From Candidatus Palauibacter australiensis (GTDB taxonomy: Bacteria; Gemmatimonadota; Gemmatimonadetes; Palauibacterales; Palauibacteraceae): 42,787 bases of DNA. Below the pieces are notes generated by a model. It was not told where the DNA came from. It ran no database searches and saw only the letters and a program-made list of their open reading frames with translations. A program made the translations under genes and the position numbers. Every line of letters begins with the position of its first letter. Positions within the stretch are counted from its first letter, which is position 1. Below, in pieces: positions 1 to 42,787 of the stretch. Where the stretch lies: the NCBI GenBank assembly GCA_026705295.1, contig JAPPBA010000022.1:1-42787 (forward strand). The letters run 5' to 3'.

Positions 1-1
1 G

Positions 2-55
2 GACTTGGACCATGTTGACGTGTGGCGGCTCGAACGGCAGCCCGCCGGGCGATAG
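2..55 (+). CDS. Possible 3' end of an upstream gene (partial)
   Basis: Reading from base 2 gives a short open tail ending DVWRLERQPAGR and a TAG stop at 53-55. The codons are G/C-rich at third positions, as in neighbouring genes, so this may be the last 17 codons of a gene that begins outside the window. It is too short to identify and could be chance. Confidence 0.3.
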   Translation, partial: DLDHVDVWRLERQPAGR

Positions 56-111
56 ATCCGCCCGAATCCGCACCAACGGTTCCGGAGCGGCGCGGGAATT
101 GCCGGGGGTTT

Positions 112-134
112 GAGGGGGGCGCAGCGTCCCCCTC
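112..134. repeat. 7-bp GC-rich inverted repeat
   Basis: GAGGGGG (112-118) pairs perfectly with CCCCCTC (128-134) around a 9-nt loop. There is no T tract on either side, so its role as a terminator is uncertain. Confidence 0.4.
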
Positions 135-163
135 GCCAGTCCGCCACGTTCAACGTGGAGTCG

Positions 164-197
164 GCTGGCTCAGGATCAGTAGCGGTCCTGAGCCAGC
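164..197. terminator. 12-bp perfect inverted repeat, candidate terminator
   Basis: GCTGGCTCAGGA (164-175) is matched exactly by TCCTGAGCCAGC (186-197) with a 10-nt loop. A stem of this length is unlikely by chance. It lies about 95 nt past the stop of the minus-strand gene ending at 291, or after any plus-strand gene ending near 55. No poly-U run follows, so termination is inferred from position and stability only. Confidence 0.45.
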
Positions 198-290
198 TGC
201 TCGCCAAACCGACCCGGGTTCCGAATCTTGGCGCTCGCTTTGAACTCGATTCGGGCGGTTCGGACGCAGCGGACGACAGCGGTTTCGCGG

Positions 291-1529
291 TCAGTTAATC
301 GACGTGCTCTCTGGAGCGAGCCGGGCACGGACGACATAGTTTACGTTGAACTCGTCCGTCACGATCAGCCATGCCGAGTCGCCCCGCACAGCCGGGGCGA
401 CCTGATCCCAAAGACTGAGGCCCGCTCCCAAGCTCGCCGTTCCAAGATGGCTGCCGTCCCCCGAGTAGACATCGAACAGGATTCCCCCGTCCGCTGACGG
501 CGTACGTACCCACAGGTTGCCCTCCGCCGACTGGAAGATCGCCTCGACGGCGGGCTTGACGTTGGGAATCCGGGACCAGTCCCATTGGCTGGTCACTCCC
601 CTGTCCTCGAGCATTTGCCGCATCGCGGCGATCACAGAATCGCGTTCGACCCCCGGCACGGGGACGGAGGGTCGGCGGGTCTCGACCACGAGAGTCGTGT
701 CCCCGCCCGGTTCCCACCGCGACAGCCGGTATTCGGGATCGCCGTCCCGCGTGGACCACACCGTGCCTCGCGAATCAAGGTGCGCGGCCTCGGAAGCGAA
801 GAACGGGATCCCGTACAGCATGTATCCGCGGTCCAGCGCTTGGTAGAACGTGCCCGGCTGACGCTCCGGATCGTACTCTTCGTCCTCCGGTTCATCGCTG
901 GGCAACGGAATCGAGTCCACCAGCGTCATCGTCAGATCGTAGACGCGAATCAGTCTCCGGGTCCCGTCCCACCAGGGCCGGTGGATGCGGCTCCCGTCCA
1001 CCATCGCGCCATTCCACACCCAGCCGTAGTTGCCGTCGTCAAACGGAAAGGACTCGATGAAGCCTTCATCGGGATCGAAAACCGACATGCGCCCGTTGCG
1101 CCCGTCCGGGACCCAGATGCGTCCGCTGGGGCCAAGCATGAGACCGTTCGCGTCCGCGAACTCGCCGGGTCCCTCTCCCTTGCCGCCATGGGTCGCGATG
1201 TGAGCGCCATCGGGGCCGAAGACGCGCAGTTCCTGCACTTGGGAATCCAAGACGGCGAATCCCCCGCCGTCCAGCGCCAAGAGGCCCTTCAGATAGGCGA
1301 ACGCGTCCGGTCCGGTGCCTTCGAGCGTGCCGACGCGGAGTTCCTCGACAAGCGTCCAAGTGGGAGATGCGTTCGCCGCCGGGATGTTCGTGACGTGGAC
1401 CGTGCCGGAAGGCAGCGTGACTCGTAGCGTGGTCCAGTCACTCCGATCTTCTGAGTCCCCGCAACCGGCCAAGGCCAACCACGCCCCGGCGATCAGTATC
1501 ATCAGTATCGCTCGCGTTCGGTCGTACAT
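291..1529 (-). CDS. 6-bladed beta-propeller lipoprotein
   Basis: The product is 412 residues. It begins with a short charged n-region, a hydrophobic stretch and a lipobox (LAGC, Cys23), so it should be a lipid-anchored envelope protein. The body shows repeated FDPDG/F-type blade turns and the signature GGKGEGPGEF followed by a GRIWVPD blade, typical of the 6-bladed beta-propeller (NHL/TolB-like) family abundant in Gemmatimonadota and Bacteroidota. Such proteins are thought to be binding or scaffold proteins; the ligand is unknown. The ATG at 1529 places the signal peptide correctly. It is divergent from a paralogue starting at 1787, and the 257-bp gap between them probably holds both promoters. 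Confidence 0.85.
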   Translation of the reverse strand: MYDRTRAILMILIAGAWLALAGCGDSEDRSDWTTLRVTLPSGTVHVTNIPAANASPTWTLVEELRVGTLEGTGPDAFAYLKGLLALDGGGFAVLDSQVQELRVFGPDGAHIATHGGKGEGPGEFADANGLMLGPSGRIWVPDGRNGRMSVFDPDEGFIESFPFDDGNYGWVWNGAMVDGSRIHRPWWDGTRRLIRVYDLTMTLVDSIPLPSDEPEDEEYDPERQPGTFYQALDRGYMLYGIPFFASEAAHLDSRGTVWSTRDGDPEYRLSRWEPGGDTTLVVETRRPSVPVPGVERDSVIAAMRQMLEDRGVTSQWDWSRIPNVKPAVEAIFQSAEGNLWVRTPSADGGILFDVYSGDGSHLGTASLGAGLSLWDQVAPAVRGDSAWLIVTDEFNVNYVVRARLAPESTSIN

Positions 1530-1786
1530 CGTTCAACTCCATCTCGCCATCAGCGCAACAAGCGGGCCACCTCGCGCCGCCCGCCGCATCCAAGATCGCA
1601 TTGCCGACGCGTGCTCGCCACGCGAACGGCGCTGCAATGTCGTCCCCGGCAGGCTTCTTGCCTACATTGAATGGGACGAATCCGAAGGTGCCGAGCGCTC
1701 GCTGTGATGTGTTCGGTCGCTTCCATGAGCCTCTATCGAGCTCGTGCGTGACTCCTTCCATCTCTTGGCGTGAAGGACGGACCGAA

Positions 1787-3025
1787 ATGCCGAAGCTGAC
1801 GACGACACCACGACCGCGATACCTCGCGGCGCTCCTCCCTCTCGCCCTTTTGGTGGCCTGCGGCGATGTCGGGGACGGATCGGCCACCGGTGCAGCCGGA
1901 ACCCTGGACGGACCGGACGTGATCGTGAACGCCGTGACCGAGGAGGTCTTCACCGTAGGCTCCGTCATAGGCGACACTTGGGACACCTTCGGCAGCGTGC
2001 GCTCGGTGCACTTCGACGCGCAGGCCAACCTTCACGTCTTCGATAGCCAACTCGATCACATCCTCGTGGTCGGGCCGGACGGGTCGCTGGTCCGTACGGT
2101 CGGCGGACGGGGCGAGGGACCCGGCGAGTTCGGTAACGTCACCGGGGTGATCGTCGGGCGCGACGGCTCCTACACGGTGATGGGATTCTCGCACATCGAC
2201 CTTCTCGAACCAAGCGGCGAATACGTACGACGCATAACCCAGGACCCGATGACGACTGGCATCGTCATGGCTAGCGAGGCGCTTCCCGACGGTCGCCTGA
2301 TCGCCAGCCAGATTATGCGCTTCGGTGAAGATCATTACGAGGAAGGTGGCCGTCCCATCCACCTCTTCCCACTCGACGGCAACGAGCCACAACTCCTCTA
2401 CACCGCTTGGGAACTGCCCGAAGAGGACGAAGACGAAATCGAGATCAGCGGGTCGGGGTCGACGGGAAGGCGCATAAGCATGCCAGCGGGCCGCGCCTTC
2501 GAGCCCGGCCTTCGATACGACCTACTGACCGACGGCCGCCTCGCGCTGATCGACTCGATCGGCTACCGCGTCAAACTCATCGGGCTCGACGGAAGCGTCA
2601 CCGGAACCATCGAGCGGCCGATCGCCCCGCTGCCGGTCCACGATGCCATCATGGAGGCGGAGCGCGAGCGCTACCGTGAAAGCGAGGAGTCGGCGCTTGA
2701 GAGCGCAGCCGCTGCCGGCGTCCAGCTTCAGCGGGAGGGTGTGGAGGGCCGCACATTCGCCGACGAGTTGCCGGTGTTGTATGACTTGGAGGTGGACTGG
2801 GCGGACCGAATCTGGCTGGAACGCTGGGGTCCGACAGGCGACGACGACGGTCCGACCGACATCGTGACACCCGAGGGGGACTACATCGGCACCCTGCCGC
2901 CGGAGGGTCTGCGGATACCGGACGCCTTCGGCCCCGGCGGGTTGATGGCCTACATCGAGAGCGACGAGTTGGGGGTGCAGACCGTCCGCGTGATCAGGCT
3001 GGTTGCCTTGGAACCGCAAGGGTAG
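1787..3025 (+). CDS. 6-bladed beta-propeller lipoprotein
   Basis: The frame is open from 1601, but the ATG at 1787 is preferred: it has a GAAGGA ribosome site (1772-1777), and the protein then opens with a classical lipoprotein signal peptide ending LVAC (Cys25). The mature part of about 388 residues carries the family signature GGRGEGPGEF near residue 115 and successive blades such as LHVFDSQ and YTVMGFS. An acidic insert (EEDEDEIEI) sits mid-protein. It is a divergent paralogue of the gene at 291-1529. Location is envelope, lipid-anchored; ligand and partners are unknown. Confidence 0.85.
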   Translation: MPKLTTTPRPRYLAALLPLALLVACGDVGDGSATGAAGTLDGPDVIVNAVTEEVFTVGSVIGDTWDTFGSVRSVHFDAQANLHVFDSQLDHILVVGPDGSLVRTVGGRGEGPGEFGNVTGVIVGRDGSYTVMGFSHIDLLEPSGEYVRRITQDPMTTGIVMASEALPDGRLIASQIMRFGEDHYEEGGRPIHLFPLDGNEPQLLYTAWELPEEDEDEIEISGSGSTGRRISMPAGRAFEPGLRYDLLTDGRLALIDSIGYRVKLIGLDGSVTGTIERPIAPLPVHDAIMEAERERYRESEESALESAAAAGVQLQREGVEGRTFADELPVLYDLEVDWADRIWLERWGPTGDDDGPTDIVTPEGDYIGTLPPEGLRIPDAFGPGGLMAYIESDELGVQTVRVIRLVALEPQG

Positions 3026-3120
3026 AGCAATCCGCGAGGTCCGCCGATGTCCACCAAAGTCGAATGGAGTCCCGTTTAGGAATGGGGATGTAAAAAGGGG
3101 ATGAGAGATAGAACGATTGG

Positions 3121-3150
3121 CGTAAACCATTGCAATATATGCAACTTACG
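3121..3150. repeat. AT-rich dyad element, copy A
   Basis: In an unusually AT-rich gap, CGTAA (3121-3125) faces TTACG (3146-3150), and nested inside TTGCA (3130-3134) faces TGCAA (3140-3144). A related sequence lies at 40402-40429: both share CGTAAACC, then CAATA(T/A)ATG, then TTAC. The shared layout suggests a small repeat family or recombination site rather than chance. See the matching finding. Confidence 0.4.
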
Positions 3151-3160
3151 AAATATCCGC

Positions 3161-3179
3161 AGAATAGCGCTGCTATTCT
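3161..3179. terminator. Hairpin between convergent genes
   Basis: AGAATAG (3161-3167) pairs perfectly with CTATTCT (3173-3179) around the 5-nt loop CGCTG. It sits between the convergent ends of the beta-propeller gene (3025) and tolC (3257), where a terminator is expected. The stem is AT-rich and no long T tract follows. Confidence 0.35.
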
Positions 3180-3230
3180 CCCTCGTCGCTCCTTGTCAGG
3201 CGAGCGCTTCACCGCTCTCGGCGCTCACGC

Positions 3231-3252
3231 GGGGTTTTGCCACGGGCTGCTA
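3231..3252 (-). repeat. TAGCAGCCCGTGGC repeat, copy 1
   Basis: Read on the minus strand this is TAGCAGCCCGTGGCAAAACC plus CC. It begins 4 nt after the TGA stop of tolC. It belongs to a family with further copies at 9682, 12211, 13018, 30931 and 33722. Confidence 0.7.
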
Positions 3253-3256
3253 GCCG

Positions 3257-4615
3257 TCAGGGTTGCTGGTCGAGCCTCCGGCCGAGGAGGGCCTCGATCC
3301 CCGCCACCGCCACCTCGTAGTCGAACCGACCCCTGACGAGATCGACCTCCGCCTGCGTGAGCGTGATCTGCGCGTCCTGGAGTTCGAGAATCGTGGCGAG
3401 GCCGAGTTGGTAGCGCTCCTGGACGACCCGGAGGCTCTCCTCGCTGAGTTCGACGTTCCGCTCGGCGAGGTCCACACCGGCGAGCGCGGACTGCGCCGTC
3501 GCGTAGCGGGCGTCGAGCAGCGAGCTGATGTTCAGCCGCACCGCCCGCTCTTCCTGCCGGGCCTGGTCCGCCGAGGCCCGCGCGCGGAACAGCTGCGTCT
3601 CGCGCTGGAAGCCGTTGAAGAGAGGGTAGCTGCCCGAGAGCCCGATCGACCACGAGCGGTTGGAGGGTGGGAACTCCTGGTTTGCCCACCCGTAGCCGGC
3701 GCCGAGCGAGATCGTGGGCAGGTAGCTGGAGCGCGCACCCGACACGGCTGCCTCGGCGGCTTCGACGGCCAGGGAGGCCGCCTCCAGAGCGGGAGCCGTC
3801 ACATCGGCCATCGCGAACAGTTCGTCGCGCGTGTAGGGCATCGCGGCCATCGCGAGTTCCGCCTCCGCGGTCGGCCCCACGAGGGTCTCGGAGCCGATGA
3901 CCTCGGTGAGTTCGAAGGTCCGCGTGCGCGCGTTGTTCTGTTCGGTCAGAAGCGCGAGTTGCGCGTTGTTGAGGTCGACCTGCGAGCGGAGGGAGTCCGA
4001 GCGCGTAGCCCGCCCCAGCTCCAGTTGCTGCCTGACGAACTCGAGCTGGTCCGCCTGCCGCTGGACGCGCCGTTCTTCCACGGCCACGAGATCGCGTGTG
4101 GCCACGGCCGCCGCGTAGGCCTGTTTCACCTGCTGAATGACCTGGAACTCGGCCTCGCGATAGCGGGCGTTCTGCTCGACCACGCCGAGCCGGGCGCTCT
4201 TCAGGTTCGTGAAACGCCCCCATCCGTCGAACAGCGTGTAGTTGGCCTGGAGCCGCGTGGAGTAACTCGTCGCGACGATCCCCTGGCTGAGCGCGTCGAG
4301 ACGACCGGTGGACGAGTTCGAGTAACTGAAAAAGGCATTCACTCCCGGGAGGAGCGCCCCGTAAGCGCTCAGCCGGTTGTGCTCCGCCATCTCGATCGTC
4401 GAATAGGCCTGGATCAGCCGGGGGTTGCGGCGGAGCGCGATCTCGACCGCTTCGTCGACCGTGATCTGGCGGGCGTTGTCGCTCGCCTGCACCTGCGCCT
4501 CAGCCATCCGGGGCGACGCTCCCGCGAGCAGGACCGCCGGCAGCAGGACGAACCCCCATCGACGAAAACCGGCGCTCGGCCGGTCTCCGCACCCACATCT
4601 ATGTCGAATGGTCAT
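3257..4615 (-). CDS. tolC: TolC family outer-membrane efflux protein
   Basis: The product is 452 residues with an N-terminal signal peptide ending near AEAQ. The body has the internal duplication expected of outer-membrane efflux proteins: long helical stretches rich in A, Q, E and R alternate with barrel strands such as YTLFDGWGRF and its repeat YPLFNGFQRE. The usual partners are a periplasmic adaptor and an inner-membrane RND, MFS or ABC pump, forming a channel for drugs or secreted products. Here no pump or adaptor is adjacent. Instead the gene is last in a sigma/anti-sigma/Spy-like operon, with 44 nt between the Spy-like start-proximal stop and this ATG. Length and architecture are normal for the family. 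Confidence 0.9.
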   Translation of the reverse strand: MTIRHRCGCGDRPSAGFRRWGFVLLPAVLLAGASPRMAEAQVQASDNARQITVDEAVEIALRRNPRLIQAYSTIEMAEHNRLSAYGALLPGVNAFFSYSNSSTGRLDALSQGIVATSYSTRLQANYTLFDGWGRFTNLKSARLGVVEQNARYREAEFQVIQQVKQAYAAAVATRDLVAVEERRVQRQADQLEFVRQQLELGRATRSDSLRSQVDLNNAQLALLTEQNNARTRTFELTEVIGSETLVGPTAEAELAMAAMPYTRDELFAMADVTAPALEAASLAVEAAEAAVSGARSSYLPTISLGAGYGWANQEFPPSNRSWSIGLSGSYPLFNGFQRETQLFRARASADQARQEERAVRLNISSLLDARYATAQSALAGVDLAERNVELSEESLRVVQERYQLGLATILELQDAQITLTQAEVDLVRGRFDYEVAVAGIEALLGRRLDQQP

Positions 4616-4659
4616 CGTTTCCCTTGCCCCCCGAGGGGCGGATTGACGTCTCTCGGTTG

Positions 4660-5121
4660 TCAGTTGTTTCGCTGCGGGTCGTCACGCCCCTGGGACCCCC
4701 GTTCGCCACCGCGCTCTCGCCCGTCTCCGTAGCGCTGCCGCAGCAACCCCCGATAGTCCTCACCCTGCTCCTCCGTCAGCACCGACTCGATTCGCGTCCG
4801 GACCGAGTCCATCAACGCCCAGTAGCTCCCGCGCAACGTCCGCAGCCCGTCGCGGTAGTGATCGAGGAAGCCCTCGATCTGCGACCGCTGGTCGGCCGTC
4901 AGACCCAGCTCATCGGCGAACTGCTCGATCGTGGTCTGCCGCCCCCGCGACCCGCCGTCGCGATCCCGCGTCTCGGGAGACGTCGCCTCCGCTGCCGGTT
5001 CGGCCGCGGTTGCGTCGGAAAAAAGATCGAGGCGGTCCGCCGCCACGCCGACCGCGGCGCCCGCCGCGAACACGAGCGTCAGAAGCAGAATCGCCCGGAA
5101 GCTTGAAGTGTCCATACGCAC
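4660..5121 (-). CDS. Spy/CpxP-like periplasmic protein
   Basis: The product is 153 residues from a GTG at 5121, or 151 from the internal ATG at 5115. A single N-terminal hydrophobic segment (LLLTLVFAAGAAVGVAA) acts as signal or anchor. The mature domain is predicted all-helical and contains two LTxxQ-type motifs, LTADQ and LTEEQ, the hallmark of the CpxP/Spy/heavy-metal-sensor fold. Family members are periplasmic chaperones or stress sensors. The tail is rich in R, G, D and E and probably disordered. It lies between the anti-sigma candidate and tolC, which fits a role in envelope stress feedback. Confidence 0.75.
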   Translation of the reverse strand: MRMDTSSFRAILLLTLVFAAGAAVGVAADRLDLFSDATAAEPAAEATSPETRDRDGGSRGRQTTIEQFADELGLTADQRSQIEGFLDHYRDGLRTLRGSYWALMDSVRTRIESVLTEEQGEDYRGLLRQRYGDGRERGGERGSQGRDDPQRNN

Positions 5122-5146
5122 TCGGTTCGTGTCGCGTTTCAGCGAG

Positions 5147-5557
5147 TTACGGATTGATGAGCGCGGCGGTCAGCACCGCGTCGCGACTCGGCTCGGCGAG
5201 GTCGATGAGCAGCGCCGGCGGGGCTTCGGCGTCCGCCGCCAGCGAACGCACCAGCCCGACCGGCGCCGCGTCCGGCTCGGCGACGAGCTCCGGCGCGTCC
5301 GGCACGGAGATGCGATACAGCAGGACGCCGGCGGCGACGAGCAGCCCGGCGGCCAGCGGCGCGAGCGCCGCGGACCAGTTTGCCGTCACGTCGAGCCAGG
5401 AAAGCGGCCGTCGCTGGAACAGCGCCTCCGCCGCCGCCATCACGTTCCGGCGCAGGCGCCGTCGCGTGAGTTCGTCGGGCCGCAGGGGCTCGAGATACTC
5501 GGCCCACGCGGGCCCGGGCCCGCCGTTCCGACCTTGATCTCTCCTATTCATCCTCAT
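5147..5557 (-). CDS. Single-pass membrane protein, putative anti-sigma factor
   Basis: The product is 136 residues: an N-terminal cytosolic part of about 65 residues, one transmembrane segment (LAPLAAGLLVAAGVLLY) and a periplasmic tail of about 50 residues. It overlaps the end of the ECF sigma gene by 14 nt, the classic position of a cognate anti-sigma factor. There is no HxxxCxxC zinc motif, so if it is an anti-sigma it is not a zinc-binding ZAS type. An internal ATG at 5551 is an alternative start two codons in. The function is inferred from topology and gene order; no domain is recognised. Confidence 0.65.
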   Translation of the reverse strand: MRMNRRDQGRNGGPGPAWAEYLEPLRPDELTRRRLRRNVMAAAEALFQRRPLSWLDVTANWSAALAPLAAGLLVAAGVLLYRISVPDAPELVAEPDAAPVGLVRSLAADAEAPPALLIDLAEPSRDAVLTAALINP

Positions 5558-6203
5558 CTGCTCCTCCGGCGCCGGGCGCCGGCGCTTCGCCGAGAAGGCG
5601 GCGCAGCGCGTGCCTGCCGTGATGAAGGTTCGCCCTCGAAGTTCCGACCGCGATCCCGAGGATCTCCGCGATCTCCGCGTGGTCGTACCCTTCGAGGTCG
5701 TACATCATGACCGCCGTTCTCTGTCGTTCCGGAAGCTGCTCGAGCGCATCGAGCACCCTTTTCCGGGCATATCTCCGCTCGAACTCCCGGTGCGGATCGT
5801 CCCGCGACGCCGCCGTGTCCTTCAGCTCCGAATGGGTCCGCAGCAACTCGCGCCGCCGGAGGTTCAGGCATGTGCTCCTCAGCACGCGATAGAACCACGG
5901 GCCGAAACGGCTTCCCGGCCGCAACTGCCCGATCCGCTCGAGCGCGCGAATGAACGCGGCCTGCACCGCGTCTTCCGCGTCCTGCTCGTGCCGCAGAATC
6001 GACAGTGCCACGGCGTAGGCCGGGTCCGTGTATCTCGTCACGAACAGGGAAAACGCCTGCGGGTCGCCGGCTTGCACGGCTTCCACGAGGCCGGGCTCGT
6101 CGGCGCCGGGATCCGGCGGCTCGACGGGTCCGGAACCGGGACCGGCTGCGTCGCCCTGCGATCCGCTGCGCGTTCGCGTTTCCTCCGCCAAAGACGTCCC
6201 CAT
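5544..6203 (-). CDS. ECF (extracytoplasmic function) RNA polymerase sigma factor
   Basis: The product is 219 residues. Region 2 is visible (YTDPAYAVALSILRHEQDAE and ARAFI-like DAVQAAFIRAL), followed by region 4 with LPERQRTAVMMYDLEGYDH and a helix-turn-helix AEIAEILGIAVGTSRANLH. An unstructured N-terminal extension of about 35 residues (rich in G, P, S) precedes region 2. It directs polymerase to a specific promoter set and is presumably held by the overlapping downstream membrane protein. The operon continues with Spy-like and TolC genes, so the regulon probably includes envelope maintenance and may be autoregulated. Divergent from the gene at 6305. Confidence 0.9.
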   Translation of the reverse strand: MGTSLAEETRTRSGSQGDAAGPGSGPVEPPDPGADEPGLVEAVQAGDPQAFSLFVTRYTDPAYAVALSILRHEQDAEDAVQAAFIRALERIGQLRPGSRFGPWFYRVLRSTCLNLRRRELLRTHSELKDTAASRDDPHREFERRYARKRVLDALEQLPERQRTAVMMYDLEGYDHAEIAEILGIAVGTSRANLHHGRHALRRLLGEAPAPGAGGADEDE

Positions 6204-6304
6204 CGCTTGGGTAACACGCCCTCGAAGCCGGCCGTTGCACCGGCTACCGTCCGCGTTCGCCCCGGCGCTTGTTCCTTCACCGTGGCCGTCGCATCTTCGG
6301 CTCC

Positions 6305-6853
6305 GTGAACAACGAAACGCAAGCCCGGCCCGCCGCCGCCGAAACGCCCGATCGAGCCCACGCTCTGGCGGGCCGAACCCTCATCCAGGAACGCATCCGC
6401 GGGATGCGAAAAGTCGTGGGGCGAAGGCTCTCGCCCGGCGACATCGTCCTCAGGAGGGCGTCTCCCGAAGTGCGGCGCCATCTGTTCGAGGAAGCGTGCG
6501 AGTTGTACTGGAACGAGATGAGCTGGGAGGAGATCACCCAGGAGGAACTCATCGGCGACGAGGAACTCACCGAGATGATCTTCCCCGGGCTGCTCGCGCT
6601 CATCGACGCGTTCCTTCCGAAGGCTCCGAACGGGGAGCCGGACCGGGACCGCGAACACCGCGACGTCGTGCACGATTTTCTGGATTGGCTGGCCGCCCGG
6701 CTCGTGACGCTGCGAGAGGCGCGACCCTCCGAGGAGGACGCGCGGGCGCGGAACCTCCGCCAGAAGAACGTGACCGACTCCCTCATCGACCTCATCGCGT
6801 TTCGCGTGTGCGCACTGACTTCCGACGAGATCGAGACCTACCAGAACGCCTGA
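6305..6853 (+). CDS. Conserved hypothetical cytosolic protein upstream of etfBA
   Basis: The frame is open from 6269, but the GTG at 6305 (VNNETQARP) is the likeliest start. The product of about 182 residues is highly charged and predicted largely helical, with no signal peptide, membrane segment or cysteine motif; it contains one Cys near EEACELYW and one near the end. I do not recognise a domain. It ends 21 nt before etfB on the same strand, so it is probably in the etf operon and may regulate or support flavin electron transfer. That link is context only. Confidence 0.65.
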   Translation: MNNETQARPAAAETPDRAHALAGRTLIQERIRGMRKVVGRRLSPGDIVLRRASPEVRRHLFEEACELYWNEMSWEEITQEELIGDEELTEMIFPGLLALIDAFLPKAPNGEPDRDREHRDVVHDFLDWLAARLVTLREARPSEEDARARNLRQKNVTDSLIDLIAFRVCALTSDEIETYQNA

Positions 6854-6874
6854 CTCCATTCGAAGACAAGACGG

Positions 6875-7624
6875 ATGAATACAATAGTCTGCATGAAACG
6901 CGTGCCGGACTCGGCCACGCGGGTGAGAGTGACGCCCGACGGCGCGGGACTGGACCCGGCCGGCGTCAAGTACGTCGTGAACCCGTACGACGAGTTCGCG
7001 CTCGAGGATGCGATCCGCCGCAGGGAAGAAGCGGGGGAGGGGAAGGTGACGGTCGTCGCGCTCGGCCCCCCCGAGACCGCCGAATCGATCCGCCAGGCGC
7101 TCGCGATGGGGGCGGATGAGGGCGTCCTGCTCGCGTGCGCGGGTTCGCACGACGCGCTCTCGGTGGCGCGCGCGCTGGCTGACGAGATTCGGGGCCGGGA
7201 ATACGACCTCGTGCTGTTCGGGAAGCAGGCGATCGACGACGACAACATGCAGGTCCCGCAGATGGTGGCCGAGTTTCTGGGCCTCCCGTGCGCGACCGTC
7301 GTCGTCGGCCTCGAGATATCCGGGAGCGATGCGACGGCCCGCCGCGAGGTCGAAGGCGGTCACGAGGTCGTCGAGTTCCCGCTGCCCGCCGTCGTGTCGA
7401 CGCAGAAGGGGCTCAACGAGCCGCGGTATCCGAGCCTCAAGGGGATCATGGCGGCGAAGCGGAAGCCTCTCGAGGAACGGGAGGTGACGCTCGACGCGCC
7501 GACCATCGAATTCCTCCGCCTCGACGAACCGCCGGCACCGGCCGCGGGCCGGATCGTCGGAGAGGGCGTGGACGCGGTGCCGGAACTGGTGCGGGCGCTG
7601 CGCGACGAAGCGGGGGTGCTCTGA
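6875..7624 (+). CDS. etfB: Electron transfer flavoprotein subunit beta
   Basis: The 249-residue product starts MNTIVCMKRVPD, the usual EtfB opening, and carries the adenine-nucleotide-binding signature region GKQAIDDDN at residues 116-124 followed by QVPQMVAEFLGLP. EtfB pairs with EtfA to carry electrons from acyl-CoA and related dehydrogenases to the quinone pool through ETF dehydrogenase; the beta subunit binds AMP. Its TGA overlaps the ATG of etfA (ATGA at 7622-7626), showing translational coupling. Length is normal. Confidence 0.95.
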   Translation: MNTIVCMKRVPDSATRVRVTPDGAGLDPAGVKYVVNPYDEFALEDAIRRREEAGEGKVTVVALGPPETAESIRQALAMGADEGVLLACAGSHDALSVARALADEIRGREYDLVLFGKQAIDDDNMQVPQMVAEFLGLPCATVVVGLEISGSDATARREVEGGHEVVEFPLPAVVSTQKGLNEPRYPSLKGIMAAKRKPLEEREVTLDAPTIEFLRLDEPPAPAAGRIVGEGVDAVPELVRALRDEAGVL

Positions 7625-8607
7625 TGCCCGGGGCGTTGGCGTACGCCGAGGTCCGGGAAGGGGCGGTGAGCCGGGCCTCGCGGGAGGCGGTCGGGCTCGC
7701 GCGGCGGATCGCCGCCGACGTCGGAGGGGAGACCCACGTCGTCGCGCTCGGCCCTCCCGGTACGGCCGAGGCGGCCGCGCAACTCGCCGGCTTCGGCGCC
7801 GACCGCACCTGGGTCGGCGAGTCGGAAGCTCTCGCGCTGTCCCAGCCGGACATCGCCGCTGCGGCCATCTCCCGGCTCGTCGAGGCGGGGGACTACGACG
7901 CCGTGATCTTCGCGGCCACCGCCCAGGGGAGGGACATCGCCCCCCGCGTGGGGGCGCGGCTCGGGCGGAGCGTGGCCTCGGAGGTCATCGAGTGCCGGCG
8001 GGAGGACGACGCCATCGTCGTCCGCCGGCCCATGTACGCCGGGAAGGCGATCGCGACCCTGCGCTTCACGCCGGGCCCGGCCGTGATGACGATCCGGGGC
8101 AACGTCTTCGCGCCGGCCGGGGAGACCGCGGCGGGCGAGATCTCGAGCCTGGACCTCGATGGCCTCGACGGCCGGGTGCGGACGGCCGCCCTCGAGCAGG
8201 GGGATCGCGACCGCCTGGATGTGAGCGAGGCGACGACCATCGTCTCGGGCGGCCGCGGGATGCAGGGGCCGGAGCACTGGCCGCTCCTTGAGGCGCTGGT
8301 GGAGGCGCTGGGCGACGAGGCGGCGCTCGGCGCGAGCCGGGCCGTGGTGGATGCGGGCTGGCGGCCGCACGGCGAGCAGGTGGGCCAGACCGGCAAGACC
8401 GTGTCGCCCAACCTGTACTTCGCGGTCGGAATCAGCGGAGCGATCCAGCACCTGGCCGGGATGCGCACGGCGAAGGTGATCGTGGCGATCAACCGCGACG
8501 CGGACGCGCCGATCTTCGGGGTGGCGGACTACGGTCTCGTGGGAGACGCGTTCGAAGTGCTGCCCGCGCTCACCGAGGCGGTTCGCGAAGCCCGCCGGGG
8601 CGATTAG
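7624..8607 (+). CDS. etfA: Electron transfer flavoprotein subunit alpha
   Basis: The 327-residue product starts at the ATG overlapping the etfB stop; the frame is open further upstream, but that part is a shadow of etfB. The C-terminal FAD-binding domain is complete: VSGGRGM (207-213), SRAVVDAGW (238-246), QVGQTGKTVSP (252-262), GISGAIQH (269-276), INRD (289-292) and DYGLVGD (302-308). It forms the FAD-carrying heterodimer with EtfB. No ETF dehydrogenase or acyl-CoA dehydrogenase is next to it; xdhC follows 36 nt downstream. Confidence 0.95.
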   Translation: MPGALAYAEVREGAVSRASREAVGLARRIAADVGGETHVVALGPPGTAEAAAQLAGFGADRTWVGESEALALSQPDIAAAAISRLVEAGDYDAVIFAATAQGRDIAPRVGARLGRSVASEVIECRREDDAIVVRRPMYAGKAIATLRFTPGPAVMTIRGNVFAPAGETAAGEISSLDLDGLDGRVRTAALEQGDRDRLDVSEATTIVSGGRGMQGPEHWPLLEALVEALGDEAALGASRAVVDAGWRPHGEQVGQTGKTVSPNLYFAVGISGAIQHLAGMRTAKVIVAINRDADAPIFGVADYGLVGDAFEVLPALTEAVREARRGD

Positions 8608-8610
8608 CGT

Positions 8611-8646
8611 CATGCCGCGCTGCGCGGGTCCGGGTCGGCCGGCATG
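8611..8646 (+). promoter_or_regulatory. Inverted repeat covering the xdhC start codon
   Basis: CATGCCG (8611-8617) pairs with CGGCATG (8640-8646), whose last three bases are the ATG of xdhC. In the mRNA this hairpin would occlude the start codon. No good Shine-Dalgarno sequence is seen, so the hairpin may limit initiation. Seven base pairs could also be coincidence in GC-rich DNA. Confidence 0.3.
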
Positions 8647-9684
8647 AGTCTCCGGGCTGTGCGCGAGGACATCGCACGCTGGGCGCAGCAGGGTGATCCG
8701 ATCGCCATGGCGACGCTCATCGCCGTTCGCCGTTCGGCCCCGCTGCCACCGGGCGCGCGGTTCGCGATCTCGGCCGCCGGGGAGCTGAGCGGCTCGATCT
8801 CGAGCGGTTGCGTGGAAGGCGACCTGCACGAACGGCTCTCCGCGCTGCTGGGCGGCGGGGCGCCGGCCTCCGTCACGTACGGGATCACGGACGAGATGGC
8901 CGCGGGCGTCGGCCTCTCCTGCGGCGGGGAGATCGACGTCCTCCTCGACCGCCACGATCCCGGCGACCCCGTCTGGCACCGCCTCTGGCAGCTCCAGGAG
9001 GCCGGCGCCCCGGGCGTCCTCCTCACCGGCGCGGCGCCGCCCACGCGATCGCGGCAACTCCTCCTCGAACCGGACCGGTCGCTCGGAACGCTCGGGTCCG
9101 CCGAGCTCGACCGGGCGGCCCGCTCCCGCGTCGACGACTGGCTCGGCCGGTCGGACGCCCGCGCCGTCGAACTCGTGCGGGACGACCCGGACAGCCTCGT
9201 CTTCGTCGAGTCCTTCGCCCCGCCCCCGCGGCTCGTCATCGTGGGGGCGACCCCGATCGGGCATGCGCTGTGCGCCATGGCGCACCGGACCGGCTTCGAG
9301 GTCGTCGTCGTGGATCCGCGCGAGGCCTTCCTGAGGCCCGAGCGGTTTCCGGATGCCGCGTCGCTCGATCCGCGCTGGCCGGACGAGGCGATGGCTGCCC
9401 TCGATCTCGACCCTCGCACGAGCGTCGTCATCCTCACGCACGACGAGAAGCTCGACGAGCCCGCCCTCGAGACCGCGCTCGCCTCCCGCTGCGGTTACGT
9501 CGGTCTCCTCGGCGGAGGCCGGACGCAGCGGCAACGCCGAGAGGCGCTCCTCGCGCGGGGGTTGGACGCGGCGGCATGCGACCGTATCCATGGTCCGGTC
9601 GGGCTGCGGATCGGCGCCCGCTCGCCCGCGCAGATCGCCGTCTCCATCCTCGCGCAGCTCATCGCCCTCGACAGGGCTCCCTAG
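8644..9684 (+). CDS. xdhC: XdhC/CoxI family molybdenum-cofactor insertion protein
   Basis: The 346-residue product has the XdhC_CoxI N-terminal domain (ATLIAVRRSAPLPPGARFAI, then GSISSGCVEGDL near residues 56-68) and a C-terminal Rossmann-like XdhC_C domain (LVIVGATPIGHAL, VVVVDPREAF, VVILTHDEK, GYVGLLGGGRTQ). XdhC proteins bind molybdopterin cofactor, promote its sulfuration and hand it to xanthine dehydrogenase-type enzymes. The molybdoenzyme itself is not in the window; moeA lies about 5 kb away. The TAG stop is embedded in repeat copy 2. Confidence 0.9.
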   Translation: MSLRAVREDIARWAQQGDPIAMATLIAVRRSAPLPPGARFAISAAGELSGSISSGCVEGDLHERLSALLGGGAPASVTYGITDEMAAGVGLSCGGEIDVLLDRHDPGDPVWHRLWQLQEAGAPGVLLTGAAPPTRSRQLLLEPDRSLGTLGSAELDRAARSRVDDWLGRSDARAVELVRDDPDSLVFVESFAPPPRLVIVGATPIGHALCAMAHRTGFEVVVVDPREAFLRPERFPDAASLDPRWPDEAMAALDLDPRTSVVILTHDEKLDEPALETALASRCGYVGLLGGGRTQRQRREALLARGLDAAACDRIHGPVGLRIGARSPAQIAVSILAQLIALDRAP

Positions 9685-9707
9685 CCGCCCGTGGCAAAGC
9701 CCTGCGG
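9682..9707 (+). repeat. TAGCAGCCCGTGGC repeat, copy 2
   Basis: TAGCCGCCCGTGGCAAAGCC followed by CTGCGG. Its first three bases are the stop codon of xdhC. A perfect 12-bp palindrome, GCCGACGTCGGC, follows at 9711-9722 and may help terminate transcription between these convergent genes. Confidence 0.7.
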
Positions 9708-9743
9708 ACTGCCGACGTCGGCTCGGGGCCGCGCGGCGCCGGA

Positions 9744-10919
9744 TCAGTCGCGCGTGCGCCGGATCTTCCAGCGATCCACCACGCGCCGTCCCCGCACGAC
9801 CTCGAAACGATCGAAGTGCGCGACCGTGAGGCAGGCGTGATTCGGAAGGACGCGGACCTTCTCGCCGACGGCGAACCGGCCGGACAGGCGCCCGTGTTCC
9901 TGGCTCACCGAGGTCACGCGATGGTCACTCAGCGCCCTTCCCGACGCGTCACGGAAGAGGCGGCCGTAGTGAGGCGGATCGTCCGGCCCCACATCCTTTG
10001 ACAGGGCGAGCGCGCCACAGTCCGCGATCGCCCCGCCGGATCCGTCGCGCGCGGAGACGACGGTCGCGAGCACCGCGACGGCGCAGTCGCTCACCGCGCA
10101 CGATCCCAGCCGCGTCTGCGTGTAATCGTAGAGCGCGTAGTTCCCCGGCCGGGCCTCGTCGACCCCCTCCAGCGTCTCGACCCGGCTCATGCCCGGGGTC
10201 GACCCGAGCGAGAGCACTCCCGGCTCGATCCCGGCCGCGCGGAGCGCGCGCCCCACTTCGACCATCGCCCGACGCTCCTCATCCGCCAGCGCGGCGATGG
10301 CGGCGGGCGAATCCGCGCCGTAGGTGTGGCCGGCGTGCGTCAGGCAGCCGCCGAGCGCGAGCCGGTCGGCGCGTGAGATCCGCCTTGCGAGCTCGACGAC
10401 CCGGCCGCTGTCGTGGGGGACGCCGGAGCGCCCGTAGCCACAGTCGATTTCGAGCCATACCGAGAAGGCGACGCTCGCGGCTTCGAGGGCCTCGACGGCC
10501 GTGAGGGAGTCCACGGTCACACCCAGTTCGACGCGCCCGGAGAGCGCGGCCGCCTCATCGATCCGGGAGAGATTCAGCGGGAAGGCCCACAGGATGTCGT
10601 CGAAACCCGCCTCTGCGAAGACCCGGGCCTCCGCGAGCGTGGACACGGCGATGCCCGACGCCCCGCCCGATCGCTGCAGTTCGGCGATCTCCACGCATTT
10701 GTGCGTCTTCACGTGGGGGCGAAGGCGAACGCCAAGGGCGTCCGTGCGTTCCTGCATGACCCGGAGGTTGTTCTCCAGGACGTCGAGATCGAGGATAAGG
10801 GCCGGAGTGCGGAGACCGAGCAGGTCCGGCGCGTGGGTGGCAGCGTTCCCGGCGTTCACGCGCTCAAGGTAGTTGGGGGATCGCGGTTCCGCTAAGTTGT
10901 AACCGACGATCCCGAGCAC
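9744..10919 (-). CDS. D-threonine aldolase / D-serine dehydratase-like PLP enzyme
   Basis: The product is up to 391 residues from a GTG at 10919; a GTG at 10859 is an alternative that removes 20 weakly conserved residues. The N-terminal part is a fold-type III alanine-racemase barrel: TPALILDLDVLENN, then RLRPHVKTHK with the probable PLP lysine (Lys71 in the long form), and DCGYGRSG. The C-terminal DSD1-like domain contains VLPNHACLTV, whose His and Cys fit the divalent-metal site of D-threonine aldolases and eukaryotic-type D-serine dehydratases. It likely cleaves or dehydrates a D-3-hydroxyamino acid. Monocistronic, convergent with xdhC and divergent from the sigma factor gene. Confidence 0.85.
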   Translation of the reverse strand: MLGIVGYNLAEPRSPNYLERVNAGNAATHAPDLLGLRTPALILDLDVLENNLRVMQERTDALGVRLRPHVKTHKCVEIAELQRSGGASGIAVSTLAEARVFAEAGFDDILWAFPLNLSRIDEAAALSGRVELGVTVDSLTAVEALEAASVAFSVWLEIDCGYGRSGVPHDSGRVVELARRISRADRLALGGCLTHAGHTYGADSPAAIAALADEERRAMVEVGRALRAAGIEPGVLSLGSTPGMSRVETLEGVDEARPGNYALYDYTQTRLGSCAVSDCAVAVLATVVSARDGSGGAIADCGALALSKDVGPDDPPHYGRLFRDASGRALSDHRVTSVSQEHGRLSGRFAVGEKVRVLPNHACLTVAHFDRFEVVRGRRVVDRWKIRRTRD

Positions 10920-10975
10920 GAAACGACGAGGGCCGCGGGCTGCACCAGTGACCGCAAAGCGGTAGAGGTCGTCTT

Positions 10976-11566
10976 ATTCACGAAGAGAAGATCTTTCGGA
11001 TCGGGCCGGAAGGTCGGGTTCCGGACGATGAACCGAGCGACGCGGAGGTCGTGACCGCCGTATTGGAAGGCGACCGCGAGGCGTACGGGGTGCTCGTGCG
11101 CCGGTACAAGGACGTGCTGTACCGCTACGCAGAGCGCATGACCGGTCGCGCGGACGACGCCGCGGATATCGTGCAGCGCACGTTCATCCGCGGTTTTCGG
11201 AGCCTCGACCGATGCCGTGACCGGGAACGGGTAGGAGGCTGGTTGTTTCGGATCGCCGTCAACCTGTGCAAGGATCAGTTGAAGGGACGGGCACGGCGGG
11301 AGGTGTCGCTGGAGGCGGCCGGCCCCCTCACAGCGACGAGAGGGCTCCCCGAGGCGCGCGCCGAACGGGCGGAGATACGGGAGCAGATATACCGGGCCTT
11401 GCAGTCCTTGAGCGACGAGCAGCGTGAAGCCTTCGTTCTCAAGCACGTCGAGGGGTGGTCATACGAAGAGATGGCGGAGAGACTTGGAGCTTCGGTGTCC
11501 GCGTTGAAGATGCGCGTCCACCGGGCTCGGGATCAGTTACAGGTGCTGTTAGAGAACTACCGATGA
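10976..11566 (+). CDS. ECF RNA polymerase sigma factor (start uncertain)
   Basis: From the only canonical start, the GTG at 11051, the product is 171 residues but begins inside the first helix of region 2 (TAVLEGDREAYGVLVRRYKD). Family members normally have a few residues before this, like the DDEPSDAEVV encoded just upstream in frame. Extending to the ATT at 10976, preceded by AGAGG at 10964-10968, gives 196 residues. There is no ATG, GTG or TTG between the upstream in-frame stop (10949) and 11051. Region 4 is intact: LSDEQREAFVLKHVEGWSY, then EEMAERLGASVSALKMRVHR. It overlaps the anti-sigma gene by ATGA. Confidence 0.85.
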   Translation: MHEEKIFRIGPEGRVPDDEPSDAEVVTAVLEGDREAYGVLVRRYKDVLYRYAERMTGRADDAADIVQRTFIRGFRSLDRCRDRERVGGWLFRIAVNLCKDQLKGRARREVSLEAAGPLTATRGLPEARAERAEIREQIYRALQSLSDEQREAFVLKHVEGWSYEEMAERLGASVSALKMRVHRARDQLQVLLENYR

Positions 11567-12204
11567 ACGACGATCTGAAGCTGTACCTCGATGGAGAAAT
11601 CGACCGTTCGGAGCTCTCGCGGGAGCTTCGCGGGGAAGCGGCACGGTGGGATGCCCTCCTTTCGGACGTGCGGGATTCGGGGGTGCAGGGAGCTCCGGTC
11701 GGACTCGAGTCGAGGGTCATGGCCACGGTTCGACAGGAGGAGCGCCGGCCCCTGTCCGGTCTCGTCGACTGGTGGGTGCATCCCCGCTCCGTGCGCGTCC
11801 GGCCGTGGCTGGGGCTCGCGGCCGCCGCCGTGCTTGCGACGTTCTTCCTCTTGCCGCGGGAGAACGCGGTCACCGAGCCGGCGGGGGCGGCGACGGCGCT
11901 CGTGGGCGAAGAAGTCCACTACGTGCAGTTCCGTCTCGAGGCGCCCGGCGCGGCGTCGGTCCACGTCGCGGGCGACTTCAACGACTGGCAGCCGGAGGTC
12001 GCGCTGGCCGATCCGTACGGCACCGGCGTGTGGACCGGGCGGGTGAAGCTCCCGCCCGGCGTGCACAAGTACATGTTCCTCGTGGACGGCGAGACCTGGA
12101 TCACGGATCCGCACGCGGAACGGTATGTGGAGGACGGTTACGGCAACCAGAATGCCGTGATCGCCATCACGGGCGGGGCGGGCGCCCGCTCGCTGGCCCC
12201 CTAG
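11563..12204 (+). CDS. Membrane anti-sigma-like protein with periplasmic AMPK/CBM48 glycan-binding domain
   Basis: The ATG overlaps the sigma factor stop, giving 213 residues. Residues 1-75 are a charged cytosolic part (LYLDGEIDRSEL, VRQEERRP) in the position of an anti-sigma domain but without Cys or His for zinc. Residues 81-97 form one transmembrane helix. Residues 118-203 are an AMPK1-CBM/CBM48-type beta-sandwich: VQFRLEAPGAASVHVAGDFNDW, GVWTGRVKLPPGVHKYMFLVDG, then WITDP. This family binds glycogen or starch-like glucans. By topology the domain is periplasmic, so it may sense a carbohydrate or act as a structural sensor. Function is inferred from gene order and domains. Confidence 0.8.
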   Translation: MNDDLKLYLDGEIDRSELSRELRGEAARWDALLSDVRDSGVQGAPVGLESRVMATVRQEERRPLSGLVDWWVHPRSVRVRPWLGLAAAAVLATFFLLPRENAVTEPAGAATALVGEEVHYVQFRLEAPGAASVHVAGDFNDWQPEVALADPYGTGVWTGRVKLPPGVHKYMFLVDGETWITDPHAERYVEDGYGNQNAVIAITGGAGARSLAP

Positions 12205-12210
12205 TCGGCC

Positions 12211-12237
12211 AGCAGCCGTGGCAAGAGCCCCGCTGCG
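12211..12237 (+). repeat. TAGCAGCCCGTGGC repeat, copy 3
   Basis: AGCAGCCGTGGCAAGAGCCC followed by CGCTGCG, beginning 7 nt after the TAG stop of the anti-sigma gene. The GTG inside it (12218) is the start codon of the following gene. Confidence 0.6.
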
Positions 12238-12946
12238 CCGTTCTCTCGCGGTCGTGTTCCTCGGCGCGGTGCTTCTCGCGCCCGGATCGCCGGCCGCGGG
12301 TCAGGACGCGCGCGCCCGCTTCAGCCGTCATCTGGGCGCGGTCTACGCGGCACGCACCCTTTCCGTCATAGATGCGGGCGTCCGCGAGGGTCTGCCCCGA
12401 GGTCTCCTGATCGACAAGGCCATGGAGGGCGTGGCGAAGGGGATGCCTCCGGAAGTCGTCCTCGCCGCAGTCGACACTTTCGCCGCGGAGTTGCGGGATG
12501 CGGCGTCGGTCGTCGGCCCGGGGGCGGAGCCGGTCGCGCTCGAGAAAGCCGCCGATGCCCTTCGCCGCGGCGTGGGGCGCGAGCTTCTGATGCGGCTGGG
12601 ACGCGACCGACCCGATTTTCCCCTCCTCGTCGTCTCCCTCGAGGAGTTGCTGGACGCCGGCGTGGAACTGGGTCTGGCCGAGGACCTCGTGCGCTACGCA
12701 GTGGCCGAGGAGTTCGACAGCGATGCGGTGCTCCGACTGCCAGCCAGCGTGAAACTGCTCATCCGGGAGTGCAGCAATGGTCAGCCCGACTCCTGCTGGT
12801 CGCAGGCGAGCATAAGGGAGTGCGCCCGCGTGATGCCGACGCGACCGTGCCCGACGCGAACGCTCGCGGAGGCGGCCCGCTCGGCCGCGGAACGACTCCT
12901 GCTCGCCCGGTCCCCGCCTTCCGCCTTCCGATCGGCCGCAAGTTAG
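12218..12946 (+). CDS. Secreted helical protein of unknown function
   Basis: The 242-residue product begins with a signal peptide (LRRSLAVVFLGAVLLAPG, cleavage near AAG-QDA). The mature part is predicted all-helical with loosely repeated units such as GLPRGLLIDKAMEGVAKGMP and LRRGVGRELLMRLGRD. I recognise no named domain. The last 40 residues contain four cysteines (ECSNGQ, SCW, RECAR, RPCP) and are unlike the rest. The GTG start lies within repeat copy 3, 13 nt after the anti-sigma stop, so it is the third gene of the sigma/anti-sigma operon and a candidate target or modulator of that pathway. Confidence 0.65.
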   Translation: MARAPLRRSLAVVFLGAVLLAPGSPAAGQDARARFSRHLGAVYAARTLSVIDAGVREGLPRGLLIDKAMEGVAKGMPPEVVLAAVDTFAAELRDAASVVGPGAEPVALEKAADALRRGVGRELLMRLGRDRPDFPLLVVSLEELLDAGVELGLAEDLVRYAVAEEFDSDAVLRLPASVKLLIRECSNGQPDSCWSQASIRECARVMPTRPCPTRTLAEAARSAAERLLLARSPPSAFRSAAS

Positions 12947-13017
12947 CGCAGGCTGGCAACCCTCCCGGTGTCTGCCGTATACTCTCGGACTTTCCGGCGG
13001 CTGAGCCCGCCGACGCC

Positions 13018-13062
13018 TGGCAGCCCGTGGCACGACCCTGTAGCAGGAGTTCTTCCACGGGC
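13018..13062 (+). repeat. TAGCAGCCCGTGGC repeat, copy 4, with inverted partner
   Basis: TGGCAGCCCGTGGCACGACC and following CTGTAGCAGG form a degenerate copy about 70 nt after the preceding stop. GCCCGTGG (13023-13030) pairs with CCACGGGC (13055-13062), so here the repeat is paired with an inverted version of its own core, giving a MITE-like hairpin 28 nt upstream of the FabH-like gene. Confidence 0.5.
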
Positions 13063-13090
13063 GATGGCCCACTGATCTTGCCCACGGAAG

Positions 13091-14170
13091 ATGGAGAAGG
13101 CCTTGGCAGCCAGAGTGACCGCGGCGGTCACGGGTACCGGGAGCTACCTGCCGCCTGACAGCATCGACAACTTCCAGCTTCTCGGCATGGGTACGCTGAG
13201 CGACTCGTTCGACGTCGGGCAGGCGCGGTCCGCGCTCCGGGGTGTCGAGGGTGTCAACGGGCTGTCGGCGCCCGACGTCTTCGATCAGTGGGCGTACCAG
13301 TTGACCGGCATCAGGTCGCGCCGGCGAATCCCGCCGGACAGCGACCTGACGACCGAAGACATGTGCGCCCGGGCCGGGCTCGCCGCGCTGGAGGCGGCCG
13401 GACGCGAGCCGGACGAGATCGACCAGCTTTACGTCGCGACCGTCTCACCGTCCGACGAGGTTCCGAACAGCGCCTGCACCGTGGCGACGAAGCTCGGGAA
13501 TCCGCGATTGGGGGGATTCGCGATCAACGCGGCCTGCGCCGGCTTCGTGTACGGCGTGGGGGCGGCCTGGTCGGCGATCGTCAGCGGCATGGCGGAACGC
13601 GTACTGGTGGTCTCGGGCGATGCCCTCACGCGGCTCGTCGACTACACGGACGTGCGGACCGCCGTGCTCTTCGGCGACGGGGCCGGAGCGGTCGTGCTCG
13701 AGCGGAGCGAAACGGATCACGGCGTGCTCGGTCCGATGGCGTCGTCGGGCTGGTTCGCGCGCGATCCGCTGTACCTCGTCGGGCAGAGCTGGCGGGAAGA
13801 CGGGGACCGGGCCCCGATTCTCCATATGGAAGGCGGACCGCGAATCGTCCGCAACGCGATCGTCAAGATGGCCGAAGTGGGCGAACAGGCGCTTCACAAG
13901 GCGGGTCTCGACTGGTCCGACGTGGATTTCGTGATTCCTCATCAGGCGAACGCGCGGATCACGCAGGGTCTCGACCAGAGGCTGGAACTTCCGAAGGGGC
14001 GCGTCGTTCACAACATCGTCGACTACGGCAACATGTCCGCCTCGACGGTCGCCGTGACGCTCGACGAAGTCGTTCGCGGCAAGCACGGGTCCGTGCCGGA
14101 CCCGGCAACGATCGTCCTCACCTCGATCGGGGGTGGCTACACGATGGCGGCCGCGGTCGTCCGCATCTGA
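13091..14170 (+). CDS. 3-oxoacyl-ACP synthase III family protein (FabH-like)
   Basis: The 359-residue product has the complete KAS III triad: Cys149 (NAACAGF), His284 (IPHQAN) and Asn314 (DYGNMSAS). It also has FGDGAGAVVLE and a C-terminal SIGGGYTMAA. These enzymes condense acetyl- or other acyl-CoA with malonyl-ACP, or make related ketones and branched products. Compared with E. coli FabH (Cys112, His244, Asn274) there are about 37 extra residues between TGTGSYLP and TGIRSRRR, a region near the acyl-CoA entrance. It stands alone, with no acpP, fabD or fabG nearby, so a specialised acyl product is possible. The ATG at 13091 fits the N-terminal strand. Confidence 0.85.
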   Translation: MEKALAARVTAAVTGTGSYLPPDSIDNFQLLGMGTLSDSFDVGQARSALRGVEGVNGLSAPDVFDQWAYQLTGIRSRRRIPPDSDLTTEDMCARAGLAALEAAGREPDEIDQLYVATVSPSDEVPNSACTVATKLGNPRLGGFAINAACAGFVYGVGAAWSAIVSGMAERVLVVSGDALTRLVDYTDVRTAVLFGDGAGAVVLERSETDHGVLGPMASSGWFARDPLYLVGQSWREDGDRAPILHMEGGPRIVRNAIVKMAEVGEQALHKAGLDWSDVDFVIPHQANARITQGLDQRLELPKGRVVHNIVDYGNMSASTVAVTLDEVVRGKHGSVPDPATIVLTSIGGGYTMAAAVVRI

Positions 14171-14200
14171 CAGGCCGGGCAGCGCGAGGCAGACCGTCCG

Positions 14201-15451
14201 TCAGGCGGGCCTCGCCCACTCCCTGAGCGGAATCACGTCGACGGGATCGCCGGCGCCTATGGCGTCGGTCCCGACGGGGATCGCGAGCAGCCCGTCGGCC
14301 AGCATCGACCCGAGGTTCCCCGAGCCCTGCGGGCCGCTCAGGCGGGCCGTGAGGGTGCCCGACTCGGCGGATCCGACGACCACGCGCAGGAACGAGAGTA
14401 CGTCCCGGGGCCCGCGCAGGTCTTGGGCCGCGACACACCGCAACGGGCGCCGGCAGGGGCGCGCGAAACCCGCCATCTTGCGGATCGCCGGCCGCACGAG
14501 GGTCTCGTACGTGACGAGCGCCGAGGCCGGATTGCCCGGGACGCCCCAGAACGGCCGGCCGCCGAGCAGGCCGAAGACGGCGGCGCTGCCGGGGCGCATC
14601 CGCACGCGCCAGAAGAAGCGTTGGAAGCCGAGCTCGTCGAGTACCTGCTTCACGTAGTCGTGTTCGCCGACGCTCACGCCGGCCGCGGAGACGATCGCGT
14701 CGCAGGACTCGGCCCGCGCGAGACAACGGTGCAGGTCGCCGGGGTCGTCCCGGGCGATGCCGAGCGGCACCGGCTCCGCCCCGGAATCCGCGAGCTGGGC
14801 GGCCAGTGCGTACCCGTTCGAATTCATGATCCGCCGCCCGGCGCGCACCTCCTCGAATTCATCGAAATCCGCGAGTTCGTCTCCGTTTGCAAGCACGCCG
14901 ACGCGGGGTCGCCGGCCCACGTCCACCTGCTGGAGGCCGGCCGTCGCAAGCAGCGCCACCGCCGCCGCTCCAAGCTCCTCGCCACGCTCCACCATCGTGT
15001 CCCCAGCCTGCACATCCTCCCCGAGGAAGCGGATGTGCCGCTCTCCGTCCGCGTCGTCGAATATGCTCACGCGCACGCCTGGACCTCCGTCCGTGTGCTC
15101 CACGCGCACGACGCCCGTGGCGCCCTCCGGTACCGGCGCCCCCGTCATCACGCGCGCCACCGAGCCGGGCTCCAGCGGCCCGCGCGGAAAGGCGCCGGCC
15201 GGGATGTCGTCGGAGATCGGGAGGACCACGGGCCGTTCCGGGCTCGCGCCGCGGACCTCGTCGATTCGCACGGCGAAACCGTCCATGGCGCTGTTGTCCC
15301 ACGGCGGGTGCGGGGCGACGGCTTCCGCGCCGCGTGCGAGCGAGCGACCGAGGGCGGCAGAGAGCGGAACGCGTGCCGTTTCCAGCGGCGACACGGCGTC
15401 CAGCACGAGAGCGAGGGCTTCGTCGAAGGAGATCCAGTCGGCGTCGTTCAT
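14201..15451 (-). CDS. moeA: Molybdopterin molybdenumtransferase
   Basis: The 416-residue product shows the MoeA domain order: N-terminal FDEALALVLDAVSPLETARV, the hallmark PPWDNSAMDGFAV near residues 45-57, GSVARVMTGAPVPEGATGVV, the central MoCF-like domain (GVLANGDEL, SNGYALAAQL, VSAAGVSVGEHDYV) with GGRPFWGVPGNPASALVTYE, and a C-terminal MoeA domain IV. It inserts molybdate into adenylylated molybdopterin to make active cofactor in the cytosol. With xdhC nearby, it points to a molybdenum enzyme encoded elsewhere. Full length for the family. Confidence 0.93.
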   Translation of the reverse strand: MNDADWISFDEALALVLDAVSPLETARVPLSAALGRSLARGAEAVAPHPPWDNSAMDGFAVRIDEVRGASPERPVVLPISDDIPAGAFPRGPLEPGSVARVMTGAPVPEGATGVVRVEHTDGGPGVRVSIFDDADGERHIRFLGEDVQAGDTMVERGEELGAAAVALLATAGLQQVDVGRRPRVGVLANGDELADFDEFEEVRAGRRIMNSNGYALAAQLADSGAEPVPLGIARDDPGDLHRCLARAESCDAIVSAAGVSVGEHDYVKQVLDELGFQRFFWRVRMRPGSAAVFGLLGGRPFWGVPGNPASALVTYETLVRPAIRKMAGFARPCRRPLRCVAAQDLRGPRDVLSFLRVVVGSAESGTLTARLSGPQGSGNLGSMLADGLLAIPVGTDAIGAGDPVDVIPLREWARPA

Positions 15452-15458
15452 GGCTCGG

Positions 15459-16181
15459 CTAGAAGTAGTACCAGATGGAGATGCTGAACTCCGGGTTGTG
15501 GCCCCAGACGGAACCCCGCGGCGCCGGCGCCCCGGAGGCCTCGAACAGATCCAGCGTAGTGCCGAAGAGAAATCCGTCCGGAGACGTCACGCGGACCAGG
15601 TAGTCGCGGACCTCGAAGCCGATCCCGATCGTCTCCGACGGGAAGACCTCGAACCCCAGCCCCACGAAGATGTGCGGCGCGGTGGAGATGTCGTACCGGA
15701 AGGGTTCGAGCGCCTGGTCGGCGAGGAACTCGGAGGCGCCCTCGTCGACCCCGAACACGAAGCCGGCGCCGATGAGCCCGTAGGGGTGGATCCCGTTCCA
15801 CGTCCGCGCCCCGGTGAGGCCGATCTGCGCGCCGAGATCGGCCCGCAGCCAGCCCGCGGCGACGGTGTCGACGACCATCGGTCCGGCCTCGTCGAGGACG
15901 TCCAACGTCCATCGGTCCGCCGCCCCGTACGTGGCTCCCAGCTCGAGAGAGAGGGGACTCGATGCCCGGACGCGCATTCTGACGCCCCCCACGGCGGTAG
16001 GCCCCTGCGCGAACTCGAGCCGCCCCCGGTTCCCCGCGTGGTGTCCTCCGAAAAGGCCGACGCGGAAGCCCTTCTCGCGCCAGCGAAAGGGTGAATCGAT
16101 GCGTTCCGCCTGCGCCTCGAGCGTCGACGGAACTGCGGCGAGCAGGGCGAGTCCGACGACGAAGATCAGTCTGTTTGACAC
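15459..16181 (-). CDS. Outer-membrane beta-barrel protein
   Basis: The frame is open to 16577, but the GTG at 16181 gives a clean signal peptide (SNRLIFVVGLALLAAVP, cleavage after LEAQA). The mature chain of about 216 residues alternates amphipathic strands with turns (FRVGLFGGHHAGNRG, VRMRVRASSPLSLELGATYG, WNGIHPYGLIGAGFVFGV) and ends in an aromatic residue (SIWYYF), typical of barrel proteins recognised by the BAM complex. I cannot name a substrate. It stops 7 nt before the moeA start and may be co-transcribed with it, although functions seem unrelated. Confidence 0.75.
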   Translation of the reverse strand: MSNRLIFVVGLALLAAVPSTLEAQAERIDSPFRWREKGFRVGLFGGHHAGNRGRLEFAQGPTAVGGVRMRVRASSPLSLELGATYGAADRWTLDVLDEAGPMVVDTVAAGWLRADLGAQIGLTGARTWNGIHPYGLIGAGFVFGVDEGASEFLADQALEPFRYDISTAPHIFVGLGFEVFPSETIGIGFEVRDYLVRVTSPDGFLFGTTLDLFEASGAPAPRGSVWGHNPEFSISIWYYF

Positions 16182-16236
16182 TGGGTTGACGCGAATTCCA
16201 TATCTTGGGGTGAGTCGGATCTCGAAACGGAAACGG

Positions 16237-16263
16237 CCCCGTCTCACGAGTCTCACGACGGGG
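16237..16263. promoter_or_regulatory. Inverted repeat in divergent promoter region
   Basis: CCCCGTC (16237-16243) faces GACGGGG (16257-16263). The 13-nt interior carries most of a direct repeat, TCTCACGA at 16242-16249 and again at 16251-16258. It lies between the divergent starts at 16181 and 16284, so it could be an operator or a leader hairpin. Confidence 0.35.
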
Positions 16264-16283
16264 TCGCTGCGCAAGGAATGTAG

Positions 16284-17090
16284 GTGGAGGACCGGGTCCT
16301 TACCAGAAAAACGTCTCGTCGCGGTCGCTTGCGACGGCCGCTTCTCCTGCCCGTCATCCTGGCGTGTGCGTACGGGCCGCCCCCCGCCGCCGCGCAGGTG
16401 CGCGAAGTCGTCATCGACGGCGAGGTCTTCCGGAGGACGGCGGACGGCCGCCGGCTGGCGGAACTCGCGCTGCGCACACCGGTCATCCTCAGGCGTACCG
16501 AAGGGGTCTGGGCGGAAGTCGAAATCGAGGGCTGGGTCCCATCCGGCTCGATCGCGCCGTCCACGCGCGAGGGCCACAACGGCGTCATTTCCAGCCGGGG
16601 AGGCGAGCGTCTCAGATCCGAGCCCGCCGGATCCGTGACCGGGTTCCTCCTCGAGGGCTTTCTCGTCGACCGACTGGAGGAGCGGGCGGAGTGGAGCCGG
16701 ATTCGTCGCTCGGGCTGGGTACGGGAGGCCGCGCTCGGGGCGAGCGACGCGGCCGCTGTCGAAGCTGGCGTGCTGGCCGGCGTCTCGGCCGCCGCGCTGC
16801 GCGCGAACCCGGACGAGTATGCCGGCGCGCGCCTCCGCTGGACCGTCCGGTTCCTGTCGCTGGAACGGGCCGAACCGGAGCGGATCGACTTCTACGAGGG
16901 GGAACCCTTCCTGCTCGCGCGCGCGCCCGATCCCGGGGACGGTCTGGTCTACATCGCCGTCCCGCCGGAACTGCTGGCGGTGGTGGAAGAACTCCGGCCC
17001 CTCCAGACCCTCGACATGCTCGTGAGGGTCCGGACGGGCCGGTCGGCGCTACTGAGGGTCCCTATACTGGATCTGCTCGCGCTCTACTGA
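16284..17090 (+). CDS. Secreted protein with two SH3-like domains
   Basis: The 268-residue product from a GTG at 16284 opens with an arginine-rich n-region and hydrophobic core (LLLPVILACAYG), with cleavage near AAAQ. Two SH3b-like units follow: LRTPVILRRTEGVWAEVEIE...GWVPSGSI near 60-95 and FLLEGFLVDRLEERAEWSRI...SGWVREA near 120-150. A C-terminal beta-rich region of about 100 residues is not recognised. SH3b domains in secreted proteins often bind cell wall peptides, but this is family knowledge and not evidence for this case. AGGTGGAGG-like purines precede the start. Confidence 0.7.
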   Translation: MEDRVLTRKTSRRGRLRRPLLLPVILACAYGPPPAAAQVREVVIDGEVFRRTADGRRLAELALRTPVILRRTEGVWAEVEIEGWVPSGSIAPSTREGHNGVISSRGGERLRSEPAGSVTGFLLEGFLVDRLEERAEWSRIRRSGWVREAALGASDAAAVEAGVLAGVSAAALRANPDEYAGARLRWTVRFLSLERAEPERIDFYEGEPFLLARAPDPGDGLVYIAVPPELLAVVEELRPLQTLDMLVRVRTGRSALLRVPILDLLALY

Positions 17091-17103
17091 GCCGAATCCC
17101 GTC

Positions 17104-17129
17104 CCGGGCCCCTTCGCAACGGGGCCCGG
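17104..17129. terminator. Strong bidirectional terminator candidate
   Basis: CCGGGCCCC (17104-17112) pairs perfectly with GGGGCCCGG (17121-17129) around the loop TTCGCAAC. It sits between the convergent ends of the genes at 17090 and 17147, exactly where a shared terminator is expected. No T tract follows on either strand. Confidence 0.6.
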
Positions 17130-17146
17130 TGGGGGGGGAAGGGTCG

Positions 17147-18754
17147 CTACCGGTTCCCCTGGTTCCCCTCGCTCTCGGCCTCGTTGAGGAAGGCTTCGGC
17201 CTCCATGAGGCCGGCGTGCGCGAGACCGCTCCACAGAGCCGCGACCTTCGCGTACGCTTCGGCGGCGAGAACCGCGTCGCCGCTGGCGGCGTGCGCCCGG
17301 GCCAGGCCCAGGAGCGAACGCGGCCGGTTGGGCATCCGCAGCAGCGACATCTCGAACTTGCCGACTGCCTTGTCGGGCATGCCGAGCTCGAGCAGCAGCT
17401 CGCCGTAGAGTTCGTGCAGCGGCTTGACCGGGCTCGCCGAGCCGCGCGGCGGCGCCATGCTCATGACCTCCGCCTCCGCCTCGTCCATGAGGCCGGTCGC
17501 CACGTCGGGATGCCCCATCGCCGCGTGCCGGAGCGCTCCGACCTGCTTGTGCATGACGTGGGTGTAGCCCTCGCCGTCCGACAGCTCCTTCAGGGCGGCC
17601 TCCGCCTCGGTGACGGTCGCCTGGTCGCCCATGCGGTGGGCGCTGAGTCCCGTGGCCAGGAGTTCGTGCGCCGGGGAGTCCTCCGTAATCGGCTGAGTCT
17701 CCCACTGCTCGGTCTCGACGATGTAGCGCGCCTTGAGGAGCGAGACCGCGTTCTGCGCCCGCGCGATGCCGGCCGCGCCGCGGGCCCCGCCCGTCGTCGC
17801 GAAGCCCTCGTTGTCGACCATGTCGGCGAGGCGATCCATCCACAGCCGCGCCTTCTCGTAGTCGCCGCGCTGCAGGTCGCCGTACTGGCCCCAGTCGAGC
17901 GAGTGCACCGCGTCGCCCACCGCGTCGCCGGGTTGCCACAGCTCCTGCGCCACGTCGTAGGCAGACTGGTTGTTGCCGGACACGCGTTCCCACATCCCGT
18001 GCTGGATGAAGATGTGCGTCGGCATGTGCCGCGCGTGGGAAACCGCCGGGGCGATGTCCGCGAAGGCGTAGGCCGCGTCGAGCGCCAGCGGCGCCATGAT
18101 CGGGTTGTCGAACGAGTGGATCGTGTAGTGCGCCGCGCCCGGGTGCATCGGATTCTGATTGAACAGCTTGAGCGCGATCGTGCCCGCCATCACGTTCCAG
18201 CGCTGGCTCAGGTCGCGCGTCGCCGCCGTCGCCCCGAGCAGCGAGAGCGCGTAGAAGGCTGCGATCTCCGGGTCCTCGGGATAGGCTTCGTACAGGTCGC
18301 GCATCGCCTCCATGTACCCGACGCGCCGCTCCGTGTGGTCGGCCTCGCCCCACAGGATCTCGACGGCCTTCAGGAAGCCCTTCTCCCGGTCCGTCGGTGC
18401 CTTGGCCATGCGTTCGGCTGGCGTCTCGCCCAGTCTCTGCAGCGCCTTCCTCGGATCCGTCGGGTCCATCTGGGACACGAGCGGGTGATTGTAGGCGAGC
18501 GACTCGCCCCAATAGGCCATCGCGAAGTCGGGATCCAGTTCCTGTGCCGCGTGGAACTGCTCCCGCGCCTGCTTCCAGCCGAAGCTGTGCAGGATCGCCA
18601 CGCCCCGGAGGAAGTGCTGCTGGGCCTCGCCCGTCGCGGAGGTCGGGAAGGTGATCGATCCGACCTCGTCGAACTGTGCCTCGACCTGCGCGGGAACCGT
18701 CGACAGCATCGCGCCGAGGAGGAACGCCGGAAGCATCATGGACCATCTTTTCAT
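17147..18754 (-). CDS. Secreted tetratricopeptide repeat protein
   Basis: The 535-residue product has a signal peptide (MLPAFLLGAMLSTVPA, cleavage near VEAQ). TPR-like helix pairs run through the chain, for example FLRGVAILHSFGWKQAREQF with AQELDPDFAMAYWGESLAY at the N-terminus, and MPNRPRSLLGLARAHAASGD near the C-terminus. A histidine-rich central stretch (HPGAAHYTIHSFDNP, HARHMPTHIFIQHGMW) is a recognised feature of this secreted TPR family and could bind metal. It probably scaffolds periplasmic protein complexes. Last gene of a minus-strand block starting at 21912. Confidence 0.8.
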   Translation of the reverse strand: MKRWSMMLPAFLLGAMLSTVPAQVEAQFDEVGSITFPTSATGEAQQHFLRGVAILHSFGWKQAREQFHAAQELDPDFAMAYWGESLAYNHPLVSQMDPTDPRKALQRLGETPAERMAKAPTDREKGFLKAVEILWGEADHTERRVGYMEAMRDLYEAYPEDPEIAAFYALSLLGATAATRDLSQRWNVMAGTIALKLFNQNPMHPGAAHYTIHSFDNPIMAPLALDAAYAFADIAPAVSHARHMPTHIFIQHGMWERVSGNNQSAYDVAQELWQPGDAVGDAVHSLDWGQYGDLQRGDYEKARLWMDRLADMVDNEGFATTGGARGAAGIARAQNAVSLLKARYIVETEQWETQPITEDSPAHELLATGLSAHRMGDQATVTEAEAALKELSDGEGYTHVMHKQVGALRHAAMGHPDVATGLMDEAEAEVMSMAPPRGSASPVKPLHELYGELLLELGMPDKAVGKFEMSLLRMPNRPRSLLGLARAHAASGDAVLAAEAYAKVAALWSGLAHAGLMEAEAFLNEAESEGNQGNR

Positions 18755-18876
18755 CGTACTATCCCTCTCAGGAAGAAACGCCGGCCTGCCTCGTCCGGCA
18801 TTGCGCTGAAGTTACGGTGTCAAAACCGGAAGCGGGCGGCAAGGCGTCACGCCGGGTCGCGGCGTCGCCCGCCGCC

Positions 18877-19290
18877 TCACGCGTCCGGAAGTTCGTAGTC
18901 GATCGTCAGCGTGTGCGCTCCGTCGCCGTCGACGGCGATCTCGACCGAGCCCGTGAGTCCCTTCAGATCGCCGGTCGCCGAACCCGGCACGATCTGTCCG
19001 CCCGTCCGTTCGCGGCCATCCGCGCTCAGCCCCCAGTGCTGCATGACGAACGTCCCTTCCCGTCCGCCGAGCGCCCCCCGCACGACCTCGCGGGCGATGT
19101 AGCCCGCTCCCGCGGTGATATCCGCCACATCCGCCTGGCACATGAGGAGCCGGGCCTCGCTCTCGGCCACGAGATCCCCGCTGAACCGCTTGAGCACGGT
19201 GGCGTGCGAGAGGGTCGGCCCCCCGGCGCCGGACTCCGGTTCGCCCTGGTCCCAGCCGGTGACGTCGAAGGAGGCGACCGCGCGCGCCAT
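18877..19290 (-). CDS. DUF3224 family protein
   Basis: The 137-residue product has the DUF3224 pattern: an opening strand SFDVTGWDQGEP, a segment LSHATVLKRFSGDLVAESEA, then GYIAREVVRGALGGREGTFVMQH and a C-terminal strand pair. These are small single-domain beta-barrel proteins of unknown biochemical role. There is no signal peptide. It starts 40 nt after the stop of the PatB-like gene on the same strand and is likely co-transcribed with it. Confidence 0.8.
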   Translation of the reverse strand: MARAVASFDVTGWDQGEPESGAGGPTLSHATVLKRFSGDLVAESEARLLMCQADVADITAGAGYIAREVVRGALGGREGTFVMQHWGLSADGRERTGGQIVPGSATGDLKGLTGSVEIAVDGDGAHTLTIDYELPDA

Positions 19291-19330
19291 GCCGGGCTTC
19301 TCTGTTACCGCGTTGCCGCCGGGCTCTCTC

Positions 19331-20695
19331 CTAGAGCTCCGCGACGGCGTTGGACAGGTTGTCGAGGGCGCGCTTCACGAGCGTGCGCGAGGTCGCGATG
19401 TTCATCCGCATGTGCCTCTCGCCCCCGGTCCCGTAGCTGGGCCCGTTGTTGAGATAGATGCGCGCATTCTCGGCCAGCCAGCGCTGCAGGACGCTCTCGG
19501 GCGACACCGGCTGCGCGGCGGTGCGGTTCTCATGGTCCGCCTTTCCCTGCGCGTCGATGCGGTCCATCAGCCCGCCCATGTCGAGCCAGGCGAGGAAGGT
19601 GCCCTGCGCCTTCGTGTACTTCACGCCCGGCACGTTCTCCCGAATGTAGGACTCGGTGAGGTCGTGGTTGCCGTCGAGGTAGACGAGAAGCTGGTCGAGC
19701 CATTCATCGCCCTCGTTGTTAGCGGCGCGGGCGGCGTACATGCCCAGCGTGCTGAGGTCCGCGCGCGTGTACGGGCGCAGGCGCGCCATGAAGGCGGGGT
19801 TGGTCGAGAAGTACCAGGCGACCTTGTTGGCGGCGAGGCTGAAGGTCTTGCTGTTGGATTTGAAGGTGACGCTGTTGTCGACGATCTTCGGGTCGAGGCT
19901 GGCGAACGGCGTGTACTTCTGTCCCTTCGTCACGAAATCGCAGTGGATCTCGTCGGAGAGCACCGGCACGCGGTGCTCGAGACAGATCTCGCCCATGCGC
20001 GTCATGTCCTCCGCCGACCAGCAGTTTCCGGTCGGGTTCTGGGGGTTGCAGAGGATGAAGGCGTGGACGCGCTGCACGCGGCGCTCGAAGTCGTCCCAGT
20101 CGATCTCGTAGACGCCATTGACGACCTTCATCTCGCTGTCCTCGGCGACATTGCGCGCGAAGCGGAGGTCCGAGTAGAAGCCGTTGTAGGTGGGGGTCGT
20201 CATCAGGACCCGGCTGCCGGGAGGGGCGAAGGTGTGCAGCCCCGCGATGATCCCCGGATGGACGCCGCTGGTCCAGACGATCGTCGATGGGTCGATGTCG
20301 AGGTCGTAACGGCGCTGGTTCCAGGCCACGACCGCGTCGGTGAAGGAACTGTCGCGGTGCTGGTAGCCCCAGTTCTCATGCGCGGCGCGCTCGGCGATCG
20401 CCCTGGTGATGCAGGGTGCGGCGCGGAAGTCCATGTCGGCGATCCCCATGCCGACCTCGAGCTCCGGGCCGAACTGCTCGATGGCGCGATCCCACTTTAC
20501 GCAGTCGGTCCCGCGGCGGTCGTAGACCTCGTCGAAGTCGAATTCCTCGCGGGCGCCGCCGAACGCGGCGGGGGCGACATCGGTCGCGGCGACCTCGCTC
20601 GCGAGCGCCGAACGCGCGCCCACGGCGCCCAGAACGGCGGTGGCTCCCGTGCTCTTCAGAAACGCCCGACGGTTCAGACCGTGATTCCGCAGCAT
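19331..20695 (-). CDS. Tat-exported PatB/MalY-like PLP aminotransferase or C-S lyase
   Basis: The 454-residue product starts with a twin-arginine signal: NRRAFLKSTGATAVLGAVGA, cleavage near SALA. The enzyme domain is fold-type I: CVKWDRAIEQFG, GIADMDFRAAP, TSGVHPGIIAGL, FILCNPQNPTGN, LSDEIHCDFV, and SNSKTFSLAANK with the PLP Schiff-base lysine, then the substrate-binding arginine region HMRMNIATSR. The closest families are MalY/PatB cystathionine beta-lyases, which split C-S bonds to release a thiol, pyruvate and ammonia. Export of such an enzyme already folded with PLP is uncommon. DUF3224 follows. Confidence 0.85.
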   Translation of the reverse strand: MLRNHGLNRRAFLKSTGATAVLGAVGARSALASEVAATDVAPAAFGGAREEFDFDEVYDRRGTDCVKWDRAIEQFGPELEVGMGIADMDFRAAPCITRAIAERAAHENWGYQHRDSSFTDAVVAWNQRRYDLDIDPSTIVWTSGVHPGIIAGLHTFAPPGSRVLMTTPTYNGFYSDLRFARNVAEDSEMKVVNGVYEIDWDDFERRVQRVHAFILCNPQNPTGNCWSAEDMTRMGEICLEHRVPVLSDEIHCDFVTKGQKYTPFASLDPKIVDNSVTFKSNSKTFSLAANKVAWYFSTNPAFMARLRPYTRADLSTLGMYAARAANNEGDEWLDQLLVYLDGNHDLTESYIRENVPGVKYTKAQGTFLAWLDMGGLMDRIDAQGKADHENRTAAQPVSPESVLQRWLAENARIYLNNGPSYGTGGERHMRMNIATSRTLVKRALDNLSNAVAEL

Positions 20696-20815
20696 TTGCG
20701 CGCCCTCCTCGGAATTTTCCCTCGCGGCGGATCGAGACCGCCAATCCGATTCACGGTGGTCGAAACGTTCGGCTCTGGCAAGACGAGGGGCGCAGGGCGT
20801 CGCCCCGGCGGGCGC

Positions 20816-21385
20816 TCAGCCGAGTCGTTCGAGGCGGGTCGCGCTCTCGGACACGCCGGCTTCGACGTTGGCGGCGCGGTACAGGTCCCGGGCCTCGATC
20901 CATAGCAGGCGGGCCTGGTCGGGATCGTCCTGGGCCTCGCACAGGATGGCCGCGGACCGCACGGCATTGGCGACATCGAGCGGCGGGGCGGCCGGATCCG
21001 CCCGGTACGCGGCCAGCGATTCCGCGTAGCATCGTGCCGCCTTCGTGAGGTCGCCCAGTTCCCGGAGGACGTCCCCCAGGTGACGCACGGTGTGGGCGAA
21101 GGCGAGCGGGTCGTCCCCCTGGCGGCAGAGGGGGACGGCTTCCAGGTACAGAGCGACGGCCGCGCGCGCTTCCCCCCTGTCCCGCTCGACGTTCGCCTGC
21201 CCGTGAAGGGCGCGGGCGAGCGCGAGCGGATCCTCGCCGCGGCGGGCGAGCGCGACGGCCGCCTTCGTGTGCCGCATCGCATCGTCCGGCCGGTCCTCCA
21301 GCCGGGCGGTCATCCCCTTCCGGACGAGCGACTCGACGACGTCGCGGAGCGCCGCGCCGGTTTCCGGGTTCACGTTGTCCGTCAT
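20816..21385 (-). CDS. Small TPR protein
   Basis: The frame is open to 21829, but the ATG at 21385 (MTDNVNPETG) gives a soluble protein of 189 residues with no signal; sequence upstream is the neighbouring lipoprotein read out of frame. Helix pairs of about 34 residues recur, such as DDAMRHTKAAVALARRGEDP, ARALHGQANVERDRGEARAA and TVRHLGDVLRELGDLTKAAR, as in TPR_10/TPR_12-type repeats. It begins 5 nt after the stop of the SnoaL-like gene, so the two are one operon. Role probably protein-protein contact. Confidence 0.75.
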   Translation of the reverse strand: MTDNVNPETGAALRDVVESLVRKGMTARLEDRPDDAMRHTKAAVALARRGEDPLALARALHGQANVERDRGEARAAVALYLEAVPLCRQGDDPLAFAHTVRHLGDVLRELGDLTKAARCYAESLAAYRADPAAPPLDVANAVRSAAILCEAQDDPDQARLLWIEARDLYRAANVEAGVSESATRLERLG

Positions 21386-21390
21386 CGTGT

Positions 21391-21912
21391 CTATCCTCTT
21401 CGTGGAACCGGAGCCGAGGAGTGGCCGCTCAGGATCCGCCAGCCTCCGGTCTCGTGCGCCCAGATCATCGTCACGGCTCCGCCGAAGCCGAAGGCCGACC
21501 CGTCGGCGCCCGTGAAGGTGCTCTCGAAGCGGGCACGGACGTGGGCAAGTCCCGGCGCCAGCGCCACGACATCCGTATCCCGGTAGTCCGTCCGGATGCG
21601 CGTCTCCGGAGGAAACGCTCCGAGGGCGGCCCGGACATCGGCCGCGCTCCGATACTGGAGTGCGCCGTTCTCGTAGAAGCGGAAATGCGGGGATTCGGAG
21701 TAGAAGTCGCCCACGGCCTCCCAGTCGGCCGCCGTCCCGAGGTCTCGGAACTCCTGCAGCGCCGCCGCCACGCTGTCGCGGATCGCCGCGGCATGTGGTT
21801 CCGTCAACGAGGCGGGGGCCGATTGGCATCCGAAGCCCAGCCAGATGGCGAGGCCGGCCAGATACACGCCTGGCGGCAGGCGGGGATGATGCGGGCGCGG
21901 CTGAAGCCTCAC
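21391..21912 (-). CDS. SnoaL-like (DUF4440/NTF2-fold) lipoprotein
   Basis: The frame is open to 22245, but the GTG at 21912 places a lipoprotein signal at the N-terminus: hydrophobic VYLAGLAIWLGFGC with the lipobox Cys at about residue 31. The mature domain reads as an NTF2-like cone: AAIRDSVAAALQEFRDLGTA, ADWEAVGDFYSESPHFRFYE, then strand-rich VRARFESTFTG and GGWRILSGHSS. Such domains bind small hydrophobic ligands or catalyse simple isomerisations; the substrate cannot be named. Divergent from the S9 peptidase and first in the minus-strand block. Confidence 0.7.
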   Translation of the reverse strand: MRLQPRPHHPRLPPGVYLAGLAIWLGFGCQSAPASLTEPHAAAIRDSVAAALQEFRDLGTAADWEAVGDFYSESPHFRFYENGALQYRSAADVRAALGAFPPETRIRTDYRDTDVVALAPGLAHVRARFESTFTGADGSAFGFGGAVTMIWAHETGGWRILSGHSSAPVPRRG

Positions 21913-21952
21913 TTGTCCTCCCGTGTCAGGGTGGTTCGATGGTGCGGCCGAG

Positions 21953-21970
21953 GTTGCGGGCCGCCGCAAC
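21953..21970. promoter_or_regulatory. Hairpin in divergent promoter region
   Basis: GTTGCGG (21953-21959) and CCGCAAC (21964-21970) form a perfect 7-bp stem with a 4-nt loop, 41 bp upstream of the lipoprotein start and 100 bp upstream of the S9 peptidase start. It is a candidate operator for either gene. Confidence 0.3.
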
Positions 21971-22069
21971 GTAGACGTGCCCGGCGCGTCGCGCATACCC
22001 GCTTGCGGAGTGTCGTCGGGGGGGTCCAGCTTGCACCTTCGCCCATCCCCACCTCGTCCCGGGAGTTCG

Positions 22070-24628
22070 ATGATGAGGATCTTCCGCACCTTTCCCGTCC
22101 TCTTCGCTCTGATTTCGGCGTCGGCTGACGCCGTGCCTCCGCCGCTGGCCGCCCAGGATGAGGAGGAGCAGGTCGGACTCGACCTCCCGCTGGGGTACAT
22201 CCTGCCCGATGCGACGGTGCAGGCGCTGTTCGCGACCGACCCCAACTACGCGACGCTGGACCACGTCAGTCCGGATGGAGATCACTTCGTCGTGCCGCTC
22301 TCCACGGAGCTTTCGACGCTGGCCGAGGTGGGGGAAGAGACGCTGCGGCTCGGGATGCTCGAGATCCGGGCGCGTACGGACCGCCCGTGGCACCTCGACA
22401 TCTACGGCCTGTACGGCTTCCGATTCTACTCGCTGAGCGAACGCACCTACATCGATGTGGACCTGCCGGACGGCATCTATGTGAGCGACCTTACGTGGTC
22501 GCCGGACGGGTCGCGGCTCGCCTTCCTCGCGCACCTCGAGGAGCGCACGGAAGTCTGGGTCGCGGACACGGGCGACGGGAGCGTGACGCCGGCTGGCGAC
22601 GTACACGTGATCACTTCCATCGGGACCGCGTCGCGGGGCCAGGGATCCGCGCCTTCGCGCATGCTGCAGTGGACGCCTTCGGGCTCGGTCCTCACCCTCG
22701 CGGCCCCGGCGGACCGCGGATCCCCGCCCGTGTCTCCGGCGCTGCCGTCGGGCCCCACGATCCGCCACACGCGGGCGGAGGCCACGCCGACGCGCACGAT
22801 GCCCTTCCTGCTCGAGGACGAGCACGGCGCGGACCTGTTCGAGTACTACACGCGCAGCCAGATCGTGGAACTGACGCCTGGCGGCCCCGCGCGCGCGGTG
22901 GGCGAGCCGGGCATGTACGAGTCGCTGTCGGTGAGCCCCGACGGGCGGCACGTGATGGCGACGCGCCTCGCGCGTCCCTTCTCCTACATCGCGAGCTACA
23001 CCGGCTTCCCGCGCGTCACGGAGGTCATCGAGGTGGAGAGCGGCGACGTGCTCGCCACGCTGGAGGAGCGGGATCTGCGGGAAAGCGCACGCGGCGGCGG
23101 ATCGGGCGGGGACCCGCGCGACTGGACGTGGCGTCCGGACGGGAGCGGGATCTCCTACCTGCAGCGCGCGGAGGCCGACGACGGGGAAGACGGAGAAAAC
23201 GGGGCGGACGGGGACGACGACCGCCCCGACCGCATCATGCGGCTGCGCGCCCCGTTCGGCGACGGCGATGCGGAGGTCGTGGCCACCAGCGACGACCGGA
23301 TCTCGGGCGTCACCTACTCCGCGGACGGCCGCCACGCCTTCGCCGACGTGCGGCGGGATGGCGATGCGGCGCTCGTACACTACGGGCTGGGGGGCGCCGA
23401 CCCCGAGGGACACACCCTCGTCCCGTTCCACGACCTGGGCGACGCGGTCGAGTTGCCGGGCGATCTCCTCACGGGCCGGACCGGGAACGGGCTCGAGTAC
23501 GCCCGGGTGTCTTCCGGCGGGGAGAGCGCCTACCTGCGCGGCGACGGGTGGAAGGAGGACTTCCGGCCGCAGCCCTTCGTCGACCGGCTGTCGATTCCCG
23601 ACGGAGCCACCGAGCGCCTGTTCGAGGGCTCGCGGGACAGCTTCGACCGGCCGCTCGTCCCGCTCGACGCCGATCTCGAGCGCATGGTCGTGAGCCGGGA
23701 AGGGAAGAACACGTTCCCGGACAGTTACCTGTGGACCCGGGACGGCGGGATGGAGAACCTGACGCGGAACGAGGATCCGTTCCCGCAACTCACCGCCGCG
23801 CGCCGCATCGACTTCGAGTTCACGCGCCGGGACGGGCTGGAGATCCAGGGGCGGGTGTCGCTCCCCGTCGATTACGTCGAAGGCACGCGGGTGCCCGCCG
23901 TCTTCTGGACCTATCCGCGCGAGTACCGGAGCGAGGACGACTTCGACAACGCGACGATCCGCGCGCGCAACCACAACGCGTACACGAACCTGACGTGGCT
24001 GCGCTGGTCCGACATCTGGCTCACGCAGGGGTACGCGATCGTCTATCCCGATATCCCCATCGTGGGCGAGAACTACAACGACTATTACATCTCGAACATG
24101 GTCGACGGGATGTACGCCGCGATCCGCGCGGTGGACGCGCTCGGCGTCGTCGACATGGACCGGATCGGGCACGGCGGCCACAGCTACGGCGCCTTCGCGA
24201 CCGCGAACTTCCTCGCGCACACGCCCTTCTTCAAGGCGGGGATCGCGGGGGACGGCGCCTACAACCGCTCGCTCACGCCGATGGGGTTCCAGGCCGAGCC
24301 GCGCGACATCTGGGAGGCGCCCCACGTCTACATGGAGATGTCGCCGTTCTTCAAGGCGGACCAGATCAACACGCCGCTCCTCCTGTACCACGGCGCGGAC
24401 GACAACAACTCGGGCACCTATCCCATCCAGTCGAGGCGCATGATCCAGGCGCTCACCGGACTCGGGAAGACGGCGGCGCTGTTCGAGTATCCCTTCGAGT
24501 CGCACACGCCGCGCGCGATCGAGAACAACCTCGACATGTGGGCCCGCTGGATCGACTGGTTCGACCGCTACGTGAAGGGTGAAGCCGGCGAGGGCACGCA
24601 CACGACGACGGAGGGCGGTCGCGGGTAA
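22070..24628 (+). CDS. Secreted S9 family serine peptidase (prolyl oligopeptidase-like)
   Basis: Start chosen at the double ATG (22070), which follows GGGAG and gives a signal peptide (FRTFPVLFALISASADA, cleavage near LAAQ); total 852 residues. An N-terminal WD40/DPP-IV-like propeller (LTWSPDGSRLAFLAH, SVSPDGRHVMATR) is followed by an alpha/beta-hydrolase domain with Ser705 (GGHSYGA), Asp777 or 778 (HGADDNN) and His812 (FESHTP). It should cleave peptides in the periplasm or outside the cell. An acidic linker (DDGEDGENGADGDDD) interrupts the propeller. The stop TAA falls inside a 15-bp tandem repeat. Confidence 0.92.
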   Translation: MMRIFRTFPVLFALISASADAVPPPLAAQDEEEQVGLDLPLGYILPDATVQALFATDPNYATLDHVSPDGDHFVVPLSTELSTLAEVGEETLRLGMLEIRARTDRPWHLDIYGLYGFRFYSLSERTYIDVDLPDGIYVSDLTWSPDGSRLAFLAHLEERTEVWVADTGDGSVTPAGDVHVITSIGTASRGQGSAPSRMLQWTPSGSVLTLAAPADRGSPPVSPALPSGPTIRHTRAEATPTRTMPFLLEDEHGADLFEYYTRSQIVELTPGGPARAVGEPGMYESLSVSPDGRHVMATRLARPFSYIASYTGFPRVTEVIEVESGDVLATLEERDLRESARGGGSGGDPRDWTWRPDGSGISYLQRAEADDGEDGENGADGDDDRPDRIMRLRAPFGDGDAEVVATSDDRISGVTYSADGRHAFADVRRDGDAALVHYGLGGADPEGHTLVPFHDLGDAVELPGDLLTGRTGNGLEYARVSSGGESAYLRGDGWKEDFRPQPFVDRLSIPDGATERLFEGSRDSFDRPLVPLDADLERMVVSREGKNTFPDSYLWTRDGGMENLTRNEDPFPQLTAARRIDFEFTRRDGLEIQGRVSLPVDYVEGTRVPAVFWTYPREYRSEDDFDNATIRARNHNAYTNLTWLRWSDIWLTQGYAIVYPDIPIVGENYNDYYISNMVDGMYAAIRAVDALGVVDMDRIGHGGHSYGAFATANFLAHTPFFKAGIAGDGAYNRSLTPMGFQAEPRDIWEAPHVYMEMSPFFKADQINTPLLLYHGADDNNSGTYPIQSRRMIQALTGLGKTAALFEYPFESHTPRAIENNLDMWARWIDWFDRYVKGEAGEGTHTTTEGGRG

Positions 24629-24665
24629 TGCGGAGGCGGGTAATGCGGAGGCGGGTAACGCGGAG
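24621..24665 (+). repeat. Three tandem 15-bp repeats at the S9 peptidase stop
   Basis: GCGGGTAATGCGGAG occurs at 24621-24635 and 24636-24650, and with one change (GCGGGTAACGCGGAG) at 24651-24665. The TAA of the first unit is the peptidase stop codon, so loss or gain of units would not change the protein. Confidence 0.85.
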
Positions 24666-24680
24666 AGTGCGTGAGGCGGC

Positions 24681-25304
24681 ATGCCGGTGAAGCCGGTTCC
24701 GGCCGCGGTCGCGGGTCTCCTTGCGGGCCTCGTCGTGGGCGGCGCCGTCGGGATCGCACTCGGCGGCGGGGGCGGTACGGCTTCAGGAACTGACGGTGAG
24801 GCCGCGGATCTGCTGGCGGGGATGGCGGCGCGGCAGGACGAGCGGCTCGGGCGGCTGACGCAGGAGGCGGGCGAATCGGCCCAACTGCAGCGCGAACTCG
24901 CGCTCGCGCTCTTCTACCGCCTGCAGGAGTTCCGGCGCTTCGGGCTCGAGGGGCAGATCGTGACCTGGATCGTGCCGGGCGCGTCGGCGGGCTCCGGCGA
25001 CCCGCTGGGTGGCTCGCTCGCCGGTGCGGTGCGCCTGCCTCAGTTGGCCGCGGACGCGGCGACGCGGGCGGAGTGGAGAGCCGTCTCCGATCGTCTCGCC
25101 TCGATCGGGGCCGAGGTGGACCCCACCGTGTTATCCGCCTTCGAGGCGGTGCTCGGGTTCGTCGAGGGCCGTCCCTGGCCGGAGGGTTCGGGGCTGGCGG
25201 CGGCGGTCGCGTCGGGCTGGGCGGATCCCGAGACGGTGGAGGCGTGGCTGTCCTTGAACCGGGCCCTCGTCGGCCGCGCGGATGCCATCCTCTCCGGATT
25301 CTGA
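24681..25304 (+). CDS. Membrane-anchored hypothetical protein
   Basis: The 207-residue product has an N-terminal anchor (AAVAGLLAGLVVGGAVGIALG) with a glycine-rich tail, then a soluble helical domain. Residues 45-75 (MAARQDERLGRLTQEAGESA) look like a short coiled coil. The remainder contains TWIVPGASAGSGDPLGGSLA and several helices but no recognised motif. It starts 52 nt after the S9 peptidase stop and partly overlaps the possible longest start of the following lipoprotein gene, so all three may be co-transcribed. Confidence 0.65.
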   Translation: MPVKPVPAAVAGLLAGLVVGGAVGIALGGGGGTASGTDGEAADLLAGMAARQDERLGRLTQEAGESAQLQRELALALFYRLQEFRRFGLEGQIVTWIVPGASAGSGDPLGGSLAGAVRLPQLAADAATRAEWRAVSDRLASIGAEVDPTVLSAFEAVLGFVEGRPWPEGSGLAAAVASGWADPETVEAWLSLNRALVGRADAILSGF

Positions 25305-25320
25305 GCGCCTCTCCCGCTTC

Positions 25321-28300
25321 ATGACTCGCCTTGGCAGCTCGCGGCGAGCGACCGCGTCGCACCCGTCAGGGGCCGCCGGGCCGCGGGTCGCCGGGCTCCG
25401 GGTCGCAGGCGGTTGCGCCTCCAGCGCGCCGCCGGCCGCGGCCGTCGCCTGCGTGCTGCTGACTGCCGCGGTTGCTTGCGGCCCGCCGGACTTCTCCGCG
25501 CCTGCGCAGCCCGGCGCGTGGACGGACGTGCCCGGCGCCCGCTGGCGGCCCCTCGTAGTGGAGGGCGCCGACGCTGGGTTCACGCCCGTTCCGCTTTCGT
25601 GGTCCGGCGTGGACTTCGGCAACGCGCTCTCGGACGCGAGCTTCCTCGAGAACCAGATGCGGGGCAACGGCTCGGGCGTGGCGGCGGGCGACGTGAACGG
25701 GGACGGGCGGCCCGACATCTACCTGGCCCGCCTCGAGGGCCCGAACGCCCTCTACATCAACCTCGGAGACTGGCGGTTCCGTGAGGCCGCGGCGGTGAGC
25801 GGGGTCGCCGCGGCGGACCGGTTCTCGACCGGCGCCACCTTCGGGGACGTGGACGGAGACGGCGACCACGACCTCCTGCTCACCTCCATCGAGGGCCCGA
25901 AGTCCGTCTTCCTGAACGACGGGTCAGGGCGGTTCACCGAGGCGCCGGAGGCCGGACTGCGGGACTCGCGCGGCGGGATGTCGAGTGCGCTGGCCGACAT
26001 CGACGGAGACGGCGATCTGGACCTCTACCTCACGCGCTACAAGAGCCGCTCCGTCCTCGATCTCTTTGCCGGGGACGAGGTCGCCTTCCCGAATACCGTG
26101 CGACGCGTGGGGCGGGAGTTCGAGGTCGTGGAACGCTTCGCCGATCACTACGAGCTGGCGTGGCGGGCCGACGGCGTCGTGCGGCTCGAGAAGGGGGAGG
26201 CCGACGAACTCTACCTGAACGAGTTCGACGAGGACGGGAGCGACGGTGGCGGCTTCCGGCACGTGCCGTTCTCCTCCGGCGCCTTCCTCGACGCCGACGG
26301 CGCACCGCTGGGGACCGCCCCGACCGAATGGGGGCTGGCGGCCCGCTTCGGGGACCTGGACGCCGACGGCGACCCGGACCTCTACGTCGCGAACGACCTG
26401 CACAGCCCCGACCGGCTGTGGATCAACCGGGGGGACGGGACCTTCCGCCCGCCGCCGCCCCACGCGCTGCCCACGACGAGCGCCTCCTCCATGGCGGTGG
26501 ACTTCTCGGACGTCGACCGGGACGGAGACGCGGACGTGTTCGTGCTCGACATGCTGGCCCGCGACTCGCGCTCAAGGAAGACGCAGGACCCGGTGTCGCG
26601 CGTGGAGCACACGCCGCCCGGCGAGGCCGCGGGGGCGCAGCAGGTGAACCGCAATACGCTGCTCGCCAACCGGGGGGACGGCACCTGGGCCGAGGTCGGG
26701 CGCCAGGCGGGGGTCGAGGCGTCCGGGTGGTCCTGGTCGGCCCTCTTCCTCGACGTGGACCTGGACGGTTTCGAGGACCTCCTCATCCCGAACGGCCACA
26801 TCCGGGACCTGATGGACGCGGACACGCAGATCTCCATCCGCGAAGCGGGCCTCTCGGGCGAGCGCGAGTCCACTCTCCTGTACCGTCCCCTGCCGCTGCC
26901 CAACGTGGCGTTCCGGAACCTGGGCGGGACCGGGTTCGAGGAGGTGGGGCGCGCCTGGGGCGTGGCGCCGGAGCCGGACGTGTCGCACGGGGCGGCGCTG
27001 GCGGATTTCGACGGGGACGGGGACCTGGACGCGGTGGTGAACCGGCTCGAGAGCCCGGCGCTGCTGCTGCGCAACGATGCCGCGGCGCCCCGGCTCGCCG
27101 TCCGCCTGCGGGGAGAGGCGCCGAACACGGCCGGGGTCGGCGCCACGGTGTGGCTCGAAGTCGAGGGTCTGCCGCGCCAGACGAAGGAGGTCGCGGCGGG
27201 CGGCGGCTATCTCTCGGGTTCGGAGGCGCTCGTCTCGTTCGCGATGGGGGAGGCCGCCGAGGGCACGCTGGGCGTGGAGTGGCGCGGCGGGGGCCGGTCG
27301 CGGGTGCGCGTCGATGGCCCGAACCGGCTGTACGAGATCTTCGAGGTGGAGGCCTCCGGGCAGGAAGCGTCCGGCGCGGGAGCCGTCGCTCCGCCACCCG
27401 CCCCGGTCGCGGCGCCGTGGTTCGAACTGGACGAGAGCTTCGGGCCGATCCACGACGAGCCGCCGTTCCCCGAGGTGGCGCGCCAGCCGCTCCTCCCGCT
27501 GCGGCTGTCCCGCATGGGGCCGAGCGTGGCGTGGCACGACCTGGACGGCGACGGGGACCCCGACTTGCTCCTGGGCTCGGGCGCCGGCGCGGCGCCGGTG
27601 CTGTTCCGGAACGACGGGGGGGCGCTGGTCCGCGTGACGCTGGCGGGCCCGCGCGCGCCCGTCGACCAGGCCGCGGTGATCCCGCTTCCTTCAGGGGACA
27701 CGGCCAGGGTGCTGCTCGGGCTGTCCAGCTACGAGGCGCCGCCGGCCGAGGTGACGCAGGTGCCGGCCGTCGTGTCTGCCGAGTGGCCGGGGGCCGCGAT
27801 GGCGGGCGTGGCGGTGACCCCGCTCAACCGCGGCGTCGCGCCGGGCTCATCGGGGTCGGCGGGCCCGCTGGCCGTCGCCGACTACGACCTCGACGGACGG
27901 CTCGATCTCTTCGCGGGCGCGCGGGTCATGCCCGGCGGCTACCCGCTCTCCGGCCCCTCCCGGGTGTTCCGGGGCCGTCCGGGCGGCGGCTTCGAGGAGG
28001 ACCGGCGGGACGCGGCGGCCTTCGAGCGCCTGGGCATGGTGACCGGGGCCGTGTTCACGGACTACGACGTGGACGGCGACCCGGATCTCGCCGTCTCCAT
28101 CGAGTGGGGCCCCGTGCGGCTGCTCAGGAACGATCGGGGGCGCTTCTCCGACGTCACGGAGGAGGTGGGACTCGGCGAGCACCCCGGGCGCTGGAACGGC
28201 GTGTCCGCGGGCGACTTCGACGGCGATGGACGCCCGGACCTGGTGGCGGTCTCCTGGGGGGACAACACCGAGTACCGCCCGACGCCCGGGGCCCCGCTCG

Positions 28301-29157
28301 AACTCCATTTCGGGGACGTGGACCGCAACGGCACCCTCGATCTCGTGGAGGCGCAGCGGGACGAACGGCTCGGCGCGTCCGCGCCGCTGGCCGCGCTGGG
28401 CCGGCTCGCCGAGCACATCCCGCCGGTGGGCGGGCGCCTGCCGACGCGCGCCGCCTACGCCGAGGCAGACGTGAGCGAGGTGCTGGGCGCGTGGCCGGAG
28501 GGTCGGCTGGAGGCGGCGGAACTGCGGCACACGGTGTTCCTGAACCGGGGCGACCGCTTCGATGCGGCGCCGCTCCCGCCCGAGGCGCAGCAGGCCCCCT
28601 CGCTCGGAGTCCTGGTGGCGGACGCCAACGGCGACGGCCGCGAGGACCTGTTCCTGTCCCAGAACTTCTTCGCCACCGACGAGGACACGCCGCGCTACGA
28701 CGCGGGACGGGGGCTGTGGCTCGAGGGCGACGGGCGCGGCGGGTTCCGCCCGGTCCCGGGACAGGAGTCGGGGGTCGCCGCCTACGGAGACCAGCGCGGC
28801 GCCGCGGCCGCGGACATCGACGGCGACGGCCGCCTCGATTTCGTGCTGGGGATCAACGGCGGCGCGGCGCGACTGTTTCGCGGCGCCGGAACCTCGCCCG
28901 GCCTGCGGGTCCGCGTCGCCGGGACGGCGGAGAACCGCCACGGAATCGGAGCTGTCCTGCGCGTGGTGTACGCCGACGGCCTCGGCCCCGCGCGCGAAGT
29001 GAGGGCCGGATCCGGAACCGGCTCCCACGACGACCCCGTGCAGATCCTCGGCCTCTCGGGCGACCCCCTGGCGATCGAGGTCCGGTGGCCCGGAGGCGCC
29101 GTCGCGCGCGTCGAGGTCCCCCCGGGCGCCCGCGAAGTAACCATCGGCCCCCCGTGA
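25321..29157 (+). CDS. Giant FG-GAP / ASPIC-UnbV lipoprotein (CRTAC1-like), two-lobed
   Basis: The product is about 1278 residues from the ATG at 25321; an in-frame ATG at 25282 is possible but overlaps the previous gene. A long n-region precedes a lipobox (TAAVACG). FG-GAP/VCBS repeats with calcium-type DxDxDG loops recur: DVNGDGRPDIYLAR, DVDGDGDHDLLLTS, DIDGDGDLDLYLTR, DYDLDGRLDLF. An ASPIC/UnbV domain appears mid-protein (NTAGVGATVWLEVEG, then EVAAGGGYLSGSE) and again at the C-terminus (NRHGIGAVLRVVY, EVRAGSGTGSHDD). The two halves look like a duplication. Such proteins are extracellular adhesin- or receptor-like binding proteins; the partner is unknown. Confidence 0.88.
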   Translation: MTRLGSSRRATASHPSGAAGPRVAGLRVAGGCASSAPPAAAVACVLLTAAVACGPPDFSAPAQPGAWTDVPGARWRPLVVEGADAGFTPVPLSWSGVDFGNALSDASFLENQMRGNGSGVAAGDVNGDGRPDIYLARLEGPNALYINLGDWRFREAAAVSGVAAADRFSTGATFGDVDGDGDHDLLLTSIEGPKSVFLNDGSGRFTEAPEAGLRDSRGGMSSALADIDGDGDLDLYLTRYKSRSVLDLFAGDEVAFPNTVRRVGREFEVVERFADHYELAWRADGVVRLEKGEADELYLNEFDEDGSDGGGFRHVPFSSGAFLDADGAPLGTAPTEWGLAARFGDLDADGDPDLYVANDLHSPDRLWINRGDGTFRPPPPHALPTTSASSMAVDFSDVDRDGDADVFVLDMLARDSRSRKTQDPVSRVEHTPPGEAAGAQQVNRNTLLANRGDGTWAEVGRQAGVEASGWSWSALFLDVDLDGFEDLLIPNGHIRDLMDADTQISIREAGLSGERESTLLYRPLPLPNVAFRNLGGTGFEEVGRAWGVAPEPDVSHGAALADFDGDGDLDAVVNRLESPALLLRNDAAAPRLAVRLRGEAPNTAGVGATVWLEVEGLPRQTKEVAAGGGYLSGSEALVSFAMGEAAEGTLGVEWRGGGRSRVRVDGPNRLYEIFEVEASGQEASGAGAVAPPPAPVAAPWFELDESFGPIHDEPPFPEVARQPLLPLRLSRMGPSVAWHDLDGDGDPDLLLGSGAGAAPVLFRNDGGALVRVTLAGPRAPVDQAAVIPLPSGDTARVLLGLSSYEAPPAEVTQVPAVVSAEWPGAAMAGVAVTPLNRGVAPGSSGSAGPLAVADYDLDGRLDLFAGARVMPGGYPLSGPSRVFRGRPGGGFEEDRRDAAAFERLGMVTGAVFTDYDVDGDPDLAVSIEWGPVRLLRNDRGRFSDVTEEVGLGEHPGRWNGVSAGDFDGDGRPDLVAVSWGDNTEYRPTPGAPLELHFGDVDRNGTLDLVEAQRDERLGASAPLAALGRLAEHIPPVGGRLPTRAAYAEADVSEVLGAWPEGRLEAAELRHTVFLNRGDRFDAAPLPPEAQQAPSLGVLVADANGDGREDLFLSQNFFATDEDTPRYDAGRGLWLEGDGRGGFRPVPGQESGVAAYGDQRGAAAADIDGDGRLDFVLGINGGAARLFRGAGTSPGLRVRVAGTAENRHGIGAVLRVVYADGLGPAREVRAGSGTGSHDDPVQILGLSGDPLAIEVRWPGGAVARVEVPPGAREVTIGPP

Positions 29158-29194
29158 GGAATTGAATTGCAAGACCGACCGGCCCGCAGGATGT

Positions 29195-29827
29195 CTACCT
29201 GGTAGGTATCGTCCGCTTCAAGTACTGGTCGAAGAGCGGCACCGTGAAGGCCGTGTCGCCGTGGGCCGGGCTGTAGATCATCCCCTTCTTGATCAGGTTC
29301 GAACGCGTGGGCGCGACCGTCTGCACCGGGCGGCCGAGGGCGCCCGCGATCTCCCCGGAGCGGTGCGGACCCGGGCCAAGCTCGGCCATGGCGCGCAGGT
29401 ATCGCCGCTCGAACGGGGTCGTGCGCTCGAAACGTACCCGGAAGAAGGTGCTGTCGAGTTCGCCGATGGCGACGGGCGAGGCTGCCACCACATCGGAACG
29501 CGTCACTGTTGGACCGTCGGCCACCGTCCAGCAGGCGCTGCCCCATTCCTGAAGGAAGTAGGGGTATCCCTCCGTCGTGCGCAGGATTACTTCGAGGGCG
29601 GCGGTGGAGTAGGCGACTCCGAGACGGTTCGCCGGTGCCTCGAGGGCCTGCCGCGCCGGGCCTTGCGGAAGAGGACCAACCTCGGGGAAAGAGAACATGC
29701 GCTCGGCATAGGACTTCGCGACACCGACGTGGCCCACGAGTTGAGGCAGGCCGGATCCGATGAGTGTGACCGGCAGCCGACGCTGTGCGACCCGGTGCAG
29801 GGCCGTTATGAGGGCGGCGAGTTGTGT
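29195..29827 (-). pseudogene. 5'-truncated AAA ATPase (orc1/cdc6-like ATP-binding protein)
   Basis: The open C-terminal part (180 residues from a GTG at 29737) and 30 further in-frame codons upstream read as the back half of a mobile-element-associated ATPase: TALHRVAQRRLPVTLIGSGL, SYAERMFSFP, GYPYFLQEWG, then a winged helix PHRSGEIAGALGRP with TRSNLIKKGMIYSPAHGDTA. The N-terminal half with the Walker A and B motifs is gone. At about 29825 the sequence switches abruptly to a beta-propeller gene fragment. A functional ATPase cannot be made from this locus. Confidence 0.8.
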
Positions 29828-29975
29828 CCGGATCGAACACTGACAGGCGGCTGTTGGACGGATCCGTGACCCAGAGGCGACCCTGCGGATCGAAGCATGA
29901 GTCCGTGCGCGTCGCGGAATTCCCCGGGACCCTCTCCCTCGCCCCCGTGGGTGGCCCGGTCTAGGGACCGGTGCC
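29825..29975 (-). pseudogene. Beta-propeller gene fragment, frameshifted
   Basis: On the minus strand a blade reads RATHGGEGEGPGEFRDAHGL then ML; after a one-base shift it continues DPQGRLWVTDPSNSRLSVFD and PDT. This is the same region as residues around GGKGEGPGEF to VFDPDEG of the intact gene at 291-1529. Both ends are missing: it abuts the HEPN remnant on one side and the ATPase remnant on the other. Confidence 0.8.
29956..29971. repeat. Short palindrome at the HEPN/propeller boundary
   Basis: CCGGTC (29956-29961), TAGG, GACCGG (29966-29971). It lies 11 bp from the HEPN remnant stop, at the edge between two unrelated gene fragments, and may mark a rearrangement point. Confidence 0.3.
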
Positions 29976-29981
29976 GGTGCT

Positions 29982-30125
29982 TTACAACAAGTTGGCGGCC
30001 CAGTTCACGACGGTCTCGGCCAGGTAGACGTTGGGAAGGCGGCTCCCGGCTTGGGCGAGATTGCTCCGCGCGCGGTTGAGCCATTCGCGGGGATCCGTCG
30101 AGGGATGACGCTCAGGCGGCGTCAT
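29982..30125 (-). pseudogene. Internally deleted HEPN-domain protein
   Basis: An open frame of 47 codons starts at an ATG inside the end of the MNT remnant. It opens with MTPPERHPSTDPREWLNRAR then SNLAQAGSRLP, the usual N-terminus of HEPN toxins or domains. It ends LAETVVNWAANLL, which resembles the C-terminal helix of the same family. About 80 middle residues, including the RxxxxH ribonuclease motif region, are absent. The junction is near VYLAE. The frame stays open across the deletion, so a mini-protein could still be made. Confidence 0.7.
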
Positions 30126-30357
30126 AAATCACTCGGCCTTCCCGGAGCGCCGGCTTGATGACGAGGAGGTCGATGTCGCTGTGCGGGCCCATCTCGTTCC
30201 GGGCGGCGGAGCCGAAGAGGATGACTTTTTCCGGCTGAGAGACGGCGACGATCCGCCGGATGATCTCGTCCAGCGTCGAGTCATCGACCGAGCACCCGCC
30301 GTTCTGCGTCGCCGGCTGTTTCGCGTCAGCCATACTCGCCTCCATCAGACCGTTCAC
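30112..30357 (-). pseudogene. Internally deleted MNT-type nucleotidyltransferase
   Basis: The 81-residue frame (ATG at 30357, or internal ATGs at 30345 and 30333) has the minimal nucleotidyltransferase core: VILFGSAARNEMGPHSDIDL with the GS and D61/D63 pair. Directly after LLVIK comes PALREGRVIYDAA, which in my knowledge of the family is the C-terminal tail. The intervening 40-50 residues, with the third catalytic aspartate (the VDVVVVT strand), are missing. MNT proteins normally AMPylate or guard the HEPN partner. Its stop overlaps the HEPN start, as in intact MNT-HEPN operons. Confidence 0.75.
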
Positions 30358-30427
30358 GGACGCGCGGACTTCGCGAGCGCGTTCCGAACAAGATAACAGG
30401 GCTTTGGGGGTGAGGGGCGTGAGGCGG

Positions 30428-30883
30428 TCATGCTGAGGCGGTGCGGCGAGCGAGGCGGGCGTCGAGGCTGAGGCGGTCGTCCTCGAACAGGAGGAGGACG
30501 ATGACGAGCAGGAGCGTGCGCGGGATCACGTGCGCGCTGAAGACGTAGAGGGGTTCGGCGAGCAGGTGGCCGAAGGTGACGAGGATGAGGACCCCGCCCA
30601 ACCCCAGCGCGGCGATCCGGCGCCGCCAGCCCGCCAGCATCAGCGCCCCGCAGACGAGTTCGATGAACGGGATCGCGATCCCGGCGGCCCACAGCGACCA
30701 GGCGGGGAGGAACGTGTCGGCGTAGGCCTCCACGAACAGGCCCCGCGCGTGCTGGACGGCTCCGAGTTCGAACACCTTCCAGAACCCGGCCATGAAGAAG
30801 ATGAAGCCGAGGATCATCCGCGCCACGAACGCGGCCCAGCTCCTCGGAGCGAGCGCCGCTTTCGCCTTCAACTCCCGGTTCAT
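30428..30883 (-). CDS. DoxX-like membrane protein
   Basis: The 151-residue product has four predicted transmembrane helices: FVARMILGFIFFMAGFWKVF, WAAGIAIPFIELVCGALMLA, ALGLGGVLILVTFGHLLA and PRTLLLVIVLLLF. The FMAGFWKVFE segment and four-helix layout fit the DoxX/MauE-like superfamily, whose members are subunits of quinone oxidoreductases or redox partners. Substrate unknown. It is downstream of a GlcG/HbpS-like gene on the same strand, separated by 186 bp containing repeat copy 5, so co-transcription is possible but not certain. Confidence 0.8.
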   Translation of the reverse strand: MNRELKAKAALAPRSWAAFVARMILGFIFFMAGFWKVFELGAVQHARGLFVEAYADTFLPAWSLWAAGIAIPFIELVCGALMLAGWRRRIAALGLGGVLILVTFGHLLAEPLYVFSAHVIPRTLLLVIVLLLFEDDRLSLDARLARRTASA

Positions 30884-30930
30884 GAGTCGAACCTATCCGG
30901 ATTCGACCGGACCGGCGACGGAGCGAGGTC

Positions 30931-30959
30931 TAGCAGCCCGTGGCAAAAGCCCTGCTGCG
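30931..30959 (+). repeat. TAGCAGCCCGTGGC repeat, copy 5
   Basis: TAGCAGCCCGTGGCAAAAGC followed by CCTGCTGCG. This is the best copy and can fold: AGCAG pairs with CTGCT and inner GGC with GCC around AAAA. Unlike others it is not next to a plus-strand stop codon; it lies in the leader of the minus-strand DoxX-like gene. Confidence 0.75.
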
Positions 30960-31069
30960 TTCGATCCCCCGGAGAGCGACTGGGCCGCGTACCTCGGCGA
31001 AGAGCGCCGACGGGTGGCGACGCTGCGCTGGTAACGCTCGGACCGGGTCGCCCTGCTCCCCGCCGCAGC

Positions 31070-31558
31070 CTAGTTCAGGCCCGCGGCTTCGATGCCCGCT
31101 TGCGCGCAGATGGCGTCGTTGGCACCGGTGTCGCCGCTGACCCCGATGCCGCCGATGTGCTGGTCGTCATCGGTCATGATCGGCAGCCCGCCCTCGAAGT
31201 AATTCATGCCGGGAACGAAGGCGGCGGCGGAGACGCCGTTGCCGAAGGCGATCTCGCCCCACTGCTGCGTCGACCGCGGGCTCAGGGCCGAGCTGCGGGC
31301 CTTGGCCATCGAGATGTCCTGTGACAGCAGCTGCGCGTCGTCCATCCGGTGGTAACCCTTCAGGTTGCCGTGGTTGTCCATGATGGCGATGTGCATGCGC
31401 CACCCCTCCTCCTCCGCCTTGGTCAGGCAGCCGTGAATCATGGTCATGGCGGCGGCGCTGGTGAGCATGGGACGGTCCTCGACCTGGGCGGCGGCGGGGA
31501 TGGCCGTCAGCGCCGGGGCGACGAGACAGAGAATAACGAAACAGCGACGGGCACGCAT
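31070..31558 (-). CDS. Secreted GlcG/HbpS family protein
   Basis: The 162-residue product has a signal peptide (FVILCLVAPALTAIPAAAQ). The mature part matches the GlcG/HbpS (heme-degrading/heme-binding-like) fold: AMTMIHGCLTKAEEEGWRMH, IAIMDNHGNLKGYHRMDDA, the A(x)ARSSAL-like KARSSALSPRST, then GLPIMTDDDQHIGGIGVSG. HbpS binds heme and iron in the extracellular space in Streptomyces; many members have no known ligand. Length is normal. Start ATG at 31558 is followed by a proper signal sequence. Confidence 0.85.
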   Translation of the reverse strand: MRARRCFVILCLVAPALTAIPAAAQVEDRPMLTSAAAMTMIHGCLTKAEEEGWRMHIAIMDNHGNLKGYHRMDDAQLLSQDISMAKARSSALSPRSTQQWGEIAFGNGVSAAAFVPGMNYFEGGLPIMTDDDQHIGGIGVSGDTGANDAICAQAGIEAAGLN

Positions 31559-32037
31559 CGATTCTCCTCCAGAGGTTGGTGTTGAAACAAGGATCGGCTA
31601 CTGGTCGGTTCGTGGCGGAATCTCGGTGTTTCGCCCAAGCACCGATAGAGGATCGGTGTCAAGTCCAAGCGAGGATAGCCGGCCGACGCTCTCGGCTGGA
31701 AGACGGGCAGCCGTTAGTGAAACTCCGTGAAACTCTTCTGCGCGCCGCCCCGGACTGAGGTGGCCGGGCCGTCGCTGGCAAGCTCCTCGGCCTCTGGGCC
31801 GCCAGCTCACCAGCATCAGCGCCCCGTCCCGCCGACTGCGGTTGCCGTCGCCTCCAGCCGGGTGATGCCCGAGCAGTGTTTGCTGTCGTCCATGTCGGTC
31901 GCTTCCACTCTTCATTTCGAGTCCGGCCGCAAGGATGGCGTCGGGCGGTGCATCGCGCGACCCGCCCTCTTGTTGCACGACCGCGAACACCTAATGGTTC
32001 AACCTCTTGGCGTTGCGACGCTTCGTTCACCCAGGAC
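31559..32037. other. 479-bp stretch with no convincing gene
   Basis: Several overlapping frames are open on both strands, but none shows a signal peptide, known motif or consistent codon bias. Composition is less GC-skewed at third positions than in neighbouring genes. It may be a degraded gene or a promoter region for the small ORF at 32038; I see no repeat copy in it. Confidence 0.5.
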
Positions 32038-32328
32038 GTGACCGAAGCCGTGCGGCACTTCGATTTGCCGATTCTCTCCACGCTCTCCCTCACGTACGCC
32101 CTTCAGGAATCGCTCCACGAGTACGACCGGATCGTTTCCGCCGGGATCATCCAACCTCAGTTCTTCGCGGCCACGGACCAGCCCGGCGCCGTCATCTACC
32201 TCGGCGTCATGCTGAGCGACGTTCGGGAGAGGGAGGACGAGCTCGGGCGATTCTACGCCGAGACGCTTCGGCATGTGCGTCAGCGGCTGGGAGATCCCGA
32301 GGCTGGTGCGGTGATGGAGGTCCGTTGA
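32038..32328 (+). CDS. Small hypothetical protein upstream of imuB
   Basis: From the GTG at 32038 the product is 96 residues: TEAVRHFDLPILSTLSLTYA, LQESLHEYDRIVSAGI, then FFAATDQPGAVIYLGVML and a charged C-terminal helix EREDELGRFYAETLRHVRQR. It is predicted mostly helical, with no signal. The frame is open upstream to 31876, but that part looks non-coding. I recognise no family. It could be a truncated remnant. It ends 97 bp before imuB. Confidence 0.45.
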   Translation: MTEAVRHFDLPILSTLSLTYALQESLHEYDRIVSAGIIQPQFFAATDQPGAVIYLGVMLSDVREREDELGRFYAETLRHVRQRLGDPEAGAVMEVR

Positions 32329-32344
32329 CGGAAGATGTCCCCCC

Positions 32345-32372
32345 TTGCATCCCATCCGTGATCCGCTAGGTT
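32345..32372 (+). promoter_or_regulatory. Possible imuB promoter
   Basis: TTGCAT (32345-32350) and TAGGTT (32367-32372) are separated by 16 bp and resemble -35 and -10 elements. Match to consensus is moderate, so this is a suggestion only. Confidence 0.25.
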
Positions 32373-32383
32373 AGCCGACCCGA

Positions 32384-32410
32384 TTTTCGGTCTTTATTCG
32401 GTTTTCTCGG
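32384..32410 (+). promoter_or_regulatory. Phased TTYCGG-type repeats upstream of imuB
   Basis: TTTTCGG (32384-32390), TTATTCGG (32394-32401) and TTTTCTCGG (32402-32410) recur about one helical turn apart in an AT-rich patch just before the imuB ribosome site. This could be a binding site for a damage-response repressor or activator. It does not match a LexA box I know. Confidence 0.3.
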
Positions 32411-32425
32411 GTTTAGAAAGGTCGC

Positions 32426-33724
32426 ATGGACGCAGGTCGCGGGAGCCGGAGGGCGCTCTGCCTCTGGTGGCCGGGGTTCGAGCTGGAACTGGAGCGGATC
32501 CGGACGCCGTCGCTCGCGGACCCGCCGCTCGCGCTGCCGACGGTGGGAGACCGCCGCCGCATCGAGATGGGGTGCGCGCTCGCGGCCTCCTTCGGAGTCG
32601 AACCGGGCATGATCGTCTCGCAGGCGATCGCGCTCTGTCCCTCGCTCGTCCTCTGCGAACCGGATCCGGATTTTCACGACGCGGCGCGCGACCGGATCGC
32701 GGAAGTCCTCCGCGGCTGGAGTCCGGTCGTCGAACGGTCGGTGGATCGGGGGCGGTTCTTCGTGGGGGTCGACGGACTCGAACGCCTGTACGGCCCGCCG
32801 GAGCGTCAGATCGCGGGGCTCCGGGCGCGGCTTGAGGCGCTGTCGCCGTGGCTCGCGGCGAGCGCCCGGATCGGCTGCGCGCCGGGGAAATTCGCGGCCT
32901 GGGTCGCGGCGCGGTCCGCGGGGTCTGCCCGGTCGACGGGGTCGGCGGGCTCCGGTCGGTCGGGCGCGGCCGTCTGCGTGGCACCGGCCGACCTCGCTGC
33001 GTTTCTGGCGCCGCAGCCGGTCGATGTGCTGCCGGTGTCGCCGCGCGTGGCCGGGCGGCTGAAGCGGCTCGGGGTCCGCCGGCTCGGACAGCTCGTGCGC
33101 ATGCCCGAGCCGGCGCTCGTGTCGCAGTTCGGGGCCGATGGGCGCCGGGCGCTCGCCTGGGCGCGGGGGACGCGCATCGACCGTGTGCGGCCGGAGGCGC
33201 CGGCCCGGCCGATTCGCGTCGCGCTCGACTTTCCGAGCCCGATCGGACAGCTCGAACTGCTGCACGCCGCGCTCGACCGGCTCATCGGTCGTGCGCTCGA
33301 GCATCCGCGGCGGCGAGGCAAGAGCGTCCGCGGCCTCAGGGTGTCGGCGAGCCTCGAGGACGGCGGCTCCTGGTCCATTCGCGCGGTTGCCCGGGAACCC
33401 ACGAGCGAGCCCGAACGGCTCGGGGCGTTCCTCCGCTCGCGGATCGCGCTCGACCGGCCCCGGCGCGCGGTCGAGACGCTGCGGCTCGAACTCTTCCGCT
33501 TCGGTCCGGCGAGCGCGCAGACGGGGCTCTTCGACCCGAGGGAAGGCGCGGCCCGCGTCCTCGGTTCGCTGGAGACGAAGGATGGCGAACTCCTGCCCGC
33601 GTTCCGCCGCGCGGCGCGCCTGCTGCGGCTGCGGCTGGGAGGCGCCGCGCTGTTCCGGGTGCTCGAACTGGAGCCGAACTCCCGAATTCCCGAGCGCCGG
33701 CACGCGCTCATGGAAATTGCGTAG
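32426..33724 (+). CDS. imuB: ImuB-type inactive Y-family polymerase (mutasome adaptor)
   Basis: The 432-residue product starts at an ATG preceded by GAAAGG (32415-32420). It follows the Y-family fold: CLWWPGFELELERI in place of the catalytic DxDxF strand, VVERSVDRGRFFVGVDGLER in place of the SIDE motif, then a helix-hairpin-helix (LPVSPRVAGRLKRLGVRRLG) and a little-finger domain. The missing acidic residues agree with ImuB, which does not polymerise but brings DnaE2 to the clamp. QTGLF at residues 365-369 is a likely beta-clamp-binding motif. DUF6504 and dnaE2 genes follow. Its TAG stop lies in repeat copy 6. Confidence 0.88.
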   Translation: MDAGRGSRRALCLWWPGFELELERIRTPSLADPPLALPTVGDRRRIEMGCALAASFGVEPGMIVSQAIALCPSLVLCEPDPDFHDAARDRIAEVLRGWSPVVERSVDRGRFFVGVDGLERLYGPPERQIAGLRARLEALSPWLAASARIGCAPGKFAAWVAARSAGSARSTGSAGSGRSGAAVCVAPADLAAFLAPQPVDVLPVSPRVAGRLKRLGVRRLGQLVRMPEPALVSQFGADGRRALAWARGTRIDRVRPEAPARPIRVALDFPSPIGQLELLHAALDRLIGRALEHPRRRGKSVRGLRVSASLEDGGSWSIRAVAREPTSEPERLGAFLRSRIALDRPRRAVETLRLELFRFGPASAQTGLFDPREGAARVLGSLETKDGELLPAFRRAARLLRLRLGGAALFRVLELEPNSRIPERRHALMEIA

Positions 33725-33746
33725 CAGCCTGTGGCGAAACCCGGCG
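33722..33746 (+). repeat. TAGCAGCCCGTGGC repeat, copy 6
   Basis: TAGCAGCCTGTGGCGAAACC followed by CGGCG. The first three bases are the imuB stop and the GTG at 33731 is the start of the next gene, so the repeat forms a complete stop-restart junction. Confidence 0.6.
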
Positions 33747-34033
33747 CGGCGCCGAGACCGCCGAGGCCGAAACCTCCTGCCGGGAAGCTGCGCCCGCTCA
33801 ACCGGCCGCGTCCGGTGCGGGTCCGGCTCGGCGCCGCCGGGGTGCCCGTGAGCCTCGAAATCCGGGGGCGCTGGCGACGGATCGGCGACGTGCCCGACCA
33901 GTGGCGGATCGATGACGAGTGGTGGAGGGAACCGATCTCGCGCGCCTACTTCTCGATCGTGCTCGAAAACGGCGCCCACCTCACCGCGTACCACGATCTG
34001 ATGCTGGATCGCTGGTTCCTGCAGCCGGAGTAG
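33731..34033 (+). CDS. Small DUF6504-like protein of the ImuB-DnaE2 cassette
   Basis: The 100-residue product starts at a GTG 6 nt after the imuB stop. Its first 30 residues are proline- and arginine-rich (PRPPRPKPPAGKLRPLNRPR). The rest is a compact beta-rich domain: GRWRRIGDVPDQWRIDDEWW, ISRAYFSIVLENG, LMLDRWFLQPE. This resembles the DUF6504 protein found between imuB and dnaE2 in several phyla. Its biochemical role is not known; position suggests a partner of the mutasome. It stops 6 nt before the dnaE2 GTG. Confidence 0.75.
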   Translation: MAKPGAAPRPPRPKPPAGKLRPLNRPRPVRVRLGAAGVPVSLEIRGRWRRIGDVPDQWRIDDEWWREPISRAYFSIVLENGAHLTAYHDLMLDRWFLQPE

Positions 34034-34039
34034 CCGCCG

Positions 34040-37000
34040 GTGGCCGACTACGTCGAACTGCACGCGCACTCGGCCTACTCCTTTCTCGATGGAGCGTCGC
34101 GGCCCGAGGAACTCGCGGCGCGCGCGCTCGAACTGGGCTATCCCGCGCTCGCGCTCACCGACCACGACGGTCTGTACGGCTCGATGGAGTTCGCGCGGTT
34201 CGCCCGCGCCCACGGGCTGCAGCCGATCACCGGCGCGGAACTCACCCTCGCCTCGCCGTTCGCCGCCGCCGGAGACGTTCCCGCGGGAACGTCCGGAGGC
34301 CGCGCGCCGGCGGAACGGGGGGCGGAAACGGGCGACTGCCACGTCACGGTGCTGGCGGAGAACGCGACGGGGTACGCGAACCTGTGCCGGCTCATCACGC
34401 GGGCGCACATGGAGAGTCCGCGCGGGGAGCCCAGGCTCGACCTCGACGCGCTTCTCGAGCGGCCCGAGGGGCTCATCCTCCTCAGCGGGTGCCGCCGGAG
34501 TCCCCTCCTCGCGGCGCTCGAACGGGGGACGGACGAGGCCGAGCGGCTGGCCGCTCGCCTGCGCGACGCGTTCGGCCCCGGCAACCTTTTCGTCGAACTC
34601 CAGAACAACGCGGTCCACGGCGATCTCGCGCGCGGACGGGCGCTGGGCGCGCTGGCCGACCGGCTCCGCATCCCGGTCGTGGCCACGGGCAACGTCCACT
34701 ACCACGTCGCCGACCGGCACCGTCTCCAGGACGTCCTGGTCGCGATCCGGAACCGGACGACGGTCGACGATTCGCACGAACTCCGCCGCCCCAACGCCTG
34801 CTTCCACCTCGCCTCGCCCCGCGAGATGGCGTGGCGCTTCGCGTCACGGCCCGACGCGCTCCGCAACACGCGCGCGATCGCCGAGCGCTGCCGGGCGTTC
34901 GATCTCACGGCCGACCTCGGCTATCGCTTCCCCGACTTCAAGGGGAGCGGCTTCGCCCCCGCCATGCGCGTCCTGCACCACGTCTGCCGCCGGGCGTTCG
35001 AGATCCGCTATCCCCCCGGCAGCAGATACCGCCGCGAAGCCGAGGAGCGGCTCGCCACCGAACTCGCGCTCGTCGACCGGCACGACCTGGCCGGGTTCTT
35101 CCTCGTCTATCACGACATCCTCGAACTGGCCCGGGAGGTCGCGCACCGCGTGCGGGGCGACTCGATGCCGCGCCAACTGCTCCCGCCGGGGCGGGGACGC
35201 GGGTCCTCGGTCTCCTCCATCCTCTGTTACCTGATCGGACTCTCCCACGTCGACCCGGTGCGGACGAACCTCTTCCTCGGCCGGTTCCTGAACGACGCCA
35301 TGGAGAGCGTCCCGGACATCGACATCGACTTTGCGCGCGACATCCGGGAGGAACTGATCCTCGCCGTCTACGAGCGCTACGGGTACGACCACGTCGGGCT
35401 CGTGTGCACCTTCCCCACCTACCGCACGCGCTCGATCGTACGCGAACTGGGCAAGGCGCTCAGTCTCCCGGCCGGCGACGTGGAGAAGCTGGCCAAGCTC
35501 GCCGAGCCGGGAGAGGACGGGTTCATGGCCGAACTCGAGCGCATCCCCGGCCTCGAAGCGCGCGCCAACTCGCGCATCTGGCGGGTCTTCGCCGAACTGG
35601 CGGGGGAGATCAAGGGACTCCCGCGGCACATCTCCCAGCATGTGGGCGGGATGATCATCTCGAGCCGGCCGCTGGTGGAGATCGTCCCGCTCGAGCCCGC
35701 CGCGTGGGAGGGACGCGTCCTCTGCCAGTGGGACAAGGACTCCTGCGACGACGCGCGCTTCATCAAGATCGACTTCCTCGCGCTCGGGATGCTGTCGCTC
35801 GTCGAGGAGGCGGTGGAGACGATTCATCTGCGCCACGGCGAGGTTCCCGATCTCTCGCGCATCGACTACGAGGATGAGGAGATCTACGACCGCATCTGTT
35901 CGGGAGATACGGTGGGGCTGTTCCAGGTCGAGAGCCGCGCGCAGATCCAAATGCTGCGGCGGGTGCGGCCCCGGAACCTGGCCGACCTCGCGGTCCAGGT
36001 CGCGATCGTGCGGCCGGGCCCGATCGTCGGCGGGGCGGTCAACCCCTACGTCCGGCGGCGCGAGAAGCTGCGCAACGACCCGGACTACGTCGTCCCCTAC
36101 GACCACCCCCTGCTCGAGGAGGCGCTCGGCGAGACCCTGGGCGTGATCATCTTCCAGGACCAGGTGCTGCAGGTGTGCCGGGCGCTCGCGGGCTTCAGCG
36201 ACGGCCAGGCCGAGGGGCTGCGGCGCGCCATGAGCCGCAAGCGCTCGCGCGAGGCGCTGCTGGGGTACTGGACCGCGTTCCGGGACGGCGCGGCGGCGAA
36301 GGGGGTCGACGGCCCCACCGCGAAGAAGGTGTTCGAGCAGGTCGTCGCGTTCTCGGAATTCGGGTTCCCGAAGTCGCACGCGGTGGCGTTCGGGCTCCTC
36401 GCCTTCCAGTCCGCCTGGCTCCGCGACCGCTACCCGCCCGAGTACTACGTCGGGCTCTTCAACAACCAGCCGATGGGGTTCTACTCGCTCGACGCGATCG
36501 GCCGCGACGCGCGCCGGCACGGGGTCGGCGTCCGGCTCCCGGATCTGAACCTCAGCGAGGTCGCCTGCACCGCCGAGGAGGGCGACGTCCGCATCGGTCT
36601 CGGCATGGTCCGCGACTGGGGGACGGAGGTGGCCGAACTCGTCGTGGCCGAGCGCGAGCGGGACGGGCCGTTCGCGTCGCTGCCCGACTTTCTGCGCCGT
36701 ACCCCGGCCGCGCTCAAGCGGGATGCGATCGAGAACCTGATCTGGGTCGGCGGGCTCGACTCGCTGGGGATCGAACGCCGTGACCTGCTGTGGCAGACGG
36801 GCCTCTGGTTGGGCCCGGAGGCCGAGACGGAAGCGGAACGCCGCCGCCGCGAACTGGCGACGAGCGCCGCGGGACTGGGCGGAGACGCGCCGCCCCCCGT
36901 ACGGGGCCGCCGAAGCGCCGACCGCTCGGACCAGGGCCAGACCGAACTCGCGCTGGACGATCCCTACGCGGATCTCCGCTTCGCGGGCACGCACGACATG

Positions 37001-37516
37001 GAGAAGCTGATCGCGGAGTACCGCCTCCTCTCCTTTGCCGCCTCTCAGCACCACCCGTTCGCGCTCGTGGGCGACCACCTCCCCGAGCGCACCGTCTCCT
37101 CGGCCCGCTTCCCCGACCTTCCGAACCGGAGCGAGGTGCGGGTGGCCGGAATCGTCGTGGCCCGCCAGCGCCCGCACACGGCCGGCGGCTACATCTTCAT
37201 CCTCATGGAGGACGAATTCGGGCCCGTCAACGCGATCGTGAGGCCCGAGGTGTACCGGGAATGCCGCGCCGCGATCCGCCTCGAACCCTTCCTCTACATC
37301 GACGGCACGCTCCAGAAGGACGGCGCGACGTACAACGTGCTCGCCGGGGGCGTGTACCCGCTGCGCCTGAGCCCCGAACTCCGCCCGGGCCACGGGACGG
37401 TGGTCCCGGCCACGACCGATCGGCTCGCCGAGCCCGACCCGTTCGCGTACCTGGAGGCGCTCAGACGCGACCCGCCCCCCACCATGAGCTGGGGCCGCGG
37501 CGGCGGCTGCCGTTGA
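34040..37516 (+). CDS. dnaE2: Error-prone DNA polymerase III alpha subunit
   Basis: The 1158-residue product starts at a GTG 6 nt after the previous stop. It has a PHP domain (VELHAHSAYSFLDGA, LTDHDGLYG), a polymerase active site with PDIDIDFARDIREE carrying two catalytic aspartates, then KIDFLALGMLSLVEEAV, the fingers region SRKRSREALLGYW, KSHAVAFGLLAFQSAWLRDR and a C-terminal OB-fold (VRVAGIVVARQRPHTAGGYI, NAIVRPEVY). DnaE2 performs damage-induced mutagenic synthesis across lesions and needs ImuB. Length and motifs are normal for DnaE2. The gene is probably transcribed with imuB and regulated by DNA damage. Confidence 0.95.
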   Translation: MADYVELHAHSAYSFLDGASRPEELAARALELGYPALALTDHDGLYGSMEFARFARAHGLQPITGAELTLASPFAAAGDVPAGTSGGRAPAERGAETGDCHVTVLAENATGYANLCRLITRAHMESPRGEPRLDLDALLERPEGLILLSGCRRSPLLAALERGTDEAERLAARLRDAFGPGNLFVELQNNAVHGDLARGRALGALADRLRIPVVATGNVHYHVADRHRLQDVLVAIRNRTTVDDSHELRRPNACFHLASPREMAWRFASRPDALRNTRAIAERCRAFDLTADLGYRFPDFKGSGFAPAMRVLHHVCRRAFEIRYPPGSRYRREAEERLATELALVDRHDLAGFFLVYHDILELAREVAHRVRGDSMPRQLLPPGRGRGSSVSSILCYLIGLSHVDPVRTNLFLGRFLNDAMESVPDIDIDFARDIREELILAVYERYGYDHVGLVCTFPTYRTRSIVRELGKALSLPAGDVEKLAKLAEPGEDGFMAELERIPGLEARANSRIWRVFAELAGEIKGLPRHISQHVGGMIISSRPLVEIVPLEPAAWEGRVLCQWDKDSCDDARFIKIDFLALGMLSLVEEAVETIHLRHGEVPDLSRIDYEDEEIYDRICSGDTVGLFQVESRAQIQMLRRVRPRNLADLAVQVAIVRPGPIVGGAVNPYVRRREKLRNDPDYVVPYDHPLLEEALGETLGVIIFQDQVLQVCRALAGFSDGQAEGLRRAMSRKRSREALLGYWTAFRDGAAAKGVDGPTAKKVFEQVVAFSEFGFPKSHAVAFGLLAFQSAWLRDRYPPEYYVGLFNNQPMGFYSLDAIGRDARRHGVGVRLPDLNLSEVACTAEEGDVRIGLGMVRDWGTEVAELVVAERERDGPFASLPDFLRRTPAALKRDAIENLIWVGGLDSLGIERRDLLWQTGLWLGPEAETEAERRRRELATSAAGLGGDAPPPVRGRRSADRSDQGQTELALDDPYADLRFAGTHDMEKLIAEYRLLSFAASQHHPFALVGDHLPERTVSSARFPDLPNRSEVRVAGIVVARQRPHTAGGYIFILMEDEFGPVNAIVRPEVYRECRAAIRLEPFLYIDGTLQKDGATYNVLAGGVYPLRLSPELRPGHGTVVPATTDRLAEPDPFAYLEALRRDPPPTMSWGRGGGCR

Positions 37517-37543
37517 TGAAGGCGGCGCAATCGGCTGGCGACG

Positions 37544-38338
37544 CTAGGTGCCCGGGGTGGCCTCGAGCGTTTCGAGCCAGCGATAGCCGTAGGCCGGCAC
37601 ATTGGGCGATCCGGTCATGCCATCGGGGAACATGTCGAACCGCTCGACGCGCAGGCGGTAGTCGACTTCGTGCCGGGGCTGGAAGCCCACGATCTCGCCG
37701 CGGTAAGGGGCGCCGTTGACGACCTTGCAGTACCCGGGATAGCCGTCGTCGCACTCGACCCGGTGGCGATCGATGGCGATCTCCTCCTCCGTGCCCGCCG
37801 CCCGGGTTCTCGAGACGACTTCGCCCAGTACATACCGGCCATCGGCGTACCGGTCGGCCTCGAGGGTGTAGTGGTAGCCGGCCTCGTACTCGAAGCTCGT
37901 GACGATGTCGTCATACGGCGCGCCGTCCAGCACCATGCAGAAGTCGTCCGTCCGGGTGCATACGACCCGCGCCGGACCTGCCGACAGGGTGGCCGGAGTG
38001 GATGGCGCCGGGGTCTTCTCCAGTTGCTCAAGGAGACGGTACGCATACCGGCCGGCATCCTGCGGCGGTTCGCTCCCGCCCCAGGGATCGTACTTGCCGA
38101 TGCGAAGTCGGTAGTCGTAGCCGGCCTCGTATTCGAATCCCTCGATTCCGTCGTAGAACAGCCCGCCGTTGACCACCATGCACGTTCGCACGCCCACCCC
38201 GTAACACTTGGCGAGCGTGGGGCCCACGGTCACCTCCAGCGTCTCGACGTACGCGGGTTCGCCCGGTCCCACGGAACCGCCGCACCCGGCAACGACCAGG
38301 GCCGGCAGAAAGAAGAAAGCGGATCGTCGTGTACGAAT
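37544..38338 (-). CDS. Lipoprotein with three DUF4377 repeats (ATT start proposed)
   Basis: The frame runs back to a GTG at 38461, but that would put 60 residues before the lipobox. The ATT at 38338 sits 6 nt after a perfect AGGAGG (38350-38345 on the minus strand) and gives a textbook lipoprotein signal: RTRRSAFFFLPALVVAGC. The mature chain has three DUF4377-like units, each with a close cysteine pair: CYGVGVRTCMVV, CTRTDDFCMVL and CDDGYPGYCKVV, followed by GFEYEAGYDYRLRI-type strands. DUF4377 domains are found in bacterial lipoproteins and heat-shock HslJ-type proteins; function unknown. Convergent with dnaE2. Confidence 0.8.
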   Translation of the reverse strand: MRTRRSAFFFLPALVVAGCGGSVGPGEPAYVETLEVTVGPTLAKCYGVGVRTCMVVNGGLFYDGIEGFEYEAGYDYRLRIGKYDPWGGSEPPQDAGRYAYRLLEQLEKTPAPSTPATLSAGPARVVCTRTDDFCMVLDGAPYDDIVTSFEYEAGYHYTLEADRYADGRYVLGEVVSRTRAAGTEEEIAIDRHRVECDDGYPGYCKVVNGAPYRGEIVGFQPRHEVDYRLRVERFDMFPDGMTGSPNVPAYGYRWLETLEATPGT

Positions 38339-38514
38339 GGGAGCCCTCCTCGGCTGGCGGTTCGACTCCAGGACATACCCCTCGGCCGCCCACAGGTTCT
38401 CCTCCGCGCGTCGAGAGCTCCGCACCGTCAGTCCGGGGCAGTCCGGCCCAGGGCGCGCCACCGGTGTATCATGTAACGGGAGGCCGAATACCGCTGAGTA
38501 CAGGGAGGCACCGG

Positions 38515-39927
38515 ATGAATGGGCCGCGACGCACCCTTGTCGCCGTCACCGCGGCGCACGCGGTCGCGGGCCTCGCGCTGCTCTCGGCGAGCATCCCAGC
38601 CGCCGCGCAGTCCGACGCGTCGCCGTCCGCGCCGGGGGCGGTGGTGTGCGTGGGGAGCGAGCTGTCCACGCCGCGGACTCCGGATCCCGACCGCCGGTTC
38701 GGCTGGGAGGGCATCACCGTGGTCTATCGGTCCGACGTGGCCCTGGCCTACCGGGTCGGCGTCCCGCTCGCAGACCGGCCGGGCGTGGAACGGGCCCTGC
38801 GCTCGGAACTCGGCGACCACGCGGAGGCTTCGTGCGCCTGGTCGAACCGGGGAGACCGTCACGTGGCGATCATCGGCTACACGTCGTCGGTCCGTCTCTC
38901 CCCGACATCGGATCCGGACGGCTCGGCGTACCGGCGTTTCGCCGTGGGGTTCGGGGCGAGCGCGGCGGCGGCCGAGGCCAACGCGACGACCGGCAACGAC
39001 CATTTCGCGAGGTACTACGATGGGGGCGGCTACGAAGTCGTCGCCCGGGAAAGCTGGGGCGTCGTGGAGGACGGGGTGGCGCCCGGGGACACGGATCGGG
39101 CCGCAGCGGCGTTCGAGGTGTTCGGCGTGTTCCGCGACTGCGCGTTCTGTCCCGAGATGGTCGTGGTGCCGCCGGGGACGTTCACGATGGGTTCCCCGGA
39201 GTCGGAGGAGTTCCGGGGAGCCGTCGAGGGTCCGCAGCACTCGGTGACGATCGGGGCTCCGTTCGCGGTGGGCGCGTACGAGGTCACGTTCGCGGAGTGG
39301 GACGCGTGCGTGCAGATGGGCGGTTGCCGCTACACGCCGGCCGACCGGCGCTGGGGTCGGGAACGTCGTCCGGTGCTGTACGTGAGTTGGGAGGATGCGC
39401 AGGCCTACGTGTCCTGGCTTTCCGGACTGACGGGGCAGCCGTACCGCCTTCTGAGCGAGGCGGAGTGGGAATACGTGGCCCGGGCCGGAACGGTGACCGC
39501 CCGGTACTGGGGCGAGGGCGTATCGGACCTGTGCCGCTACGCCAACGGAGCCGGGGGCGGGTCCAGAGCCCGGTCGTTCCGGGGTCTCCGGTTCAGCCGC
39601 GGGTACGGCATCGAGACCGGAGCGGCACCGTGCAACGACGAGTACGGGGGGACGGCGCCGGTGGGGTCCTTCGCGCCGAACGCGTTCGGGTTGTACGACG
39701 TGCTGGGGAACGTGTCGGAATGGACGCAGGACTGCTGGAACGACAGCCATCGGGGCGCTCCGGCGGATGGGAGCGCCCGGGAGTCGGGAGACTGCGACCG
39801 CCGGGTCCTCCGCGGCGGTTCCTGGTTCATCGGCGCGTGGTTCCTCCGGTCCGCGAACCGGTCCATGAATCTCCCCGACAGCCGGGACATGTACTACGGA
39901 TTCCGCGTGGCCCGATCGCTCCCCTAG
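38515..39927 (+). CDS. Secreted formylglycine-generating-enzyme-like (SUMF1) protein
   Basis: The frame is open from 38329, but the ATG at 38515 follows GGGAGG and gives a signal peptide (LALLSASIPAAAQ). Residues 30-210 are an unrecognised N-terminal domain with a cysteine-containing opening (VVCVGSEL). Residues 215-470 are an FGE-sulfatase fold: MVVVPPGTFTMGSPESEEF, VGAYEVTFAEWDACV, PVLYVSWEDAQAYVSWLSGL, YRLLSEAEWEYVARAGT, NAFGLYDVLGNVSEWTQDCW, RVLRGGSWF, YYGFRVARS. True FGE oxidises sulfatase cysteine; most family members have other or unknown roles. The two FGE copper-site cysteines are not obvious, so I do not claim FGE activity. Confidence 0.85.
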   Translation: MNGPRRTLVAVTAAHAVAGLALLSASIPAAAQSDASPSAPGAVVCVGSELSTPRTPDPDRRFGWEGITVVYRSDVALAYRVGVPLADRPGVERALRSELGDHAEASCAWSNRGDRHVAIIGYTSSVRLSPTSDPDGSAYRRFAVGFGASAAAAEANATTGNDHFARYYDGGGYEVVARESWGVVEDGVAPGDTDRAAAAFEVFGVFRDCAFCPEMVVVPPGTFTMGSPESEEFRGAVEGPQHSVTIGAPFAVGAYEVTFAEWDACVQMGGCRYTPADRRWGRERRPVLYVSWEDAQAYVSWLSGLTGQPYRLLSEAEWEYVARAGTVTARYWGEGVSDLCRYANGAGGGSRARSFRGLRFSRGYGIETGAAPCNDEYGGTAPVGSFAPNAFGLYDVLGNVSEWTQDCWNDSHRGAPADGSARESGDCDRRVLRGGSWFIGAWFLRSANRSMNLPDSRDMYYGFRVARSLP

Positions 39928-39984
39928 ACTCCTTCGAGACCGACCTGTCCTGAAATCCGGCAGCCTCCGTCCCACCCACGTATC

Positions 39985-40353
39985 ATGTCCGCCATGGAGA
40001 GAGAACCGGCGTGCCGCGGCGAGCCCCGCATTGTGGACAAGCCCTGGGGGCGCGAGGTGTGGTACGCCCGCACGGACCGCTACGCGGGGAAGGTTCTCGA
40101 AGTCGAAAAGGGGCACATCCTCTCGCTGCAGAAGCATCTCGTGAAGCACGAGACGATGCTGCTTCAGTCCGGGCGCATGCGCTTCACGCTCAACGATGCG
40201 GTCTTCGAGTGGCTCCCGGGCGAGGTCGTCTCGATCCCGCCCGGGAACGTGCACCGCATGGAGGCGCTCGAGGACAGCGTCATCCTCGAGGTGAGCACGC
40301 CGGAACTGGACGACCTGGTGCGCCTCGAGGACCGCTACGGACGGGTCCGTTGA
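39985..40353 (+). CDS. Cupin, mannose-6-phosphate isomerase type II-like
   Basis: The 122-residue product opens RIVDKPWGREVWYARTDRYA, the usual start of ManC/PMI-II-like cupins, and carries the two cupin motifs: SLQKHLVKHETMLLQSGRMR and LPGEVVSIPPGNVHRMEA. The single cupin barrel lacks the nucleotidyltransferase domain of ManC. It may isomerise or bind a sugar phosphate; metal-binding histidines are HLVKHE and VHRM. Start could also be the ATG at 39994. It follows the FGE-like gene by 57 bp on the same strand. Confidence 0.85.
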   Translation: MSAMEREPACRGEPRIVDKPWGREVWYARTDRYAGKVLEVEKGHILSLQKHLVKHETMLLQSGRMRFTLNDAVFEWLPGEVVSIPPGNVHRMEALEDSVILEVSTPELDDLVRLEDRYGRVR

Positions 40354-40860
40354 ACCGCTCGATCCGGTTTGAACGTTCCCGCGGACTGCTTGGATGTTTT
40401 TCGTAAACCGCTTTCAATAAATGATTTACTGTCGTATCGGCGGCATTGCTCCCACCAATATTTCCGCCGGGAAGAACCGGATTCCCGTGGCCCTCGGTGA
40501 CCGTCATCGGACGTAAGCGATCGAGTGGACGCCCCCTCGCCACGTCCGGCGCTCCTGCGTGCGCTTGCCTCTCGTGACAGGCGAAGCGTGCGCAAAGGTG
40601 GCAACTCGATGCGCAACGAGCCCTCTTCGAAAGGTAGCTCGCCGTCCGCAATATCTTCTCACGCCGCGGTTCATCAAGCCAGCGTTCTCGGTGCCCTCGA
40701 AGCGCGCGACCCCATCCGATAGTTTATGCGGCCGTATGAACCATGCGACGTGCGGTGACGCCATCCGATCGCACGGGGGACGACAGTTCTCGTAGCCGTC
40801 AATGTTCGCGGATCCGAGTTAGCTGCCCTTCAAGCCAGACCAAACCAAGGGAGGTCTCAC
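40354..40860. other. 507-bp intergenic stretch with AT-rich dyad, no convincing gene
   Basis: Short open frames exist on both strands, but none has a recognisable product. The first 100 bp contain the AT-rich dyad B (40402-40429) and an inverted repeat CGGCGG/CCGCCG around 40438-40475. The last 150 bp probably include the promoter for the barrel gene at 40861. Confidence 0.5.
40402..40429. repeat. AT-rich dyad element, copy B
   Basis: GTAAA (40403-40407) faces TTTAC (40425-40429), with TCA and TGA nested within. It shares CGTAAACC, CAATA(A)ATG and TTAC with copy A at 3121-3150, in the same order and orientation. Both lie just past the 3' end of a plus-strand gene. Confidence 0.4.
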
Positions 40861-41547
40861 ATGCGAGTTCTTTTCACCGTCATCACGCTCGTATTGGTCT
40901 CTGTTGCACCCTTGGCTGGTCAGGCCACGCTCGCCGTAAAGGGCGGGCTCGGCCGCGCCTTGCTCGGCACGGATGAGGCGGGCGTTGTGACCTCCCCGCG
41001 CACGGGAGTCGTAGCCGGGGCCGAACTCGGCTTCGCACTCACGCCCAGTTTGGGGCTCCGGTTCGGCGGGTCATTTGCGCAGAAAGGCTCGAACAGCGTT
41101 CGAGATCGCCGACGGGTTGTTGTCGGCGCACGGCTCGACTACCTGCAGGTGAGTGCGCTCATCAGGCTGCGCACGCCGATCCAGTCGCAGGGTGTCGCGG
41201 TCAGCCTGCTCGCCGGTCCATGGGCCGGCCATTTGCTCTCCTGCTCGGCAAGTGCCGAAGCGCCGGACGAGGGTGAGCTGAATGCGATCTGTTTGCGTGA
41301 GGGCGAAGGAAGCGTAGGCACGCCTGTGGTCGTCGCTACCGCGGTCAAGTCGATGGACTACGGCATCGCCGCGGGCGTCGCGCTCGAGGTTGGGATCGGC
41401 GGCTTGCCCAAGCTAGCCGCGGACCTGATTTGGGCCCCTGGCTTGGGTGAGATTGACATCGACGGTAGAAAGACCAAGCACATCTTCGTTCAAGCGGGGA
41501 TCATGCTACCGCTGGGGTCCCGCGCGGAGAGCCCCAGCGGCGGCTGA
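40861..41547 (+). CDS. Outer-membrane beta-barrel protein
   Basis: The 228-residue product starts at an ATG preceded by GGGAGG and has a signal peptide (LFTVITLVLVSVAPLAG, cleavage near GQA). Alternating strands (TLAVKGGLGRALLG, VVAGAELGFALTPSLGLRFG, YLQVSALIRLRTP, GVAVSLLAGPWAGHLL) match small outer-membrane barrels of the PorT/OmpW-like type. Two cysteines (LLSCSAS and AICLREG) flank an acidic extracellular-type loop and could form a disulfide. Ligand unknown. Convergent with the beta-propeller gene at 41576. Confidence 0.75.
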   Translation: MRVLFTVITLVLVSVAPLAGQATLAVKGGLGRALLGTDEAGVVTSPRTGVVAGAELGFALTPSLGLRFGGSFAQKGSNSVRDRRRVVVGARLDYLQVSALIRLRTPIQSQGVAVSLLAGPWAGHLLSCSASAEAPDEGELNAICLREGEGSVGTPVVVATAVKSMDYGIAAGVALEVGIGGLPKLAADLIWAPGLGEIDIDGRKTKHIFVQAGIMLPLGSRAESPSGG

Positions 41548-41575
41548 GCCGTGGGGCGCGGGATCCGGCAGCACG

Positions 41576-42676
41576 TCAGCGCCCCAACCCCAATTCCCCG
41601 ACGTCGTACCAGTCCAGCGCCCGGTCCGGAATCCCGTCGGGATCATTCGGGCCTACCTGCCGCTCAACCAGCACCACCAGAGTCGAGCCCAGGACGTCGA
41701 AGCCCCGTAGGCGGTCCCTGACCTTCACCGACCCCACGTACGCGGCGTTCTCGTACACGTCCAGATAGGACCATTCATGCGTGTCGCGCTGCGTGGCGAC
41801 CCAGTAGCGGTTGGCCGAGTCGAACAACTGGTCGGCCGTGCTCAGAAAATACTTCTTCGGCGTGGCTCGATAGCTCTCCAGGTTCCTGTCAACATCCGTG
41901 GAGGACGGGAACCCATTCGCAATGTTCAAGGCCATGAGCGATTCCTCGTAGCGGGCCACGTCCCGTTCGTCGGGGAGGTCCGCGAGGTACGTCGGGGCAC
42001 GCAACACTGTGGCATTGCCGGTGTTGCCGACGAAGATCAGATGACCTTCGCAGGCTAGGAAAACCCAACCCCCAGTCCGGTCCGGGATGCCCCAGGTGAC
42101 TTCCCCGCACGCGACACCCCAAGGCCCCTCCGGTGACGCTTCCTCCGTCACGACCTCCCCGGTGGCGATGTCCATGTCGTACCGGGTCATCAGCGAACCG
42201 GAAACCGCGCGGCCGAGCATCATCATGATGTCCACCTTCACACCCGAGAGGACTGTGCCGAATGACCGGAAGGTCACATCCAGTAGTGGTGCCGGCACAT
42301 CCGATACATGAGCACCCGATGGCTCGAACACCGTGAAGCGGCCCAGTCCGGGGTCATGGACGCCAACCGTCCCGTCCGCGCCGCGAGCGAGGTAGGCTGG
42401 GCTCTCAAACTCGCCGGGACCTTCCCCCTCTCGGCCAAAGACTCCCACGACGGTCCCTTCTACATCCACGCAGCGGACCCGCGTCTCGTAGGAATCGGCT
42501 ACGCACGCGACGCGCTCGTCGACGAGAAGCGCGACCGCGCCGCTTTCGCTCAGCGGCAGGGCGGCGGTGCCGATTACCTCGGGTGTGAGAATGTCCTCGC
42601 CGGCCGCGTCCTCCTGAGCGAAGGCGCCGGTGAAGGCCAGGAGTGCTGCGACGGCGAGCACTTGGAATGTCTTCAT
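41576..42676 (-). CDS. 6-bladed beta-propeller secreted protein
   Basis: The frame starts at 42718, but the ATG at 42676 (MKTFQVLAVAALLAFTGAFA) begins directly with a signal peptide and is preferred; the product is 366 residues. It has no lipobox cysteine, unlike the two paralogues at 291 and 1787. The signature FGREGEGPGEF is present near residue 82, followed by blades VGVHDPGLGRFTVFEPSG and, towards the end, WYDVGELGLGR. It should be periplasmic or extracellular. The methionine run IMMMLGRAV mid-protein is unusual but its meaning is unclear. Confidence 0.82.
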   Translation of the reverse strand: MKTFQVLAVAALLAFTGAFAQEDAAGEDILTPEVIGTAALPLSESGAVALLVDERVACVADSYETRVRCVDVEGTVVGVFGREGEGPGEFESPAYLARGADGTVGVHDPGLGRFTVFEPSGAHVSDVPAPLLDVTFRSFGTVLSGVKVDIMMMLGRAVSGSLMTRYDMDIATGEVVTEEASPEGPWGVACGEVTWGIPDRTGGWVFLACEGHLIFVGNTGNATVLRAPTYLADLPDERDVARYEESLMALNIANGFPSSTDVDRNLESYRATPKKYFLSTADQLFDSANRYWVATQRDTHEWSYLDVYENAAYVGSVKVRDRLRGFDVLGSTLVVLVERQVGPNDPDGIPDRALDWYDVGELGLGR

Positions 42677-42787
42677 CGGACTGAGACGCGGCCGCGATGG
42701 CTTGGTCTTGTACGGCATGAGAAGAATCCTCCACGCGATAGGGGACGCATCGAGTCCTTCGAACTCGCCTTCCGCATGCAGACGGAG

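Follow-up and report, generated by a model that had tools for sequence, protein, structure and literature searches.

Organization of the operon

The window, which is the whole stretch of 42,787 nucleotides analysed here, belongs to a Palauibacter-like metagenome-assembled genome (Gemmatimonadota). It carries a three-gene operon with the following features.

10948..10953, + strand: predicted -35 element GTGACC of an ECF-type operon promoter (motif scan, conservation in relatives)
10970..10976, + strand: predicted -10 element CGTCTTA (same motif scans)
10976..11566, + strand: ECF sigma factor gene, 5' end uncertain (Pfam and NCBIfam sigma matches)
11563..12204, + strand: anti-sigma factor gene, 213 aa (Pfam, hydropathy, charge, alignment)
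Anti-sigma residues about 1-60, + strand: predicted N-terminal, cytoplasmic sigma-binding part
Anti-sigma residues about 79-97 (bases 11797-11853), + strand: membrane segment (hydropathy and charge)
Anti-sigma residues about 114-203 (bases 11902-12171), + strand: periplasmic AMPK/CBM48 module (Pfam, alignment)
12218..12946, + strand: P3, gene for a secreted helical-repeat protein, GTG start (AlphaFold2 model, homologue neighbourhood)
P3 residues about 1-28, + strand: predicted signal peptide of P3

As originally predicted, the ECF sigma factor gene overlaps the gene of a membrane protein with an AMPK/CBM48 domain. The two share the sequence ATGA, formed by the anti-sigma ATG (11563) and the sigma stop codon TGA (11564-11566), and both the Pfam matches and the coordinates agree with this arrangement. 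Matching operons with protein identities of 92-97% were found in Palauibacter and Gemmatimonadales records. What is read here from sequence comprises domains, topology signals, a conserved gene set, and a promoter motif with its recurrence.

Conservation of the gene set in Gemmatimonadota

The AMPK1_CBM family (PF16561) was matched in 187 of 297 sampled Gemmatimonadota genomes, and about 100 loci with their flanks were annotated by profiles built from first alignments. At the 98 loci with an anti-sigma CBM gene, P3 homologues adjoined it in 92 and sigma homologues in 87, nearby and on the same strand, the misses lying mostly at contig ends. At the 65 loci away from contig ends the counts were 64 for P3, 60 for sigma and 59 for a second CBM gene. 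Gene orders included sigma-anti-barrel-P3, sigma-anti-P3-barrel and anti-barrel-sigma-P3, and the barrel gene (the second CBM gene) could also be divergent. The recurrence of the gene set throughout the phylum shows that the operon is not a chance assembly. A failure of gene order to persist would have spoken against the original prediction; the order does vary, while sigma, anti-sigma and P3 recur together (60-64 of 65), and the prediction was not refuted. Since the order is rearranged between families and the set is kept, a joint function is indicated rather than a merely inherited order.

The ECF sigma factor

The sigma factor matches Sigma70_r2 (6.8e-17) and Sigma70_r4_2 (1.9e-18) in Pfam and exceeds the NCBIfam cut-off for TIGR02937 (sigma70-ECF); regions 2 and 4 are present and region 3 is absent. 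Its start codon could not be placed as first proposed. The ATT codon at 10976 was rejected as a start, since it overlaps the predicted -10 element. GTG at 11051 was rejected as well, being GTT or GTC in three relatives (L008, L009 and L011). No ATG, GTG or TTG start was conserved between the window and its relatives. The frame from 10976 to 11051 nevertheless looks translated, because many of the differences from L011 in that stretch are synonymous.

A further ECF-type sigma match, more distant than the first, lies in the window at 5547-6380 on the minus strand (phmmer 9e-22). In one Gemmatimonadota family, a short and likely coding ORF of about 100-130 aa resembles sigma region 2 only, region 4 being absent, and lies in divergent orientation with the sigma operon on one side and the barrel-CBM gene on the other (L067:1674-2048, L074:6128-6562, L071:1318-1809, L069:3481-3837, L066:3440-3847, L082:2441-3001).

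Promoter motif and candidate regulon

The original prediction called for a search for cognate ECF promoters, and such a motif, GTGACC-N16-CGTC, was indeed found by sequence both 5' of the operon and elsewhere. Of 96 regions upstream of the operon, 27 contained GTGAC-N17-[AC]GTC with one fixed spacing, compared with 0.2 in shuffled sequences, and 15 further regions contained a variant, GTTAC-N18-CTCTTT; motif and variant together account for no more than about 45% of these regions. The motif sits 5' of whichever operon gene is first. One of 100 upstream regions contained the canonical ECF -35 sequence GGAAC, which was set aside in favour of GTGACC. The GTGACC...CGTC motif is conserved in all Palauibacter and in L011; in ten relatives it is fixed and the sequence just 5' of GTGACC varies freely. 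Because the motif is fixed in front of the operon amid varying flanks, the operon is probably autoregulated by its own sigma factor from GTGACC-N16-CGTC. With the usual -10 spacing, transcription would start near 10983. The sequence TAGAGGT directly 5' of the -10 element is still present in G089 and L011, although the remaining spacer diverges there.

In 14 Palauibacter genomes, GTGACC-N16-CGTCTW was far commoner than the reversed control and recurred at orthologous places. Orthologous sites with diverged spacers precede a gene for a 381-aa lipoprotein, which is divergent from a superoxide dismutase-like gene, and, in 8 Palauibacter genomes, the gene of a FecR-DUF6600 protein (PF20245, 4e-19; L165:1598-3026). 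Further matches concern a small lipoprotein and a protein that is carboxypeptidase-regulatory-like and also matches a TonB plug. The order contains two other genera (G157 and G149) in which similar sites were located 5' of lipoproteins, among them one with DUF4382 and one with a YtkA-like domain, and in G157 such a site is also found directly 5' of P3. The window's genome has 27 GTGACC-N16-CGTC sites, many within genes, and these intragenic ones are probably due to chance. Envelope and lipoprotein genes are candidate targets of the sigma factor. The promoter-linked genes, collected as a short list with strict patterns, showed no carbohydrate enzyme, no glucan transporter and no glycogen gene; since the list is thus probably incomplete, this absence is weak evidence.

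Topology and putative sensor module of the anti-sigma factor

The anti-sigma factor matches AMPK1_CBM (PF16561) over residues 129-203 with an E value of 4.9e-13 and 49.5 bits against a cut-off of 26.8, and CBM_48 (1.7e-6) likewise above the Pfam cut-off. PF16561 was matched by 30 of 30 anti-sigma homologues in Pfam scans. The N-terminus has an NCBIfam anti-sigma match with E 8e-6, but at 26 bits against a cut-off of 100. An AlphaFold2 model of the protein was set aside (shallow alignment, mean pLDDT 49), and the sigma-binding fold and the CBM pocket are accordingly given as predicted.

A single hydrophobic segment (mean hydropathy 1.78) precedes the CBM. Such a segment is present in 91 of 98 homologues, with a positive-inside pattern in which the mean charge is +2.6 before it and +0.1 after it. 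These counts bear out the proposal that the CBM stands outside the cytoplasm, and speak against a family of homologues that would lack the segment and hold the module in the cytosol.

Sensor domains of anti-sigma factors are generally known to differ widely, and the CBM might accordingly be a passive plug or leftover, with the membrane segment and the cytoplasmic part doing the regulation. We consider this very improbable: in an alignment of 30 diverse anti-sigma sequences conservation is highest in the CBM, which holds all 12 invariant columns.

P3 and a fourth, putative barrel-CBM protein

The third protein was predicted to be secreted and all-helical, in agreement with its signal-peptide-like N-terminus and an AlphaFold2 model made of helices only (mean pLDDT 70.8; about 85-97 at residues 30-120). 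No Pfam or NCBIfam family was found for P3. The best PDB matches of the model in Foldseek were designed helical repeats with E values from 0.028 upwards, none below 0.02. Weak matches to T2SSF in Pfam (6 of 29 members, best 2e-4) and to GspF in the PDB (E 0.028) were rejected as an assignment and are taken as a chance resemblance of helical hairpins. Pfam gave no RseB match in P3, which is predicted to be all-helical.

The second CBM gene, present at 59 of the 65 loci away from contig ends, encodes a protein with a signal peptide, a beta-barrel-like region of about 260-290 residues and a C-terminal CBM (PF16561 in 13 of 13 members). In the barrel region, alternating hydrophobic stretches are in excess over shuffles (mean z 2.3), and a helical control scored z -0.2. 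Three members checked had a signal peptide and no inner-membrane helix. The fourth protein is thus best read as a putative outer-membrane beta-barrel bearing a periplasmic CBM. Like the promoter motif itself and the candidate targets, it did not figure in the original prediction. A second P3-like gene lies 3' of the barrel-CBM gene in L081, L103, L107, L109 and L110.

A search for the barrel-CBM protein elsewhere in the window's genome returned only the anti-sigma CBM itself. The gene is absent from this genome (genus Palauibacter) and, within the flanks, from L002-L011, so that the system can manage without it.

The occurrence of one module on proteins assigned to both membranes, kept together at these 59 loci, is what would be expected if the barrel CBM, P3 and the anti-sigma CBM formed a trans-envelope complex reporting the state of the outer membrane by protein contact. 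P3 fits such a role, being a secreted helical-repeat protein of a shape common in protein contacts, and so do the candidate targets, which are lipoproteins and envelope proteins. FecA-FecR and RseA-DegS report outer-membrane state through other folds. However, Palauibacter, L011 and some other loci keep the remainder of the system without the barrel-CBM protein, the location and fold of the barrel are themselves predicted, and a pure protein contact would have no need of the invariant stacking tryptophans described below. We hold this reading to be possible, at less than even confidence.

Does the CBM bind a glycan?

Mutation of W100, K126, W133, L146 or T148 in AMPK beta1 markedly lowers glycogen binding (PMC2642990). 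The equivalent of W100 is Trp in 98 of 98 anti-sigma CBMs and 86 of 86 barrel CBMs, and that of W133 in 87 of 98 and 76 of 86, respectively. The L146 position is Phe in 94 of the 98 anti-sigma CBMs, K126 is kept in none of the 98 and T148 in 7; N150 is retained in 81 of 98 anti-sigma CBMs and only 10 of 86 barrel CBMs. Identical AMPK glycogen contacts in the anti-sigma CBM are therefore two of the five tested, W100 and W133. Judged by these residues, the stacking platform appears to be retained and the polar contacts lost. A glycan ligand is thus plausible yet unproven, and glycogen is not established as that ligand. The aromatic contacts that the original prediction asked for are there, while the glucan reading attached to them stands only in part, given the loss of K126 and T148 and the lack of carbohydrate enzymes among the promoter-linked genes.

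An RsgI-like sensor, whose CBM binds an external or periplasmic alpha-glucan and whose sigma factor activates the use or export of that glucan, has a precedent in RsgI itself (PMC4711584). The CBM belongs to a glycogen/starch-binding clade, and anti-sigma and barrel CBMs alike retain the stacking tryptophans. In the plasmid collection the best CBM matches were stand-alone 'isoamylase early set' proteins of Vibrio and Pseudoalteromonas with 31-35% identity, one of which, on a Pseudoalteromonas replicon (L218:3959-8240), lies directly 5' of malQ and glgB and so places a relative of the CBM in an alpha-glucan setting. The genus Palauibacter also has a glycogen synthase and, in most genomes, one weak GH13-type match. 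A single weak match per genome, on the other hand, does not make Palauibacter a starch user, and the missing polar contacts and the absence of CAZyme, glucan transporter and glycogen genes from the promoter-linked list weigh against a glucan sensor as well. On balance we find it somewhat unlikely.

Proposed mechanism

We think it rather likely that the operon encodes an autoregulated ECF sigma/anti-sigma switch with a periplasmic sensor module of the CBM48/AMPK type. In the resting state the N-terminal part of the anti-sigma factor would keep the sigma factor sequestered at the inner membrane, with the C-terminal module standing in the periplasm as the sensor. The trigger could be the binding of a ligand by the CBM, most likely a glycan stacking on the conserved tryptophans, or the loss of contact between the CBM and an envelope partner, either P3 or, in most relatives, the barrel-CBM protein. 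P3 may act as such an envelope partner. The anti-sigma factor would then release the sigma factor, probably via proteolysis; no protease site for this release was identified. Once free, the sigma factor would transcribe its own operon from GTGACC-N16-CGTC, together with a few genes for surface lipoproteins and envelope proteins.

More tentatively, and with the odds somewhat against it as a whole, the outer-membrane barrel and the inner-membrane anti-sigma factor may form a trans-envelope pair, both bearing a glycogen-sensor-type module in the periplasm and signalling to the ECF sigma factor. As parts of this same joint proposal, the cue might be a shared glycan ligand or a module-to-module contact aided by P3, and the sigma factor might in this way be informed of the condition of the outer membrane, or of that of a glucan in the periplasm or at the surface.

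Comparison with known systems

Like the RsgI anti-sigma factors of Clostridium thermocellum, in which CBM ectodomains serve polysaccharide sensing (PMC4711584), the anti-sigma factor described here carries a CBM on the outer side of the membrane. SigI/RsgI also shares the order of a sigma gene followed by an overlapping anti-sigma gene and, as predicted for the operon, an autoregulated sigma promoter (PMC4711584, PMC12203970). It is the closest known kind, and a CBM-bearing anti-sigma factor is therefore not new; the fold, the sigma class and the partners differ. The sigma factor of the operon is a true ECF factor and not SigI, and Pfam scans of 30 anti-sigma homologues gave no RsgI domain (RsgI_N). 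Its CBM is of the AMPK/CBM48 type, whereas those of RsgI are CBM3, PA14 or GH10. The host is a diderm in which the module is periplasmic and has P3 and barrel-CBM partners, and the promoter-linked genes are those of envelope proteins instead of cellulosome genes.

FecI/FecR/FecA is similar in combining an ECF sigma factor and an inner-membrane anti-sigma factor with a periplasmic sensor and a nearby-encoded outer-membrane barrel, the last being predicted in our case. No FecR or STN domain was matched in the operon, only CBM families. Unlike FecA, the predicted barrel partner is small, has a C-terminal CBM, is not a TonB receptor and is missing from the window's genus. With respect to RseA/RseB, no RseB-type periplasmic regulator was found in the operon.

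The AMPK beta-subunit glycogen-binding domain (PF16561; PDB 1z0n and 2f15) shares with the module its family and the two tryptophans. Unlike that domain, the module lies outside the cytoplasm as part of an anti-sigma factor, and it also differs at the K126, T148 and L146 positions. The Vibrio and Pseudoalteromonas isoamylase-early-set proteins, in contrast, are single-domain proteins without an anti-sigma or membrane part. In a literature search that covered few subscription papers, no description of the operon was found.

The AMPK-type glycogen-sensing fold is best known from eukaryotic energy sensing, including that of humans. Here it is placed at the sensing end of a putative bacterial trans-membrane switch. 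The module occurs in nearly two thirds of the sampled genomes of Gemmatimonadota, in which envelope signalling has received little study, and the predicted promoter together with the short list of candidate targets would make both the ligand and the regulon directly testable.
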